A DNA stretch of 40,920 nt, from assembly GCA_020343615.1 (NCBI GenBank), contig CP070803.1:36696-77615 (forward strand), read 5' to 3'. This DNA is from Candidatus Woesearchaeota archaeon (GTDB lineage Archaea; Nanobdellota; Nanobdellia; UBA10117; GCA-020343615). The position numbers were made by a program, and so were the translations under genes. The first letter of the stretch is position 1. Every line of letters begins with the position of its first letter. The notes under the pieces are model-generated. The model saw only the letters and a list, made by a program, of their open reading frames with translations. It had not been told where the DNA came from and searched no databases. Shown here piece by piece: positions 1 through 40,920 of this stretch.

Positions 1-714
1 ATGGGATTCCAAGAGATGACTGGTCCAATTATGGAATCTTGTTTCTATAATTGTGATGCTTTGTACATGCCTCAAGATCATCCTGCTAGAGGTATTCATG
101 ATTTATACTTCTTAAAAGAGAAAGCTGACTTAAAGAAAGATCAGAAATATTTGAATAATGGAAGGAAAGTACATGAAGAAGGTTGGAAGTATAAGTTCGA
201 TGAGAACAAATCAAAAGAACTACTCTTAAGATCTCATGGAACTGCTCTATCTGCTAGGACATTAGCAAAAGCAGAAATCCCTGGAAAATATTTTGCGCTG
301 GCTAAATGTTACAGACCTGATGTAGTAGACTCTACTCATTTAACTGAGTTCTATCAGTTAGAAGGAATTGTTTTGGATAAAAATGTAAATTTCAGACATC
401 TATTAGGTTTACTAGCAGATTTTGCTAAGAGAATTGCTAATGCAGATAAGATAAAGTTCGTTCCTGTTGCATACTTCCCATTCACAGAGCCAAGTGTTAC
501 AGGTTATGTTTGGCACAAGGAGCTAAAACAATGGATAGAAGTATTACCCGCAGGTATCTTTAGACCTGAAGTAACTGAACCATTTGGAATTAAAGTTCCT
601 GTTCTAGCATGGGGGATTGGTTTAGACAGGTTATTCATGATAAGAGAAGGTATAACTGACATCAGACATTTATTCAGTTATAATCTACATTGGCTAAGAG
701 AGGCTAAGATATGA
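1..714 (+). CDS. pheS: Phenylalanyl-tRNA synthetase alpha subunit, C-terminal part (5' end outside the window)
   Basis: This is the catalytic subunit of the alpha2beta2 PheRS, which charges tRNA-Phe in the cytoplasm. The 237 visible residues are the class II catalytic core. The motif 2 region lies at about residues 96-122 (YFALAKCYRPDVVDSTHLTE) and motif 3 at about 201-214 (VLAWGIGLDRLFMI). GTALSARTLAK at 79-89 is also typical of PheS. Archaeal PheS is usually about 500 residues, so roughly half lies upstream and the ATG at base 1 is probably internal. The stop codon overlaps the next gene by 4 bp, implying co-transcription and coupled translation towards pheT. Confidence 0.95.
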   Translation: MGFQEMTGPIMESCFYNCDALYMPQDHPARGIHDLYFLKEKADLKKDQKYLNNGRKVHEEGWKYKFDENKSKELLLRSHGTALSARTLAKAEIPGKYFALAKCYRPDVVDSTHLTEFYQLEGIVLDKNVNFRHLLGLLADFAKRIANADKIKFVPVAYFPFTEPSVTGYVWHKELKQWIEVLPAGIFRPEVTEPFGIKVPVLAWGIGLDRLFMIREGITDIRHLFSYNLHWLREAKI

Positions 715-1265
715 AACTAGTAGGAGAAAGAGTCATTTTGAGGTACCCAAAAGTAGAAGATGCAGAAATTTTATTCAAGAGTATAACTCATCCAGATGTA
801 AGAAGTAATTTAGAACGTCCCGAATTAAGAGATTTAACTCTGGAGGAAGAAATAAAATGGGTAAAAAACCAGGCAGGTCTCCGACGTAAGAAGAAAGAAA
901 TTAATTTTGTTATATTAGAAAAAAATACCAAAAAAATAGTAGGAGTTTGTGGGCATCATATTAGTAAAAGACATAATAACTGGTCGGAAATTGGATTTTG
1001 GATTGCTAAACCTTATTGGAAAAAAGGTTATGCTACTGATACTCTGAGGCTACTCTTAAAATATGGTTTCAAAGATTTAGGATTCAATAGAATTGAAGCT
1101 CGTTGCTTAACTAATAATAAAGGGTCTATTCGTGTTCAAGAAAAATGTGGGTTAAAAAGAGAAGGTCTTTTGAGAGAAAGGTCTAATTATTTAGGAAAAC
1201 CACATGATGAATATATCAATTCGATATTAAAATCTGAGTGGGAAAATGCCAACAATAGAAATTAA
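711..1265 (+). CDS. GNAT-family N-acetyltransferase (RimJ/RimL-like)
   Basis: This protein of 184 residues has the acetyl-CoA-dependent N-acetyltransferase fold. The predicted acetyl-CoA pyrophosphate loop is KKGYATDTL at residues 104-112, preceded by the typical strand EIGFWIAKPYW. It is followed by N135/N136 and SIRVQEKCGLKREGLLRE (139-156), as in RimJ/RimL proteins that acetylate ribosomal-protein N-termini or small molecules. The substrate cannot be read from the sequence. The gene starts inside the pheS stop codon (ATGA overlap) and its own end overlaps pheT by 20 bp, so it is translated as part of the PheRS operon. An acetyltransferase between pheS and pheT is unusual. Confidence 0.9.
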   Translation: MKLVGERVILRYPKVEDAEILFKSITHPDVRSNLERPELRDLTLEEEIKWVKNQAGLRRKKKEINFVILEKNTKKIVGVCGHHISKRHNNWSEIGFWIAKPYWKKGYATDTLRLLLKYGFKDLGFNRIEARCLTNNKGSIRVQEKCGLKREGLLRERSNYLGKPHDEYINSILKSEWENANNRN

Positions 1266-2868
1266 TCTAAAAGATTTAGAAAAGCTTCTAGGTAAAAAGC
1301 TACCTAGAGATACAGACAAATTAAATGAAGTGTTACAATATGCCAAAGCTGAAGTAGAATCAACTCAGAATGATGCTGTTTCTTTAAACATCGAAGATAG
1401 CAACCGGCCTGATCTATGGTGTGTTGAAGGTGTTGCTCGTGAATTAAAAGGTGCTTTAGGTATTGAAAAAGGGTTAAAGAAATATCAAGCTAAAAAATCA
1501 AATTTCAAAGTTTCTGTTGATAAGAGATTGAAGAATATTAGGCCATTTATTGCTTGCTCTATTCTAAAAGGAGTAAAGATTTCAGATGATATCATTATAC
1601 AACTAATGCAACAACAGGATAAAATTGATGGCACTTATGGTAGAAAACGAAGAAAAACTTCTATTGGATTGTATAATTTTGATTTACTTAAATTCCCTTT
1701 AAAATATACTGTCACAAAACCAAATGAAAACGCATTCGTACCTCTAGAATTCACAAGGAAGTTAACACCCAGACAAATACTATCGCAACATCCAAAAGGA
1801 AGAGATTATGTTCACCTAATTGAAGATCTAAAAGAATATCCAATATACTTAGATGCTAAGAAGCAAGTACTTTCTATGCCTCCTATTATTAATTCTAATG
1901 ATTTGGGTAAAATCAAACCAGAAACCAAAAACATAATAATTGAAGTTACAGGAACAGATTATGATGTAGTTCAGGATGTTCTCAGAATAATGACTCTAAG
2001 TTTAGCAGATAGAGGAGGAACTATTTATTCAGTATCAATTGATTATCCTTACAGAAAAAAAGATGTAACTCCTAAATTTGAAACTAGAAAAATAAAATTA
2101 GATAAAAAAAGAGTAAATGAAGTCCTAGGTATAAATTTCTCTGAAAAAGAAATAGCTAAACTCTTGGAAAAAGCTAGGTACAATGTTAAAGGAAACATGG
2201 TTGAGGTTCCTAGCTATAGGGTTGATATAATGGATCAAGTTGATTTAATTGAGGACGTAGCAATAATGTACGGCTATGATAAATTCAAGCCTCTAAAATT
2301 AGAAGTTCCTACTGATGGTAGATTGGATAAATTAACAGATTTTTCAGACAAGATTAGAGAATTAATGATTGGTTTCGAAGCTCAGGAAATAATGACTTTT
2401 TCCTTAGTGTCTGAAGATATTCTTACATCTAAAATGAACTTAAAGGACAAGCCAGTTAAAGTACTTAATCCGATAAGTTCGAACTACACTGCTTTAAGAA
2501 ACTCATTGATACCTTCTGTTCTGGATTTTTTGTCTAAGAATACTACAAAAAGATTCCCTCAGAAAATATTTGAAGTTGGACAAGTGATTGACAAAAAAGA
2601 GTCTACTAGATTGGTTTTCTGTGCATCTCATAATGTAGCAGACTTCACAGAAGTAAGGCAAATCTTAGAAGCTCTATTAAGAAACATAGGTTTAAAGTGT
2701 AAAATAGAAGATTTTGAACATGAAAGTTTCACACCTGGAAGGGTTGGTAATATAATAATCAACAAAAAAGAAGTAGGAATTATTGGAGAAATTTCTCATA
2801 AAGTCAGGGAAAACTTTGGCTTAGAAAAGAGAGTAGTTTGCTTTGAAATTGATTTATCTGAATTATAA
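1246..2868 (+). CDS. pheT: Phenylalanyl-tRNA synthetase beta subunit, archaeal type
   Basis: This is the beta subunit of PheRS (540 residues, close to the roughly 550 usual in archaea and clearly shorter than the bacterial form). It begins MPTIEINLKDL, as archaeal PheT does. A B3/B4 editing-type domain follows (around TSIGLYNFD), then a B5 DNA-binding-like domain at about 275-350 (KLDKKRVNEVLGINFSEKEI and VDLIEDVAIMYGYDKFKP). The C-terminus is the inactive class II-like core. The N-terminal tRNA-binding EMAP-like domain of bacterial PheT is absent, as expected. It overlaps the acetyltransferase gene by 20 bp upstream, and its stop overlaps the stop of the convergent gene at 2863-3213. Confidence 0.95.
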   Translation: MPTIEINLKDLEKLLGKKLPRDTDKLNEVLQYAKAEVESTQNDAVSLNIEDSNRPDLWCVEGVARELKGALGIEKGLKKYQAKKSNFKVSVDKRLKNIRPFIACSILKGVKISDDIIIQLMQQQDKIDGTYGRKRRKTSIGLYNFDLLKFPLKYTVTKPNENAFVPLEFTRKLTPRQILSQHPKGRDYVHLIEDLKEYPIYLDAKKQVLSMPPIINSNDLGKIKPETKNIIIEVTGTDYDVVQDVLRIMTLSLADRGGTIYSVSIDYPYRKKDVTPKFETRKIKLDKKRVNEVLGINFSEKEIAKLLEKARYNVKGNMVEVPSYRVDIMDQVDLIEDVAIMYGYDKFKPLKLEVPTDGRLDKLTDFSDKIRELMIGFEAQEIMTFSLVSEDILTSKMNLKDKPVKVLNPISSNYTALRNSLIPSVLDFLSKNTTKRFPQKIFEVGQVIDKKESTRLVFCASHNVADFTEVRQILEALLRNIGLKCKIEDFEHESFTPGRVGNIIINKKEVGIIGEISHKVRENFGLEKRVVCFEIDLSEL

Positions 2869-3213
2869 GTACTTTTTAATTTCTTCTTTTATATAGGGTT
2901 TTAAATCTTGAATTAATTTCTTCTTTATTTTAGAATAAATATTATCTGCCAGGGTCTCTTCTAATAAATTCAATGCTAGTTTATCTCTTCTAATGTTATC
3001 AATAAGCTTTAAGATATCTGTAGGAACCTCTATATTTTTAAGAATATCCTCTACTCCGCTGTCAAGATTTGAATCTAGATAACTCTCGGTTATGTTTTCT
3101 ACTTGCTCTTGGATGCCTTGTTGAAATGTAGTAAATTTATCTTCAAGTTTTTTATCTACTATTTCTCCTATTAATTTTAATAGAGTCTTATCTGTTGAAT
3201 TTTCATCTCCCAT
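2863..3213 (-). CDS. Hypothetical helical protein
   Basis: This ORF of 116 residues is not assigned to a family. It is rich in Lys, Glu, Asp, Ile and Leu and is predicted to be almost entirely alpha-helical. A possible coiled coil lies at about residues 15-55 (LIGEIVDKKLEDKFTTFQQG) and a basic amphipathic tail at about 90-116. There is no membrane segment, signal peptide or metal site. Its stop codon overlaps that of pheT, and it is divergent from the gene at 3278 across a 64-bp promoter region. Coding potential is supported by composition and tight packing only. Confidence 0.65.
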   Translation of the reverse strand: MGDENSTDKTLLKLIGEIVDKKLEDKFTTFQQGIQEQVENITESYLDSNLDSGVEDILKNIEVPTDILKLIDNIRRDKLALNLLEETLADNIYSKIKKKLIQDLKPYIKEEIKKYL

Positions 3214-3229
3214 TTCATTTTCTTGAAGT

Positions 3230-3260
3230 AAAGAAATCTTTATATATTTTATTGGTTAGT
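3230..3260 (+). promoter_or_regulatory. TATA promoter, copy 1 of a 31-bp exact duplicate
   Basis: The block contains the AT-rich archaeal TATA element CTTTATATATTTTA (about 3238-3251), preceded by AAAGAAAT as a possible BRE and followed by TTGGTTAGT near the expected start site. It reads towards the gene at 3278, leaving 17 nt before the ATG. That gap includes a GAGGT Shine-Dalgarno-like stretch. The same 31 bp occur exactly on the minus strand at 29045-29075. The palindromic ATATAT could also serve the divergent gene at 3213. Confidence 0.75.
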
Positions 3261-3277
3261 GGTAATCAGAGGTTAAA

Positions 3278-3655
3278 ATGGTAATAAAGACAATAACTTT
3301 AGATAATGTGACTGATACTATTATTGCGTGTGCTATAGCTAAATTGAACGATATTTCAGAAGGTGGTGAAATAAAGAGAGTCCCAAATTTAAATCATAAA
3401 GGAGAAGGATTTGAAACGTGTGCAGGCTTTTTTAATAAAGATAGAGTAGAAATTATTGAAGCAGGCGAAAACCCAATGATTCTTGGTCCAAATTATATTG
3501 TTGTTCAGAAAACTAAGATGGTTGAGCCAGGTATATGGAAACCAATAAATGAATATATCATTGATTATGATGAAGGTATTATTGACCCAAGAACATTTGA
3601 TAAAATAGAGGAGAAAATAAAATCTGGTGAATATAATCATATGATTAAAACTTAG
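3278..3655 (+). CDS. Hypothetical protein
   Basis: This protein of 125 residues matches no family I recognise. It looks globular, with alternating strands, for example MVIKTITLDNVTDTIIACAI and NPMILGPNYIVVQKTK. A hydrophobic N-terminal strand-helix is followed by a central region with C48 and an acidic C-terminal helix. There are no transmembrane segments. The start is supported by a clear TATA promoter (3230-3260) and a GAGGT ribosome-binding-like site 5-6 nt before the ATG. The end lies 10 bp from the convergent DUF655 gene. Confidence 0.7.
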   Translation: MVIKTITLDNVTDTIIACAIAKLNDISEGGEIKRVPNLNHKGEGFETCAGFFNKDRVEIIEAGENPMILGPNYIVVQKTKMVEPGIWKPINEYIIDYDEGIIDPRTFDKIEEKIKSGEYNHMIKT

Positions 3656-3665
3656 AGCTTATTTC

Positions 3666-4214
3666 TTAAACTCTAACGAATAATCTGTGTCTTTCATGAC
3701 CTTCTATCTCTAATAGAATTCTATCTATTACTGCTTTCTCTGGATTTGGAATAAAAGGTACTCTTTTTTTAATCTCATCGAAATCATCGAATATTTTGTA
3801 TTCTCTTTCTTCTAGAATCTTAGCAGCATGCTTTTTTCCTACACTAGGCAATAGCTCTAGCTGGTGAGCTCTCACTGAAATTGGATTGGAATAATTAAAA
3901 AAATCTACGAATTTCTTTTCATTACCTTCTACTAGACTCTTTATTATGAAAGGTAGCTCTGTCTTTGCTGTTTGAGTTAACTTGGAAAAAGGAATAGCTC
4001 TCTTAATGTATTGTATTTTTTCTCGCTTACCTTCGCCTATGTATACTTCGTCATATGGAGCTAATTGAACTCCAGTCCGAGGAACAAGTTCTAAAAGTGT
4101 AAAGTGATCTTTGCCGAGAGCTTGCGCTATTGGCTCCCTCTGGTGGAAGGGCCTTACATCGTCCGGGTATCCTCTCTTTAAATAGTCTAAGACTATTGCA
4201 ATCTCTTCTTTCAT
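3666..4214 (-). CDS. DUF655 family protein with helix-hairpin-helix motif
   Basis: This conserved archaeal protein of 182 residues is, as far as I know, still without a proven function. Domain organisation suggests nucleic-acid binding. The N-terminal half is an OB-like beta region (AIVLDYLKRGYPDDVRPFHQ and the stretch around LAPYDEVYIG). The C-terminal half carries a helix-hairpin-helix, LLPSVGKKHAAKIL, at 121-134. It sits 17 nt downstream of rpoF in the conserved eL21-rpoF-DUF655 order. In many archaea ksgA/rsmA follows, but here the cluster stops at DUF655. Confidence 0.85.
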   Translation of the reverse strand: MKEEIAIVLDYLKRGYPDDVRPFHQREPIAQALGKDHFTLLELVPRTGVQLAPYDEVYIGEGKREKIQYIKRAIPFSKLTQTAKTELPFIIKSLVEGNEKKFVDFFNYSNPISVRAHQLELLPSVGKKHAAKILEEREYKIFDDFDEIKKRVPFIPNPEKAVIDRILLEIEGHERHRLFVRV

Positions 4215-4231
4215 TTTGTTCCTTTCTTATA

Positions 4232-4570
4232 TTATTCATCATACTTCTTTATTATCTCTAACATGCTCTTGATGTTCTCTGGAGTAATCGTAGTCTTTGT
4301 TCCTGCGAATATGCTTCTCAGTTCTCCCAGATTCTTTGGCATCAAGTTCGCTATTTGACATATATGAAAGTCTGTTACTCTCGGTATCTCCAATGCATTT
4401 ATTTCCTCTATGAGTTTCTTTGATTTGTCTGTATCTATTTTTTTGAATTTTCTATTGAAATCATAAGTTACTTCTTGGATAGGTAACCTATCTTTCTTTT
4501 TTATCTTGCCTAAGCTCTTTTCCACTTCTGATGAAAGAAGTGGTTTCTCTTCTATTATCTTAGCTTCCAT
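4232..4570 (-). CDS. rpoF: DNA-directed RNA polymerase subunit F (Rpb4 homologue)
   Basis: RpoF (112 residues, normal size) forms the stalk of archaeal RNA polymerase with RpoE and helps promoter opening and RNA handling. The recognisable features are the N-terminal KIIEEKPLLSSEVEKSL segment and the C-terminal HRDC-like helices, including LMPKNLGELRSIFAGTK at about residues 74-90. This part is strongly conserved in archaeal RpoF. The gene overlaps the end of eL21 by 11 bp, so the two are probably translationally coupled. Confidence 0.93.
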   Translation of the reverse strand: MEAKIIEEKPLLSSEVEKSLGKIKKKDRLPIQEVTYDFNRKFKKIDTDKSKKLIEEINALEIPRVTDFHICQIANLMPKNLGELRSIFAGTKTTITPENIKSMLEIIKKYDE

Positions 4571-4865
4571 CTTTTCCTACCTTGGTCAGATGAACAGGCG
4601 CAGATACTAGATGTTTTGTTTTACTCCCGTCCTTTATATCTACAACAAAGGAATTTCCTCTTTTTTCTGAAATGGTCCCTATCTTGTTCTTATATCTAGG
4701 ATGAGGCATTCCCTCATGTATTGCAGGCTCTTGGCTTATTCTAACCTTTTCACCTATCTTGAATTCTTGGAGTAGTCTAGACGTAGAGATCTTACCTCTA
4801 TCTCTAGGTCTCTTCCTAAGCTTATGCCTAGTCTTCCGTCTATATCCGCCTGTTACTCTTGTCAT
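4560..4865 (-). CDS. rpl21e: 50S ribosomal protein eL21 (L21e)
   Basis: This large-subunit protein of 101 residues is found only in archaea and eukaryotes. The N-terminus GGYRRKTRHKLRKRPRDRGK is highly basic. It is followed by an SH3-like barrel (FKIGEKVRISQEP, HPRYKNKIGTI) and a closing hydrophobic stretch HLVSAPVHLTKV. These features match the family along its length. It heads the eL21-rpoF-DUF655 operon, which points away from the SRP54 side. The short gap 4866-4934 contains only AT-rich promoter-like sequence. Confidence 0.95.
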   Translation of the reverse strand: MTRVTGGYRRKTRHKLRKRPRDRGKISTSRLLQEFKIGEKVRISQEPAIHEGMPHPRYKNKIGTISEKRGNSFVVDIKDGSKTKHLVSAPVHLTKVGKDGS

Positions 4866-4934
4866 TCTATCTCTTTGAATATATAGTGCCCTTTTTAAAT
4901 CTTTTTTTGTTAGTTAATAAATCAGTGTGAAGAA

Positions 4935-5291
4935 TTACGTGACATAAGAAGCAATTAAATCTTCTATATTTACATCAGTCTTGAGGTTATAATCCTTATT
5001 GATTTTAGGTTGAGTAATACCTAATAACAACATAAGTTTTCTATATTTTTTAATAGGGCTATCACTCGAGTAATTATATTTTTTAGCTACTTCTTTATTT
5101 TTATATTTAGGATCTTTTAGAGTATTATAGAAATCTTCTTCTTTTCTAGATATAGCAAGTATAGAAGCCACATGAGTTTCAATCGTATTATCATTAATCT
5201 GCCTACCTTCTTTTTTAGAAATAATCTTGACCAAGTCCATCAACTTTTCTTTTGGTTGACTTGCTAACTCTTGAAATTCTCTAAATTCCAT
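4935..5291 (-). CDS. Hypothetical helical protein upstream of the eL21 operon
   Basis: This protein of 118 residues is unassigned. It appears to be all alpha, with two segments resembling a small helical DNA-binding fold: LMDLVKIISKKEGRQINDNT and KEVAKKYNYSSDSPIKKYRK. The second has the look of a helix-turn-helix, but no family signature is clear. There are no membrane segments or cysteines. It begins 5 nt downstream of the SRP54 stop and is probably in the same transcript. Confidence 0.65.
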   Translation of the reverse strand: MEFREFQELASQPKEKLMDLVKIISKKEGRQINDNTIETHVASILAISRKEEDFYNTLKDPKYKNKEVAKKYNYSSDSPIKKYRKLMLLLGITQPKINKDYNLKTDVNIEDLIASYVT

Positions 5292-5296
5292 CTTAT

Positions 5297-6646
5297 CTAA
5301 AAATTCAGAGGTAACTTCCCTTGACCAAACATCTTCATAAATTTCTGCATCTTTTTAGGAGAGCCTAGCATTTTCATAGCTTTTTTCATTTGATTATATT
5401 GCTTAATCAAACCTCTTACTTCTTGTACGGATCTACCAGATCCTTTAGCTATTCTTTCTACCCTAGAACCAGTTATTATATCTGGATTTTCTCTTTCTTC
5501 AGGAGTCATCGAATCCATGGCAAATTTCCATACTTTCATCTGACTCTCTTGTTTTTGTAGAGCATCTTTAGGAACATTCATGGCTCCCATGCCTGGAACC
5601 ATCTGAGTTATTTGTTTTAATGGCCCTACTTTTTTCATAGTTTCAAGTTGAGTATAAAGATCATTCAAATTGAATTTACCTTCCATTAATCTTTTTCCTG
5701 CTTCTTCAGCATCTTCTGTAGAAATTGCTTCTTTAGCTTTCTCTAGTAATGTCTCAAGATCGCCCATTCCTAATAATCTAGAAACAAAGTTCTTTGGCTT
5801 GAAATGCTCAATATCATTTAACTTTTCACCTATTGTAATGAACTTAACCTTAGCTCCACTAATAGAACATGCAGCTAAAGAACCTCCTCCTTTAGCAGTA
5901 CCATCCAATTTAGTTACTATTATTCCAGTTATTCCAGTAGTATCATAGAATGCCTGAGCTTGTTTCTGTGCTGCTTGACCTATATCTGCAGAAATGACTA
6001 ATAGTTTTTCATGAGGTTTTAATGTTTTATCGATGTTTTTTATTTCTTTAATTAATTCACTATTTAATGCATCTCTACCTGCAGAATCAACTATAACTAC
6101 ATCGAATTTCTTAAAATCTGATTCATATTTCTTTATGACTTTAACAGGATTTTTTTCTTTTTCTTCCCCATAGAACTTAACATCTGCTTCTTTAGATAAT
6201 TGTTTTAGTTGATCATAAGCTGCTGGTCTGAAAGTATCAGTCTGTACTGTAGCAACCTTATAACCTCTTTTCTTGTAGAACTTTGCTAATTTTCCAGCTG
6301 TGGTAGTCTTACCTGAACCAAACAAACCTTCTAAGAGAATTATCGTAGGTTTTTTCTCAATCTTTATTTCTTCTCTTTCACCACCTAGAAATCTGGTTAA
6401 TTCTTCATAAATTATATTCACTGTATGTTCTCTTGCAGTTAGGGTTTTTGCTGGCTTTTCAGCAAGAGCTCTTCTTTTTATTTTATCGCATAATGACTCA
6501 GCTAATTTTACGTTAACATCACTAGAAATTAGGGCTTTTTTAATGTCCTCAGTTAGTTCTTCTACAACATTTTTATCAATGTGGCTAGCTTTGACTAGTT
6601 TCTTCAGACTATCCTTTAATTTACTTCCTAAATTTTCTAAAACCAT
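5297..6646 (-). CDS. srp54: Signal recognition particle GTPase SRP54
   Basis: SRP54 (449 residues, normal length) binds signal sequences and 7S RNA and docks nascent chains to FtsY at the membrane. The N-domain is at 1-90. The NG GTPase has G1 GLFGSGKTTT at 107-116, DTFRPAAYDQL at 137-147, G3 DSAGR at 187-191 and G4 TKLDGTAKGGG at 245-255. The Met-rich M-domain follows from about 300, including QMVPGMGAMNVP and the RNA-binding SRVERIAKGSGRS helix. It directly abuts the 68-residue membrane protein gene upstream. Its receptor gene ftsY lies about 2.6 kb away on the same strand. Confidence 0.97.
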   Translation of the reverse strand: MVLENLGSKLKDSLKKLVKASHIDKNVVEELTEDIKKALISSDVNVKLAESLCDKIKRRALAEKPAKTLTAREHTVNIIYEELTRFLGGEREEIKIEKKPTIILLEGLFGSGKTTTAGKLAKFYKKRGYKVATVQTDTFRPAAYDQLKQLSKEADVKFYGEEKEKNPVKVIKKYESDFKKFDVVIVDSAGRDALNSELIKEIKNIDKTLKPHEKLLVISADIGQAAQKQAQAFYDTTGITGIIVTKLDGTAKGGGSLAACSISGAKVKFITIGEKLNDIEHFKPKNFVSRLLGMGDLETLLEKAKEAISTEDAEEAGKRLMEGKFNLNDLYTQLETMKKVGPLKQITQMVPGMGAMNVPKDALQKQESQMKVWKFAMDSMTPEERENPDIITGSRVERIAKGSGRSVQEVRGLIKQYNQMKKAMKMLGSPKKMQKFMKMFGQGKLPLNF

Positions 6647-6853
6647 TTAATCCTTAGCTAAGAGTATTACGACAATCCCGACTATAATTACAACTAATCC
6701 TATAGCTCCTTGTATTATTATTCCTAAAGACTGTAAATTGGTTAAGTTGCCTATTTTTGGAAATGACTCCCAAAGGTACCAACCAACTCCAATTATAATC
6801 AGGATTAATCCTAATATTCCGAGTCCTAATTTCTTTAATTTACCTTTTCCCAT
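6647..6853 (-). CDS. Small membrane protein with two transmembrane segments
   Basis: This protein of 68 residues starts MGKGKLKKLGLG, a positively charged N-terminus. Two hydrophobic helices follow at about residues 10-28 and 43-66, separated by a short polar loop (WESFPKIGNLTNLQS). It is predicted to be an integral membrane hairpin with no catalytic residue visible. Its stop is immediately before the SRP54 start with no intervening base, so the two are almost certainly co-transcribed. No family is recognised. Confidence 0.7.
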   Translation of the reverse strand: MGKGKLKKLGLGILGLILIIIGVGWYLWESFPKIGNLTNLQSLGIIIQGAIGLVVIIVGIVVILLAKD

Positions 6854-6859
6854 GGTTTT

Positions 6860-7822
6860 TTAGTTAATTTTTGGGTTTTTAAAGGTTACCCCTACAATTT
6901 CAGGTTCCCATACTTCGCTGGGAATCTGCTTGAGGTACAAATCTGTTAAATCTTTTTGATTAATTTTTTCTTTTATTCCTATTTTTGCTTCTTCTGAATC
7001 TACTTTTTCTTCCGTGTTAATAGAGCCTGCATATCTTTCGAAACATTCTCTAGCGTTTTTTATAATCTTCTTTGTTCTTACATACCAATAGTGAGTTCTC
7101 CATTCTCTCCCGTCATACAAAGTAGTATCCTCGCCTGAACCACTAGATACAATATACCCATATTCAGATTCTATTAGATTGAATAATTGTCTATCTATTT
7201 TGTCTAAGACGTTGTCTATTATTCTAGAAAATCCTACAAAAAAAGGTACTACGTTATATGCATCGTATAAAGTTGATCCGACATCTAAATCCTCGTTCTT
7301 GTTGACCATTGCTAGAGTAAATACTTCTGGAGTCACACTTCCATTTATTATATCATTTCTTACCTTATCACAAATTAAGTCTTCTAGGTTCTCTCTAGAA
7401 CATTTATATCTCAATAAATAACTAAACCAAGAAGGTATTCTCGGTTTACTAGATTCACTCCTGTATCGTGATCTTTCTTCTAATATCCTAGCTACGTCTG
7501 TATTATATTGCTCTTTTAGTTCTTTAAGTACCTCAGACTCTGGTTTTTCTTTTATAATCGGTAGACCTATATCTTCTAAAAGAGAATATACACACTTATC
7601 TGGAGAACTACAAATTTCAGTTCTAGTATAATTCGAAGGGCTTTCAGTCATAGATAAAACCTTTAATCTGAGTTTACTCAAATAATTCTCATCTACAGTT
7701 CCCAATATTCCTAGTGAACTATAATAAAGATTCATAGAATCTTCTGACTTTAACTCAACGTTATTATTAATTAAAGAAGCGACATTTGCAGCAGTTGCAA
7801 TTTGTTGAGCAGTAATATCCAT
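6860..7822 (-). CDS. Hypothetical protein, divergent partner of the 7882 gene
   Basis: This soluble-looking protein of 320 residues is not recognised. The N-terminus (MDITAQQIATAANVASLINN) is an amphipathic helix, not a signal peptide. Several cysteines occur in polar settings (CSSPDKCVYS, YKCSRENLEDLICDKV), and there are aromatic-rich stretches such as EWRTHYWYVRTKK. No nucleotide-binding or metal motif stands out. It lies 6 nt upstream of the membrane protein/SRP54 pair and is divergent from the duplicated-domain protein at 7882. Confidence 0.65.
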   Translation of the reverse strand: MDITAQQIATAANVASLINNNVELKSEDSMNLYYSSLGILGTVDENYLSKLRLKVLSMTESPSNYTRTEICSSPDKCVYSLLEDIGLPIIKEKPESEVLKELKEQYNTDVARILEERSRYRSESSKPRIPSWFSYLLRYKCSRENLEDLICDKVRNDIINGSVTPEVFTLAMVNKNEDLDVGSTLYDAYNVVPFFVGFSRIIDNVLDKIDRQLFNLIESEYGYIVSSGSGEDTTLYDGREWRTHYWYVRTKKIIKNARECFERYAGSINTEEKVDSEEAKIGIKEKINQKDLTDLYLKQIPSEVWEPEIVGVTFKNPKIN

Positions 7823-7881
7823 TTTTTACTACTAATAGAAAGAAAATCTTTTTATATTTATTCCTACACTACACTATCTTA
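7823..7881. promoter_or_regulatory. Divergent promoter region
   Basis: These 59 bp separate two divergent orphans. Both strands carry an AT-rich TATA-like core: CTTTTTATATTTATT on the plus strand and AATAAATATAAAAAG on the minus. The plus strand around 7839-7866 (AAAGAAAATCTTTTTATATT) resembles a degenerate version of the 31-bp promoter at 3230-3260 and 29045-29075. Confidence 0.5.
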
Positions 7882-9285
7882 ATGGTAGTAAAAATAGTAA
7901 AATTGATAACGCCGATAATCGAAGCAGGAGAAAAACTTGCAGGAGTTCAGTTTGGTGCTAAACGAATGGTTGTTGAACATCTTGAAAAATCGTTCAATGA
8001 AACGATAACTAATCTTAAAAAAACTATTAAAGAAAGTGAAGACAAATATTATTCTGATTTAGAAAAAACAAAAAAACTTATAGATAAATTAGATTCCACT
8101 TCCATAAAAGAATTTCCAGAATTAATAAATGAACTTAAGGAAAATAATATTATTGATCTTGTGGATGTTGTTGATTTTGCGAAGCAAATACAAGACATAC
8201 AAATACAGAAACCTGAAATTTCTGTTGTAACCCCAGAAGAAAAGATAGAAGAAGCAAGTGAAATTATTGTAGACCATAAGCCGAAACTCTCAAGCTTGGA
8301 GGAAAAAGTAGAAGGCAGTATTTCAGACTTTTCGGATACCAAACCTACAGAATTACCTTCTTATGAATCACTTCTTAATGAAGCACTTCCAGGTTGCAAG
8401 GTTAATCACACTACAATAAAAAGAACCATATCAAATGTTATAACTAATGAAAATAATTCTTTTCATAAAGAATTAGGAGATTACTTAAATAAAAGCACTG
8501 ATGCTCTCATGTATAGATACATTAAAACCTGTGGATCTTTTTGTTTACTTAATATTGGCATTATTAATGAGGATATTATGAAATCAGTTGTAGGAAATTA
8601 TGCTACTGACTTAGACAGTGTGGGTAAAGTCATACCTCACATAATGAAAAAAAAGGAATCTGGTAAAAGAATAAGAATAGAGAATATACAAAAACTTATT
8701 AATTGTGATGTAAACACAGCACATCAAACAATTCTAGCATCTATGGAAATAGGAATAACGCAATACTTAAACAAAGTGCCAGATCTAGATAGTAAAATAG
8801 AGCAGGATAAAACAATAGGATTGTCATATAATGACCTATTCAAACAAGCAATGCCTAATTACTCAGTGCCTTTTAAGAAGATGAGTACTCTCATTTCAAA
8901 AGCAATAGCTGATAACAATAAAACCCTTCAGGAATTAATAGATAAAACTGATAAGCCAAATTCACGCCCAGTATATCATAATATTATTAAGAATTGCGGG
9001 AATTTCTGTCTAAAAACATTGTATGAAAAAGGAGCTAAACCAGATAAAAAGGTTATAGAAAGCGTAAGGAATAAATATAATATCGCAATACCTGACCATC
9101 TAAATATATCTCTGGATTACATAAATAATAAGCAATCTGGAGGTGAAAAAATAAAGGCACACAGTATGAGAAAAGAATTAAATAAAACTTATGATCCAAG
9201 TTTAAGTCTGGATAACATTAATAATCTACAACTAGCATGTGCTGAAATTGGTTTAAGATCAGTTAATTTAAAGAACTCAAAGTAA
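7882..9285 (+). CDS. Hypothetical protein with coiled coil and internally duplicated domain
   Basis: This protein of 467 residues has no family I recognise. Residues 28-105 are predicted helical or coiled coil. A polar, acidic linker follows to about 155. The C-terminal two thirds consist of two related copies, at about 159-292 and 314-458. Both start with a Ser-Tyr and E/D-L-hydrophobic pattern (SYESLLNEALPG, SYNDLFKQAMPN). Both contain a cysteine motif 57 residues later (CGSFCL at 217-222, CGNFCL at 372-377), and they end in similar helices (ASMEIGI, ACAEIGL). There is no signal peptide or membrane segment. The stop overlaps convergent ftsY by 9 bp. Confidence 0.7.
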   Translation: MVVKIVKLITPIIEAGEKLAGVQFGAKRMVVEHLEKSFNETITNLKKTIKESEDKYYSDLEKTKKLIDKLDSTSIKEFPELINELKENNIIDLVDVVDFAKQIQDIQIQKPEISVVTPEEKIEEASEIIVDHKPKLSSLEEKVEGSISDFSDTKPTELPSYESLLNEALPGCKVNHTTIKRTISNVITNENNSFHKELGDYLNKSTDALMYRYIKTCGSFCLLNIGIINEDIMKSVVGNYATDLDSVGKVIPHIMKKKESGKRIRIENIQKLINCDVNTAHQTILASMEIGITQYLNKVPDLDSKIEQDKTIGLSYNDLFKQAMPNYSVPFKKMSTLISKAIADNNKTLQELIDKTDKPNSRPVYHNIIKNCGNFCLKTLYEKGAKPDKKVIESVRNKYNIAIPDHLNISLDYINNKQSGGEKIKAHSMRKELNKTYDPSLSLDNINNLQLACAEIGLRSVNLKNSK

Positions 9286-10272
9286 TTTATCCATTATTTT
9301 GTCTTTATCAAATTCTTCAAAATCATCGTAACCTTGACCTGTTCCTAGGAATAAAACAGGTTTTTTAGTAATATAAACTGCAGAAATCAAAGCTCCTCCT
9401 TTCTCATCAGCATCAGACTTGCTTAGAATTAATCCATCAATTCCTATCTTTTCATTGAACATCTTAGCCTGATGCACTGCATCATTACCAGTTAGCATAT
9501 CAACTGTTAAGATGGTCAAGTCCGGCTTGGCAACTCTTTTTACTTTGGCTAGCTCATCCATTAAGTCAGCATTTGCATGCTGTCTTCCAGCAGTATCTAT
9601 CAGAACTACATCTATATTCTTGGCTTTTGCGTGTTCTATTGCATCAAAAGCTACCGCAGCTGCATCAGAACCATATTTGTGTTTTATCACATTGACTTTT
9701 AATTTAGAAGCATGAGTTTCCAGTTGTTCTATTGCTGCTGCTCTGAATGTGTCTGAAGCTGCCAATACGCAACTCAAATCTTTTTTCTTCAGATAATTTG
9801 CAAACTTTGCAATAGATGTTGTTTTTCCAGTGCCATTAGTACCTACAAAGAGAATTACTGTAGGTTTTTTCTTTAGAACTTCATTTAACTTAACTTCCTC
9901 TACTTCGTTGAATATTCTTTCAATAAGTGATTTAAGAACTTCATCTATTTTTTTCTTTTTTTTATGATCTTTTTCTATTTCTTTTTTTATCTCTTCTTTG
10001 ATTAAACTCACAACTTCGTATGCGATATTATTTTCAAGCAAGGATGTTTCGAAATCAGAGAAAATCTTATCAAATTTTTCTTTTTTTCTTTTAGCTTCTG
10101 GTTTCTTTTCTTCTTTAGGAGCTTCTACTTTTGGTTCTTCTTTCTTAGGCTCTTCCTCTACTTTTTTTTCTTCTTTAACTTCCTCTTTCTTTTCAACCTT
10201 CTTCTCTTTAGGCTTATCTTCCTTTAACTTTTTTGTAAAATCCGAAAAACTCTTTTTTAAAAATTTAAACAT
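9277..10272 (-). CDS. ftsY: Signal recognition particle receptor FtsY
   Basis: This membrane-associated GTPase (331 residues) receives SRP54 with its cargo. After a basic amphipathic start (MFKFLKKSFSDFTKKL), residues 18-66 form a Lys/Glu/Pro-rich low-complexity region. The NG domain has P-loop GTNGTGKTT at 144-152, DTFRAAAIEQL at 174-184 and DTAGRQ at 226-231. The G4 position reads SKSD at 284-287, followed by ADEKGGA. The usual G4 is TKxD, so the first residue differs conservatively. The start overlaps prefoldin alpha by 8 bp in the conserved LX-prefoldin-ftsY cluster. Confidence 0.96.
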   Translation of the reverse strand: MFKFLKKSFSDFTKKLKEDKPKEKKVEKKEEVKEEKKVEEEPKKEEPKVEAPKEEKKPEAKRKKEKFDKIFSDFETSLLENNIAYEVVSLIKEEIKKEIEKDHKKKKKIDEVLKSLIERIFNEVEEVKLNEVLKKKPTVILFVGTNGTGKTTSIAKFANYLKKKDLSCVLAASDTFRAAAIEQLETHASKLKVNVIKHKYGSDAAAVAFDAIEHAKAKNIDVVLIDTAGRQHANADLMDELAKVKRVAKPDLTILTVDMLTGNDAVHQAKMFNEKIGIDGLILSKSDADEKGGALISAVYITKKPVLFLGTGQGYDDFEEFDKDKIMDKLL

Positions 10273-10666
10273 GTTTCTGCAACTTTTCTTGAGATTTTTG
10301 TGCTTCTATTGATAGGCTTTGAAAGTCTACTGTTAGATTATGTATATCTTCTTCTACTCTTTTAAGTCTACTATCAATTACATCTTGTGCTTCTTTGATT
10401 TCTTTAGGTACGAAAACCTCTGAGCCTATATTCATCAACAGTTGATCTGGGTTTTTAAGCTCGCTTTCTACATAAAGCCCTGGACTTATAGGAGCAAGTA
10501 TTTTAGATCCTTGTTTGAAACTTTTTACTTCTCCTACGCTATCTTTTAATTTTTGTAATTGTCCTGCTTGATCTTCAAGAGCAGTCATTTGTTTTTCCAG
10601 TTCTTGCATTTGCATACTCATTAACTGTAATTTGAAGTATTCTTGCTGAATTTCTTCTTCATTCAT
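10265..10666 (-). CDS. pfdA: Prefoldin alpha subunit
   Basis: This 133-residue subunit of the jellyfish-shaped hexameric chaperone hands unfolded proteins to the thermosome. It has the family architecture: an N-terminal coiled coil (about residues 1-45, MSMQMQELEKQMTALED), a central beta-hairpin region (KILAPISPGLYVESEL, GSEVFVPKEI) and a C-terminal coiled coil (about 93-133). It overlaps ftsY downstream and the LX ribosomal protein gene upstream by 8 bp each, supporting translational coupling and both starts. Confidence 0.92.
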   Translation of the reverse strand: MNEEEIQQEYFKLQLMSMQMQELEKQMTALEDQAGQLQKLKDSVGEVKSFKQGSKILAPISPGLYVESELKNPDQLLMNIGSEVFVPKEIKEAQDVIDSRLKRVEEDIHNLTVDFQSLSIEAQKSQEKLQKHV

Positions 10667-10829
10667 CGTCTATTTTTATGAACCTCCTAGGACACTTGTG
10701 TGATGCTCCCATTAGAGCATATAGTATCATCTTAGCCTCTTCTTCTGAATCTGCCTCTATTGTTTTTGTAAACGGAAAACTTGGATCAAAACCTTTCTTA
10801 AAGGTGCCTTTGAATTCAAAAGTTTTCAT
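10659..10829 (-). CDS. rpl18a: 50S ribosomal protein eL20 (LX / L18Ae), small gene
   Basis: This protein has 56 residues and would be missed by a length cut-off. Translation from the ATG at 10829 gives MKTFEFKGTFKKGF, then PFTKTIEADSEEEAKMILYA, and ends RRFIKIDDE. This is the archaeal LX pattern: a single ferredoxin-like half-domain with PFTK, a Glu-rich helix and a C-terminal basic strand (HKCPRRFIKI). Its stop overlaps the prefoldin alpha start by 8 bp. LX next to prefoldin alpha and ftsY is a conserved archaeal arrangement, which supports the call strongly. Confidence 0.9.
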   Translation of the reverse strand: MKTFEFKGTFKKGFDPSFPFTKTIEADSEEEAKMILYALMGASHKCPRRFIKIDDE

Positions 10830-10937
10830 AGTTTTGATAGAAATGTTAATTATTTTTAAGATTATCGGTTGTTAAATTATACTTCTTTTAGATTAATAAT
10901 AATATATTTATACAATAATTACACTAATTCTTATGAT

Positions 10938-12482
10938 ATGAAGAAGGGTGTAAGTGACATAACAGCATTATTTTTTGTTCTAACATTAGTAATTGTTATA
11001 GGGGGATCCGCTGCTATATGGTTAACATATATACACGGTAAACCAAGCGTAGAAGCCTATACTCTACAAGGAAGGATATTAACATCTGCTAAATCTGATA
11101 TAGAGATATTATCTGGGACTTATTTTAATGGAACTCTGTATCTGGATATGCGTAATACAGGTCCTACTACTGTTTCTCTAGATGAATCTGACTTAGTCTT
11201 AGCTATAGAAGACATGAATTTACAAGCTGTATGTGCAGCAGATACTCTTACTGCTGGGGGTAATTTTGAAGCGGATATTACTAAAGATCTTCTAAATAGT
11301 ATGGATACGGAAAGATTAGTAATACATGTAAATGAGAGTAAATGTAAGATATTCAGAGATTTAGATTATAAGTATACTTTATTATTTTCTAGTAAAACGA
11401 GTGTATCTGGTCACTTTACTCCTGCTTCTCATTACGATACTGGGGAAAATGGTAATGGAGGGGGTGGAACTCCTGCGAATCAATATTTCAAATTCCAAAT
11501 TCAAACAAGTTCAGATAATGAAACTTTTAGTTTTCAAACAAGCAATGCAGTTAACTTATTTGTAGATTGGGGTGATAATACTAATAATACTTATTCTGGA
11601 TCAGGTTTGAGAAATCATGTTTATGCTGCAGCAGGAATCTATAATGTTTCTTTAAACGGCACAGCTAGTAGGATTTCATTCTACGAAGGGACAGAAGATT
11701 TACTTATTGATGTCCTGACAAATATGTCTGATGGTTTGACTGGAATAACCAGTGCTTACCGTATGTTCGAAAGTACAGCAAACTTCGGAACCTCTCCTTT
11801 AACCGAGCCAGCATTCTTTGATAAGATTTCTGAGAACGTAACAACTATGGCATTAATGTTCTATGGTTCACAATTCAACCAACCAATAGGAAACTGGGAC
11901 GTATCTAGTGTAACAGATATGACTGATATGTTCCGTGGTTCACAATTCAACCAACCAATAGGAAACTGGGACGTATCTAGTGTAACAAGTATGCAGGGAA
12001 TTTTCCACTCTTCACAATTCAACCAACCAATAGGAAACTGGGACGTATCTAGTGTAACAAGTATGTCGTCAATGTTTTACCTTTCTCCATTCAACAAATC
12101 AATAAGTAACTGGAATACATCAAATGTAATTAGTATGAACGTTATGTTCTATGGTTCACAATTCAACCAACCAATAGGAAACTGGGACGTATCTAGTGTA
12201 ACAAGTATGGTTGGTACGTTTTGGAATACACCATTCGATCAAAACATAAGCTCTTGGGACGTATCTAGTGTAACAGATATGACTGGTATGTTAGATAATG
12301 CTCCTATGTCTACTGACAATTATGATGACTTGATTATTGGCTGGAACTCTTTGCCTTCCTTACAAAATGGAGTTACATTTGGAGTTCAAAATTTAGAATA
12401 CTGTTTTGGAGAAGAAGCGAGACAAAACATTACAAATGATTATGGTTGGACATTTAGTGGTGATAGTAAGAATTGTGTATAA
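10938..12482 (+). CDS. Surface protein with archaeal pilin-type leader and BspA-like (DUF285) repeats
   Basis: The likely start is ATG 10938, giving 514 residues, because MKKGVSDITALFFVLTLVIV is an archaeal type IV pilin-like leader: a short basic KKG segment followed directly by a hydrophobic helix. An earlier ATG at 10869 would add an AT-rich, unnatural extension. After the helix come a beta-rich stalk, a Gly-rich linker (GENGNGGGGTP at about 173-183) and a PKD-like region with VDWGDNTN. Six 24-residue repeats of the FNQPIGNWDVSSVTSM type follow, then a capping segment with two cysteines. It is probably anchored in the membrane or assembled by prepilin peptidase and exposed for adhesion. 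Asn/Ser/Thr richness fits extracellular glycosylation. Confidence 0.88.
   Translation: MKKGVSDITALFFVLTLVIVIGGSAAIWLTYIHGKPSVEAYTLQGRILTSAKSDIEILSGTYFNGTLYLDMRNTGPTTVSLDESDLVLAIEDMNLQAVCAADTLTAGGNFEADITKDLLNSMDTERLVIHVNESKCKIFRDLDYKYTLLFSSKTSVSGHFTPASHYDTGENGNGGGGTPANQYFKFQIQTSSDNETFSFQTSNAVNLFVDWGDNTNNTYSGSGLRNHVYAAAGIYNVSLNGTASRISFYEGTEDLLIDVLTNMSDGLTGITSAYRMFESTANFGTSPLTEPAFFDKISENVTTMALMFYGSQFNQPIGNWDVSSVTDMTDMFRGSQFNQPIGNWDVSSVTSMQGIFHSSQFNQPIGNWDVSSVTSMSSMFYLSPFNKSISNWNTSNVISMNVMFYGSQFNQPIGNWDVSSVTSMVGTFWNTPFDQNISSWDVSSVTDMTGMLDNAPMSTDNYDDLIIGWNSLPSLQNGVTFGVQNLEYCFGEEARQNITNDYGWTFSGDSKNCV
11867..12298 (+). repeat. Six tandem 72-bp coding repeats
   Basis: Repeat units begin at about 11867, 11939, 12011, 12083, 12155 and 12227 with an exact 72-bp (24-codon) period. 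Units 1, 2, 3 and 5 share an identical core of about 49 bp starting TTCACAATTCAACCAACC, while units 4 and 6 have diverged. Identity at DNA level, including third positions, indicates recent duplication or gene conversion. The repeat class resembles the DUF285/BspA elements described as PARCEL in mycoplasmas and other bacteria. Confidence 0.92.
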
Positions 12483-12536
12483 TCTTAAAAAGTGAAAGAG
12501 TTTATATTCTACAACTAAAATTTCACTCTCTGAATA

Positions 12537-13433
12537 TTAAGAAAAGATTTTACTAAGACCATGTTGTATTGATTTTGAAAAATAGATCAATATAACCGCT
12601 ATTGAAGACAGCAGAATTAACGCTGGGATTGTACTGAGAGAGTAAATATGCCATTTACCAATTATGAGTTGAATAAATGCTTCATGAAATAGGAATATTG
12701 CGATGGTGTTTGCACCGATTATACTAATAATCTTATGTGATTTTACTGGGATAGATACTACAAAATAGAATAAAACAAAAGGAATTATCATATAAGGTGA
12801 TGCTAAGATAATTAAAAATGAAGTAGTTAATGGTAATAATTTTTTATTCTGTGCGAGCAAAATTCCAAAACCAAATTCTCCTATAAAAAATAAAAATCCA
12901 TACAGAGCATATGGAGTTAGAGGTGGTTCGAATATTCTAACAATTACAGTCATTAAGAAAATATATGGAAAAATGTTTGGCCTCTTCTTTAATAAAGCAT
13001 TAATATACGGGAAAAGCAAGTACAGTGCAATTAGAGGTATCAAAAACCAAGAAGCGCTAGTAATGGTATATCTTGTTTCTGGACTTATAAAATCAATAAA
13101 TAAGAAGTGATATAATATGTTCTTAAAAGCACTGCCCCAGTAAACTTGTCTTCCGAATACTAACATAAGAGCTATAAGCGCAGGATAATAAAATGACACA
13201 ATCTTTACAAAGCGTTTAAGAAACCATTTCGGATTAAACTTGTTCAAATCTGGGTATTTTTTTGCAAGCAGATATCCGCTAATAATAAAGAATAATGATA
13301 ACCCGATAAGACCAAACCCTCTGAGTATTTCATTAGGTTTTACACTATAAACACAATGGAAAGCGACAATTAAAATAATGGCAACAACTCTTAATATATC
13401 AATTGAACCGATTCTTTTGCATTTTGTAGTCAT
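12537..13433 (-). CDS. Acyltransferase 3 family membrane protein
   Basis: This is a polytopic membrane protein of 298 residues. The N-terminus matches the OafA/YrhL acyltransferase 3 family: IDILRVVAIILIVAFH (11-26), with R15 and the presumed catalytic His26, then GLIGLSLFFIISGYLLAKKY. About nine or ten hydrophobic helices follow. Members O-acetylate or otherwise acylate surface sugars and lipids. It is somewhat shorter than the usual 330-380 residues, but no frameshift is evident. It is convergent with the neighbouring surface-protein gene, so envelope decoration is a reasonable inference and the exact substrate is unknown. Confidence 0.87.
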   Translation of the reverse strand: MTTKCKRIGSIDILRVVAIILIVAFHCVYSVKPNEILRGFGLIGLSLFFIISGYLLAKKYPDLNKFNPKWFLKRFVKIVSFYYPALIALMLVFGRQVYWGSAFKNILYHFLFIDFISPETRYTITSASWFLIPLIALYLLFPYINALLKKRPNIFPYIFLMTVIVRIFEPPLTPYALYGFLFFIGEFGFGILLAQNKKLLPLTTSFLIILASPYMIIPFVLFYFVVSIPVKSHKIISIIGANTIAIFLFHEAFIQLIIGKWHIYSLSTIPALILLSSIAVILIYFSKSIQHGLSKIFS

Positions 13434-13707
13434 AAGTTATTACTTATAGAAGTACGTGATTATATTAAAATATTCCGAAATTAGTAAAACATTTATGAAT
13501 AGCAAGAAGAGTTAGTTCTTAATCTTCTCAATTTTCTCATAAACTTCGTCTATAGTTGGAACGCCCTTTCGCGTATGATTTAAATCTGGTTGTACGTCCT
13601 TTACTTTTACTGCTGTTGGAGATGGTTTAACTTTGGAACAATATAATCAAATAATTGAAGAAAATTTTCCAGTATCAAACTAAATTTATAAAAACGCTAT
13701 AGTGAAG
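13434..13707. other. Longest intergenic stretch; possible gene remnant
   Basis: No complete gene is seen in these 274 bp. On the minus strand, 13512-13646 is open for 44 codons and ends TIDEVYEKIEKIKN plus a stop, which looks like a real protein C-terminus. It has no ATG, GTG or TTG and is closed upstream by TGA. On the plus strand, 13579-13683 also reads plausibly (AVGDGLTLEQYNQIIEENF). At most one can be real, and both may be chance. The promoter of the acyltransferase gene must lie near 13434-13480. Confidence 0.4.
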
Positions 13708-15174
13708 TCATTCTCTAAATATTAAAGAGTAAGTATACCAAAATAATGCTGCTCCTAGAATTATCCATAAGATGCCTGTCCACCAAAACTGCTCTACTAG
13801 GAAGCCTCCTACTACTATAAACGATCCTAGCATAAATAGACATATACCAAGTGCTAAAGAAGCTGCTCTATAAGGATCAATAAATCCTTTTTCAAGAGTT
13901 TTTTCTTTAGTTATTAATTCATACACTACTAATCCTAAAATAATTAGTATTAGAGAAGCTAGGAATACGGTCATTGAAATATGCAATAACATAAAAAGTG
14001 AAACTAATACTGCTGCAAATGCTAATATTGGAAATCTACCAATATTAATAGGTACCTTAAAATTTCTATGCATATCTGGATACTTATACCTTAGAGATAT
14101 AACTGACAAATTAACCAATATAAAGATTACAAAGATCATAAAATTAACAATAGAGGCTACTGTTTCTATTTTTCCTAGTAATATAAAAAATAAGGATCCA
14201 ACTCCTGTAAGCAATATTGCGTTTCCAGGAGTTTGTGTTAAAGGGTTAATAGATTTCAGAGACTTGGGTAGTGAATGTTCTTCAGCCATACCATACAAGA
14301 GTCTTGATGTAATTAACAAAACAGCCAAAATAGTACTTAAAGTAGCGAAAATTGCTAAAATTGCTATAACTATTGGATTTGCGCCTCCTAATACTCTAGC
14401 TGTAATGTCTGCTAATGGTGCTGAAGAACCACTTAATTCTGAAGTAGATAAAGTAGAAACACTAGCTATTGCAACCCCGATATACAAAAAAGTTGTTATA
14501 ACTACTGAAAGAATTATTGCTTTGGGTATTGTTTTGCTGGGTTCTCTTGTTTCTTCTGATAGCCTCACTACGCCCTGAAAACCAATATATGCAAAGAAAA
14601 TCAATGATGCTGACTTAAAAACTCCTCTTAAACCATCTATAGTTTGGAAATAATTAACAGAGCCGAAATTCTTTAAACCTATAAATATAATAAATACCAA
14701 ACCAAGTACTGCAGCAATAGTGAATATAACGTCTAACATTGCTGATTTTTTAACTCCCATGAAATTTATGACTGAAAGAAGAACTATGACGAACATAGCC
14801 GTAAGAATCATAGGAGTATTGAAGATATAGACAAAATATCCTGCAAATCCTAAAGATACGGCTGCTGCTCCTATAGCTCCTGTCAAAATACATATCCATC
14901 CTGTAAGAAATGCGAGTGACTCCCATTTGAAAGCTTTTTTTATATAAAGATATTCTGAAGAGTCTTTAGGATACATCGAGCTCAATTCTGCGTAACTTAG
15001 TCCTGTAAGTGCTGCTAAAATTCCTGCTACAACAAAAGATATCCAAACAGAAGGGCCTGTCAAACCTACTGCTTTTCCAATTAGAACATAGATTCCTGCT
15101 CCTATAGTAATACCAACACCAATTACAGTTGTTTCAAGTAAACCAAGTCCTCTTTTTAGGTCAGTCTTTGACAT
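13708..15174 (-). CDS. APC-superfamily amino acid permease
   Basis: This polytopic transporter has 488 residues and about 12-14 hydrophobic helices. The N-terminus GLLETTVIGVGITIGAGIYV (10-29) is the substrate- and ion-site helix 1 typical of amino acid/polyamine/organocation permeases. It is followed by GLSYAELSSMYPKDSSEYLY and, further on, IFFAYIGFQGVVRLSEETRE, another family signature. It probably imports amino acids by cation symport or antiport. Specificity cannot be read from the sequence. It is monocistronic, with a 108-bp promoter-containing gap to the divergent gene at 15283. Confidence 0.93.
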   Translation of the reverse strand: MSKTDLKRGLGLLETTVIGVGITIGAGIYVLIGKAVGLTGPSVWISFVVAGILAALTGLSYAELSSMYPKDSSEYLYIKKAFKWESLAFLTGWICILTGAIGAAAVSLGFAGYFVYIFNTPMILTAMFVIVLLSVINFMGVKKSAMLDVIFTIAAVLGLVFIIFIGLKNFGSVNYFQTIDGLRGVFKSASLIFFAYIGFQGVVRLSEETREPSKTIPKAIILSVVITTFLYIGVAIASVSTLSTSELSGSSAPLADITARVLGGANPIVIAILAIFATLSTILAVLLITSRLLYGMAEEHSLPKSLKSINPLTQTPGNAILLTGVGSLFFILLGKIETVASIVNFMIFVIFILVNLSVISLRYKYPDMHRNFKVPINIGRFPILAFAAVLVSLFMLLHISMTVFLASLILIILGLVVYELITKEKTLEKGFIDPYRAASLALGICLFMLGSFIVVGGFLVEQFWWTGILWIILGAALFWYTYSLIFRE

Positions 15175-15282
15175 TAGTAATAAAAATTAGAACTAATGTA
15201 TTATATATTTATTTTATTAGTATGCAGTTAATAAATATAAAAAAATAAATATTATAAACTTTTAATTACTATAGTATAACCA

Positions 15283-15762
15283 ATGGAAAAAGATACAAGA
15301 ACCTGGATTATTGCTCTACTAGTTATTTTTATAATCTTATTGGTGGGTGCTTTCGTAATAAAACCAGCAACTACTGGTTATGCTGTATTTAGAGAGATGT
15401 CTAAATCTAATTTATCTATGGAAGATTATGAAAAAGGATTGGAGGAATCCAAAAGGGAGATTTCTATATTAAATGCAAATTTATCTGCTTGTAATAGTTA
15501 TAACGAAGCTCTATTGAGTGACGTAAAGAATATTTCAAAGAGATTTGCTGTTTGTAACGAAGAATTAGATACGTGTGAGAATAAGTTGGTAAAGCAAAAA
15601 GAAGACATGGAAGAATATTACAATGAGATTATCCAAAATGTGGCTGATAGTATATGCTGTAAAGAAAGGGTTGATGATTCTTCAATAGATTCTTACTCTG
15701 TAAAAGGAGGCAAAATAGTTTGTTCAAGTGATGGGGATAAAAAAATAAATTGCGTATTCTAA
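15283..15762 (+). CDS. Single-span membrane protein with coiled coil and paired cysteines
   Basis: This protein of 159 residues is unassigned. A hydrophobic helix at about 8-27 (WIIALLVIFIILLVGAFVI) is followed by KPATTGYAVFRE. It could be a membrane anchor or an uncleaved signal, leaving the rest outside. Residues 45-115 are a probable coiled coil (EDYEKGLEESKREISILNAN). Cysteines are spaced through the exposed part (AVCNEELDTCENK, ADSICCKE, IVCSSDG, INCVF), suggesting disulphides. The last 4 bp overlap the end of the convergent dtdA gene. Confidence 0.72.
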   Translation: MEKDTRTWIIALLVIFIILLVGAFVIKPATTGYAVFREMSKSNLSMEDYEKGLEESKREISILNANLSACNSYNEALLSDVKNISKRFAVCNEELDTCENKLVKQKEDMEEYYNEIIQNVADSICCKERVDDSSIDSYSVKGGKIVCSSDGDKKINCVF

Positions 15763-16562
15763 GCCTTTTCCCACTTTATATTATTCTTCTCTAATGTGTC
15801 AATTATATTCTTTCTTTGCTCAGACTTCAGACCTTTCCAATCTATAACTGCTAGATCTGGTTTTGGTACTGTTTTACTAAAAGCTTGCAAAATCATTTCT
15901 TCATCCAAAGCATCTGTAGCATATTTGGGACAAATATGACCAACTGCTATTTCCTTTTTAAACAATAATTTAGTAAATTTGTTAGCATAGTGCCCGCCGC
16001 CAAAACCAACAGCTACTGTAACCTTTTCAGGATCTCTAGTTAAGACTTTCATAATTGTTTCTGCTACTGCTTCGCAGGCTTTCATATTATTCCATTGCTC
16101 TTCTGAAGAGCCAACTTCAACAAACATTGTTGGAATATCTAAAGAAGGTCCGTGATGCGTCACTTCTAGAGAAACTTCGAAATCAAGCTTTTTCGCTTCT
16201 TGTTGTTTTTTTAGTTCCAGTAATGTTTCTCTTAAACATAAAGCATGAGATACACTTACAACTTTATCCTTACCTCCGTATTCTGCCTTAGACCAGTTTC
16301 CAGGAGTATGGCAAGTCAAACTATGAATTCCTGATTCTGCCTTATGTGTGGACGCAATTACCAAGATTTCTGTATCGAAATCTTCTAGATAATCTAGTTC
16401 TAAGACATCTTTATTGCATTTAATTAGCTTAATATCTTTATATTTATAAATTGGTGAACCCTCCCACTTATCTGAAGTCTCCTTAAAATCATAATTTTCT
16501 AGAATAATCTTACCTATATTTCTACTTGCTATATTGACTTTTGAAACAACTATTATTTTCAT
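15759..16562 (-). CDS. dtdA: D-aminoacyl-tRNA deacylase, archaeal/plant type
   Basis: This zinc-dependent enzyme (267 residues, normal length) hydrolyses D-amino acids wrongly attached to tRNA, protecting translation. Family motifs are clear: LVIASTHKAESG at about 68-78, CHTPGNW at 84-90, EVTHHGPSLDIPTMFVEVGS at about 133-152 and VGFGGGHYANKFT at about 185-197. The repeated His residues in these blocks are the metal and catalytic candidates. It is unrelated in sequence to bacterial DtdB. It is transcribed divergently from the zinc-ribbon/Hsp20-like gene at 16603. Confidence 0.94.
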   Translation of the reverse strand: MKIIVVSKVNIASRNIGKIILENYDFKETSDKWEGSPIYKYKDIKLIKCNKDVLELDYLEDFDTEILVIASTHKAESGIHSLTCHTPGNWSKAEYGGKDKVVSVSHALCLRETLLELKKQQEAKKLDFEVSLEVTHHGPSLDIPTMFVEVGSSEEQWNNMKACEAVAETIMKVLTRDPEKVTVAVGFGGGHYANKFTKLLFKKEIAVGHICPKYATDALDEEMILQAFSKTVPKPDLAVIDWKGLKSEQRKNIIDTLEKNNIKWEKA

Positions 16563-16602
16563 GTAAAAACTTAAAAAGGAGTATTATAAAAAAGTTAACA
16601 TT

Positions 16603-17199
16603 ATGTTTGAGAAATATACATGTCCTAGATGTGAGTTTTTTGTAAAGCAAAGCTGGAATTTCTGTCCACATTGCGGTATCAATCTAAAGGAATTACCTTC
16701 ACCAGAACCCGAACCAATGCCCATAATGATGAAGAGTAATCTCTTCAGTAATTCAGATATGGAAGAACTTTCAAAGGAAGTTAATAAGATATTCCGATCA
16801 ATTTTAGGTCAAGAACCTTTTAGTGGTAGTGTAAGTATAACTCGTATCGGAGGCCCTGAGGGATCTAAAACAGATGTTAGAACTTCTGGAGATTATAAAA
16901 AATTAGAACCCCAAATAAAAAAGAAATTAGGCATTAAGAAGAGAGATGGTAAACCTAAAACCACTAAAGAACCAGCAATAAAAGTAAAAGAGATGCCTCA
17001 TGAAAATATAATAGAAATAAAAGTACCTGGAGTTAAAAAAGAGAGTGATATTGAAATAATTCAGCTCGAACAAAGTATGGAGGTAAGAGCTGTAACAAAA
17101 GATAAGGTCTATTTCAAGCTTATACCTATTCCTGAGAATTCTCAGATCATAGAAAAAACACTAAGTAAAGGCGTTCTAAAAATCAGATTAAAGAAATAG
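16603..17199 (+). CDS. Zinc-ribbon plus Hsp20/CS-like domain protein
   Basis: This protein of 198 residues has two recognisable parts. Residues 5-25 form a zinc ribbon with C7, C10, C21 and C24 (YTCPRCEF, NFCPHCGINL). Residues of about 122-198 are an alpha-crystallin/CS-like beta sandwich (IIEIKVPGVKKESDIEIIQL, closing with GVLKIRLKK). The middle holds a low-complexity Pro/Glu/Met segment and a polar region. A role as a small heat-shock-like chaperone or adaptor is inferred. The zinc ribbon suggests binding to ribosome or nucleic acid, but nothing proves it. The gene is 41 nt upstream of the radical SAM gene, which has its own TATA-like sequence. Confidence 0.8.
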   Translation: MFEKYTCPRCEFFVKQSWNFCPHCGINLKELPSPEPEPMPIMMKSNLFSNSDMEELSKEVNKIFRSILGQEPFSGSVSITRIGGPEGSKTDVRTSGDYKKLEPQIKKKLGIKKRDGKPKTTKEPAIKVKEMPHENIIEIKVPGVKKESDIEIIQLEQSMEVRAVTKDKVYFKLIPIPENSQIIEKTLSKGVLKIRLKK

Positions 17200-17240
17200 T
17201 AATATTTATAAAATACAGAGGTACTCTTTTAAAGTGAACA

Positions 17241-18335
17241 ATGGTAAAAATTGAACGTCTAGCTCCGCGAAAGATAGAAGTAGATGAATCTAAGCCTATT
17301 TCTCTAAAGCATTATAGTCTAAAGAGTATCGAAAGAGATTACAACGAAAGTAAACTTCCATATATGGTTCTTTGGCTTGATGAAGGATGCAACTTAAATT
17401 GTGGATATTGTGCTACAAATTCTAAGAATGTTGACTCACAGAATTATTTTCCGAATAAAAACAACCTATCTCCCGTTCAAATTACTGAATTAATAAATCA
17501 ATTTGCAGATCTTGGAGGCAAAGTAATAAATATAAATGGTCAGGGGGAGCCGTTCTTAAATCCTAAACTTTTAGATTACATAAAATTATCAAAAGATTAT
17601 GATATAGATACAATAATAACTACAAACGGTACCTTAATCGGCAAAGAAAACGCTAAGAAATCATACGATAACGATGTTTCTTTTAATGTTAAACTTCATG
17701 CTTTATATAAAGATTTTCATAATATAACTGTTGGAAAAGATGCTTTTGATAATACTTACAACGGTTTGAAAAATTTAATGTCATATTACTATGATAAAAT
17801 ATCTGAAGAAAAAGACGAAGTTATAAGTCCAATTTCAATAATGACTTTGGTATTTAAAGATGCATTACCATACGTCCCAGATGTCTTAAGATTTAATAGA
17901 GAGAATATATTCTATCCTTCATTAGATGATCTAGTATGCGAAGGTAGAGCAAAGACTAAGTCATGGACTGAACAGATAATCTCTAATGAAGAAATGTCAA
18001 AACTAATTAAAGGTTTTGAAGAGATTATGGGTTACGATTATCCTCAACCAGCAAAGACTCTATGCCCTGCATCTGTAGGAATATTTATGGGGTCTGAAGG
18101 AAAATTGTTAATTGATAGAAATAATTTCTGCTGCGATGGTTTAGCAGAAGAAACTAACTTGAAATTCCCAGAAAAAAGCCTGCATGAGATATGGGAAAAT
18201 CTATTAGAAGCTAGAAAAAACACCAAAATTCAGTTTGATCCGGAAGCTGTAGAACGTATGTTGAAGAGAAAAATCTGTTATGGTATGGCAAAAACACAGT
18301 TAGATGCATTAAAAGAATTTAAGCCAACTTCTTAA
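17241..18335 (+). CDS. Radical SAM protein with SPASM-like C-terminal region
   Basis: This protein has 364 residues. The radical SAM cluster motif CNLNCGYC (C50, C54, C57) binds the [4Fe-4S] centre that cleaves S-adenosylmethionine. The SAM-binding GQGEPFLNP block follows at about 100-108, and TIITTNGTLI at about 124-133 is the next conserved strand. The C-terminal third has C275, C297, C298 and C346 in a SPASM-like layout (TLCPASVGIFMGSEGKL, NNFCCDGL). This is fewer and differently spaced than a full two-cluster SPASM domain. Such enzymes modify peptides, proteins or carbohydrates. No precursor peptide is recognised next door. The last 17 bp overlap the convergent gene at 18319. Confidence 0.88.
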   Translation: MVKIERLAPRKIEVDESKPISLKHYSLKSIERDYNESKLPYMVLWLDEGCNLNCGYCATNSKNVDSQNYFPNKNNLSPVQITELINQFADLGGKVININGQGEPFLNPKLLDYIKLSKDYDIDTIITTNGTLIGKENAKKSYDNDVSFNVKLHALYKDFHNITVGKDAFDNTYNGLKNLMSYYYDKISEEKDEVISPISIMTLVFKDALPYVPDVLRFNRENIFYPSLDDLVCEGRAKTKSWTEQIISNEEMSKLIKGFEEIMGYDYPQPAKTLCPASVGIFMGSEGKLLIDRNNFCCDGLAEETNLKFPEKSLHEIWENLLEARKNTKIQFDPEAVERMLKRKICYGMAKTQLDALKEFKPTS

Positions 18336-18699
18336 TTCTCGAAACTGTAGCTAAAATTGCTCCCCTACACGGATAGCCTTTATTTTCAGGCAACTGTTTT
18401 ACTCTATCATACCAATTACCTTTAGTAAAGTATTCAGCAGTTCCTCTCAATTCATAGGCCTTGCAACCTTCCTCTTCCCAGTTTCTGCTCCACACAGTTA
18501 AGGCAACATTTGGGTTGTTAGTAATATTCTCTATTGTTTCCACGAGGTAATTGTTCGTGATTAAGATTTGATTATCTGAAACAACTTTACAACAAGCTAC
18601 AGTAATGCAATGTGGATTTCCATCCTTATCAACTGTTGCGAATGCTATAGCTTCCTTTTCAATTAACTCTTTCATCTCAGGAGTTATTTCTACCATCAT
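18319..18699 (-). CDS. Pyridoxamine 5'-phosphate oxidase-fold flavoprotein
   Basis: This protein of 126 residues has the split-barrel FMN-binding fold. The N-terminal helix-strand MKELIEKEAIAFATVDKDGNPH is typical of PNPOx-like proteins. It continues ITVACCKVVSDNQILITNN, then NPNVALTVWSRNWEEEGCKA and YELRGTAEYFTKGNW. Most small archaeal members bind FMN or F420 and have unknown substrates, so true pyridoxine oxidase activity should not be assumed. Two adjacent ATG codons are possible starts. The 3' end overlaps the radical SAM gene. Confidence 0.85.
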   Translation of the reverse strand: MMVEITPEMKELIEKEAIAFATVDKDGNPHCITVACCKVVSDNQILITNNYLVETIENITNNPNVALTVWSRNWEEEGCKAYELRGTAEYFTKGNWYDRVKQLPENKGYPCRGAILATVSRIKKLA

Positions 18700-18738
18700 G
18701 AAAAATAATTATTATAATAACTTAAATTTCTTTCTAAA

Positions 18739-19437
18739 TTACTTTATAGCTGACTCGGCAATCATACTTCCAACTAGAGTTTCTGGAGAGAATACCTCAT
18801 TAGCTCCTGATTTTCTCAATTTACTGATGTTCTTTTCCTGAGAAACCTTTGCTACTATCTTTATTTCCTTGTTTATTGTTCTAGAAGATATTGTCGTAAG
18901 TAAGTTGTCTGCATCTTCATCCATTACAGGCAATAGAGCTTTAGCAACATCTACTCTAGCTTTTACTAGAGTATCTTCTTCAGTAGGATCTCCTACAACT
19001 GCATGTACTCCTTCTTCTACTAATTTACTAGCATCTTCAGAATTAGAAGTTATTACTACTATCTTTTCCTTTTTGTCTTTTAAATTGCTTATAATCTTTT
19101 TAGCAATGGGATTATATCCGCAAACTATTATATGATTTTTTACTCTTGGTTTCATTTTTCCCACCCTTCTTATACTTTTTTCAATAAGAGAGAACATAAT
19201 AATCGGAATTGTTGTTACAAATGCTCCTATCCCTAGTACGCTAAGAATAGAAGCTAACAATCTTCCTGCAGGAGAGATAGGAACTATATCGCCATAACCT
19301 ACAGTGGTTACAGTTGCCATAGTTAAATAAAAAGAGTCTCCTGGTGCAAAATTGTCAAAATAAGAAAATCCTATGGTACCAACAAGAATAATCAAAGGTA
19401 TAATTATTAGAGGTATCAAAATCTTTTTGCTACTCAT
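18739..19437 (-). CDS. Two-TM potassium channel with RCK N-domain
   Basis: This protein of 232 residues resembles MthK-type channels. An N-terminal hydrophobic helix (about 6-24) and a pore helix lead to the selectivity filter TVGYGD at 45-50. A second membrane helix follows (about 58-85, ASILSVLGIGAFVTTIPII). The cytoplasmic TrkA-N/RCK domain starts with HIIVCGYNPIAKKI at 102-115, a variant Rossmann GxGxxG, and runs to the end. The RCK C-terminal lobe found in full-length MthK is missing, so gating may differ. The start overlaps the end of the upstream gene by 4 bp. Confidence 0.92.
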   Translation of the reverse strand: MSSKKILIPLIIIPLIILVGTIGFSYFDNFAPGDSFYLTMATVTTVGYGDIVPISPAGRLLASILSVLGIGAFVTTIPIIMFSLIEKSIRRVGKMKPRVKNHIIVCGYNPIAKKIISNLKDKKEKIVVITSNSEDASKLVEEGVHAVVGDPTEEDTLVKARVDVAKALLPVMDEDADNLLTTISSRTINKEIKIVAKVSQEKNISKLRKSGANEVFSPETLVGSMIAESAIK

Positions 19438-19730
19438 TTCTTAAAAAACCTCCAACATATATATTCTTTTTGAGTTATTGGAGAACTTCTATACAGCTTT
19501 CTTACTTTACCTTCTTCTACTTTAAATCTAGCAAAAACCTTTCCAGATGATAATTTAAGATAATATTGACCGTCTTTCCAATTTTTGACTTTAGACTTCA
19601 ATTTTTCTAAGAAGTTTGCCTTAGTCTTTACGTCTTCTCTGAGTAGATATAGATACATATGCCGCTTGTAAGGAGCGGAATATTTATCCCTAATTTTCAT
19701 AACAGACATTTTAGATTCAAATTCATCCAT
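19434..19730 (-). CDS. Hypothetical basic protein
   Basis: With the start at ATG 19730 the protein is about 98 residues. An upstream TTG at 19784 in the same frame would run back to the trm1 start region and is unlikely. A TATA-like CCTATATAAAGG lies close by at about 19735-19746, so an internal ATG at 19706 is also possible. The protein is basic and beta-rich (RHMYLYLLREDVKTK, GQYYLKLSSGKVFARFKVEE). No family is recognised. Its stop overlaps the K+ channel start by 4 bp. Confidence 0.6.
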   Translation of the reverse strand: MDEFESKMSVMKIRDKYSAPYKRHMYLYLLREDVKTKANFLEKLKSKVKNWKDGQYYLKLSSGKVFARFKVEEGKVRKLYRSSPITQKEYICWRFFKK

Positions 19731-19785
19731 ACTAACCTTTATATAGGCACTAATAGTATTAAAATCTTGTATAACCACTAACAAA

Positions 19786-20856
19786 ATGTACTACGTAAAT
19801 GAAGGAAGTTTGAAATTATCTGTAATTGAACCCAAAAATACTAGACTCTCAAAGAAGGATTTAGTGTTCTACAATCCTGCTGCTAAAATAAGTAGAGAAC
19901 TAACCTTAGCTTTCCTAAAATCTGTAAAAGTAAAGGATTTTTTAGATTTATTGTCTGCTAGCGGAGCAATGGGTTTGCGGATAGCAAAAGAACTACCCAT
20001 TAAGGTTTTACTGAATGACGCTAATCCTGAAGCAGTGAAATTAATCAAGAAAAACATAAATCTTAACAAAATAAAGAATGCTGAAGTTGTTAACAAAAGT
20101 GCAAATAAACTGCTAAAAGAGACAAAAAAATTTGATTATATTGATATAGATCCTTTTGGCCCACCAGTACCTTTTCTAGATTTAGCTGTCCAAAAAGTAA
20201 GTAAATACCTAGGAGTTACCTCTACTGATACTTCAGCATTATCCGGAACTTATCCTAAAGCTTGCTTAAGGAAATATAAATCAGTGCCTCTAAAAAACGA
20301 ATTTATGCATGAAACTGGAATAAGGATTCTAATAAAGAGAGTTCAAGATTTCGGGATTAAGCATAACATAGCATTAGAACCCGTGTTCTCTTTTCACTTC
20401 GAAAGGTATTCTAGAGTTTTCTTCAAAGTTACAAGAAACATAGAGAAAATAAGGCAGAATTTAGGCTATGTATGCTACTGTAACGAGTGTTTATGGAGAA
20501 AATCATCCAAAATACGAAAGAAATCATGCCCTAACTGTAAGGGTAAGCTAAACTACGCTGGTAAGCTCTGGATAGGTACTATCTGGGACAATAAAATCAT
20601 AGATAAAATGCTAGAACAAGGTATTTCTTATGGGGTCAGAAAGCTATTAAAAAAAATTAAGGAGGAAGCTAAAATCAATACTGTTGGATTCTATGACCTA
20701 CATACAATTTCTAAGAAATACAAAAAGGAAACTGTACCAAAAATAGAAAAAGTCATTGAAAATATCAAGAAAAAGGGCTTTAAAGCCTCTAGAACCCATT
20801 TTAGCCCTACTGGAATAAGAACTAATGCTAGAATAAATGTGCTCTCTGCTAAATAA
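19786..20856 (+). CDS. trm1: tRNA (guanine-26-N2) dimethyltransferase Trm1
   Basis: This enzyme (356 residues) dimethylates G26 of tRNAs using SAM. The N-terminus VFYNPAAKISREL (27-39) is characteristic. The SAM-binding motif is DLLSASGAMGLR at 54-65, and the catalytic DIDPFGPP block is at 120-127. A cysteine cluster at C230, C232, C235, C248 and C251 (YVCYCNECLW, SCPNCKGKL) is a probable zinc site in the C-terminal domain. The C-terminus ends with SPTGIRTNARI, also typical of the family. Confidence 0.96.
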   Translation: MYYVNEGSLKLSVIEPKNTRLSKKDLVFYNPAAKISRELTLAFLKSVKVKDFLDLLSASGAMGLRIAKELPIKVLLNDANPEAVKLIKKNINLNKIKNAEVVNKSANKLLKETKKFDYIDIDPFGPPVPFLDLAVQKVSKYLGVTSTDTSALSGTYPKACLRKYKSVPLKNEFMHETGIRILIKRVQDFGIKHNIALEPVFSFHFERYSRVFFKVTRNIEKIRQNLGYVCYCNECLWRKSSKIRKKSCPNCKGKLNYAGKLWIGTIWDNKIIDKMLEQGISYGVRKLLKKIKEEAKINTVGFYDLHTISKKYKKETVPKIEKVIENIKKKGFKASRTHFSPTGIRTNARINVLSAK

Positions 20857-20896
20857 AAATATTTAAAAATTTATTGCGTTATTAATATTGTTTAAG

Positions 20897-21286
20897 ATGG
20901 TAGTAAGTGCTTATAGAGTTTTACTAGGAGAAAGATTATATGACTTCTTCCACAGAAAAATATATGATAAGCATTCAGCAGGGCTTTATAAACTATATAA
21001 AAAGGGTGGAAAAATTGCACGCAATTTGTTTCCCGCACCAATATTAAATGGATCTTGGGGGGACAGAAGAGCAATAGAAGAAAGGAGATACATAACTACG
21101 ATTGAAAAAAACCCTTGCTTAACTCTAAAACAAAAAAAAGAGGAAATAAATGATATAAAAGCAAAGGCGGATAAACGAGGTCGTAAAAGCGGTCCGGCAG
21201 ATACTTGTAAATTAGAAGCTATAAGGCTCTCTGAAGATTGTGAAAAAATATTAAAAGGACTTGAAGGAAAAATTACTCAAGCTTAA
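20897..21286 (+). CDS. Hypothetical basic protein
   Basis: The start is taken as ATG 20897, downstream of a TATA-like ATATTTAAAAATTT, because an in-frame TTG at 20888 is less likely. The 129 residues are strongly basic. The N-terminus is helical (SAYRVLLGERLYDFFHRK), the middle is polar (GGKIARNLFPAP, SWGDRRAIEERRY), and the end is Lys/Glu-rich and helical. Residues KADKRGRKSGPADTCK look disordered. No family or catalytic motif is seen. The stop lies next to the convergent tfb stop. Confidence 0.62.
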   Translation: MVVSAYRVLLGERLYDFFHRKIYDKHSAGLYKLYKKGGKIARNLFPAPILNGSWGDRRAIEERRYITTIEKNPCLTLKQKKEEINDIKAKADKRGRKSGPADTCKLEAIRLSEDCEKILKGLEGKITQA

Positions 21287-22237
21287 TTACTCTAAAAGTA
21301 TTTCAGTTTTATCTTCTTCTTCTAGTTTTTTTACTGGTTCTTTTAATTCTTCCTCAAGATCTAGCTTTTCCAGTATCTCTTTGTATCTGTTTCTGATTGT
21401 AACTTCAGTAACATTAACTACTTCTGCTATTGCTCTCTGTGTTCTCTTTTCTCCTGTTATCAAGCTAGCAACGTATAAAACAGCTGCAGCAAGTCCTGTT
21501 GGACCTCTACCAGATGTTAAACCAACACTTTTGGCTCTCTTCAAGATATCTTGTGCTTTTGTCTGTGTTTTTGCTGAGAATCCTAAAGCAGAAGCGAATT
21601 TAGGAATGTAGTCTTCTGGTCCAGATGGTAGAACTTTTATGTTCAACTCCCTGGCTATAAATCTGTAAGTTTTTCCTAGTTCTTTCCTATCAATATGCAT
21701 CTCCTTGCATATTTCGTTGAATGACCTTGCTAATCCATATCTTCGGGCAGCGATGTAAATGCAACCAACTACAACAGCTTCCATTGATCTTCCTCTAACT
21801 AAACCATTTCTTACAGCTAAATTATAGATTCTTGCTGATTCTTCTTCTATTGCTTGAGGAATGTTCAATATCGATGCTGCTTTCTTTAACTCAATAATAG
21901 CGTACTTTAGATTTCGCTCTAAAGCTGTTGAAGAACGAGAATGCCATTTCTTTAACCTCAACATCTTTCTTTTTTGCGACGTAGGTAAAGCATATACATC
22001 AGAACCTGAACCTATTTTAGTTCCTGTACCACTATCATGCTTTGTAAATGTTACAGGAGCTCCAGCTCTTCTTTTTTCACTGGAATCTTCATAACTAAAT
22101 TCTCTCCATTCTTGGCCAGTATCAACTGACCCTTCAGAAATAACGAGACCGCAATCGCGGCAAACGATTTCTCCTCGTTTTTTATCTTCAACAACATTAA
22201 TAGAATTGCACTTCGGACATTTTTTGATGAAACTCAT
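21287..22237 (-). CDS. tfb: Transcription initiation factor IIB (TFB)
   Basis: TFB (316 residues) bridges TBP-bound promoters and RNA polymerase. The N-terminal zinc ribbon has C7, C10, C26 and C29 (KKCPKCNS, IVCRDCGLVI). The B-reader/linker follows, including EWREFSYEDSSEKRRAGAP. Two cyclin repeats fill about 115-300, with family sequences such as MEAVVVGCIYIAARRYG and GRGPTGLAAAVLYVASLI. A helix-turn-helix near TQRAIAEVVNVTEVTIRNRY reads the BRE. Normal length and all domains are present. A GGAGGG ribosome-binding site supports the start. Confidence 0.97.
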   Translation of the reverse strand: MSFIKKCPKCNSINVVEDKKRGEIVCRDCGLVISEGSVDTGQEWREFSYEDSSEKRRAGAPVTFTKHDSGTGTKIGSGSDVYALPTSQKRKMLRLKKWHSRSSTALERNLKYAIIELKKAASILNIPQAIEEESARIYNLAVRNGLVRGRSMEAVVVGCIYIAARRYGLARSFNEICKEMHIDRKELGKTYRFIARELNIKVLPSGPEDYIPKFASALGFSAKTQTKAQDILKRAKSVGLTSGRGPTGLAAAVLYVASLITGEKRTQRAIAEVVNVTEVTIRNRYKEILEKLDLEEELKEPVKKLEEEDKTEILLE

Positions 22238-22245
22238 TTTTATTA

Positions 22246-22251
22246 CCCTCC
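22246..22251 (-). promoter_or_regulatory. Strong Shine-Dalgarno of tfb
   Basis: On the minus strand GGAGGG lies 8 nt before the tfb ATG at 22237, one of the clearest ribosome-binding sites in the window. The tfb transcript therefore has a leader, in contrast to leaderless-looking genes nearby. Confidence 0.75.
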
Positions 22252-22361
22252 GGAGTAAACGATTACTTTAAATGTCTATCGCTTAGTCTCTTTAAAAAGT
22301 TTTCGAAATAATAAAAGATTTTTCGTGTTATTTATTTAGACACTTTTCGGTAGTAGAAGGG

Positions 22362-22823
22362 TCATTTTTTATTAAATTCGTAAGTCTTACCGTTTTGACC
22401 CTTAAGACTTATTTTATTATCTTGAGGATTTTCAAGGCTTGCTCCTCTAGCGTTTATTCTATCTCCTAATTCCGAGAGCTGAGAACAAATATCTGCAAAA
22501 CGTTCAATTAAATTGTTATTATTTTTATTGAACTTTACGCATGCATTATAAAATTTATCATCTAAGGAATAAACTCTGTTTTTTCCTCCCCCTTCTACTT
22601 TTTTGAATCCGTTTCTATTTACTAGACCTTCATCGGCCATTTCTTCTATCGCAGGATAGATCATTGTAAGATTTGCAGGAATCCCTCCAACATAAGAAAG
22701 AATCTGATCTGAATCAAGAGCTAACTTCTTCTTACTATTGAATAAAGCAAAAAATATTCGTCTTTTACTATTATCTTTACTTAATGTATTCAAAATAATA
22801 GATTCGTAATTTTTTTCTACCAT
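22362..22823 (-). CDS. Probable winged-helix protein downstream of eS8
   Basis: This protein of 153 residues looks like a winged helix-turn-helix. Helices at about 5-30 (IILNTLSKDNSKRRIFFAL) are followed by SDQILSYVGGIPANLTMIYP, matching a recognition-helix layout. Then comes ADEGLVNRNGFKKVEGGGKN, resembling a wing, and YSLDDKFYNACVKF. The rest is a helical tail, possibly for dimerisation, ending in a polar segment. Relation to PadR/ArsR-like regulators is inferred. It immediately follows the eS8 stop with no gap, so both probably share a transcript. Confidence 0.68.
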   Translation of the reverse strand: MVEKNYESIILNTLSKDNSKRRIFFALFNSKKKLALDSDQILSYVGGIPANLTMIYPAIEEMADEGLVNRNGFKKVEGGGKNRVYSLDDKFYNACVKFNKNNNNLIERFADICSQLSELGDRINARGASLENPQDNKISLKGQNGKTYEFNKK

Positions 22824-23201
22824 TTACTTTTCTACTAGGATAGCATTAATGCTTCCATCTTGACCTGGTCTAGAGGTTACCTTTGCTAATCCTAATTCTG
22901 TTTTTATTATTGCTCCTTTTGTTATTATGTCTTCTCTCACAAAGTGTCTATTACTTTTGTTTTTAATTACATCTAGAATCTTGGACTTTTTTACACCGTC
23001 TTTTGTTACGATGTTAGCAGAATTAGCAAATAACAGACTGTTTTTTCTTAAGCCACTTCTTGCTCTTTTTGTCTTTATTTTATTTAGTCCTAAGCGAGTT
23101 AGATTAGAATCAGCTACAACTTCAGTTTTCTTTTTCTTTCTGAAGGATTTTAATTTACCTCCAGTTCCCTTCAATTTTGATCTCTTTACATATCTTGACA
23201 T
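22824..23201 (-). CDS. rps8e: 30S ribosomal protein eS8 (S8e)
   Basis: This small-subunit protein of 125 residues is the short archaeal form. It begins with the basic SRYVKRSKLKGTGGKLKSFR segment. It continues with VTKDGVKKSKILDVIKNKSN and ends with the conserved beta region GAIIKTELGLAKVTSRPGQD then GSINAILVEK. This matches the family along its length. It is divergent from the lsm gene across 65 bp with TATA-like sequences. Confidence 0.95.
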   Translation of the reverse strand: MSRYVKRSKLKGTGGKLKSFRKKKKTEVVADSNLTRLGLNKIKTKRARSGLRKNSLLFANSANIVTKDGVKKSKILDVIKNKSNRHFVREDIITKGAIIKTELGLAKVTSRPGQDGSINAILVEK

Positions 23202-23226
23202 TTCTTTTTTAAGGAAATATGAAAAG

Positions 23227-23237
23227 GTTTATATATG
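23227..23237 (+). promoter_or_regulatory. TATA element of the lsm-eL37 operon
   Basis: GTTTATATATG sits with its centre about 35 nt before the ATG at 23267. Archaeal start sites lie about 25 nt downstream of the TATA centre, so the mRNA leader would be only a few nucleotides. This favours ATG 23267 over the in-frame TTG at 23258. Confidence 0.65.
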
Positions 23238-23266
23238 TTTTGATTCCATTTTGATTATTGTTCAAA

Positions 23267-23491
23267 ATGGAAATAGAGAGACCGTTTGATGCGTTAAGTC
23301 AGTCAAGAGGCAAAAGAATCGTTATTGAAATGAAAGACAAGTCACAGATCTCAGGTGTACTAAAAGCATTCGATAAGCACGTAAACTTATTACTAGAAAA
23401 CGCTGAAGTAAGAGTAGACGGAAAAATGAAAAGCAAAATAGGAACTGTGTTTATTCGTGGTGGTACAATAGTTTCAGTAGCTCTAGAGTAA
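23267..23491 (+). CDS. Lsm (Sm-like) RNA-binding protein
   Basis: This 74-residue protein forms heptameric rings binding U-rich RNA. Sm motif 1 is seen in [20 protein letters not shown], followed by [15 protein letters not shown]. Sm motif 2 is [14 protein letters not shown] at about 58-71 (the IRG signature). The true start is ATG 23267. It is separated from eL37 by 1 nt, reproducing the widely conserved archaeal lsm-rpl37e pair. Confidence 0.94.
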
Positions 23492-23492
23492 T

Positions 23493-23678
23493 ATGGTTAA
23501 AGGTACTCCGTCTAAAGGTAAGCACGCTAGTAAGAAGACACACATTCGTTGCAGAAGGTGTGGTAACCATACTTACCATGTGAGAAAAAAGGTTTGTTCT
23601 TCCTGTGGTTTCGGAGAAACCTCTAAGCTTCGGAAATATAATTGGCAAACAAAGAAGTCAGGTAAGAGGATAAAATGA
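23493..23678 (+). CDS. rpl37e: 50S ribosomal protein eL37 (L37e)
   Basis: This zinc-ribbon ribosomal protein of 61 residues belongs to the large subunit. It starts with [20 protein letters not shown] and coordinates zinc with C20, C23, C35 and C38 (CRRCGN, CSSCGF). The basic tail [13 protein letters not shown] contacts rRNA. Both length and spacing are typical. Its stop overlaps the next start by 4 bp (ATGA). Confidence 0.96.
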
Positions 23679-24058
23679 AAAGTGATATAACTATATTCCC
23701 TGGATTGAAAAGTTTTGTGAAGGAGCTCTCTAAAAAAGGTAATTTAGAAGAAATTGTAGATATTCTAAAGGATCCTCAAATATTGGAATTAAAAACAGAG
23801 GATGTGGGTAAATTATATGATGGAAAAAAAGTTACTGTTGAAATGCCTCCTCACTTACAGAGAAAATTAAAATCTGAAGGTAATGAAATCTATGCTGTAA
23901 CACCTTATACTAAAGAAGAGTTGAAGGAAACTACTTATTTATGGCCGGATGAAATTAAGATTCATATAATACCTGTTAAGATAATAAAACCAAAATATAT
24001 GCCGCGTTTAGTTGTAACTAAAACTTGTATGATGCCAGAGATTCGTGGTGAAGGTTAA
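23675..24058 (+). CDS. Hypothetical protein coupled to eL37
   Basis: This protein of 127 residues has no family I recognise. The N-terminal half is helical ([20 protein letters not shown]), then beta-rich ([34 protein letters not shown]). There is a Pro-rich middle and a C-terminal [15 protein letters not shown]. The start overlaps the eL37 stop (ATGA), so it is translated from the lsm-eL37 mRNA. This hints at a role around RNA or ribosomes, but that is only association. Confidence 0.68.
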
Positions 24059-24083
24059 TACTTATTAATTAAGAAGTAACAAG

Positions 24084-24497
24084 ATGAAAATACATCTATA
24101 TGAGACATACTCAACTGCAAAACAATTGGGTAGTGATCATATTGATAGAGATCCCCCCTTTTATTGTTTTGCAATACCTAGCAAAAAAGACGAAAGACAT
24201 GAAAGGTTATCATTAGACGAACTAGCTGATAAATTATTGGAACACTTACCTAATGTAGATAATCCGATAACTCATCCGAATGTGGTTACCAAACCCCCTA
24301 AAGCATATATAAAAGAAACTGAACTCAAATACACTGAGTCACTAGAGAAAGCTGGTGCTCAAAACTATAAAAACTTAGATGGTAAGGCACTTGATAAGTT
24401 ATGTGATCTGCTTGTGATAAAAAGAGCAAGAGTTTTAAAACAAAAGAAAAGAGAAAGAAGGAACGCTGATAAACTAGCTAAAAAACGCGAATTCTGA
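24084..24497 (+). CDS. Hypothetical protein
   Basis: This protein of 137 residues is unassigned. It starts 25 nt after the preceding stop, so it may belong to the same operon. The N-terminus is globular with DHIDRDPPFYCFAIPSKK. Residues of about 50-77 are Pro/His-rich (HLPNVDNPITHPNVVTKPPK). The C-terminus is a highly basic helix (KRARVLKQKKRERRNADKLA) that could bind nucleic acid. No metal or catalytic signature is certain. Confidence 0.62.
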   Translation: MKIHLYETYSTAKQLGSDHIDRDPPFYCFAIPSKKDERHERLSLDELADKLLEHLPNVDNPITHPNVVTKPPKAYIKETELKYTESLEKAGAQNYKNLDGKALDKLCDLLVIKRARVLKQKKRERRNADKLAKKREF

Positions 24498-24499
24498 TA

Positions 24500-24514
24500 T
24501 TCAAAAGCTTTTTA
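24500..24514 (+). promoter_or_regulatory. Promoter core shared with the tRNA-Lys promoter, copy 1
   Basis: TTCAAAAGCTTTTTA is 27 nt upstream of the ATG at 24542. The same 15 bp lie 27 nt upstream of the tRNA-Lys 5' end. With a start site at that distance, the mRNA would begin at or next to the ATG, giving a leaderless transcript. Confidence 0.65.
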
Positions 24515-24541
24515 ATTTTTACTGAATAATAATTAAACAAG

Positions 24542-24934
24542 ATGGCTAGAACTAGAAAATTAGTTTTATATCCCACGTTGATGGACCTGAATGCAGATAC
24601 AAGAACCTCAAGTACACTTGGGTATATGGAAATACCTGTAGATTATATGGTAGCTCTATCTGGCAAGGTTATACGAGATTTATTAACTGATAAGAAACAT
24701 ATTGGCAAACATATAGCTATAAATGTTCCTTGTGACTTAGAAAAAGAAGTAGGATTTGAGGGGACGGATAAAGTTCGTGGAATACTCTCCAGTCCTAAAG
24801 AATATTTAGAAAAATTGGCACTTGAAGGTAACGCTTATACTCCTTATGTCATCTATTTTAGAGTAAGAAAGGAGCTAAAAGATAGACCTAAAAAAGATTC
24901 GAGTCTAGATAAAAAATTAAAGAAAAACTCCTGA
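24542..24934 (+). CDS. Hypothetical protein, probably from a leaderless mRNA
   Basis: This protein of 130 residues is unassigned. It begins MARTRKLVLYPTLMDLN, contains beta-rich stretches (STLGYMEIPVDYMVAL, HIAINVPCDLEKEVGF, AYTPYVIYFRVRKEL) and ends in a basic, Lys-rich tail. No membrane segment, signal or clear motif is seen. Its own promoter (24500-24514) suggests separate expression from the lsm-eL37 operon. Confidence 0.65.
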   Translation: MARTRKLVLYPTLMDLNADTRTSSTLGYMEIPVDYMVALSGKVIRDLLTDKKHIGKHIAINVPCDLEKEVGFEGTDKVRGILSSPKEYLEKLALEGNAYTPYVIYFRVRKELKDRPKKDSSLDKKLKKNS

Positions 24935-24942
24935 ATTTAATT

Positions 24943-24957
24943 TTCAAAAGCTTTTTA
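24943..24957 (+). promoter_or_regulatory. tRNA-Lys promoter core
   Basis: TTCAAAAGCTTTTTA followed by TATGCAT supplies the BRE/TATA (box A) 27 nt upstream of the mature tRNA 5' end at 24985. This is the spacing expected for an archaeal tRNA gene. Confidence 0.75.
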
Positions 24958-24984
24958 TATGCATATTAAGCGATTTTAATTCAT

Positions 24985-25088
24985 GGGCCCGTAGCTCAGC
25001 CTGGTTAGAGCACTGGATGATGTGATATATTTCACTTCAGGTGAACCTTTTAAGCCAGGTGTCGCGGGTTCAAATCCCGTCGGGCCCA
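24985..25088 (+). tRNA. tRNA-Lys (anticodon TTT) with a 29-nt intron
   Basis: The acceptor stem pairs GGGCCCG (24985-24991) with CGGGCCC (25081-25087), followed by discriminator A25088. The D-arm is GCTC...GAGC at 24994-25011. The T-arm is GCGGG-TTCAAAT-CCCGT at 25064-25080. The anticodon stem is C-T-G-G at 25013-25016 plus C25046, pairing with G-C-C-A-G at 25054-25058. The loop CTTTTAA (25047-25053) gives anticodon TTT, lysine. CCA is not encoded. A T-rich run after the gene (25090-25095) may terminate transcription. Confidence 0.93.
25017..25045 (+). other. tRNA intron at non-canonical position 30/31
   Basis: Removing these 29 nt restores a perfect 5-bp anticodon stem. A bulge-helix-bulge can be drawn. 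The central helix is CACT (25011-25014) with GGTG (25040-25043). Bulge 1 is GG|A at 25015-25017, and bulge 2 is AA|C at 25044-25046. The outer helix is AGAG with CTTT (25007-25010 with 25047-25050, one G-U pair). The inner helix is TGA with TCA (25018-25020 with 25037-25039). Both cuts fall after the second bulge base, as expected for archaeal splicing endonuclease. Confidence 0.87.
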
Positions 25089-25095
25089 CTTTTTT

Positions 25096-26088
25096 ATGTT
25101 AACAAAATCTGAATTAGAAGAAATAAGAAGAGAATTAGAAACTTCTAGAAATCCCTTATTTATATTCCATGATGATGGAGATGGCCTGTGCTCATTCCTA
25201 CTTTGTTATAGATATGTGAGAAGGGGTCATGGAGAGCTAATAAAGAGATTATTTACTTTAACTGAAGAATATGATTATCTAGTTAGAAGACATGATCCTG
25301 ACAAAATATTTATTCTTGATGTTCCTGAAGTTGACCAAGAGTTTATCGACGAAGCTAAAGTTCCAATAATTTGGATAGATCATCATCCTATTCAAAAAAG
25401 AAAGAATGTAAAATATTTTAATCCTAGGTTCAGAAGTCCAGATAAAAATTTTCCAGTTAGCTACATTTGTTATAAAGCTTTAAAGACTCACATGTGGATA
25501 GGAATGATGGGTTCTGTAAGTGATTACTATCTTCCTGATTTTAAAGATGAGTTCGCAGAAAAGTATCCAGACTTGATCTCAAAGGATGTAAAAACTGCTG
25601 GCGAAGCCTTATATAAAACTAAACTAGGAGAGTTAATTAGGATTCTTTCTTTTTCATTAAAGGGTCCTATGTATAAAGTCAGACAACATATATCTCAACT
25701 ATTAGACATGGATGATCCTCGAGATGTAGAAGAACTAGCTGATAAAAAAACAATTGAAAAATATGATAAAATAAAGAAACTGGCATTAAAACAAAAACCT
25801 GAAGGTAAATTTTTTATCTATAAATACGAAAAAGGTTTGCCTTTTCTTGCAGAATTATCTAATGAGTTTATAAATTTATTTCCCGATAAAATAGTTATTA
25901 TCGCTAGAGAAAGTGAAGGTGAAGTTAGAGCTTCTATTAGATCTAGAAAGTATAAAGTCCTAAAGCCTATAAAAGAAATATTTAAACAGATACCTGGTAA
26001 TGGTGGCGGACACGAAGTTGCTTGTGGTATAATGATAGGCGCTAATGACTGGCAAATGTTCTTATATAAGTTACGAGATAAATTTTAA
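25096..26088 (+). CDS. DHH-family phosphoesterase (RecJ/NrnA-like)
   Basis: This protein of 330 residues has DHH-DHHA1 architecture. Metal-binding motifs are HDDGDG at 25-30, FILDVPEVD at about 72-80 and DHHP at 95-98. The C-terminal DHHA1 motif GNGGGHEVAC is at 301-310. It probably hydrolyses phosphodiesters in short oligonucleotides, single-stranded nucleic acid or cyclic dinucleotides. Archaeal relatives include RecJ-like exonucleases partnering with GINS, and choosing between these needs a phylogeny. The gene starts 8 nt after the tRNA-Lys end. Confidence 0.9.
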   Translation: MLTKSELEEIRRELETSRNPLFIFHDDGDGLCSFLLCYRYVRRGHGELIKRLFTLTEEYDYLVRRHDPDKIFILDVPEVDQEFIDEAKVPIIWIDHHPIQKRKNVKYFNPRFRSPDKNFPVSYICYKALKTHMWIGMMGSVSDYYLPDFKDEFAEKYPDLISKDVKTAGEALYKTKLGELIRILSFSLKGPMYKVRQHISQLLDMDDPRDVEELADKKTIEKYDKIKKLALKQKPEGKFFIYKYEKGLPFLAELSNEFINLFPDKIVIIARESEGEVRASIRSRKYKVLKPIKEIFKQIPGNGGGHEVACGIMIGANDWQMFLYKLRDKF

Positions 26089-26107
26089 GTATACTAATTA
26101 CTACAAT

Positions 26108-27133
26108 ATGGTTGAATCAGAGATTGAGATTAATGAGAACAAGCAATCTTTACTATATGTATTTAATATATTAGATAAGAGAAAAAGTTCTAATCATGTA
26201 GAAATATATGTTCCTAAAGGTAAAAAGAAAGAAGGAGTTGAAAAGGTACATAGTGTTTTAAAATTATATGACTTTCTTTTTACTGATTTTGAATTAAGAG
26301 TATGTAATAATATAAATAATAAACCAGAGAGATCTTTTAGAAGAGGGAGAAATCCAGATCTCTTTATTAGAGTTAACATAGAAAATAATGGAAAATATGA
26401 TAATTCTCCAGATATAGTAGACGGAACGCATTACATTTATGGGGAATATTGTGACAGTGGAATCCAAACTTATCATTTAAATAAAGTAAAGTATAATGAA
26501 ATAAGAAGAGATCTAACAAGTAGATTAGCTTCTTTATTTGCAGATTTATTAGATACATCTAATCTAACTAATGTATCACAGCAAGTTATTAGATTTTCTC
26601 CAGATGGAGGATCTTCTAGAAAAAAAAATAATTTTTCAGCAATGTATCCTTTTAGGTGCCCTCTTCTTGAAAAGTATAAAACATCTAGAAGCCCAGAATA
26701 TACTGAGTCTCACTCGTTTAGTAAAGAAGAGTTTGATTTATTATCTAAAAAAATTAAGGTATATTACGAAACACATAAAGTTAAATTAGGAATATATAAA
26801 GTAGCAGGATGCCTATTTAAGCCATATAATGCTAATCCTGAATTAATCGAAGAGGGTGAGGTTAAGTTCTTAAAAATCCTTAATTGTTTAGTTGAAAATG
26901 AAAAAAATGACTTTAGCGATATAGCAAACATATGTAATTGTAAAGACAGTTGTGCAGATGTATTCAAGACAAGTATTATTAAAGAGTTTTATTACTTTAA
27001 AAAATTATTCGGGGTTGGAAATACCAAGTTTCTTGATAATATTGTTGATAAATACAATAAAACTGCTGAACTGGAAGGTTGGAAAAAAACAAATTTAAGA
27101 GATCTTTTAAGTACTTTTAAAAATCTAAGATAA
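26108..27133 (+). CDS. Hypothetical protein between the DHH and LysRS genes
   Basis: The likely start is ATG 26108 (341 residues). An upstream frame extension would overlap the DHH gene with AT-rich, Tyr/Asn-heavy sequence. The N-terminal half has strand-helix patterns (SLLYVFNILDKRKSSNHVEI). In the middle are SFRRGRNPDLFIRVNIEN and a Ser/Lys-rich region. The C-terminal half is helical, with four cysteines in NCLVENEKNDF and ANICNCKDSCADV. No known domain is recognised and no signal peptide or TM is seen. Confidence 0.68.
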   Translation: MVESEIEINENKQSLLYVFNILDKRKSSNHVEIYVPKGKKKEGVEKVHSVLKLYDFLFTDFELRVCNNINNKPERSFRRGRNPDLFIRVNIENNGKYDNSPDIVDGTHYIYGEYCDSGIQTYHLNKVKYNEIRRDLTSRLASLFADLLDTSNLTNVSQQVIRFSPDGGSSRKKNNFSAMYPFRCPLLEKYKTSRSPEYTESHSFSKEEFDLLSKKIKVYYETHKVKLGIYKVAGCLFKPYNANPELIEEGEVKFLKILNCLVENEKNDFSDIANICNCKDSCADVFKTSIIKEFYYFKKLFGVGNTKFLDNIVDKYNKTAELEGWKKTNLRDLLSTFKNLR

Positions 27134-27185
27134 TGTAATCTTTCTAAAAGTAATATTTAAATAAATGTAAGTTAAAGTATTTTTA

Positions 27186-28634
27186 ATGGCAACTGAAGCT
27201 GAAGAGAGATTAAAGAAATTAGAATGGTTTAAGAAGCAGAAAATAGACCCTTATCCTTATTCTTTTAATGTAAAAAACAAGATTGAAGATTTAAGAAAAT
27301 CTTTTTCTAAATACAAGAATAAAAAAACAATTATAGCTGGAAGATTAACTGCTATAAGAGGTCATGGAAAAGCGGTTTTTGCAGACATTGAAGATAGCAC
27401 TGGAAAGATTCAATTACTCGTTAGAATAGATGTTACTGGAAAAAAACAATTTGAAATTTTTCAACACTTAGATAGAGGAGATATTGTTGGGGTTGAAGGA
27501 ACTCTAATGAAATCAAAGAGGGGAGAAATGACTATCCAAGTTAAGAAAATAACTCTACTGTGTAAGTGTGTCGCTCCTTTGCCTGATTCATGGACTGGTG
27601 TGAAAGATAAGGAAATACGTTATAGAAAAAGATATCTGGATTTGATAATAAACCCTGATGTTAAAAAAATATTCATAACAAGAACAAAAATCATAAATGC
27701 TATTAGAGAATTTCTAGACAAAAGAGGTTATTTAGAAGTTCAGACTCCTATCTTACAATCGATTTATGGAGGGGCAGCAGCAACCCCTTTCAGAACTCAT
27801 TTGAATCATTTAAACATGAATATCTATCTCAGAACTGCTGATGAATTATACTTAAAAAGATTAATAGTAGGTGGTTTTGAGAAGGTATATGAGTTTGGTA
27901 AGGATTTCAGAAACGAGAGTATTGATTCTACTCATAACCCTGAATTTACTCAACTAGAAATCTATACTGCATATATCGATTACAAAGGTGTAGCAAAATT
28001 ATTCCAAGATATAATGAAGTACGTATGTAAGAAGGTTGTAGGAACAACTGAGATAACTTACCAGGGTAAAAAACTAGATTTTGGTAAATGGGAACAAATT
28101 TCCATGGTAGATGCTATAAAAAAATACGCTAAAATAAATGTTAAGGGAAAAAGCTTGGTTGAGCTCAAGAAGATAGCAAATGACAACAACATAGAAATTC
28201 CGAAAAGCCCTACAGTAGGTAAGTTAATTAGCACTATTCATGAGGAACTTGCTGAGAGTAAAATAGTAAAGCCAACTTTGGTTATGGATTATCCTATAGA
28301 AACTACTCCGCTTTGTAAGCCTCTTAGAAAAGGAGATAAAAATTTTGTAGAAAGGTTCGAGCCCATTGCAGCAGGTATGGAATTAGGTAACGCTTATTCT
28401 GAATTAAATGATGCGAAATTACAAGAAAAGCTCTTAAGAGATCAAGTCAAAGAGAGGAAGAATACTGATGAACCTTGGACAAGTGATCTAGACAAAGACT
28501 TCATTTCTTCTTTAGAATACGGAATGCCTCCTACTGGCGGAATAGGTATTGGTATCGATAGAATTGTAATGTTGCTAACTGATCGACCATATATAAGAGA
28601 AGTAATATTCTTTCCTTTTATGAAACCTGAGTGA
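27186..28634 (+). CDS. lysS: Lysyl-tRNA synthetase, class II
   Basis: This protein of 482 residues attaches lysine to tRNA-Lys. The N-terminal OB-fold anticodon-binding domain is at about 45-130 (TIIAGRLTAIRGHGKAVFAD). The linker RYRKRYLDLI at 145-154 is typical. Class II motif 2 is FRNESIDSTHNPEFTQLE at 241-258, and motif 3 is GGIGIGIDRIVMLLTD at 451-466. Many archaea use the unrelated class I LysRS, so presence of class II is informative. The cognate split tRNA-Lys gene lies 2.1 kb upstream on the same strand. Confidence 0.96.
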   Translation: MATEAEERLKKLEWFKKQKIDPYPYSFNVKNKIEDLRKSFSKYKNKKTIIAGRLTAIRGHGKAVFADIEDSTGKIQLLVRIDVTGKKQFEIFQHLDRGDIVGVEGTLMKSKRGEMTIQVKKITLLCKCVAPLPDSWTGVKDKEIRYRKRYLDLIINPDVKKIFITRTKIINAIREFLDKRGYLEVQTPILQSIYGGAAATPFRTHLNHLNMNIYLRTADELYLKRLIVGGFEKVYEFGKDFRNESIDSTHNPEFTQLEIYTAYIDYKGVAKLFQDIMKYVCKKVVGTTEITYQGKKLDFGKWEQISMVDAIKKYAKINVKGKSLVELKKIANDNNIEIPKSPTVGKLISTIHEELAESKIVKPTLVMDYPIETTPLCKPLRKGDKNFVERFEPIAAGMELGNAYSELNDAKLQEKLLRDQVKERKNTDEPWTSDLDKDFISSLEYGMPPTGGIGIGIDRIVMLLTDRPYIREVIFFPFMKPE

Positions 28635-28653
28635 ATCTAAGAAGAAATAAGCT

Positions 28654-29031
28654 CTAATTGAATAAATTAATAGTTGTTTCTAGATCTTTCCTAATCTTTT
28701 TACAATTCTTTTCTATCCTTTCACAATCTTTCGCTAGCTTATGTATATTATCTTTTTCTTTTTTGATAAGATAATTTATTGTATTAATTATGTCTTCTTC
28801 TTTTATCGCAACTAGACCTTCTTTAAGAGAATTATATCCCAAAGTCATTAGTTTATACTTACTGTACTCATCTTTAACATAAACATGGTGTTGGAAAACC
28901 TTATCTTTAAATGCTGATTCTGAAATGCCTGTATTTTTATGAAATTCTTCTTTACTTACACCAAAATAAATTGTGCTATTAGAATCTTTAAACCATGTAC
29001 CAACCATTTCTAAAGGTTCTCGGCCTACCAT
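28654..29031 (-). CDS. Hypothetical protein with C-terminal coiled coil
   Basis: The start is taken as ATG 29031 (125 residues), since a GTG at 29043 falls within the presumed leader. The first 75 residues look globular (STIYFGVSKEEFHKNTGISE) and could be a small helical DNA-binding fold, suggested by the HKNTGISESAFKDKVF helix-turn-helix-like pattern. The C-terminal 45 residues form a coiled coil (INYLIKKEKDNIHKLAKDCE). There is no family assignment. It is driven by the 31-bp promoter at 29045-29075. Confidence 0.66.
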   Translation of the reverse strand: MVGREPLEMVGTWFKDSNSTIYFGVSKEEFHKNTGISESAFKDKVFQHHVYVKDEYSKYKLMTLGYNSLKEGLVAIKEEDIINTINYLIKKEKDNIHKLAKDCERIEKNCKKIRKDLETTINLFN

Positions 29032-29044
29032 TATGTATATCACT

Positions 29045-29075
29045 ACTAACCAATAAAATATATAAAGATTTCTTT
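29045..29075 (-). promoter_or_regulatory. TATA promoter, copy 2 of the 31-bp exact duplicate
   Basis: On the minus strand these 31 bp are identical to 3230-3260. They run from AAAGAAATC through the TATA core CTTTATATATTTTA to TTGGTTAGT. The ATG at 29031 follows after 13 nt. As at the other copy, a divergent gene starts on the far side (29089). Confidence 0.78.
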
Positions 29076-29088
29076 GTACATACGGATT

Positions 29089-29583
29089 ATGAAATTACCA
29101 GAATTCACTTCAGAATTAGAGAATATATTGAAAAAGTCAGATTTAAAATATGAAGACTTTGATAAGATTGGGCTAACAACGGACAACGCTGGAACAATGT
29201 GGATAGATGGGAATAGTTACTATAATCCTTTAATTAATCATATATTAACAGCAGAAAAAACAGTAAAAATGAATTTTGATGGAACAAGATCAAACAGATT
29301 AGAGCCAACAGAACACATAGTTACAGAACCTCATGATTATACTATAGTAGGATACAAATTTAAAGGAGGATACGGTACAGAACTAGTGGTTAGGAAATAT
29401 TTAGATAGAATAGAATGCTCTCTACATGGTAATTTTAATAAGAAGTTAGAAGGGAACACTAAACGTAGTATGATTTTGGACGTTTTAAAAGCAAATGCTA
29501 GCCTTCTTTTACTCATTATTCAATATATAAATAAAAACAGCTTAAAAGCTCATTTTACTAGTAATCCAGAGTTAGAAGAATAA
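29089..29583 (+). CDS. Hypothetical protein
   Basis: The likely start is ATG 29089 (164 residues), as an in-frame TTG at 29074 lies inside the divergent promoter. The N-terminus is helical (LPEFTSELENILKKSDLKYE). The centre is beta-rich (HDYTIVGYKFKGGYGTELVV), followed by a helix with KANASLLLLIIQYINKNSLK, which is too short and polar-flanked to be a clear TM. No family is recognised. Confidence 0.66.
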   Translation: MKLPEFTSELENILKKSDLKYEDFDKIGLTTDNAGTMWIDGNSYYNPLINHILTAEKTVKMNFDGTRSNRLEPTEHIVTEPHDYTIVGYKFKGGYGTELVVRKYLDRIECSLHGNFNKKLEGNTKRSMILDVLKANASLLLLIIQYINKNSLKAHFTSNPELEE

Positions 29584-29648
29584 TTAACCTTCTTAATTCT
29601 GAGCAGGACTGACTAAAATATTTAAATCATTAATTTTAAATTTAATAC

Positions 29649-30581
29649 ATGAGCTTAACGTTTGCAATAATAATTATGATTTTCTCACTAATTATACTCA
29701 TAGTGTCATCTATTTTTCTAGTTAATGCGTCCTTAAAATTTTCCAAGGCTATTGGAATATCTGCTTTTGTCATAGGTTCTGTTGTACTAGCTATGGCAAC
29801 CAGCTTACCAGAATTCTTTGATGTTCTTGTTTCTAACTTAATGAACTTAGCTAATATGGGTATAGGTGTTATTATCGGTTCCTGCATTACAAATCTTTGT
29901 CTTATTCTAGGACTTGTTTCAATAATAGTTACATCTGAAGTAAAAAGCAAACTTGAAATAAATAGTATTCTACTCGCCTTAATGTCTTTGTTTGCATTCC
30001 TTGTTTTTGGTGCTGATGGCTTTATTTCCAGATTAGAAGGCGCTGCTATGTTTATTCTATTTTTAGGATATATATTCTACCTGCTTAAGAAAAGCACAGC
30101 TAGAAGCAAATCAAACCTTATGTTCAAAAATCTAGTATTATATTACTTTATAATTTCAGTATCTATATTTGCTCTAGTAATTGGTGCTTACTTAGCTGTA
30201 AGTTCTGGAGAATATATAATGCTACTTGCTGGAATTCCTATTGGAGTAATAGGCCTTACAGTATTAGCAATAAGCACAAGCTTACCTGAACTAAGCTCTA
30301 GTATAGTAGCAGCAATAAAAAAAGGTGAAGAACTAGCGCTTGGAAATCTTATAGGTAGTAATATATTCAATATTCTATTTGTTATAGGGTTAGTAGCATT
30401 AATACATCCTATATCCTTCTCATTTGAAATGTTTGAAGTTTCCTTATTTATTGCAATAGGTGTGACATTATTTTTCTTTGCGTATGTAACTATCAGAAAA
30501 AAAGCAGACAAATGGCTTGGAGTAACTTTAACATCAGTATACGTAGTATACCTTTATTATATACTACTTTCAATATATTAA
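29649..30581 (+). CDS. Ca2+/cation antiporter (CaCA family, YrbG-like)
   Basis: This integral membrane exchanger of 310 residues has about ten helices arranged as two homologous halves. The alpha-1 repeat has ATSLPEFFD (50-58) and IIGSCITNLCLILGL (75-89). The alpha-2 repeat has STSLPELSSS (209-218) and GNLIGSNIFNILFVIG (232-247). The two Glu residues in SLPE coordinate the transported cation. It probably exchanges Ca2+ with Na+ or H+. Alpha-1 has SCITN where alpha-2 has the canonical GSNIFN. The end overlaps the convergent gene by 4 bp. Confidence 0.94.
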   Translation: MSLTFAIIIMIFSLIILIVSSIFLVNASLKFSKAIGISAFVIGSVVLAMATSLPEFFDVLVSNLMNLANMGIGVIIGSCITNLCLILGLVSIIVTSEVKSKLEINSILLALMSLFAFLVFGADGFISRLEGAAMFILFLGYIFYLLKKSTARSKSNLMFKNLVLYYFIISVSIFALVIGAYLAVSSGEYIMLLAGIPIGVIGLTVLAISTSLPELSSSIVAAIKKGEELALGNLIGSNIFNILFVIGLVALIHPISFSFEMFEVSLFIAIGVTLFFFAYVTIRKKADKWLGVTLTSVYVVYLYYILLSIY

Positions 30582-30940
30582 AACCATTTATAATTTCGAT
30601 AACGTTCTTCAAGATATCCTTTATGTGAGAAGGCTATAATTTTCTTATAATCGGACTCGGAAACCTTTCGTTTAATTAACCAAGTAGATAGTGCATCCAT
30701 ACCTCTTCCCAGGGAGGGTGATAGTAAATCCATACCACGTTTTGGACGAGACATACCTTCTCCTTTTTTACACATTATGTCACCAATCTCAGTTATAAAA
30801 TCGTCTAAACTTATAGTACATTTGAGAACTGAGCTAATTTTTTTATGCACTTCTTCTACAGTATTCAAAGTTTTAGCTGTTTCTAGAAAATCCGCCCCTA
30901 TGTCTTCTAAAAATTTCTCTGCATTAGTATAAATTTTCAT
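30578..30940 (-). CDS. Hypothetical helical protein
   Basis: This protein of 120 residues is unassigned. It appears all-helical: KIYTNAEKFLEDIGADFLET, LNTVEEVHKKISSVLKC and SLDDFITEIGDIMC. A polar loop GMSRPKRGMDLLSPSLGRGM sits in the middle and a basic, aromatic tail (HKGYLEERYRNYKWF) at the end. There is no signal or TM. It is 17 nt downstream of eL40 and could be the last gene of the histone-aIF5A-eL40 transcript. Confidence 0.62.
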   Translation of the reverse strand: MKIYTNAEKFLEDIGADFLETAKTLNTVEEVHKKISSVLKCTISLDDFITEIGDIMCKKGEGMSRPKRGMDLLSPSLGRGMDALSTWLIKRKVSESDYKKIIAFSHKGYLEERYRNYKWF

Positions 30941-30957
30941 TTTTATATAGAATTAGA

Positions 30958-31131
30958 CTAACCTTGGGCTTTCCTTTCTTTATGCTTAGGTCTAAAATCC
31001 TTACAGCCACACTTTCTGCAGATAACTTTTTTAGCTCTTATCTTAGCACCGTCAGCTCTCTGCTTACTCTTACATTTCTTACAAATCCAAATTCTCTTCC
31101 AAAGTCTATCCTCTGCTTCTTGTATTTTCAT
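30958..31131 (-). CDS. rpl40e: 50S ribosomal protein eL40 (L40e), small gene
   Basis: This protein of 57 residues is too short for a usual length cut-off. Translation from ATG 31131 starts MKIQEAEDRLWKRIW and contains two CxxC pairs (ICKKCKS, ICRKCGCKDF) that form the zinc ribbon. It ends with DFRPKHKERKAQG, matching the basic L40e tail. Its ATG overlaps the aIF5A stop by 4 bp. The opposite-strand frame here is a shadow. Confidence 0.88.
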   Translation of the reverse strand: MKIQEAEDRLWKRIWICKKCKSKQRADGAKIRAKKVICRKCGCKDFRPKHKERKAQG

Positions 31132-31517
31132 TTTACTTCTTTGATTATTCTCTCACCCATTATATCCCAAAAAACTACGGTATCGTTAGCTTTTAACTCT
31201 TTGTTTAATTCTGGGTCTTTCTTTGCTTCAAAGGTTTCATAACTTTCCATGTCCATTATCTGTGCGCTACCGCTTGATACTGATAGAACTTGAGCTTCTT
31301 TTTTTTCAATTATTGGAACCTGTACTGCTGCGTGTCCAGTAAAAACTTTAATTTTTTTAGCTTTTGAGATAAGAGTTTGCGCTGAAACTCTGTATTTTGC
31401 ATGACCGTGTTTTCCTGGAGCAGATCTCTGCATATCTAATATCTTACAAGCTTCTCCGTCCATCATAATGTATCTACCTGGTTTTAAATCGCTAATTGAT
31501 TTATTCTCTACTGCCAT
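31128..31517 (-). CDS. eif5a: Translation factor aIF5A
   Basis: This factor (129 residues) relieves ribosome stalling and carries the unique hypusine modification. The N-terminal SH3-like domain has SAPGKHGHAK at 32-41, where K36 is the expected hypusine (or deoxyhypusine) site. The C-terminal OB fold follows from about 70 (AAVQVPIIEKKEAQVL, MDMESYETFE) to the end. Length and motif are standard. It lies 1 nt downstream of the histone gene and overlaps eL40 by 4 bp. Confidence 0.96.
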   Translation of the reverse strand: MAVENKSISDLKPGRYIMMDGEACKILDMQRSAPGKHGHAKYRVSAQTLISKAKKIKVFTGHAAVQVPIIEKKEAQVLSVSSGSAQIMDMESYETFEAKKDPELNKELKANDTVVFWDIMGERIIKEVK

Positions 31518-31518
31518 T

Positions 31519-31728
31519 TTACATCTCCTTTTGAGCTAACTTGATATCTTCGGCTTTGATTGTAGTTCTACCTGCGTGTTGAGCGAATTTCCAAGCTTTT
31601 TCTGAAAGATTTGAACCAAATTCCTGTAAAACTTCGGCTAAAGCCTTTTTTGCGTTGTCACTGACGCGATTTGCGCCAACTTGTCTCATAATTCTGCCCA
31701 TAGCTGCTAAAGGTAAAATTTTAACCAT
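31519..31728 (-). CDS. Archaeal histone
   Basis: This is a minimal histone fold of 69 residues. The start is chosen at ATG 31728 (MVKILPLAAMGRIMRQVGAN), though an ATG at 31737 is in frame and would add three residues. Helix 1 carries LAAMGRIMR. Loop 1 contains RVSDNAKK, with R and S for DNA contact. The long helix 2 runs through ALAEVLQEFGSNLSEKAWKFA, and AGRTTIKAEDI is the RT-pair loop. It should wrap DNA as dimers or longer polymers. Confidence 0.95.
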   Translation of the reverse strand: MVKILPLAAMGRIMRQVGANRVSDNAKKALAEVLQEFGSNLSEKAWKFAQHAGRTTIKAEDIKLAQKEM

Positions 31729-31780
31729 TTTTATCATCTAAACCTTAAAAATATGCTCTATTTAAAAAGATTATTATACT

Positions 31781-32908
31781 CTATTCGATATTAAAAATTA
31801 GCTCTTTACCGTTTTTAAAGAACCCTTTGCTGGTTATTTTTATCTGCTTACTTTCAATAATCTTGCCTGCAATCTTAGCGTTAATTCCGAATTTATTAGC
31901 TTCCTCTATTACTTTTTCAGGTTCTGGAGTAATCACAGCCAAGCCTTGACCCATGTTCCATACCTTATATGCTTCCTCATCTTCTACATTTCCGAGTTCC
32001 TGGCAATATAACATTGCATCACAAGGGTCAAACAAATTAGTAAGTCTAGCACCGTAAGGAGTGGGTCTAAGAACTCTCTCAATTTTTTCCCTAATGCCTC
32101 CTCCAGTAATATGAGAAACTCCATGTATCTCACAGCAACCTTTGGTTTGAAAACCGCCGTGCATATGAACAAATGCTTTGGAATAGATCCTTGATGGTTC
32201 TAAAATAAGGTTTCCTAACTTTTCATTCTTGTATGTAGAATTATGCCAATTACTTCCTAAATTTTCTTTGAAGACTTTTCTAACCAAAGAAAGACCATTT
32301 GATCTGAAACCTTTTTCTTGAAAAACTACAATTGAATCGCCAAGTTTAATTTCCTTTCCTGTGAACAACTTGTCTTTTTTGGCAAACCAGATCAGTGTAG
32401 CTCCCCAATTATAAACAAAGTCACCATATCCTGCGACAGCATCTCCGAGCTGTGCAATCTCGCCATTAATTATTGCAACATTTGCTTCTTTAGCTGCTTC
32501 TACGTATCCGTCTGCAAGCTGCTTAATAATTGGAAGTCTCGTCTCATTAGTTCCTAAAGTATTGACATCTAATGTGCTACCTACAAGCACAGGTTCTCCT
32601 CCTCTTAGGATGGCATCGTCGCAAACCATAGCAAGTAAATCAAAAGCAAGTGTGTCATGCTTATTCATTCTCTGAGCAATTTCTGCTTTGGTTCCTACGC
32701 CATCAAAACCCATACACATAAAGCTACCTTCGGGTAACTTGCTTACGTCAACTACTCTAACTGCAGAAAAATCATCAAATGGCGAGATTATTTCGCCAAT
32801 ATTGTCTGTTCTGTTTTGCCACGACTTTTTTGATGCTTCGTAGAATATCCTTGCAGCTTTTGATTCAATATCTACATCAACTCCTGCCTTAGCATAATCA
32901 TCTGCCAT
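31781..32908 (-). CDS. purM: Phosphoribosylformylglycinamidine cyclo-ligase (AIR synthetase)
   Basis: PurM (375 residues) uses ATP to close FGAM to AIR, step 5 of purine synthesis. Signature segments are YAKAGVDVD at 5-13, GFDGVGTK at 67-74 and DLLAMVCDDAILRGGEPVLV at about 90-109. The Gly-rich SHITGGGIREKIERVL occurs further on. It is divergent from textbook PurM, with an expanded N-terminus and extra insertions, but the ATP-binding pattern is intact. It begins 1 nt after the purCE stop as the last gene of the operon. Confidence 0.93.
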   Translation of the reverse strand: MADDYAKAGVDVDIESKAARIFYEASKKSWQNRTDNIGEIISPFDDFSAVRVVDVSKLPEGSFMCMGFDGVGTKAEIAQRMNKHDTLAFDLLAMVCDDAILRGGEPVLVGSTLDVNTLGTNETRLPIIKQLADGYVEAAKEANVAIINGEIAQLGDAVAGYGDFVYNWGATLIWFAKKDKLFTGKEIKLGDSIVVFQEKGFRSNGLSLVRKVFKENLGSNWHNSTYKNEKLGNLILEPSRIYSKAFVHMHGGFQTKGCCEIHGVSHITGGGIREKIERVLRPTPYGARLTNLFDPCDAMLYCQELGNVEDEEAYKVWNMGQGLAVITPEPEKVIEEANKFGINAKIAGKIIESKQIKITSKGFFKNGKELIFNIE

Positions 32909-32909
32909 A

Positions 32910-34400
32910 TTAGTTAAGTTCTTTATCTGCTTTTTTTAACTTATCTATTTTTTCAGCATTTTTCTTTAGAATCATATTGCTAATATTAGCATTATGATAT
33001 CCCAATATCTGTGCTACGTGTCTTGCTGCGTTCGATGGTTTCAATATCAAAGAATTGGAACTTCCTGGAGGATTTCTAATGCATGAAATATATTCTTCAG
33101 GATTAGGTGGACAGCTGATTACCGGATGAACACTATGGAACGCTGCAACTCCAGATAATGCGTCAGTTCCTCCTGCAACTGCGATAATCACAACAGGCTC
33201 TAGAGAACCATTGTATTCTCTGATAATTTTCTCGCATAATGCTGGTTGTTTATGAGCTGAACAAATTCTTACTTTTGAAGGTATGCCATACTTATTCAAC
33301 TCTTCTTGTATTTTATCAATATGTGGCTTATCACTGTATGAACCTGCCATTATTACGGCGATTCCTCCCTTAATATAGCCTACATTCTGCAGGTTACTGA
33401 TAACTTCTAGTTTTGCATTTGCAGTTGGAAATCTGAAAGTTTTACCAGTAAGTGACTCGTATAATTTTATATATCTATACGACACTTCAACAACATCCTC
33501 ATCACTTAATTCAGGTATTTTCCCAGTGCTTCCGTAACTAAATCCTTTCTCTGTAAGAACATCTCTCACAAATTGTTTTGATAGCTCTTTGATCTTTAGT
33601 TGAGGTTTTTCTTTGAGTAACTCACTTACATTTTTGTATCTTCCAGTAGCCATTTCTTTCTTAATTAATTCGAATTTTCTGTATTCTTCAATGCTACAAT
33701 ACCTAGAAGAATCAGGAGTATTTGATTCGTCAATTAAGAATAAGTTCCCTCTTTCATCAGTACCAAATTCATATTTTGTATCAATGAAAATTAATCCTGA
33801 CTTTTCTGCTAATTGCGCTCCTCTTTGATATAATTTCAGAGAAACATCCTTAACTTTTCGAGCAAGTTCTTTACCTAATTGTTTTTCTACGTCTTCAAAA
33901 GTCATAGGTTCGTCATGCTTAGATTTAGTGGTAGGTGTAAAAATAGCATTATCAAGTTTTTGGTATCTTAGTAAGCCATTCTCTAGCTTCACTCCGCAGA
34001 TCTGTCTATTACCCTTCTCGTATTCTCCTGCAAGACTGCCCCAAACATAACCTCTAACAACGCATTCTACCATTATGTTCTTGTAGAATTTCTGAACTAT
34101 AACATTAGGATGCGGACTTTCAACAGAAGCATTTGGAATTATATACATTGGGTTTTCAAATGCCCATTCATTGAACATGTTAAGTATTCTCCCTTTGAAT
34201 GGTATACTTCTTCCTAGAACATAATCAAAAGCAGATACCCTATCACTAGCAACCATAATAATAGGTGAGCCGACTTTATCTGATGTAAAATGTATGTCTC
34301 TAACTTTACCGGATTTATGTTTACCTAATTCAGGTATAAATCCATAATCAATAGTATTATGAATATTCTCTTGTATTATTCTTTTATACTCCTTTGACAT
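32910..34400 (-). CDS. purCE: Fused SAICAR synthetase (PurC) and class II-like AIR carboxylase (PurE)
   Basis: This bifunctional protein has 496 residues. Residues 1-325 are PurC of the longer type: GKVRDIH at 31-37, ASDRVSAFDY at 51-60, FTPTTKSKHDEPM at 154-166 and FIDTKYEFG at 205-213. Residues of about 345-496 are PurE: MAGSYSD (351-357), SAHKQP (381-386), VISCPP (427-432) and IRNPPGSS (441-448). SAHK, not SAHR, and the proline-rich block resemble animal PAICS, the class II enzyme carboxylating AIR directly with CO2. No PurK would be needed. A GGAGGTG site precedes the ATG. Confidence 0.92.
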   Translation of the reverse strand: MSKEYKRIIQENIHNTIDYGFIPELGKHKSGKVRDIHFTSDKVGSPIIMVASDRVSAFDYVLGRSIPFKGRILNMFNEWAFENPMYIIPNASVESPHPNVIVQKFYKNIMVECVVRGYVWGSLAGEYEKGNRQICGVKLENGLLRYQKLDNAIFTPTTKSKHDEPMTFEDVEKQLGKELARKVKDVSLKLYQRGAQLAEKSGLIFIDTKYEFGTDERGNLFLIDESNTPDSSRYCSIEEYRKFELIKKEMATGRYKNVSELLKEKPQLKIKELSKQFVRDVLTEKGFSYGSTGKIPELSDEDVVEVSYRYIKLYESLTGKTFRFPTANAKLEVISNLQNVGYIKGGIAVIMAGSYSDKPHIDKIQEELNKYGIPSKVRICSAHKQPALCEKIIREYNGSLEPVVIIAVAGGTDALSGVAAFHSVHPVISCPPNPEEYISCIRNPPGSSNSLILKPSNAARHVAQILGYHNANISNMILKKNAEKIDKLKKADKELN

Positions 34401-34404
34401 TACA

Positions 34405-34411
34405 CACCTCC
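34405..34411 (-). promoter_or_regulatory. Strong Shine-Dalgarno of purCE
   Basis: GGAGGTG lies 4 nt upstream of ATG 34400 in the 18-nt gap after purQ. It fixes the purCE start and suggests efficient independent initiation inside the polycistronic message. Confidence 0.8.
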
Positions 34412-34418
34412 AAATTAC

Positions 34419-35222
34419 TTACTTAAAGTAATTAACAGCATTTTTAAATATATTGAAATTTGTCTCAATAAACTCATCAATATTATTATTTTTTCTTTTA
34501 GATATTTCTTTTTTTAGATGGAATTCAGGCTCATTTACTGAATATATTGCTCTTTCAGGATGAGGCATCATACCCATTATTCTGCCCGTTGAATCGCATA
34601 TGCCTGCAATATCTCTCATAGCACCATTTGGATTTATTGGAAAAACTCCATTTGCAGGATTGCCTTTTTCATCACAGTACGTAAAAACAATCTGATTATT
34701 TTTTTCTAATTCTTCTAACACTTTTTCATCGCAAAAGAATCTTCCTTCCCCATGAGCAACAGGAAGATGAGTTACATCAACTCCTTTTGTGAATACACAT
34801 TTCGAGTTGTTATTTTTTAAATGAACCCATCTGCACTCATAACGATTCTGATTGTTCCATCGTATAGAGTGAACTCTCTGACCATAATCAGTCGAGGGTA
34901 AAGAGAATAATCCCAGATGTGTCATTATCTGGAATCCATTACATACTCCGAGGATTAATTTTTCTGATTTGATAAATTCCAGTAAATCATCCCAGAGATG
35001 ATTTCTAAGCTTATTTGCAAAAGCGTTACCTGAACCAGTATCATCCCCATATGAAAATCCACCAGGGAACATTATAATATCATAATCTGCTAATTTTTTC
35101 TTTTTAGATATTAAGTCATTAATATGGACAATCTCAGAGTCAGCTCCAGCTATGTTAAAAGCGTGTGCACTTTCTTTTTCACAGTTTATTCCATATCCGG
35201 ACATAATCAATACTCTTACCAT
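34419..35222 (-). CDS. purQ: FGAM synthetase glutaminase subunit
   Basis: PurQ (267 residues) is the class I glutamine amidotransferase giving ammonia to PurL. The nucleophile is C94 in GVCNGFQIM, and the catalytic His/Glu are H221 and E223 in MMPHPERA. The N-terminal sequence VRVLIMSGYGINCEKES and MFPGGFSYGDDTGSG (51-65) are typical of PurQ. It is longer than the roughly 225-residue bacterial PurQ and similar to the C-terminal domain of large PurL proteins. It directly abuts purL, its partner. Confidence 0.95.
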   Translation of the reverse strand: MVRVLIMSGYGINCEKESAHAFNIAGADSEIVHINDLISKKKKLADYDIIMFPGGFSYGDDTGSGNAFANKLRNHLWDDLLEFIKSEKLILGVCNGFQIMTHLGLFSLPSTDYGQRVHSIRWNNQNRYECRWVHLKNNNSKCVFTKGVDVTHLPVAHGEGRFFCDEKVLEELEKNNQIVFTYCDEKGNPANGVFPINPNGAMRDIAGICDSTGRIMGMMPHPERAIYSVNEPEFHLKKEISKRKNNNIDEFIETNFNIFKNAVNYFK

Positions 35223-38162
35223 TTAATAATCCTTGAACCTCTCTTTATAGACTTCTTCTAGCTTTTTTACATTCGAATTAATGATTTCTTTATTGTTTTT
35301 TATTACAAATTCTTCATTTTTTACAAGGCCGATTTCACCGAAAACGAAATCTTTCATCTCGCTTTCGAACTCTTCTTTATTCGTAGGATCAATTGTTACA
35401 ATAAATCTTGATTGTGATTCTGAATACAATATCTTCTCAATAGGTAAATCTTCATTAGGTGCTTTGCTAAAATCTACTTCAACTCCTAATTGCCCGCCAA
35501 TTGCCATTTTAGCCAAAGTTATGATTAAGCCTCCAGGTCCAACAGATGAGCAAGAACTAAACATTCCTTTTTGATTAAGCTCATACATTTTTTCGTATAA
35601 TTCTCTGGCTTTTTTTGCATTGACTTTAGGTGACTTTGATCCAATTTCCTTAAGTGCGTAGTAGAACTCACTACCGCCACACTCATCTTTTGTCATTCCA
35701 ATCACATAGATTATATCTCCTGGAACTTTCAAATCCGTAGTAGTTGTTTTATGAATATCATCGATAACTCCAATTGAGGATATCATCAAAGTAGGCAAGA
35801 CAGAAATTTTTATTGGATTGTTATTTTCATCGAATCCTTTGAAGTCATTATACATGCTATCCTTTCCAGATATTAATGGAGTCTTGTATATAGTGGTGTA
35901 ATCATAGCAAGCTTTTGCAGCATCTTTCAATTGAGCTAGTCTTTCCGATTCACCAGAACTACACCAACAGAAGTTATCCAGTAATGCTAGATGATTTATA
36001 TTACCTCCTACAGCAACACAATTCCGTATAGATGTATCAATTGCGCACGCAGCCATGTCATAACAGCTGATTTCACTTAATCTAGGATAAAGACTTTGTG
36101 ACATTACTATCCCTTTTTTGCTTTTAGCTAAAGGTCTTACTACAGAAGCAGTTCCATTAACTCGTCCTTTACCTTGTAATGGCTTGATTATAGAATTATT
36201 TTGAACTTCGTGATCATATTGCCTTGATATAAATTCATAACTGCAGTTGTTATGATTTCCGAGTATTTCTTCAAACAATTCAGTGTGATCGTCTATGACT
36301 ATCTTAGGTTCTTTTTTATTGTATGGGTACGGTTTGGTTTTTAATTTTCTTTCGGGTAATCCGTCGTGTAAAAAGTCCATATCCAAATTGAATATCTCCT
36401 TACCGTTGAATCTTACAATAGCTCTGTTTGTGTCATTGAATTTACCTATAATTGATGTTTCAACGCCTCTGCTTTCCATAAGGTCAACAAATTCATTGAG
36501 TTTATCCTCAGGTACAGCTAGAGTCATTCTCTCCTGTGACTCGGAAATCCAGGTTTCCCACGGCTGTAATCCTGGATACTTCAAGGGGACTTTTTCAAGA
36601 TCAACGACAAAACCTCCGCATTCTTTGGCCATTTCTGCAACAGAGCAAGATAATCCTCCTGCACCATTATCTGTGAGACTATTATACAATCCTCGGTCTC
36701 TTGCTTCTTTTACCAAAGCATCTGAAAATTTCTTCTGAGTAATTGGATCTCCTATCTGAACAGCTGTTGCTGGACTACCTTCATCCATTTCTTCAGATGA
36801 AAAGGTAGCTCCGTGTATTCCGTCTTTACCAACTCTTCCACCAATCATAACTACATTGTCTCCTGGTTGAGCTTCTTTCTCATGACTTAACTCACCATTT
36901 GAAATCTTTCTAGGAATCAAACCAACAGTACCTACAAAGACGAGGGGTTTACCCTTGTAATGATCATCAAAAAACACAAAACCCTGAGGTGTTGGTATTC
37001 CTGAACAATTACCTCCAACATTAACTCCATATATAACACCATCTAATATTCTTCTTGAAGATAGTGATGGATTTGTTTTATTTTTACCTCTGTAAATTAT
37101 TCTTGTGTCTTCAGGTCTTCCAAAACAGTAGCCGTATTTATTTACAATCGGCAGAGCACCTAAACCGAATCCAATAGTATCTCTATTAACCCCGACGATT
37201 CCAGTAATTGCTCCTCCAAAAGGATCCAAAGCAGACGGACTATTATGCGTCTCTACCTTATCAGTAACCATAAACTCATCGTCAAAGATTATTCCTCCAG
37301 AATTATCCTTGAAAACTGACAAACAGAAATCCTTATCTCCTAGATCTTTTCTTATTTTATTTGTTGATCCTTTGATATATCTGGAAAATATTCCTTCAGA
37401 TATATCATCCATCTCTGTTGCAAAAATAGTATGCTTACAATGCTCAGACCATGTCTGTGCTATTGATTCCAGTTCAATATCTGTAGGATTTCGTCCTTCT
37501 TTCTTGTAATAATCCTGAATAGCATGCAAATAATCAAGATCAAGAGCCAAAGGTCCTCTTCTCTTATTTGTCTGAGGATCAAGTATTCCTTTCTTTCCAA
37601 GTTCCATTAATTTTTCATCGCTTACATTCAAGTCAACTTCAACAACATCTTGACTCTGATGAAGATTAACTCTAGGTACAATGTAGTCCATGCCTTCATC
37701 TTTGAAATACTCTTCATAGGATTTTATGTGAAATCTTTCAATTAATACATTAATTAATTCATGAGATATTTTTTCAACGTCCCCTCGATTTATATCTCCT
37801 TTAATGAAAAGAAGCTTTGAAGAGAACACTTTACTAAGTCCAATATTAATCTTAAATAAATCATCAATTATTTCAGTAGCAGTATGTGCCACATTATCAG
37901 TTACTCCAGGTAAGAATCCGAGTTCTAAAGCCCAATCAAATTCTATATCGTGCGGTGAATTTATTCTTACAGTTTCAGCAACAGGACTGTAGAGAGAATT
38001 AGCTATTTTTTCTATTTGTTTTTCAGAAAAATCATATTGTATTGTATAAACTTTACTGATATCTAAAGAAATATTATAGTCTTTAAACTTTTTTTCAAGT
38101 ATCTTTGCTTCTGAGTTCTTTTCCTTAGAATCTATTTCTATTCTGAAAATTTTCTCACCCAT
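35223..38162 (-). CDS. purL: FGAM synthetase, PurS-like head fused to PurL
   Basis: This large subunit has 979 residues and converts FGAR, ATP and glutamine-derived ammonia to FGAM. Residues 1 to about 150 contain two ferredoxin-like stretches resembling the separate PurS of other organisms. The PurL core begins with QTWSEHCKHTIFA (about 236-248). ETHNSPSALDPFGGAITG near 300 is the ATP-binding loop, and TDNGAGGLSCSVAEMA occurs in the middle. The C-terminal glutaminase is absent and supplied by purQ. The start overlaps PfkB by 8 bp. Confidence 0.94.
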   Translation of the reverse strand: MGEKIFRIEIDSKEKNSEAKILEKKFKDYNISLDISKVYTIQYDFSEKQIEKIANSLYSPVAETVRINSPHDIEFDWALELGFLPGVTDNVAHTATEIIDDLFKINIGLSKVFSSKLLFIKGDINRGDVEKISHELINVLIERFHIKSYEEYFKDEGMDYIVPRVNLHQSQDVVEVDLNVSDEKLMELGKKGILDPQTNKRRGPLALDLDYLHAIQDYYKKEGRNPTDIELESIAQTWSEHCKHTIFATEMDDISEGIFSRYIKGSTNKIRKDLGDKDFCLSVFKDNSGGIIFDDEFMVTDKVETHNSPSALDPFGGAITGIVGVNRDTIGFGLGALPIVNKYGYCFGRPEDTRIIYRGKNKTNPSLSSRRILDGVIYGVNVGGNCSGIPTPQGFVFFDDHYKGKPLVFVGTVGLIPRKISNGELSHEKEAQPGDNVVMIGGRVGKDGIHGATFSSEEMDEGSPATAVQIGDPITQKKFSDALVKEARDRGLYNSLTDNGAGGLSCSVAEMAKECGGFVVDLEKVPLKYPGLQPWETWISESQERMTLAVPEDKLNEFVDLMESRGVETSIIGKFNDTNRAIVRFNGKEIFNLDMDFLHDGLPERKLKTKPYPYNKKEPKIVIDDHTELFEEILGNHNNCSYEFISRQYDHEVQNNSIIKPLQGKGRVNGTASVVRPLAKSKKGIVMSQSLYPRLSEISCYDMAACAIDTSIRNCVAVGGNINHLALLDNFCWCSSGESERLAQLKDAAKACYDYTTIYKTPLISGKDSMYNDFKGFDENNNPIKISVLPTLMISSIGVIDDIHKTTTTDLKVPGDIIYVIGMTKDECGGSEFYYALKEIGSKSPKVNAKKARELYEKMYELNQKGMFSSCSSVGPGGLIITLAKMAIGGQLGVEVDFSKAPNEDLPIEKILYSESQSRFIVTIDPTNKEEFESEMKDFVFGEIGLVKNEEFVIKNNKEIINSNVKKLEEVYKERFKDY

Positions 38163-39054
38163 TTGCGAATTCCTCTATTTCTTCATGAGTTGGCATTGTA
38201 CGAGCTCCTTTTTTAGTTATGGCTATTCTGCCAGCAAGTATAGCATATTCAATAGCCTCTTCTTCGGATTTGCCATCTAATAAAGCCGAAACAAATGCTG
38301 CGGTAAAACAATCTCCTGCTCCTGTAGAATCAATGAACTTCTTAGATATTTCCTTAACTCCGAATTCTTCTAGTTCACCATTTTTGTAGTATTTTGCTCC
38401 TTTGCCACCACACGTAACAATAATATGAGGAACTAATTCACATAATTCTTCTACGTTATCTAAACTTCCTACCATTAATTCAACTTCTCCTAAGCTAGGA
38501 GTTATATAATCACATAATTTCAAGAGACGTCTTAATTTTTCTATACCATGTCTAGCAAGGATATTTCCAGGATCCATTGCTATTTTTATGCCTCTTTTCT
38601 TGGCTTCACTTGCAATAGCAGTGTATAATTCAATTATGTTTTCTCCGTCAAGGCTTCCAAAAACAATAAATTTTGTATCTTCGTATAATTCTTCAGCAAA
38701 ATCCTCTATATCTAAATCAACATGAGGATAGATATACATTCTTCTAGCTGCTTTTTTATTTACAAAACAATAAAGGATGTTATTTGGTTTATTCGTTCTT
38801 TTGGCAAATGAATAGTCTACATTAGCCTTATCAAAGTCTCTGAGTAACATAGAGGTATGAACATCTTCGCCTATGTTTCCAAAGAAAAAAGATTTCTTTC
38901 CTAATCTTCCCAGTCCGTCTGCTATATTTCCTGCTTGTCCGCCTGAACGTATAACTAGTTCATCGATTACTATTTCTTCATCATCATCACAAAATTCATC
39001 TACATATGAGATGATGTCTACATTCACTGCTCCAATACTTACTACTTTTTTCAT
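38155..39054 (-). CDS. PfkB-family sugar or nucleoside kinase
   Basis: This ribokinase-fold kinase has 299 residues. The N-terminal substrate region GGQAGNIADGLGRLGK starts at 38, and the ATP/anion-hole signature DSTGAGDCF is at 242-250, with D248 as the expected catalytic base. The lid and central beta sheet are intact. Its substrate cannot be read. Nucleosides (adenosine, inosine) or ribose are reasonable given its position in a purine operon, but this is context only. It overlaps purL by 8 bp and the HAD gene by 4 bp. Confidence 0.9.
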   Translation of the reverse strand: MKKVVSIGAVNVDIISYVDEFCDDDEEIVIDELVIRSGGQAGNIADGLGRLGKKSFFFGNIGEDVHTSMLLRDFDKANVDYSFAKRTNKPNNILYCFVNKKAARRMYIYPHVDLDIEDFAEELYEDTKFIVFGSLDGENIIELYTAIASEAKKRGIKIAMDPGNILARHGIEKLRRLLKLCDYITPSLGEVELMVGSLDNVEELCELVPHIIVTCGGKGAKYYKNGELEEFGVKEISKKFIDSTGAGDCFTAAFVSALLDGKSEEEAIEYAILAGRIAITKKGARTMPTHEEIEEFANG

Positions 39055-40118
39055 TTTGAAAATTCGTTATATTTCTCCCTCGCGAATTTATCAAACTCTT
39101 TAGTACTCATAAGATTAAATTTAGTTGGTATGTTCAGATTAGAATTATCTAATTGCTCACGAATAATTTCTTCAATGTATCTATCATCCTTACCTGTTTC
39201 TTCATAAATTCTATGAGGGATTCTCTCAGTTTTCATTAATTTTGACCTTTTTAATATACCTTCAAGAGAAACATTATTATCTTTCCCCATTATTACTACA
39301 GCTTCTGGCAAAACATCTTTTCTAAGTTCTTTATTATATGTATTTGAAGAAGTTAAAAGAGGTAATACTCCTAACAAAGACGAGCCTATAATAGATATAC
39401 TTGCGTTCTTCAATGCCAAATCGCAACCAGGATTGAAGGCTATTGAATGCGGAACATCCTTTAAAGTGTCTGTATCTGACCAGCTATCACCAATATGTGT
39501 ACCTTTGTAACTTGTATCATCAGGATTCAGTATTTTTCTAACAATTCGTGATTTGTAAGTTCCTCCAATAAACCTCTCGATAGTTCCATTGTATTGACCA
39601 TTAGATATTCCTATCTGTGTTGCTATTACATCCTTTATTCCTGCATTCTTTGCTATTTCATCAGCTACTTCCTGATGCGTTGCAGTTACTGCTGTGATAT
39701 TATATGACTCTTGTGATAATGCATCAACGAACCTAGGTGCATCTGGAATTAATCTCAAATTTCTCCCAACAATTTTATTGAACTCGGGAGAGACGCCAGT
39801 TAATAGTTGTACGCCTGAAAAACATAATGGTGCATACCAACAGTAAGGAATACCTTCCTTTGCTACTTCTACATTCATATTACCATATTCTTTGTATTTG
39901 TTCTCGCCATCATTTCCTGCAAGATATCTAGCTACGATAACTCCTGAATCATCTTGATTTATAACTCCGTCCATATCTATAGATAATAATCCGTTCTTTT
40001 GAACATGGGCAAAGTAGATTTCACCTATAAAATGCAGTTTATCAATAAATTCCTTTCTGGAAGAACAATTTTTCTCGAACATGTCCCCTGCTCTGATATT
40101 AATTATCTTGTATGCCAT
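39051..40118 (-). CDS. HAD-superfamily hydrolase in the purine operon
   Basis: This protein of 355 residues has HAD motif I IDMDGVIN (D48 nucleophile, D50 acid/base), motif II Thr145 in ITAVTATHQE, probable motif III Lys189 and motif IV THIGDSWSDTD (about 207-217). The cap is inserted between motifs I and II. Residues 235-355 form a C-terminal extension of unknown role. It is probably a phosphatase or phosphotransferase. A nucleotide 5'-phosphatase or an enzyme working with the PfkB kinase is a guess. It is 1 nt from purB and overlaps PfkB by 4 bp. Confidence 0.85.
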   Translation of the reverse strand: MAYKIINIRAGDMFEKNCSSRKEFIDKLHFIGEIYFAHVQKNGLLSIDMDGVINQDDSGVIVARYLAGNDGENKYKEYGNMNVEVAKEGIPYCWYAPLCFSGVQLLTGVSPEFNKIVGRNLRLIPDAPRFVDALSQESYNITAVTATHQEVADEIAKNAGIKDVIATQIGISNGQYNGTIERFIGGTYKSRIVRKILNPDDTSYKGTHIGDSWSDTDTLKDVPHSIAFNPGCDLALKNASISIIGSSLLGVLPLLTSSNTYNKELRKDVLPEAVVIMGKDNNVSLEGILKRSKLMKTERIPHRIYEETGKDDRYIEEIIREQLDNSNLNIPTKFNLMSTKEFDKFAREKYNEFSK

Positions 40119-40119
40119 T

Positions 40120-40920
40120 TTAAACGTTAATTTCCGGATTTGCCTTTCCTATTAGGTTAGAGTACTTTCCAATAACTGGCTTGGCATTATTTTTCAAAAA
40201 CTCTTCAGTCTGAATACTGGCTGCTCCTGCAAACCTCTCGGGCTTCTCGAGAAGATTGTTTAGATATTCCTTTGTTACTGGAATATTTTTATCATTAGCT
40301 AATCTATCAAATAAATCATTTGATTTTCCATCTAATTTTACTCTTTTTGCTGCTTCAACAGAATGTTTCTTTATAATCTCGTGCATTTTCTGCCTGTCTT
40401 CGCCTTTTTTACACAAATCCATGAGAATGACTTCAGTTGCCATAAATGGCAATTCCTCATCAAGATGTTTTTTGATTTGAGCAGGATAAACAACCATTCC
40501 GTCAGTTATGTTTTGATATAATTTCAGAATTGCATTTGATAACAAAAACAACTGAGGAATATCCATTCTTCTTATTGAAGAATCATCAAGTGTTCTTTCA
40601 AACCAATGACTGGCATGAGTATGGGAAAAATCAAGTTGCAAGTTTATTAGTTTTCTACAGAGTGCAGTCATCCTTTCAGATCTCATAGGATTCCTCTTGT
40701 AAGCCATTGCTGAGCTTCCTGTTTGTGATTTTGCAAATGGCTCTTCAACTTCTTTTAAGTTAGACAATAACCTCAAATCAACTGCAAATTTATGAGCTGA
40801 TTCAGCAATTCCTGAGAGTACTTTTGATAGAATCGCATCAATCTTTCGAGTATAAGTCTGCCCAGTAACTGGGTAAGAAGTTTCAAAACCTAGTTTCTTG
40901 CTTACTAATCTATCTAATTC
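40120..40920 (-). CDS. purB: Adenylosuccinate lyase, C-terminal part (5' end outside the window)
   Basis: The open frame continues to the window edge, so the apparent TTG start at 40776 is internal and the gene is truncated. PurB splits SAICAR to AICAR and adenylosuccinate to AMP, releasing fumarate. The fumarate-lyase signature GSSAMAYKRNPMRSER is present, followed by HWFERTLDDSSIRRMDIPQL. YQNITDGMVVYPAQI, ELPFMATEVILMDL and the C-terminal domain complete it. These blocks resemble animal ADSL closely (from memory), more than the short bacterial/archaeal PurB. It is the first visible gene of the purine operon. Confidence 0.95.
   Translation of the reverse strand, partial: ELDRLVSKKLGFETSYPVTGQTYTRKIDAILSKVLSGIAESAHKFAVDLRLLSNLKEVEEPFAKSQTGSSAMAYKRNPMRSERMTALCRKLINLQLDFSHTHASHWFERTLDDSSIRRMDIPQLFLLSNAILKLYQNITDGMVVYPAQIKKHLDEELPFMATEVILMDLCKKGEDRQKMHEIIKKHSVEAAKRVKLDGKSNDLFDRLANDKNIPVTKEYLNNLLEKPERFAGAASIQTEEFLKNNAKPVIGKYSNLIGKANPEINV

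Follow-up and report, generated by a model that had tools for sequence, protein, structure and literature searches.

A PurC-PurE fusion with a variant, class II-like PurE half in a purine operon of a Woesearchaeota archaeon

The purCE gene and its operon

The window (the whole stretch of DNA analysed here, 40,920 nucleotides of contig CP070803.1 from a Candidatus Woesearchaeota archaeon) contains a single ORF of 496 aa with an ATG start, purCE, at 32910..34400 on the minus strand, encoding an N-terminal PurC (SAICAR synthetase) and a C-terminal PurE (AIR carboxylase family). Pfam searches assigned residues 29-244 to SAICAR_synt (E 9.1e-50, 170 bits) and residues 349-483 to AIRC (E 2.4e-24, 86 bits), indicating that the bifunctional layout of PAICS, with the SAICAR synthetase domain N-terminal to AIRC in one chain, is present. 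An earlier note on this DNA had proposed such a fusion with the motifs SAHK, VISCPP and RNPPGSS. Indeed, one ORF carries both domains, and the motifs lie at residues 381-384, 427-432 and 442-448, respectively. The features of the locus, all on the minus strand, are as follows, with the evidence in brackets.

31781..32908, minus strand: purM, divergent, TIGR00878 205 bits against a cut-off of 236 (domain/family search)
32910..34400, minus strand: purCE, fused PurC and variant PurE, 496 aa (ORF, domain searches, PDB matches)
32913..33362, minus strand: PurE half, residues 347-496 (domain search, PDB match, structure model)
32949..32951, minus strand: Lys484, in 39/39 variant rows (alignment)
33054..33074, minus strand: NPPGSSN, residues 443-449, variant-specific (alignment)
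33105..33122, minus strand: VISCPP, residues 427-432, with the CPP turn common to class II (alignment)
33150..33176, minus strand: AGGTDALSG, residues 409-417, variant signature in place of class II AGRSN(A/G)L (alignment)
33249..33260, minus strand: SAHK, residues 381-384, human 301-304 with catalytic His303 (alignment)
33387..34400, minus strand: PurC half and its tail, residues 1-338, long yeast/mycobacterial type (domain search, PDB match, structure model)
34419..35222, minus strand: purQ (domain/family search)
35223..38162, minus strand: purL, 979 aa, extended at its N-terminus by ~200 aa (domain/family search)
38155..39054, minus strand: PfkB-family kinase gene, overlapping purL (Pfam)
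39051..40118, minus strand: HAD-family phosphatase-like gene (Pfam)
40120..40920, minus strand: C-terminal portion of purB, truncated at the window end by a 100-N scaffold gap (family search and gap inspection)

The gene sits in a purL-purQ-purCE-purM operon. Upstream of it, in the same orientation, lie purQ, purL, the PfkB kinase gene, the HAD-family gene and the purB fragment; purM lies downstream. The ~200 extra N-terminal residues of PurL precede the match to the PurL model and are possibly an attached PurS-like part. The PfkB-family and HAD-family genes together fill the interval between purB and purL (38155-40118, minus strand), and a PfkB gene also precedes purL in the fused locus of GW2011_AR5 (L045). 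The two parts of purB lie far apart in the genome record (G000:C1:76893-77618 and 784181-784762). The idea of a true split gene was rejected, as each half borders a stretch of exactly 100 N; the simple reading is that the contig broke within purB, and the record seems to consist of contigs joined by fixed gaps. The window itself holds no N, but its end adjoins such a 100-N gap. Elsewhere in the window, a 537-aa protein (10869-12482, plus strand) that begins with a hydrophobic segment and contains DUF285 repeats (PF03382, E 1.8e-55) is likely a cell-surface protein.

The PurC half aligned with the 301-306-aa PurC proteins of yeast and Mycobacterium abscessus and is thus of the longer type, as the earlier note had judged. 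In a predicted structure of PurCE (mean pLDDT 85.6, with the lowest confidence at residues 411-414, inside AGGTDALSG), this half matched yeast PurC (1obg) with a Z score of 29.5 over 278 residues. An assembly accident as the source of the fusion was ruled out by 11 distinct proteins with the same domain order and the same type of PurE. These data indicate that purCE is a real, conserved PurC-PurE fusion, whose PurE subclass differs from the animal one.

The substrate pocket and class affinity of the PurE half

To place the PurE half, residues were compared among 38 class I, 15 class II and 39 variant rows, all distinct sequences, in human PAICS numbering; one AGKSN protein (L115), which a motif rule had filed under class I in a first PurE tree, was set aside here and counted as class II in model scoring and in the final tree. 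According to the available text of a study of human PAICS (PMC9376930), the active-site model includes Gly330-Arg331-Ser332-Asn333-Gly334; in the calculations Arg331 contacts the AIR phosphate and His303 acts as the general base, and the amides of Ala302 and Gly334 hold CO2. The window PurE reads Gly-Gly-Thr-Asp-Ala at 330-334, so that the A-G-R-S-N pocket motif of the human, Bombyx and Treponema enzymes and of all 15 class II rows, themselves sorted by this motif, is replaced by AGGTD. The class I A-A-H-L motif is likewise absent, the window having T-D-A-L. Position 331 is Arg in 15/15 class II rows and in 0/39 variants (Gly 33, Ala 4, Asn 1, Lys 1), and position 333 is Asn in 15/15 class II, Ala in 38/38 class I and Asp in 39/39 variant rows, full counts which arise partly by construction, since class II rows were sorted by AGR[SC]N and variant rows by a motif demanding Asp. 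Two observations are independent of the sorting motif: the variant label falls on one clade in a whole-domain PurE tree, and the genome scan that found 38 variants was keyed on NP.GSSN, RI.SAHKQP and AGS.SD.

The catalytic residues are kept. Equivalents of Ser301, His303 and Asp277 occur in 39/39 variants, and the Lys following the catalytic His and the Cys-Pro-Pro turn are also present (Lys304 in 95%, Cys350 in 100% and Pro352 in 97% of variants). Position 334 is His in 84% of class I rows and Ala in 92% of variants, and position 304 is Arg in 82% of class I rows. SAHK was considered as a mark of class II and found weak, as Lys occurs there in 18% of the 38 class I rows too. Moreover, the variants have invariant pocket residues of their own (Asp413, Asn443, Ser447, Asn449 and Lys484 in window numbering): a variant-only NPPGSSN block replaces the M/L-P-S-G turn of class II, and an invariant Lys lies near the C-terminus. 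The proposal that the motifs match animal PAICS therefore went too far: SAHK and VISCPP are identical in the human enzyme, whereas RNPPGSS is variant-specific and AGRSN has become AGGTD, a change that the earlier note had overlooked.

Several comparisons support a class II affinity of the PurE half, as judged from its sequence. Its PDB matches were led by human PAICS (6e-21) and the Treponema denticola class II PurE (1e-18), the best class I match reaching 1e-10. A class II model outscored a class I model for 39/39 variant PurEs (130 versus 79.5 bits for the window), and the mean identity of the variants was 31.7% to class II and 26.2% to class I. The PurE half of the predicted structure had a Z score of 19.6 to the Treponema class II enzyme (3rg8) and of at most 17.1 to the class I chains among the matches listed. 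These comparisons supported the earlier note's choice of class II over class I. With the NCBIfam purE model, the four or five variants tested scored 72-92 bits against a cut-off of 149.6, and canonical class II fusions also fell below it. Taken together, the variant PurE appears to be a subclass of its own that is akin to class II, its substrate pocket being unlike both textbook types.

Distribution, phylogeny and the missing PurK

Among 378 genomes of the window's archaeal class, 38 gave a PurE match in a profile search. The 30 with a readable locus comprised 13 with the variant, two with canonical class II PurC-PurE fusions (G054 and G360), one with a short frame resembling class II (G223) and 14 with class I PurEs, mostly of ~250-290 aa. 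A second scan, covering one genome per species with an 11-row PurE alignment, yielded 40 loci, 38 of them variant; the same kind of genome scan with the window protein alone as query found no relative. By record labels, the archaeal carriers are Nanoarchaeota, Woesearchaeota, Pacearchaeota and other archaea (DPANN), and the bacterial ones are Spirochaetota, Zixibacteria, Cloacimonadota, Thermodesulfobacteriota (Desulfobacterota), SAR324 and one Patescibacteria genome. On the Patescibacteria contig, the fused operon (purL-purQ-purCE-purB-purM) shares its contig with genes for ribosomal proteins S2 and L31, EF-Ts and RRF, and thus lies in a real bacterial genome. On another contig, labelled only 'bacterium' (L051), two adjacent DUF1246 plus DUF1297 genes (8151-10366), which we take to be PurP-like, follow the fused purine operon and suggest an archaeal origin.

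In the phylum of the Spirochaetaceae variant genome, 176 of 198 genomes matched a profile mixed from class II and variant sequences, and the 30 loci read were one variant (the Spirochaetaceae genome itself), 11 class II or near and 18 class I. Two of these 11 loci are PurC-PurE fusions (L116 and L117). Since canonical class II fusions occur both here and in two genomes of the window's archaeal class, the PurC-PurE fusion is not specific to animals. On the Spirochaetaceae chromosome the variant lies within purL-purQ-purN-purD-purE-purC-purB-purF, and neither purK over cut-off nor another PurE was found there. In most loci, the variant PurE has purC and further pur genes as neighbours. Four bacterial genomes of Thermodesulfobacteriota/SAR324 (G384, G387, G388 and G389) have it away from recognised pur genes, together with a class I PurE joined to PurD. 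These orphan variants (L052, L055, L056 and L057) share 83-88% mutual identity and have no recognised pur gene or common neighbour nearby. The class I PurD-PurE fusions of the same genomes (L096, L097, L098 and L099) are also unaccompanied by a purK over cut-off.

A PurE tree of 58 rows was built by a careful method and left unrooted, with class I cut to 12 rows and nine class II/variant rows thinned out; the trees also omit near-identical copies from the same genomes, the frame-broken L028/L079, L029 and L099. All 34 variant rows fell into a single clade (100/100, stem 1.24), and class I formed a second one (100/100). The tree position with class I that the earlier note had named as contrary evidence was thus not obtained, and class II membership is left unproven by the tree alone, because a canonical class II clade that leaves the variant outside was not rejected by an AU test (p 0.371). 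The grouping of class II plus variant against class I (100/100) was dropped as evidence for class II, since an unrooted tree says only that class I is one group. On these sequences, the variant PurE may be either a derived class II or a third class. Neither the fused variant PurEs as one clade (p 0.139) nor the single ones as one clade (p 0.422) was rejected by AU tests, so that an order of fused first and single later is not established.

In the PurC tree, the PurC halves of the 11 variant fusions formed one clade (100/99), and the variant fusion therefore arose once. Three of the four canonical-fusion PurCs lay apart from this clade, and that of G054 (L017) stood beside it with weak support (82/57). 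The PurC halves of the canonical class II fusions (L017 of G054, L027 of G360, L116 of G465 and L117 of G551) are not one clade, and PurC-PurE fusion may therefore have arisen more than once. When the variant purE is a gene of its own, purC often comes next, sometimes overlapping it; these purC genes belong to several PurC lineages, and the fused order is the reverse.

Transfer of the fusion from animal PAICS, akin to the eukaryote-to-Archaeoglobus transfer of class II PurE proposed in the available part of Brown et al. (PMC3261824), could draw on this precedent, the same domain order and the class II likeness, and we consider it highly improbable. Human and Bombyx PurE grouped with the canonical class II fusions (95/86), outside the variant clade, a placement that comprises two animal rows and PurE only. 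In addition, the human PAICS match spans the PurE half only, the human PurC half remaining unmatched at E 0.001, and canonical class II fusions with a long-type PurC occur in the same archaeal class and in bacteria. The idea that the fusion is not a copy of the animal one thus held, the PurC half being of a different, long type and the variant PurE a clade of its own.

The earlier note had also asked for purK in the genome. With TIGR01161, purK over cut-off was found in 0/35 variant genomes searched, the window's genome included; the variant genomes of L060, L069, L071, L073 and L075 stood outside this search. Elsewhere it was found in 0/2 canonical-fusion genomes, 0/2 class I Chloroflexota, 11/14 controls and 1/14 class I genomes of the archaeal class (G053), G114 of that class having a full-length sub-threshold match of 151 bits. 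The variant is the sole PF00731 match in 29/35 genomes, the other six being the four Thermodesulfobacteriota/SAR324 genomes with a PurD-joined class I PurE and two (G391 and G394) with a weaker second match.

The window's genome is one 919,375-base record joined over 100-N gaps and 83.84% complete, and genes missing from it, purK and purF among them, are therefore weak evidence. It has purD, the AICAR transformylase domain of purH and both purB parts; purF, PF00551 (purN; GAR transformylase) and PF02222 (purT) were not found in this record. In G206, which has later pur genes, purF and a PF00551 GAR transformylase were likewise not found, and no purD passed its cut-off. These gaps may reflect incomplete assemblies or a shortened pathway. 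GW2011_AR5 (G378), with the same fusion, has matches for purF and purD (both below cut-off) and PF00551.

These data bear on two other functions for the PurE half. As an N5-CAIR mutase with class I chemistry, it would use N5-CAIR formed non-enzymatically or by an unrecognised substitute for PurK. Like class I, the variant has no Arg at position 331, and the available part of Brown et al. (PMC3261824) describes some archaea without PurK that have a class I-like PurE and holds non-enzymatic N5-CAIR possible. However, the variants' Ala334 and Lys304 stand against the His and Arg usual in class I, their CPP turn has the class II form, the class II model was preferred throughout and no purK exceeded the cut-off in any of the 35 variant genomes searched, and we regard mutase activity as improbable. 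A structural or regulatory role, or a related reaction on a different substrate, would accord with the variants' own invariant pocket residues and with the orphan variants of Thermodesulfobacteriota and SAR324, whose neighbours are non-purine genes. The universal Ser301, His303 and Asp277 equivalents, the purC or other pur neighbours in most loci and the many genomes in which the variant is the sole PF00731 match argue otherwise, and such a role seems quite unlikely.

Proposed function and comparison with known systems

We consider it probable that purCE encodes a bifunctional, PurK-independent AIR carboxylase/SAICAR synthetase with a distinct PurE subclass. The CO2-using carboxylase activity is inferred from kinship, the kept catalytic residues, the operon and the missing purK. 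In the proposed scheme, the PurE half would convert AIR and CO2 to CAIR without ATP and without PurK, CAIR would pass to the PurC half of the same chain, and this half would convert it with ATP and aspartate to SAICAR, so that neither PurK nor its ATP would be needed. The PurE half would work with the kept catalytic Ser301, His303 and Lys304 and the Cys350-Pro351-Pro352 turn; Arg331-Ser332-Asn333 being changed to Gly-Thr-Asp, new pocket residues would take over the contacts to phosphate and CO2. Against this function, the class II Arg331 that contacts the AIR phosphate is gone in the variant, and in G384, G387, G388 and G389 a class I PurE is also present, so that the variant is not the sole candidate there; the incomplete state of the window's genome and the AU result on class II membership weigh on the same side.

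A further, more tentative possibility, to which we give somewhat less than even weight, is that the variants constitute a third PurE class, PurK-free and with a rebuilt pocket, which was fused in DPANN and passed between domains and phyla. Its pocket would be defined by Gly-Thr-Asp for Arg-Ser-Asn, NPPGSSN for MPSG and the invariant C-terminal Lys. In fused or single form it would have spread among archaea, Patescibacteria and several further bacterial phyla, and these proteins would escape both the purE model cut-off and class assignments that rely on AGRSN.

PurE is a standard example of a single fold that supports two chemistries, with a few pocket residues making the difference. A large natural clade in which the catalytic Ser and His are kept and the class-defining triplet is changed offers a ready test of which residues decide between CO2 and N5-CAIR. 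In addition, recognition of the variants, of which those scored with the NCBIfam purE model fell below its cut-off, fills a gap in the purine pathways of small-genome archaea and Patescibacteria. Class I PurE is of interest as an antimicrobial target differing from the human enzyme, and an inhibitor screen on the E. coli enzyme is described in the available part of PMC11451730.

Among archaea, the available part of Brown et al. (2011, PMC3261824) describes class II-like PurE in Archaeoglobi, double-domain PurE in Methanobacteria and PurE of uncertain class in Halobacteria, and mentions the PurCE fusion there only as common in eukaryotes. The PurEs of Methanomassiliicoccales are likewise left without class assignment in the available part of PMC4153887, and class II PurE is known biochemically in Treponema (PMC9376930, in part). 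A literature search on class II/III PurE, PurCE fusions and DPANN purine biosynthesis, with most subscription journals outside its coverage, gave no paper evidently on the variant.

PurCE resembles animal PAICS (human 2h31/6yb8, Bombyx 4ja0) in its PurC-then-PurE order, in SAHK and VISCPP, identical in human, and in the PurK-independent chemistry expected of it. In contrast, its PurC half is of the long yeast/mycobacterial type, its PurE falls in a separate clade, and AGRSN and SLRLPSG are changed to AGGTD and CIRNPPGSSN, the human enzyme having LPSGLGC at the NPPGSSN block. With the T. denticola class II PurE (3rg8) it shares the fold (Z 19.6, 2.3 A, 147 residues), the catalytic Ser/His/Lys and the CPP turn, whereas the identity is 30%, the pocket triplet and the C-terminal turn are changed, and the window PurE is fused to PurC. 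The canonical class II PurC-PurE fusions (L017, L027, L116 and L117) have the same order and a long-type PurC, but they keep AGRSN and their PurC halves lie outside the variant-fusion clade. Class I PurE (N5-CAIR mutase), which works with PurK, has the PF00731 fold and the catalytic His in common with the variant; it differs by A-A-H in place of the variant's T-D-A, by Arg in most cases at 304 and by Val for Cys at 350, and the variant genomes are without a purK over cut-off.
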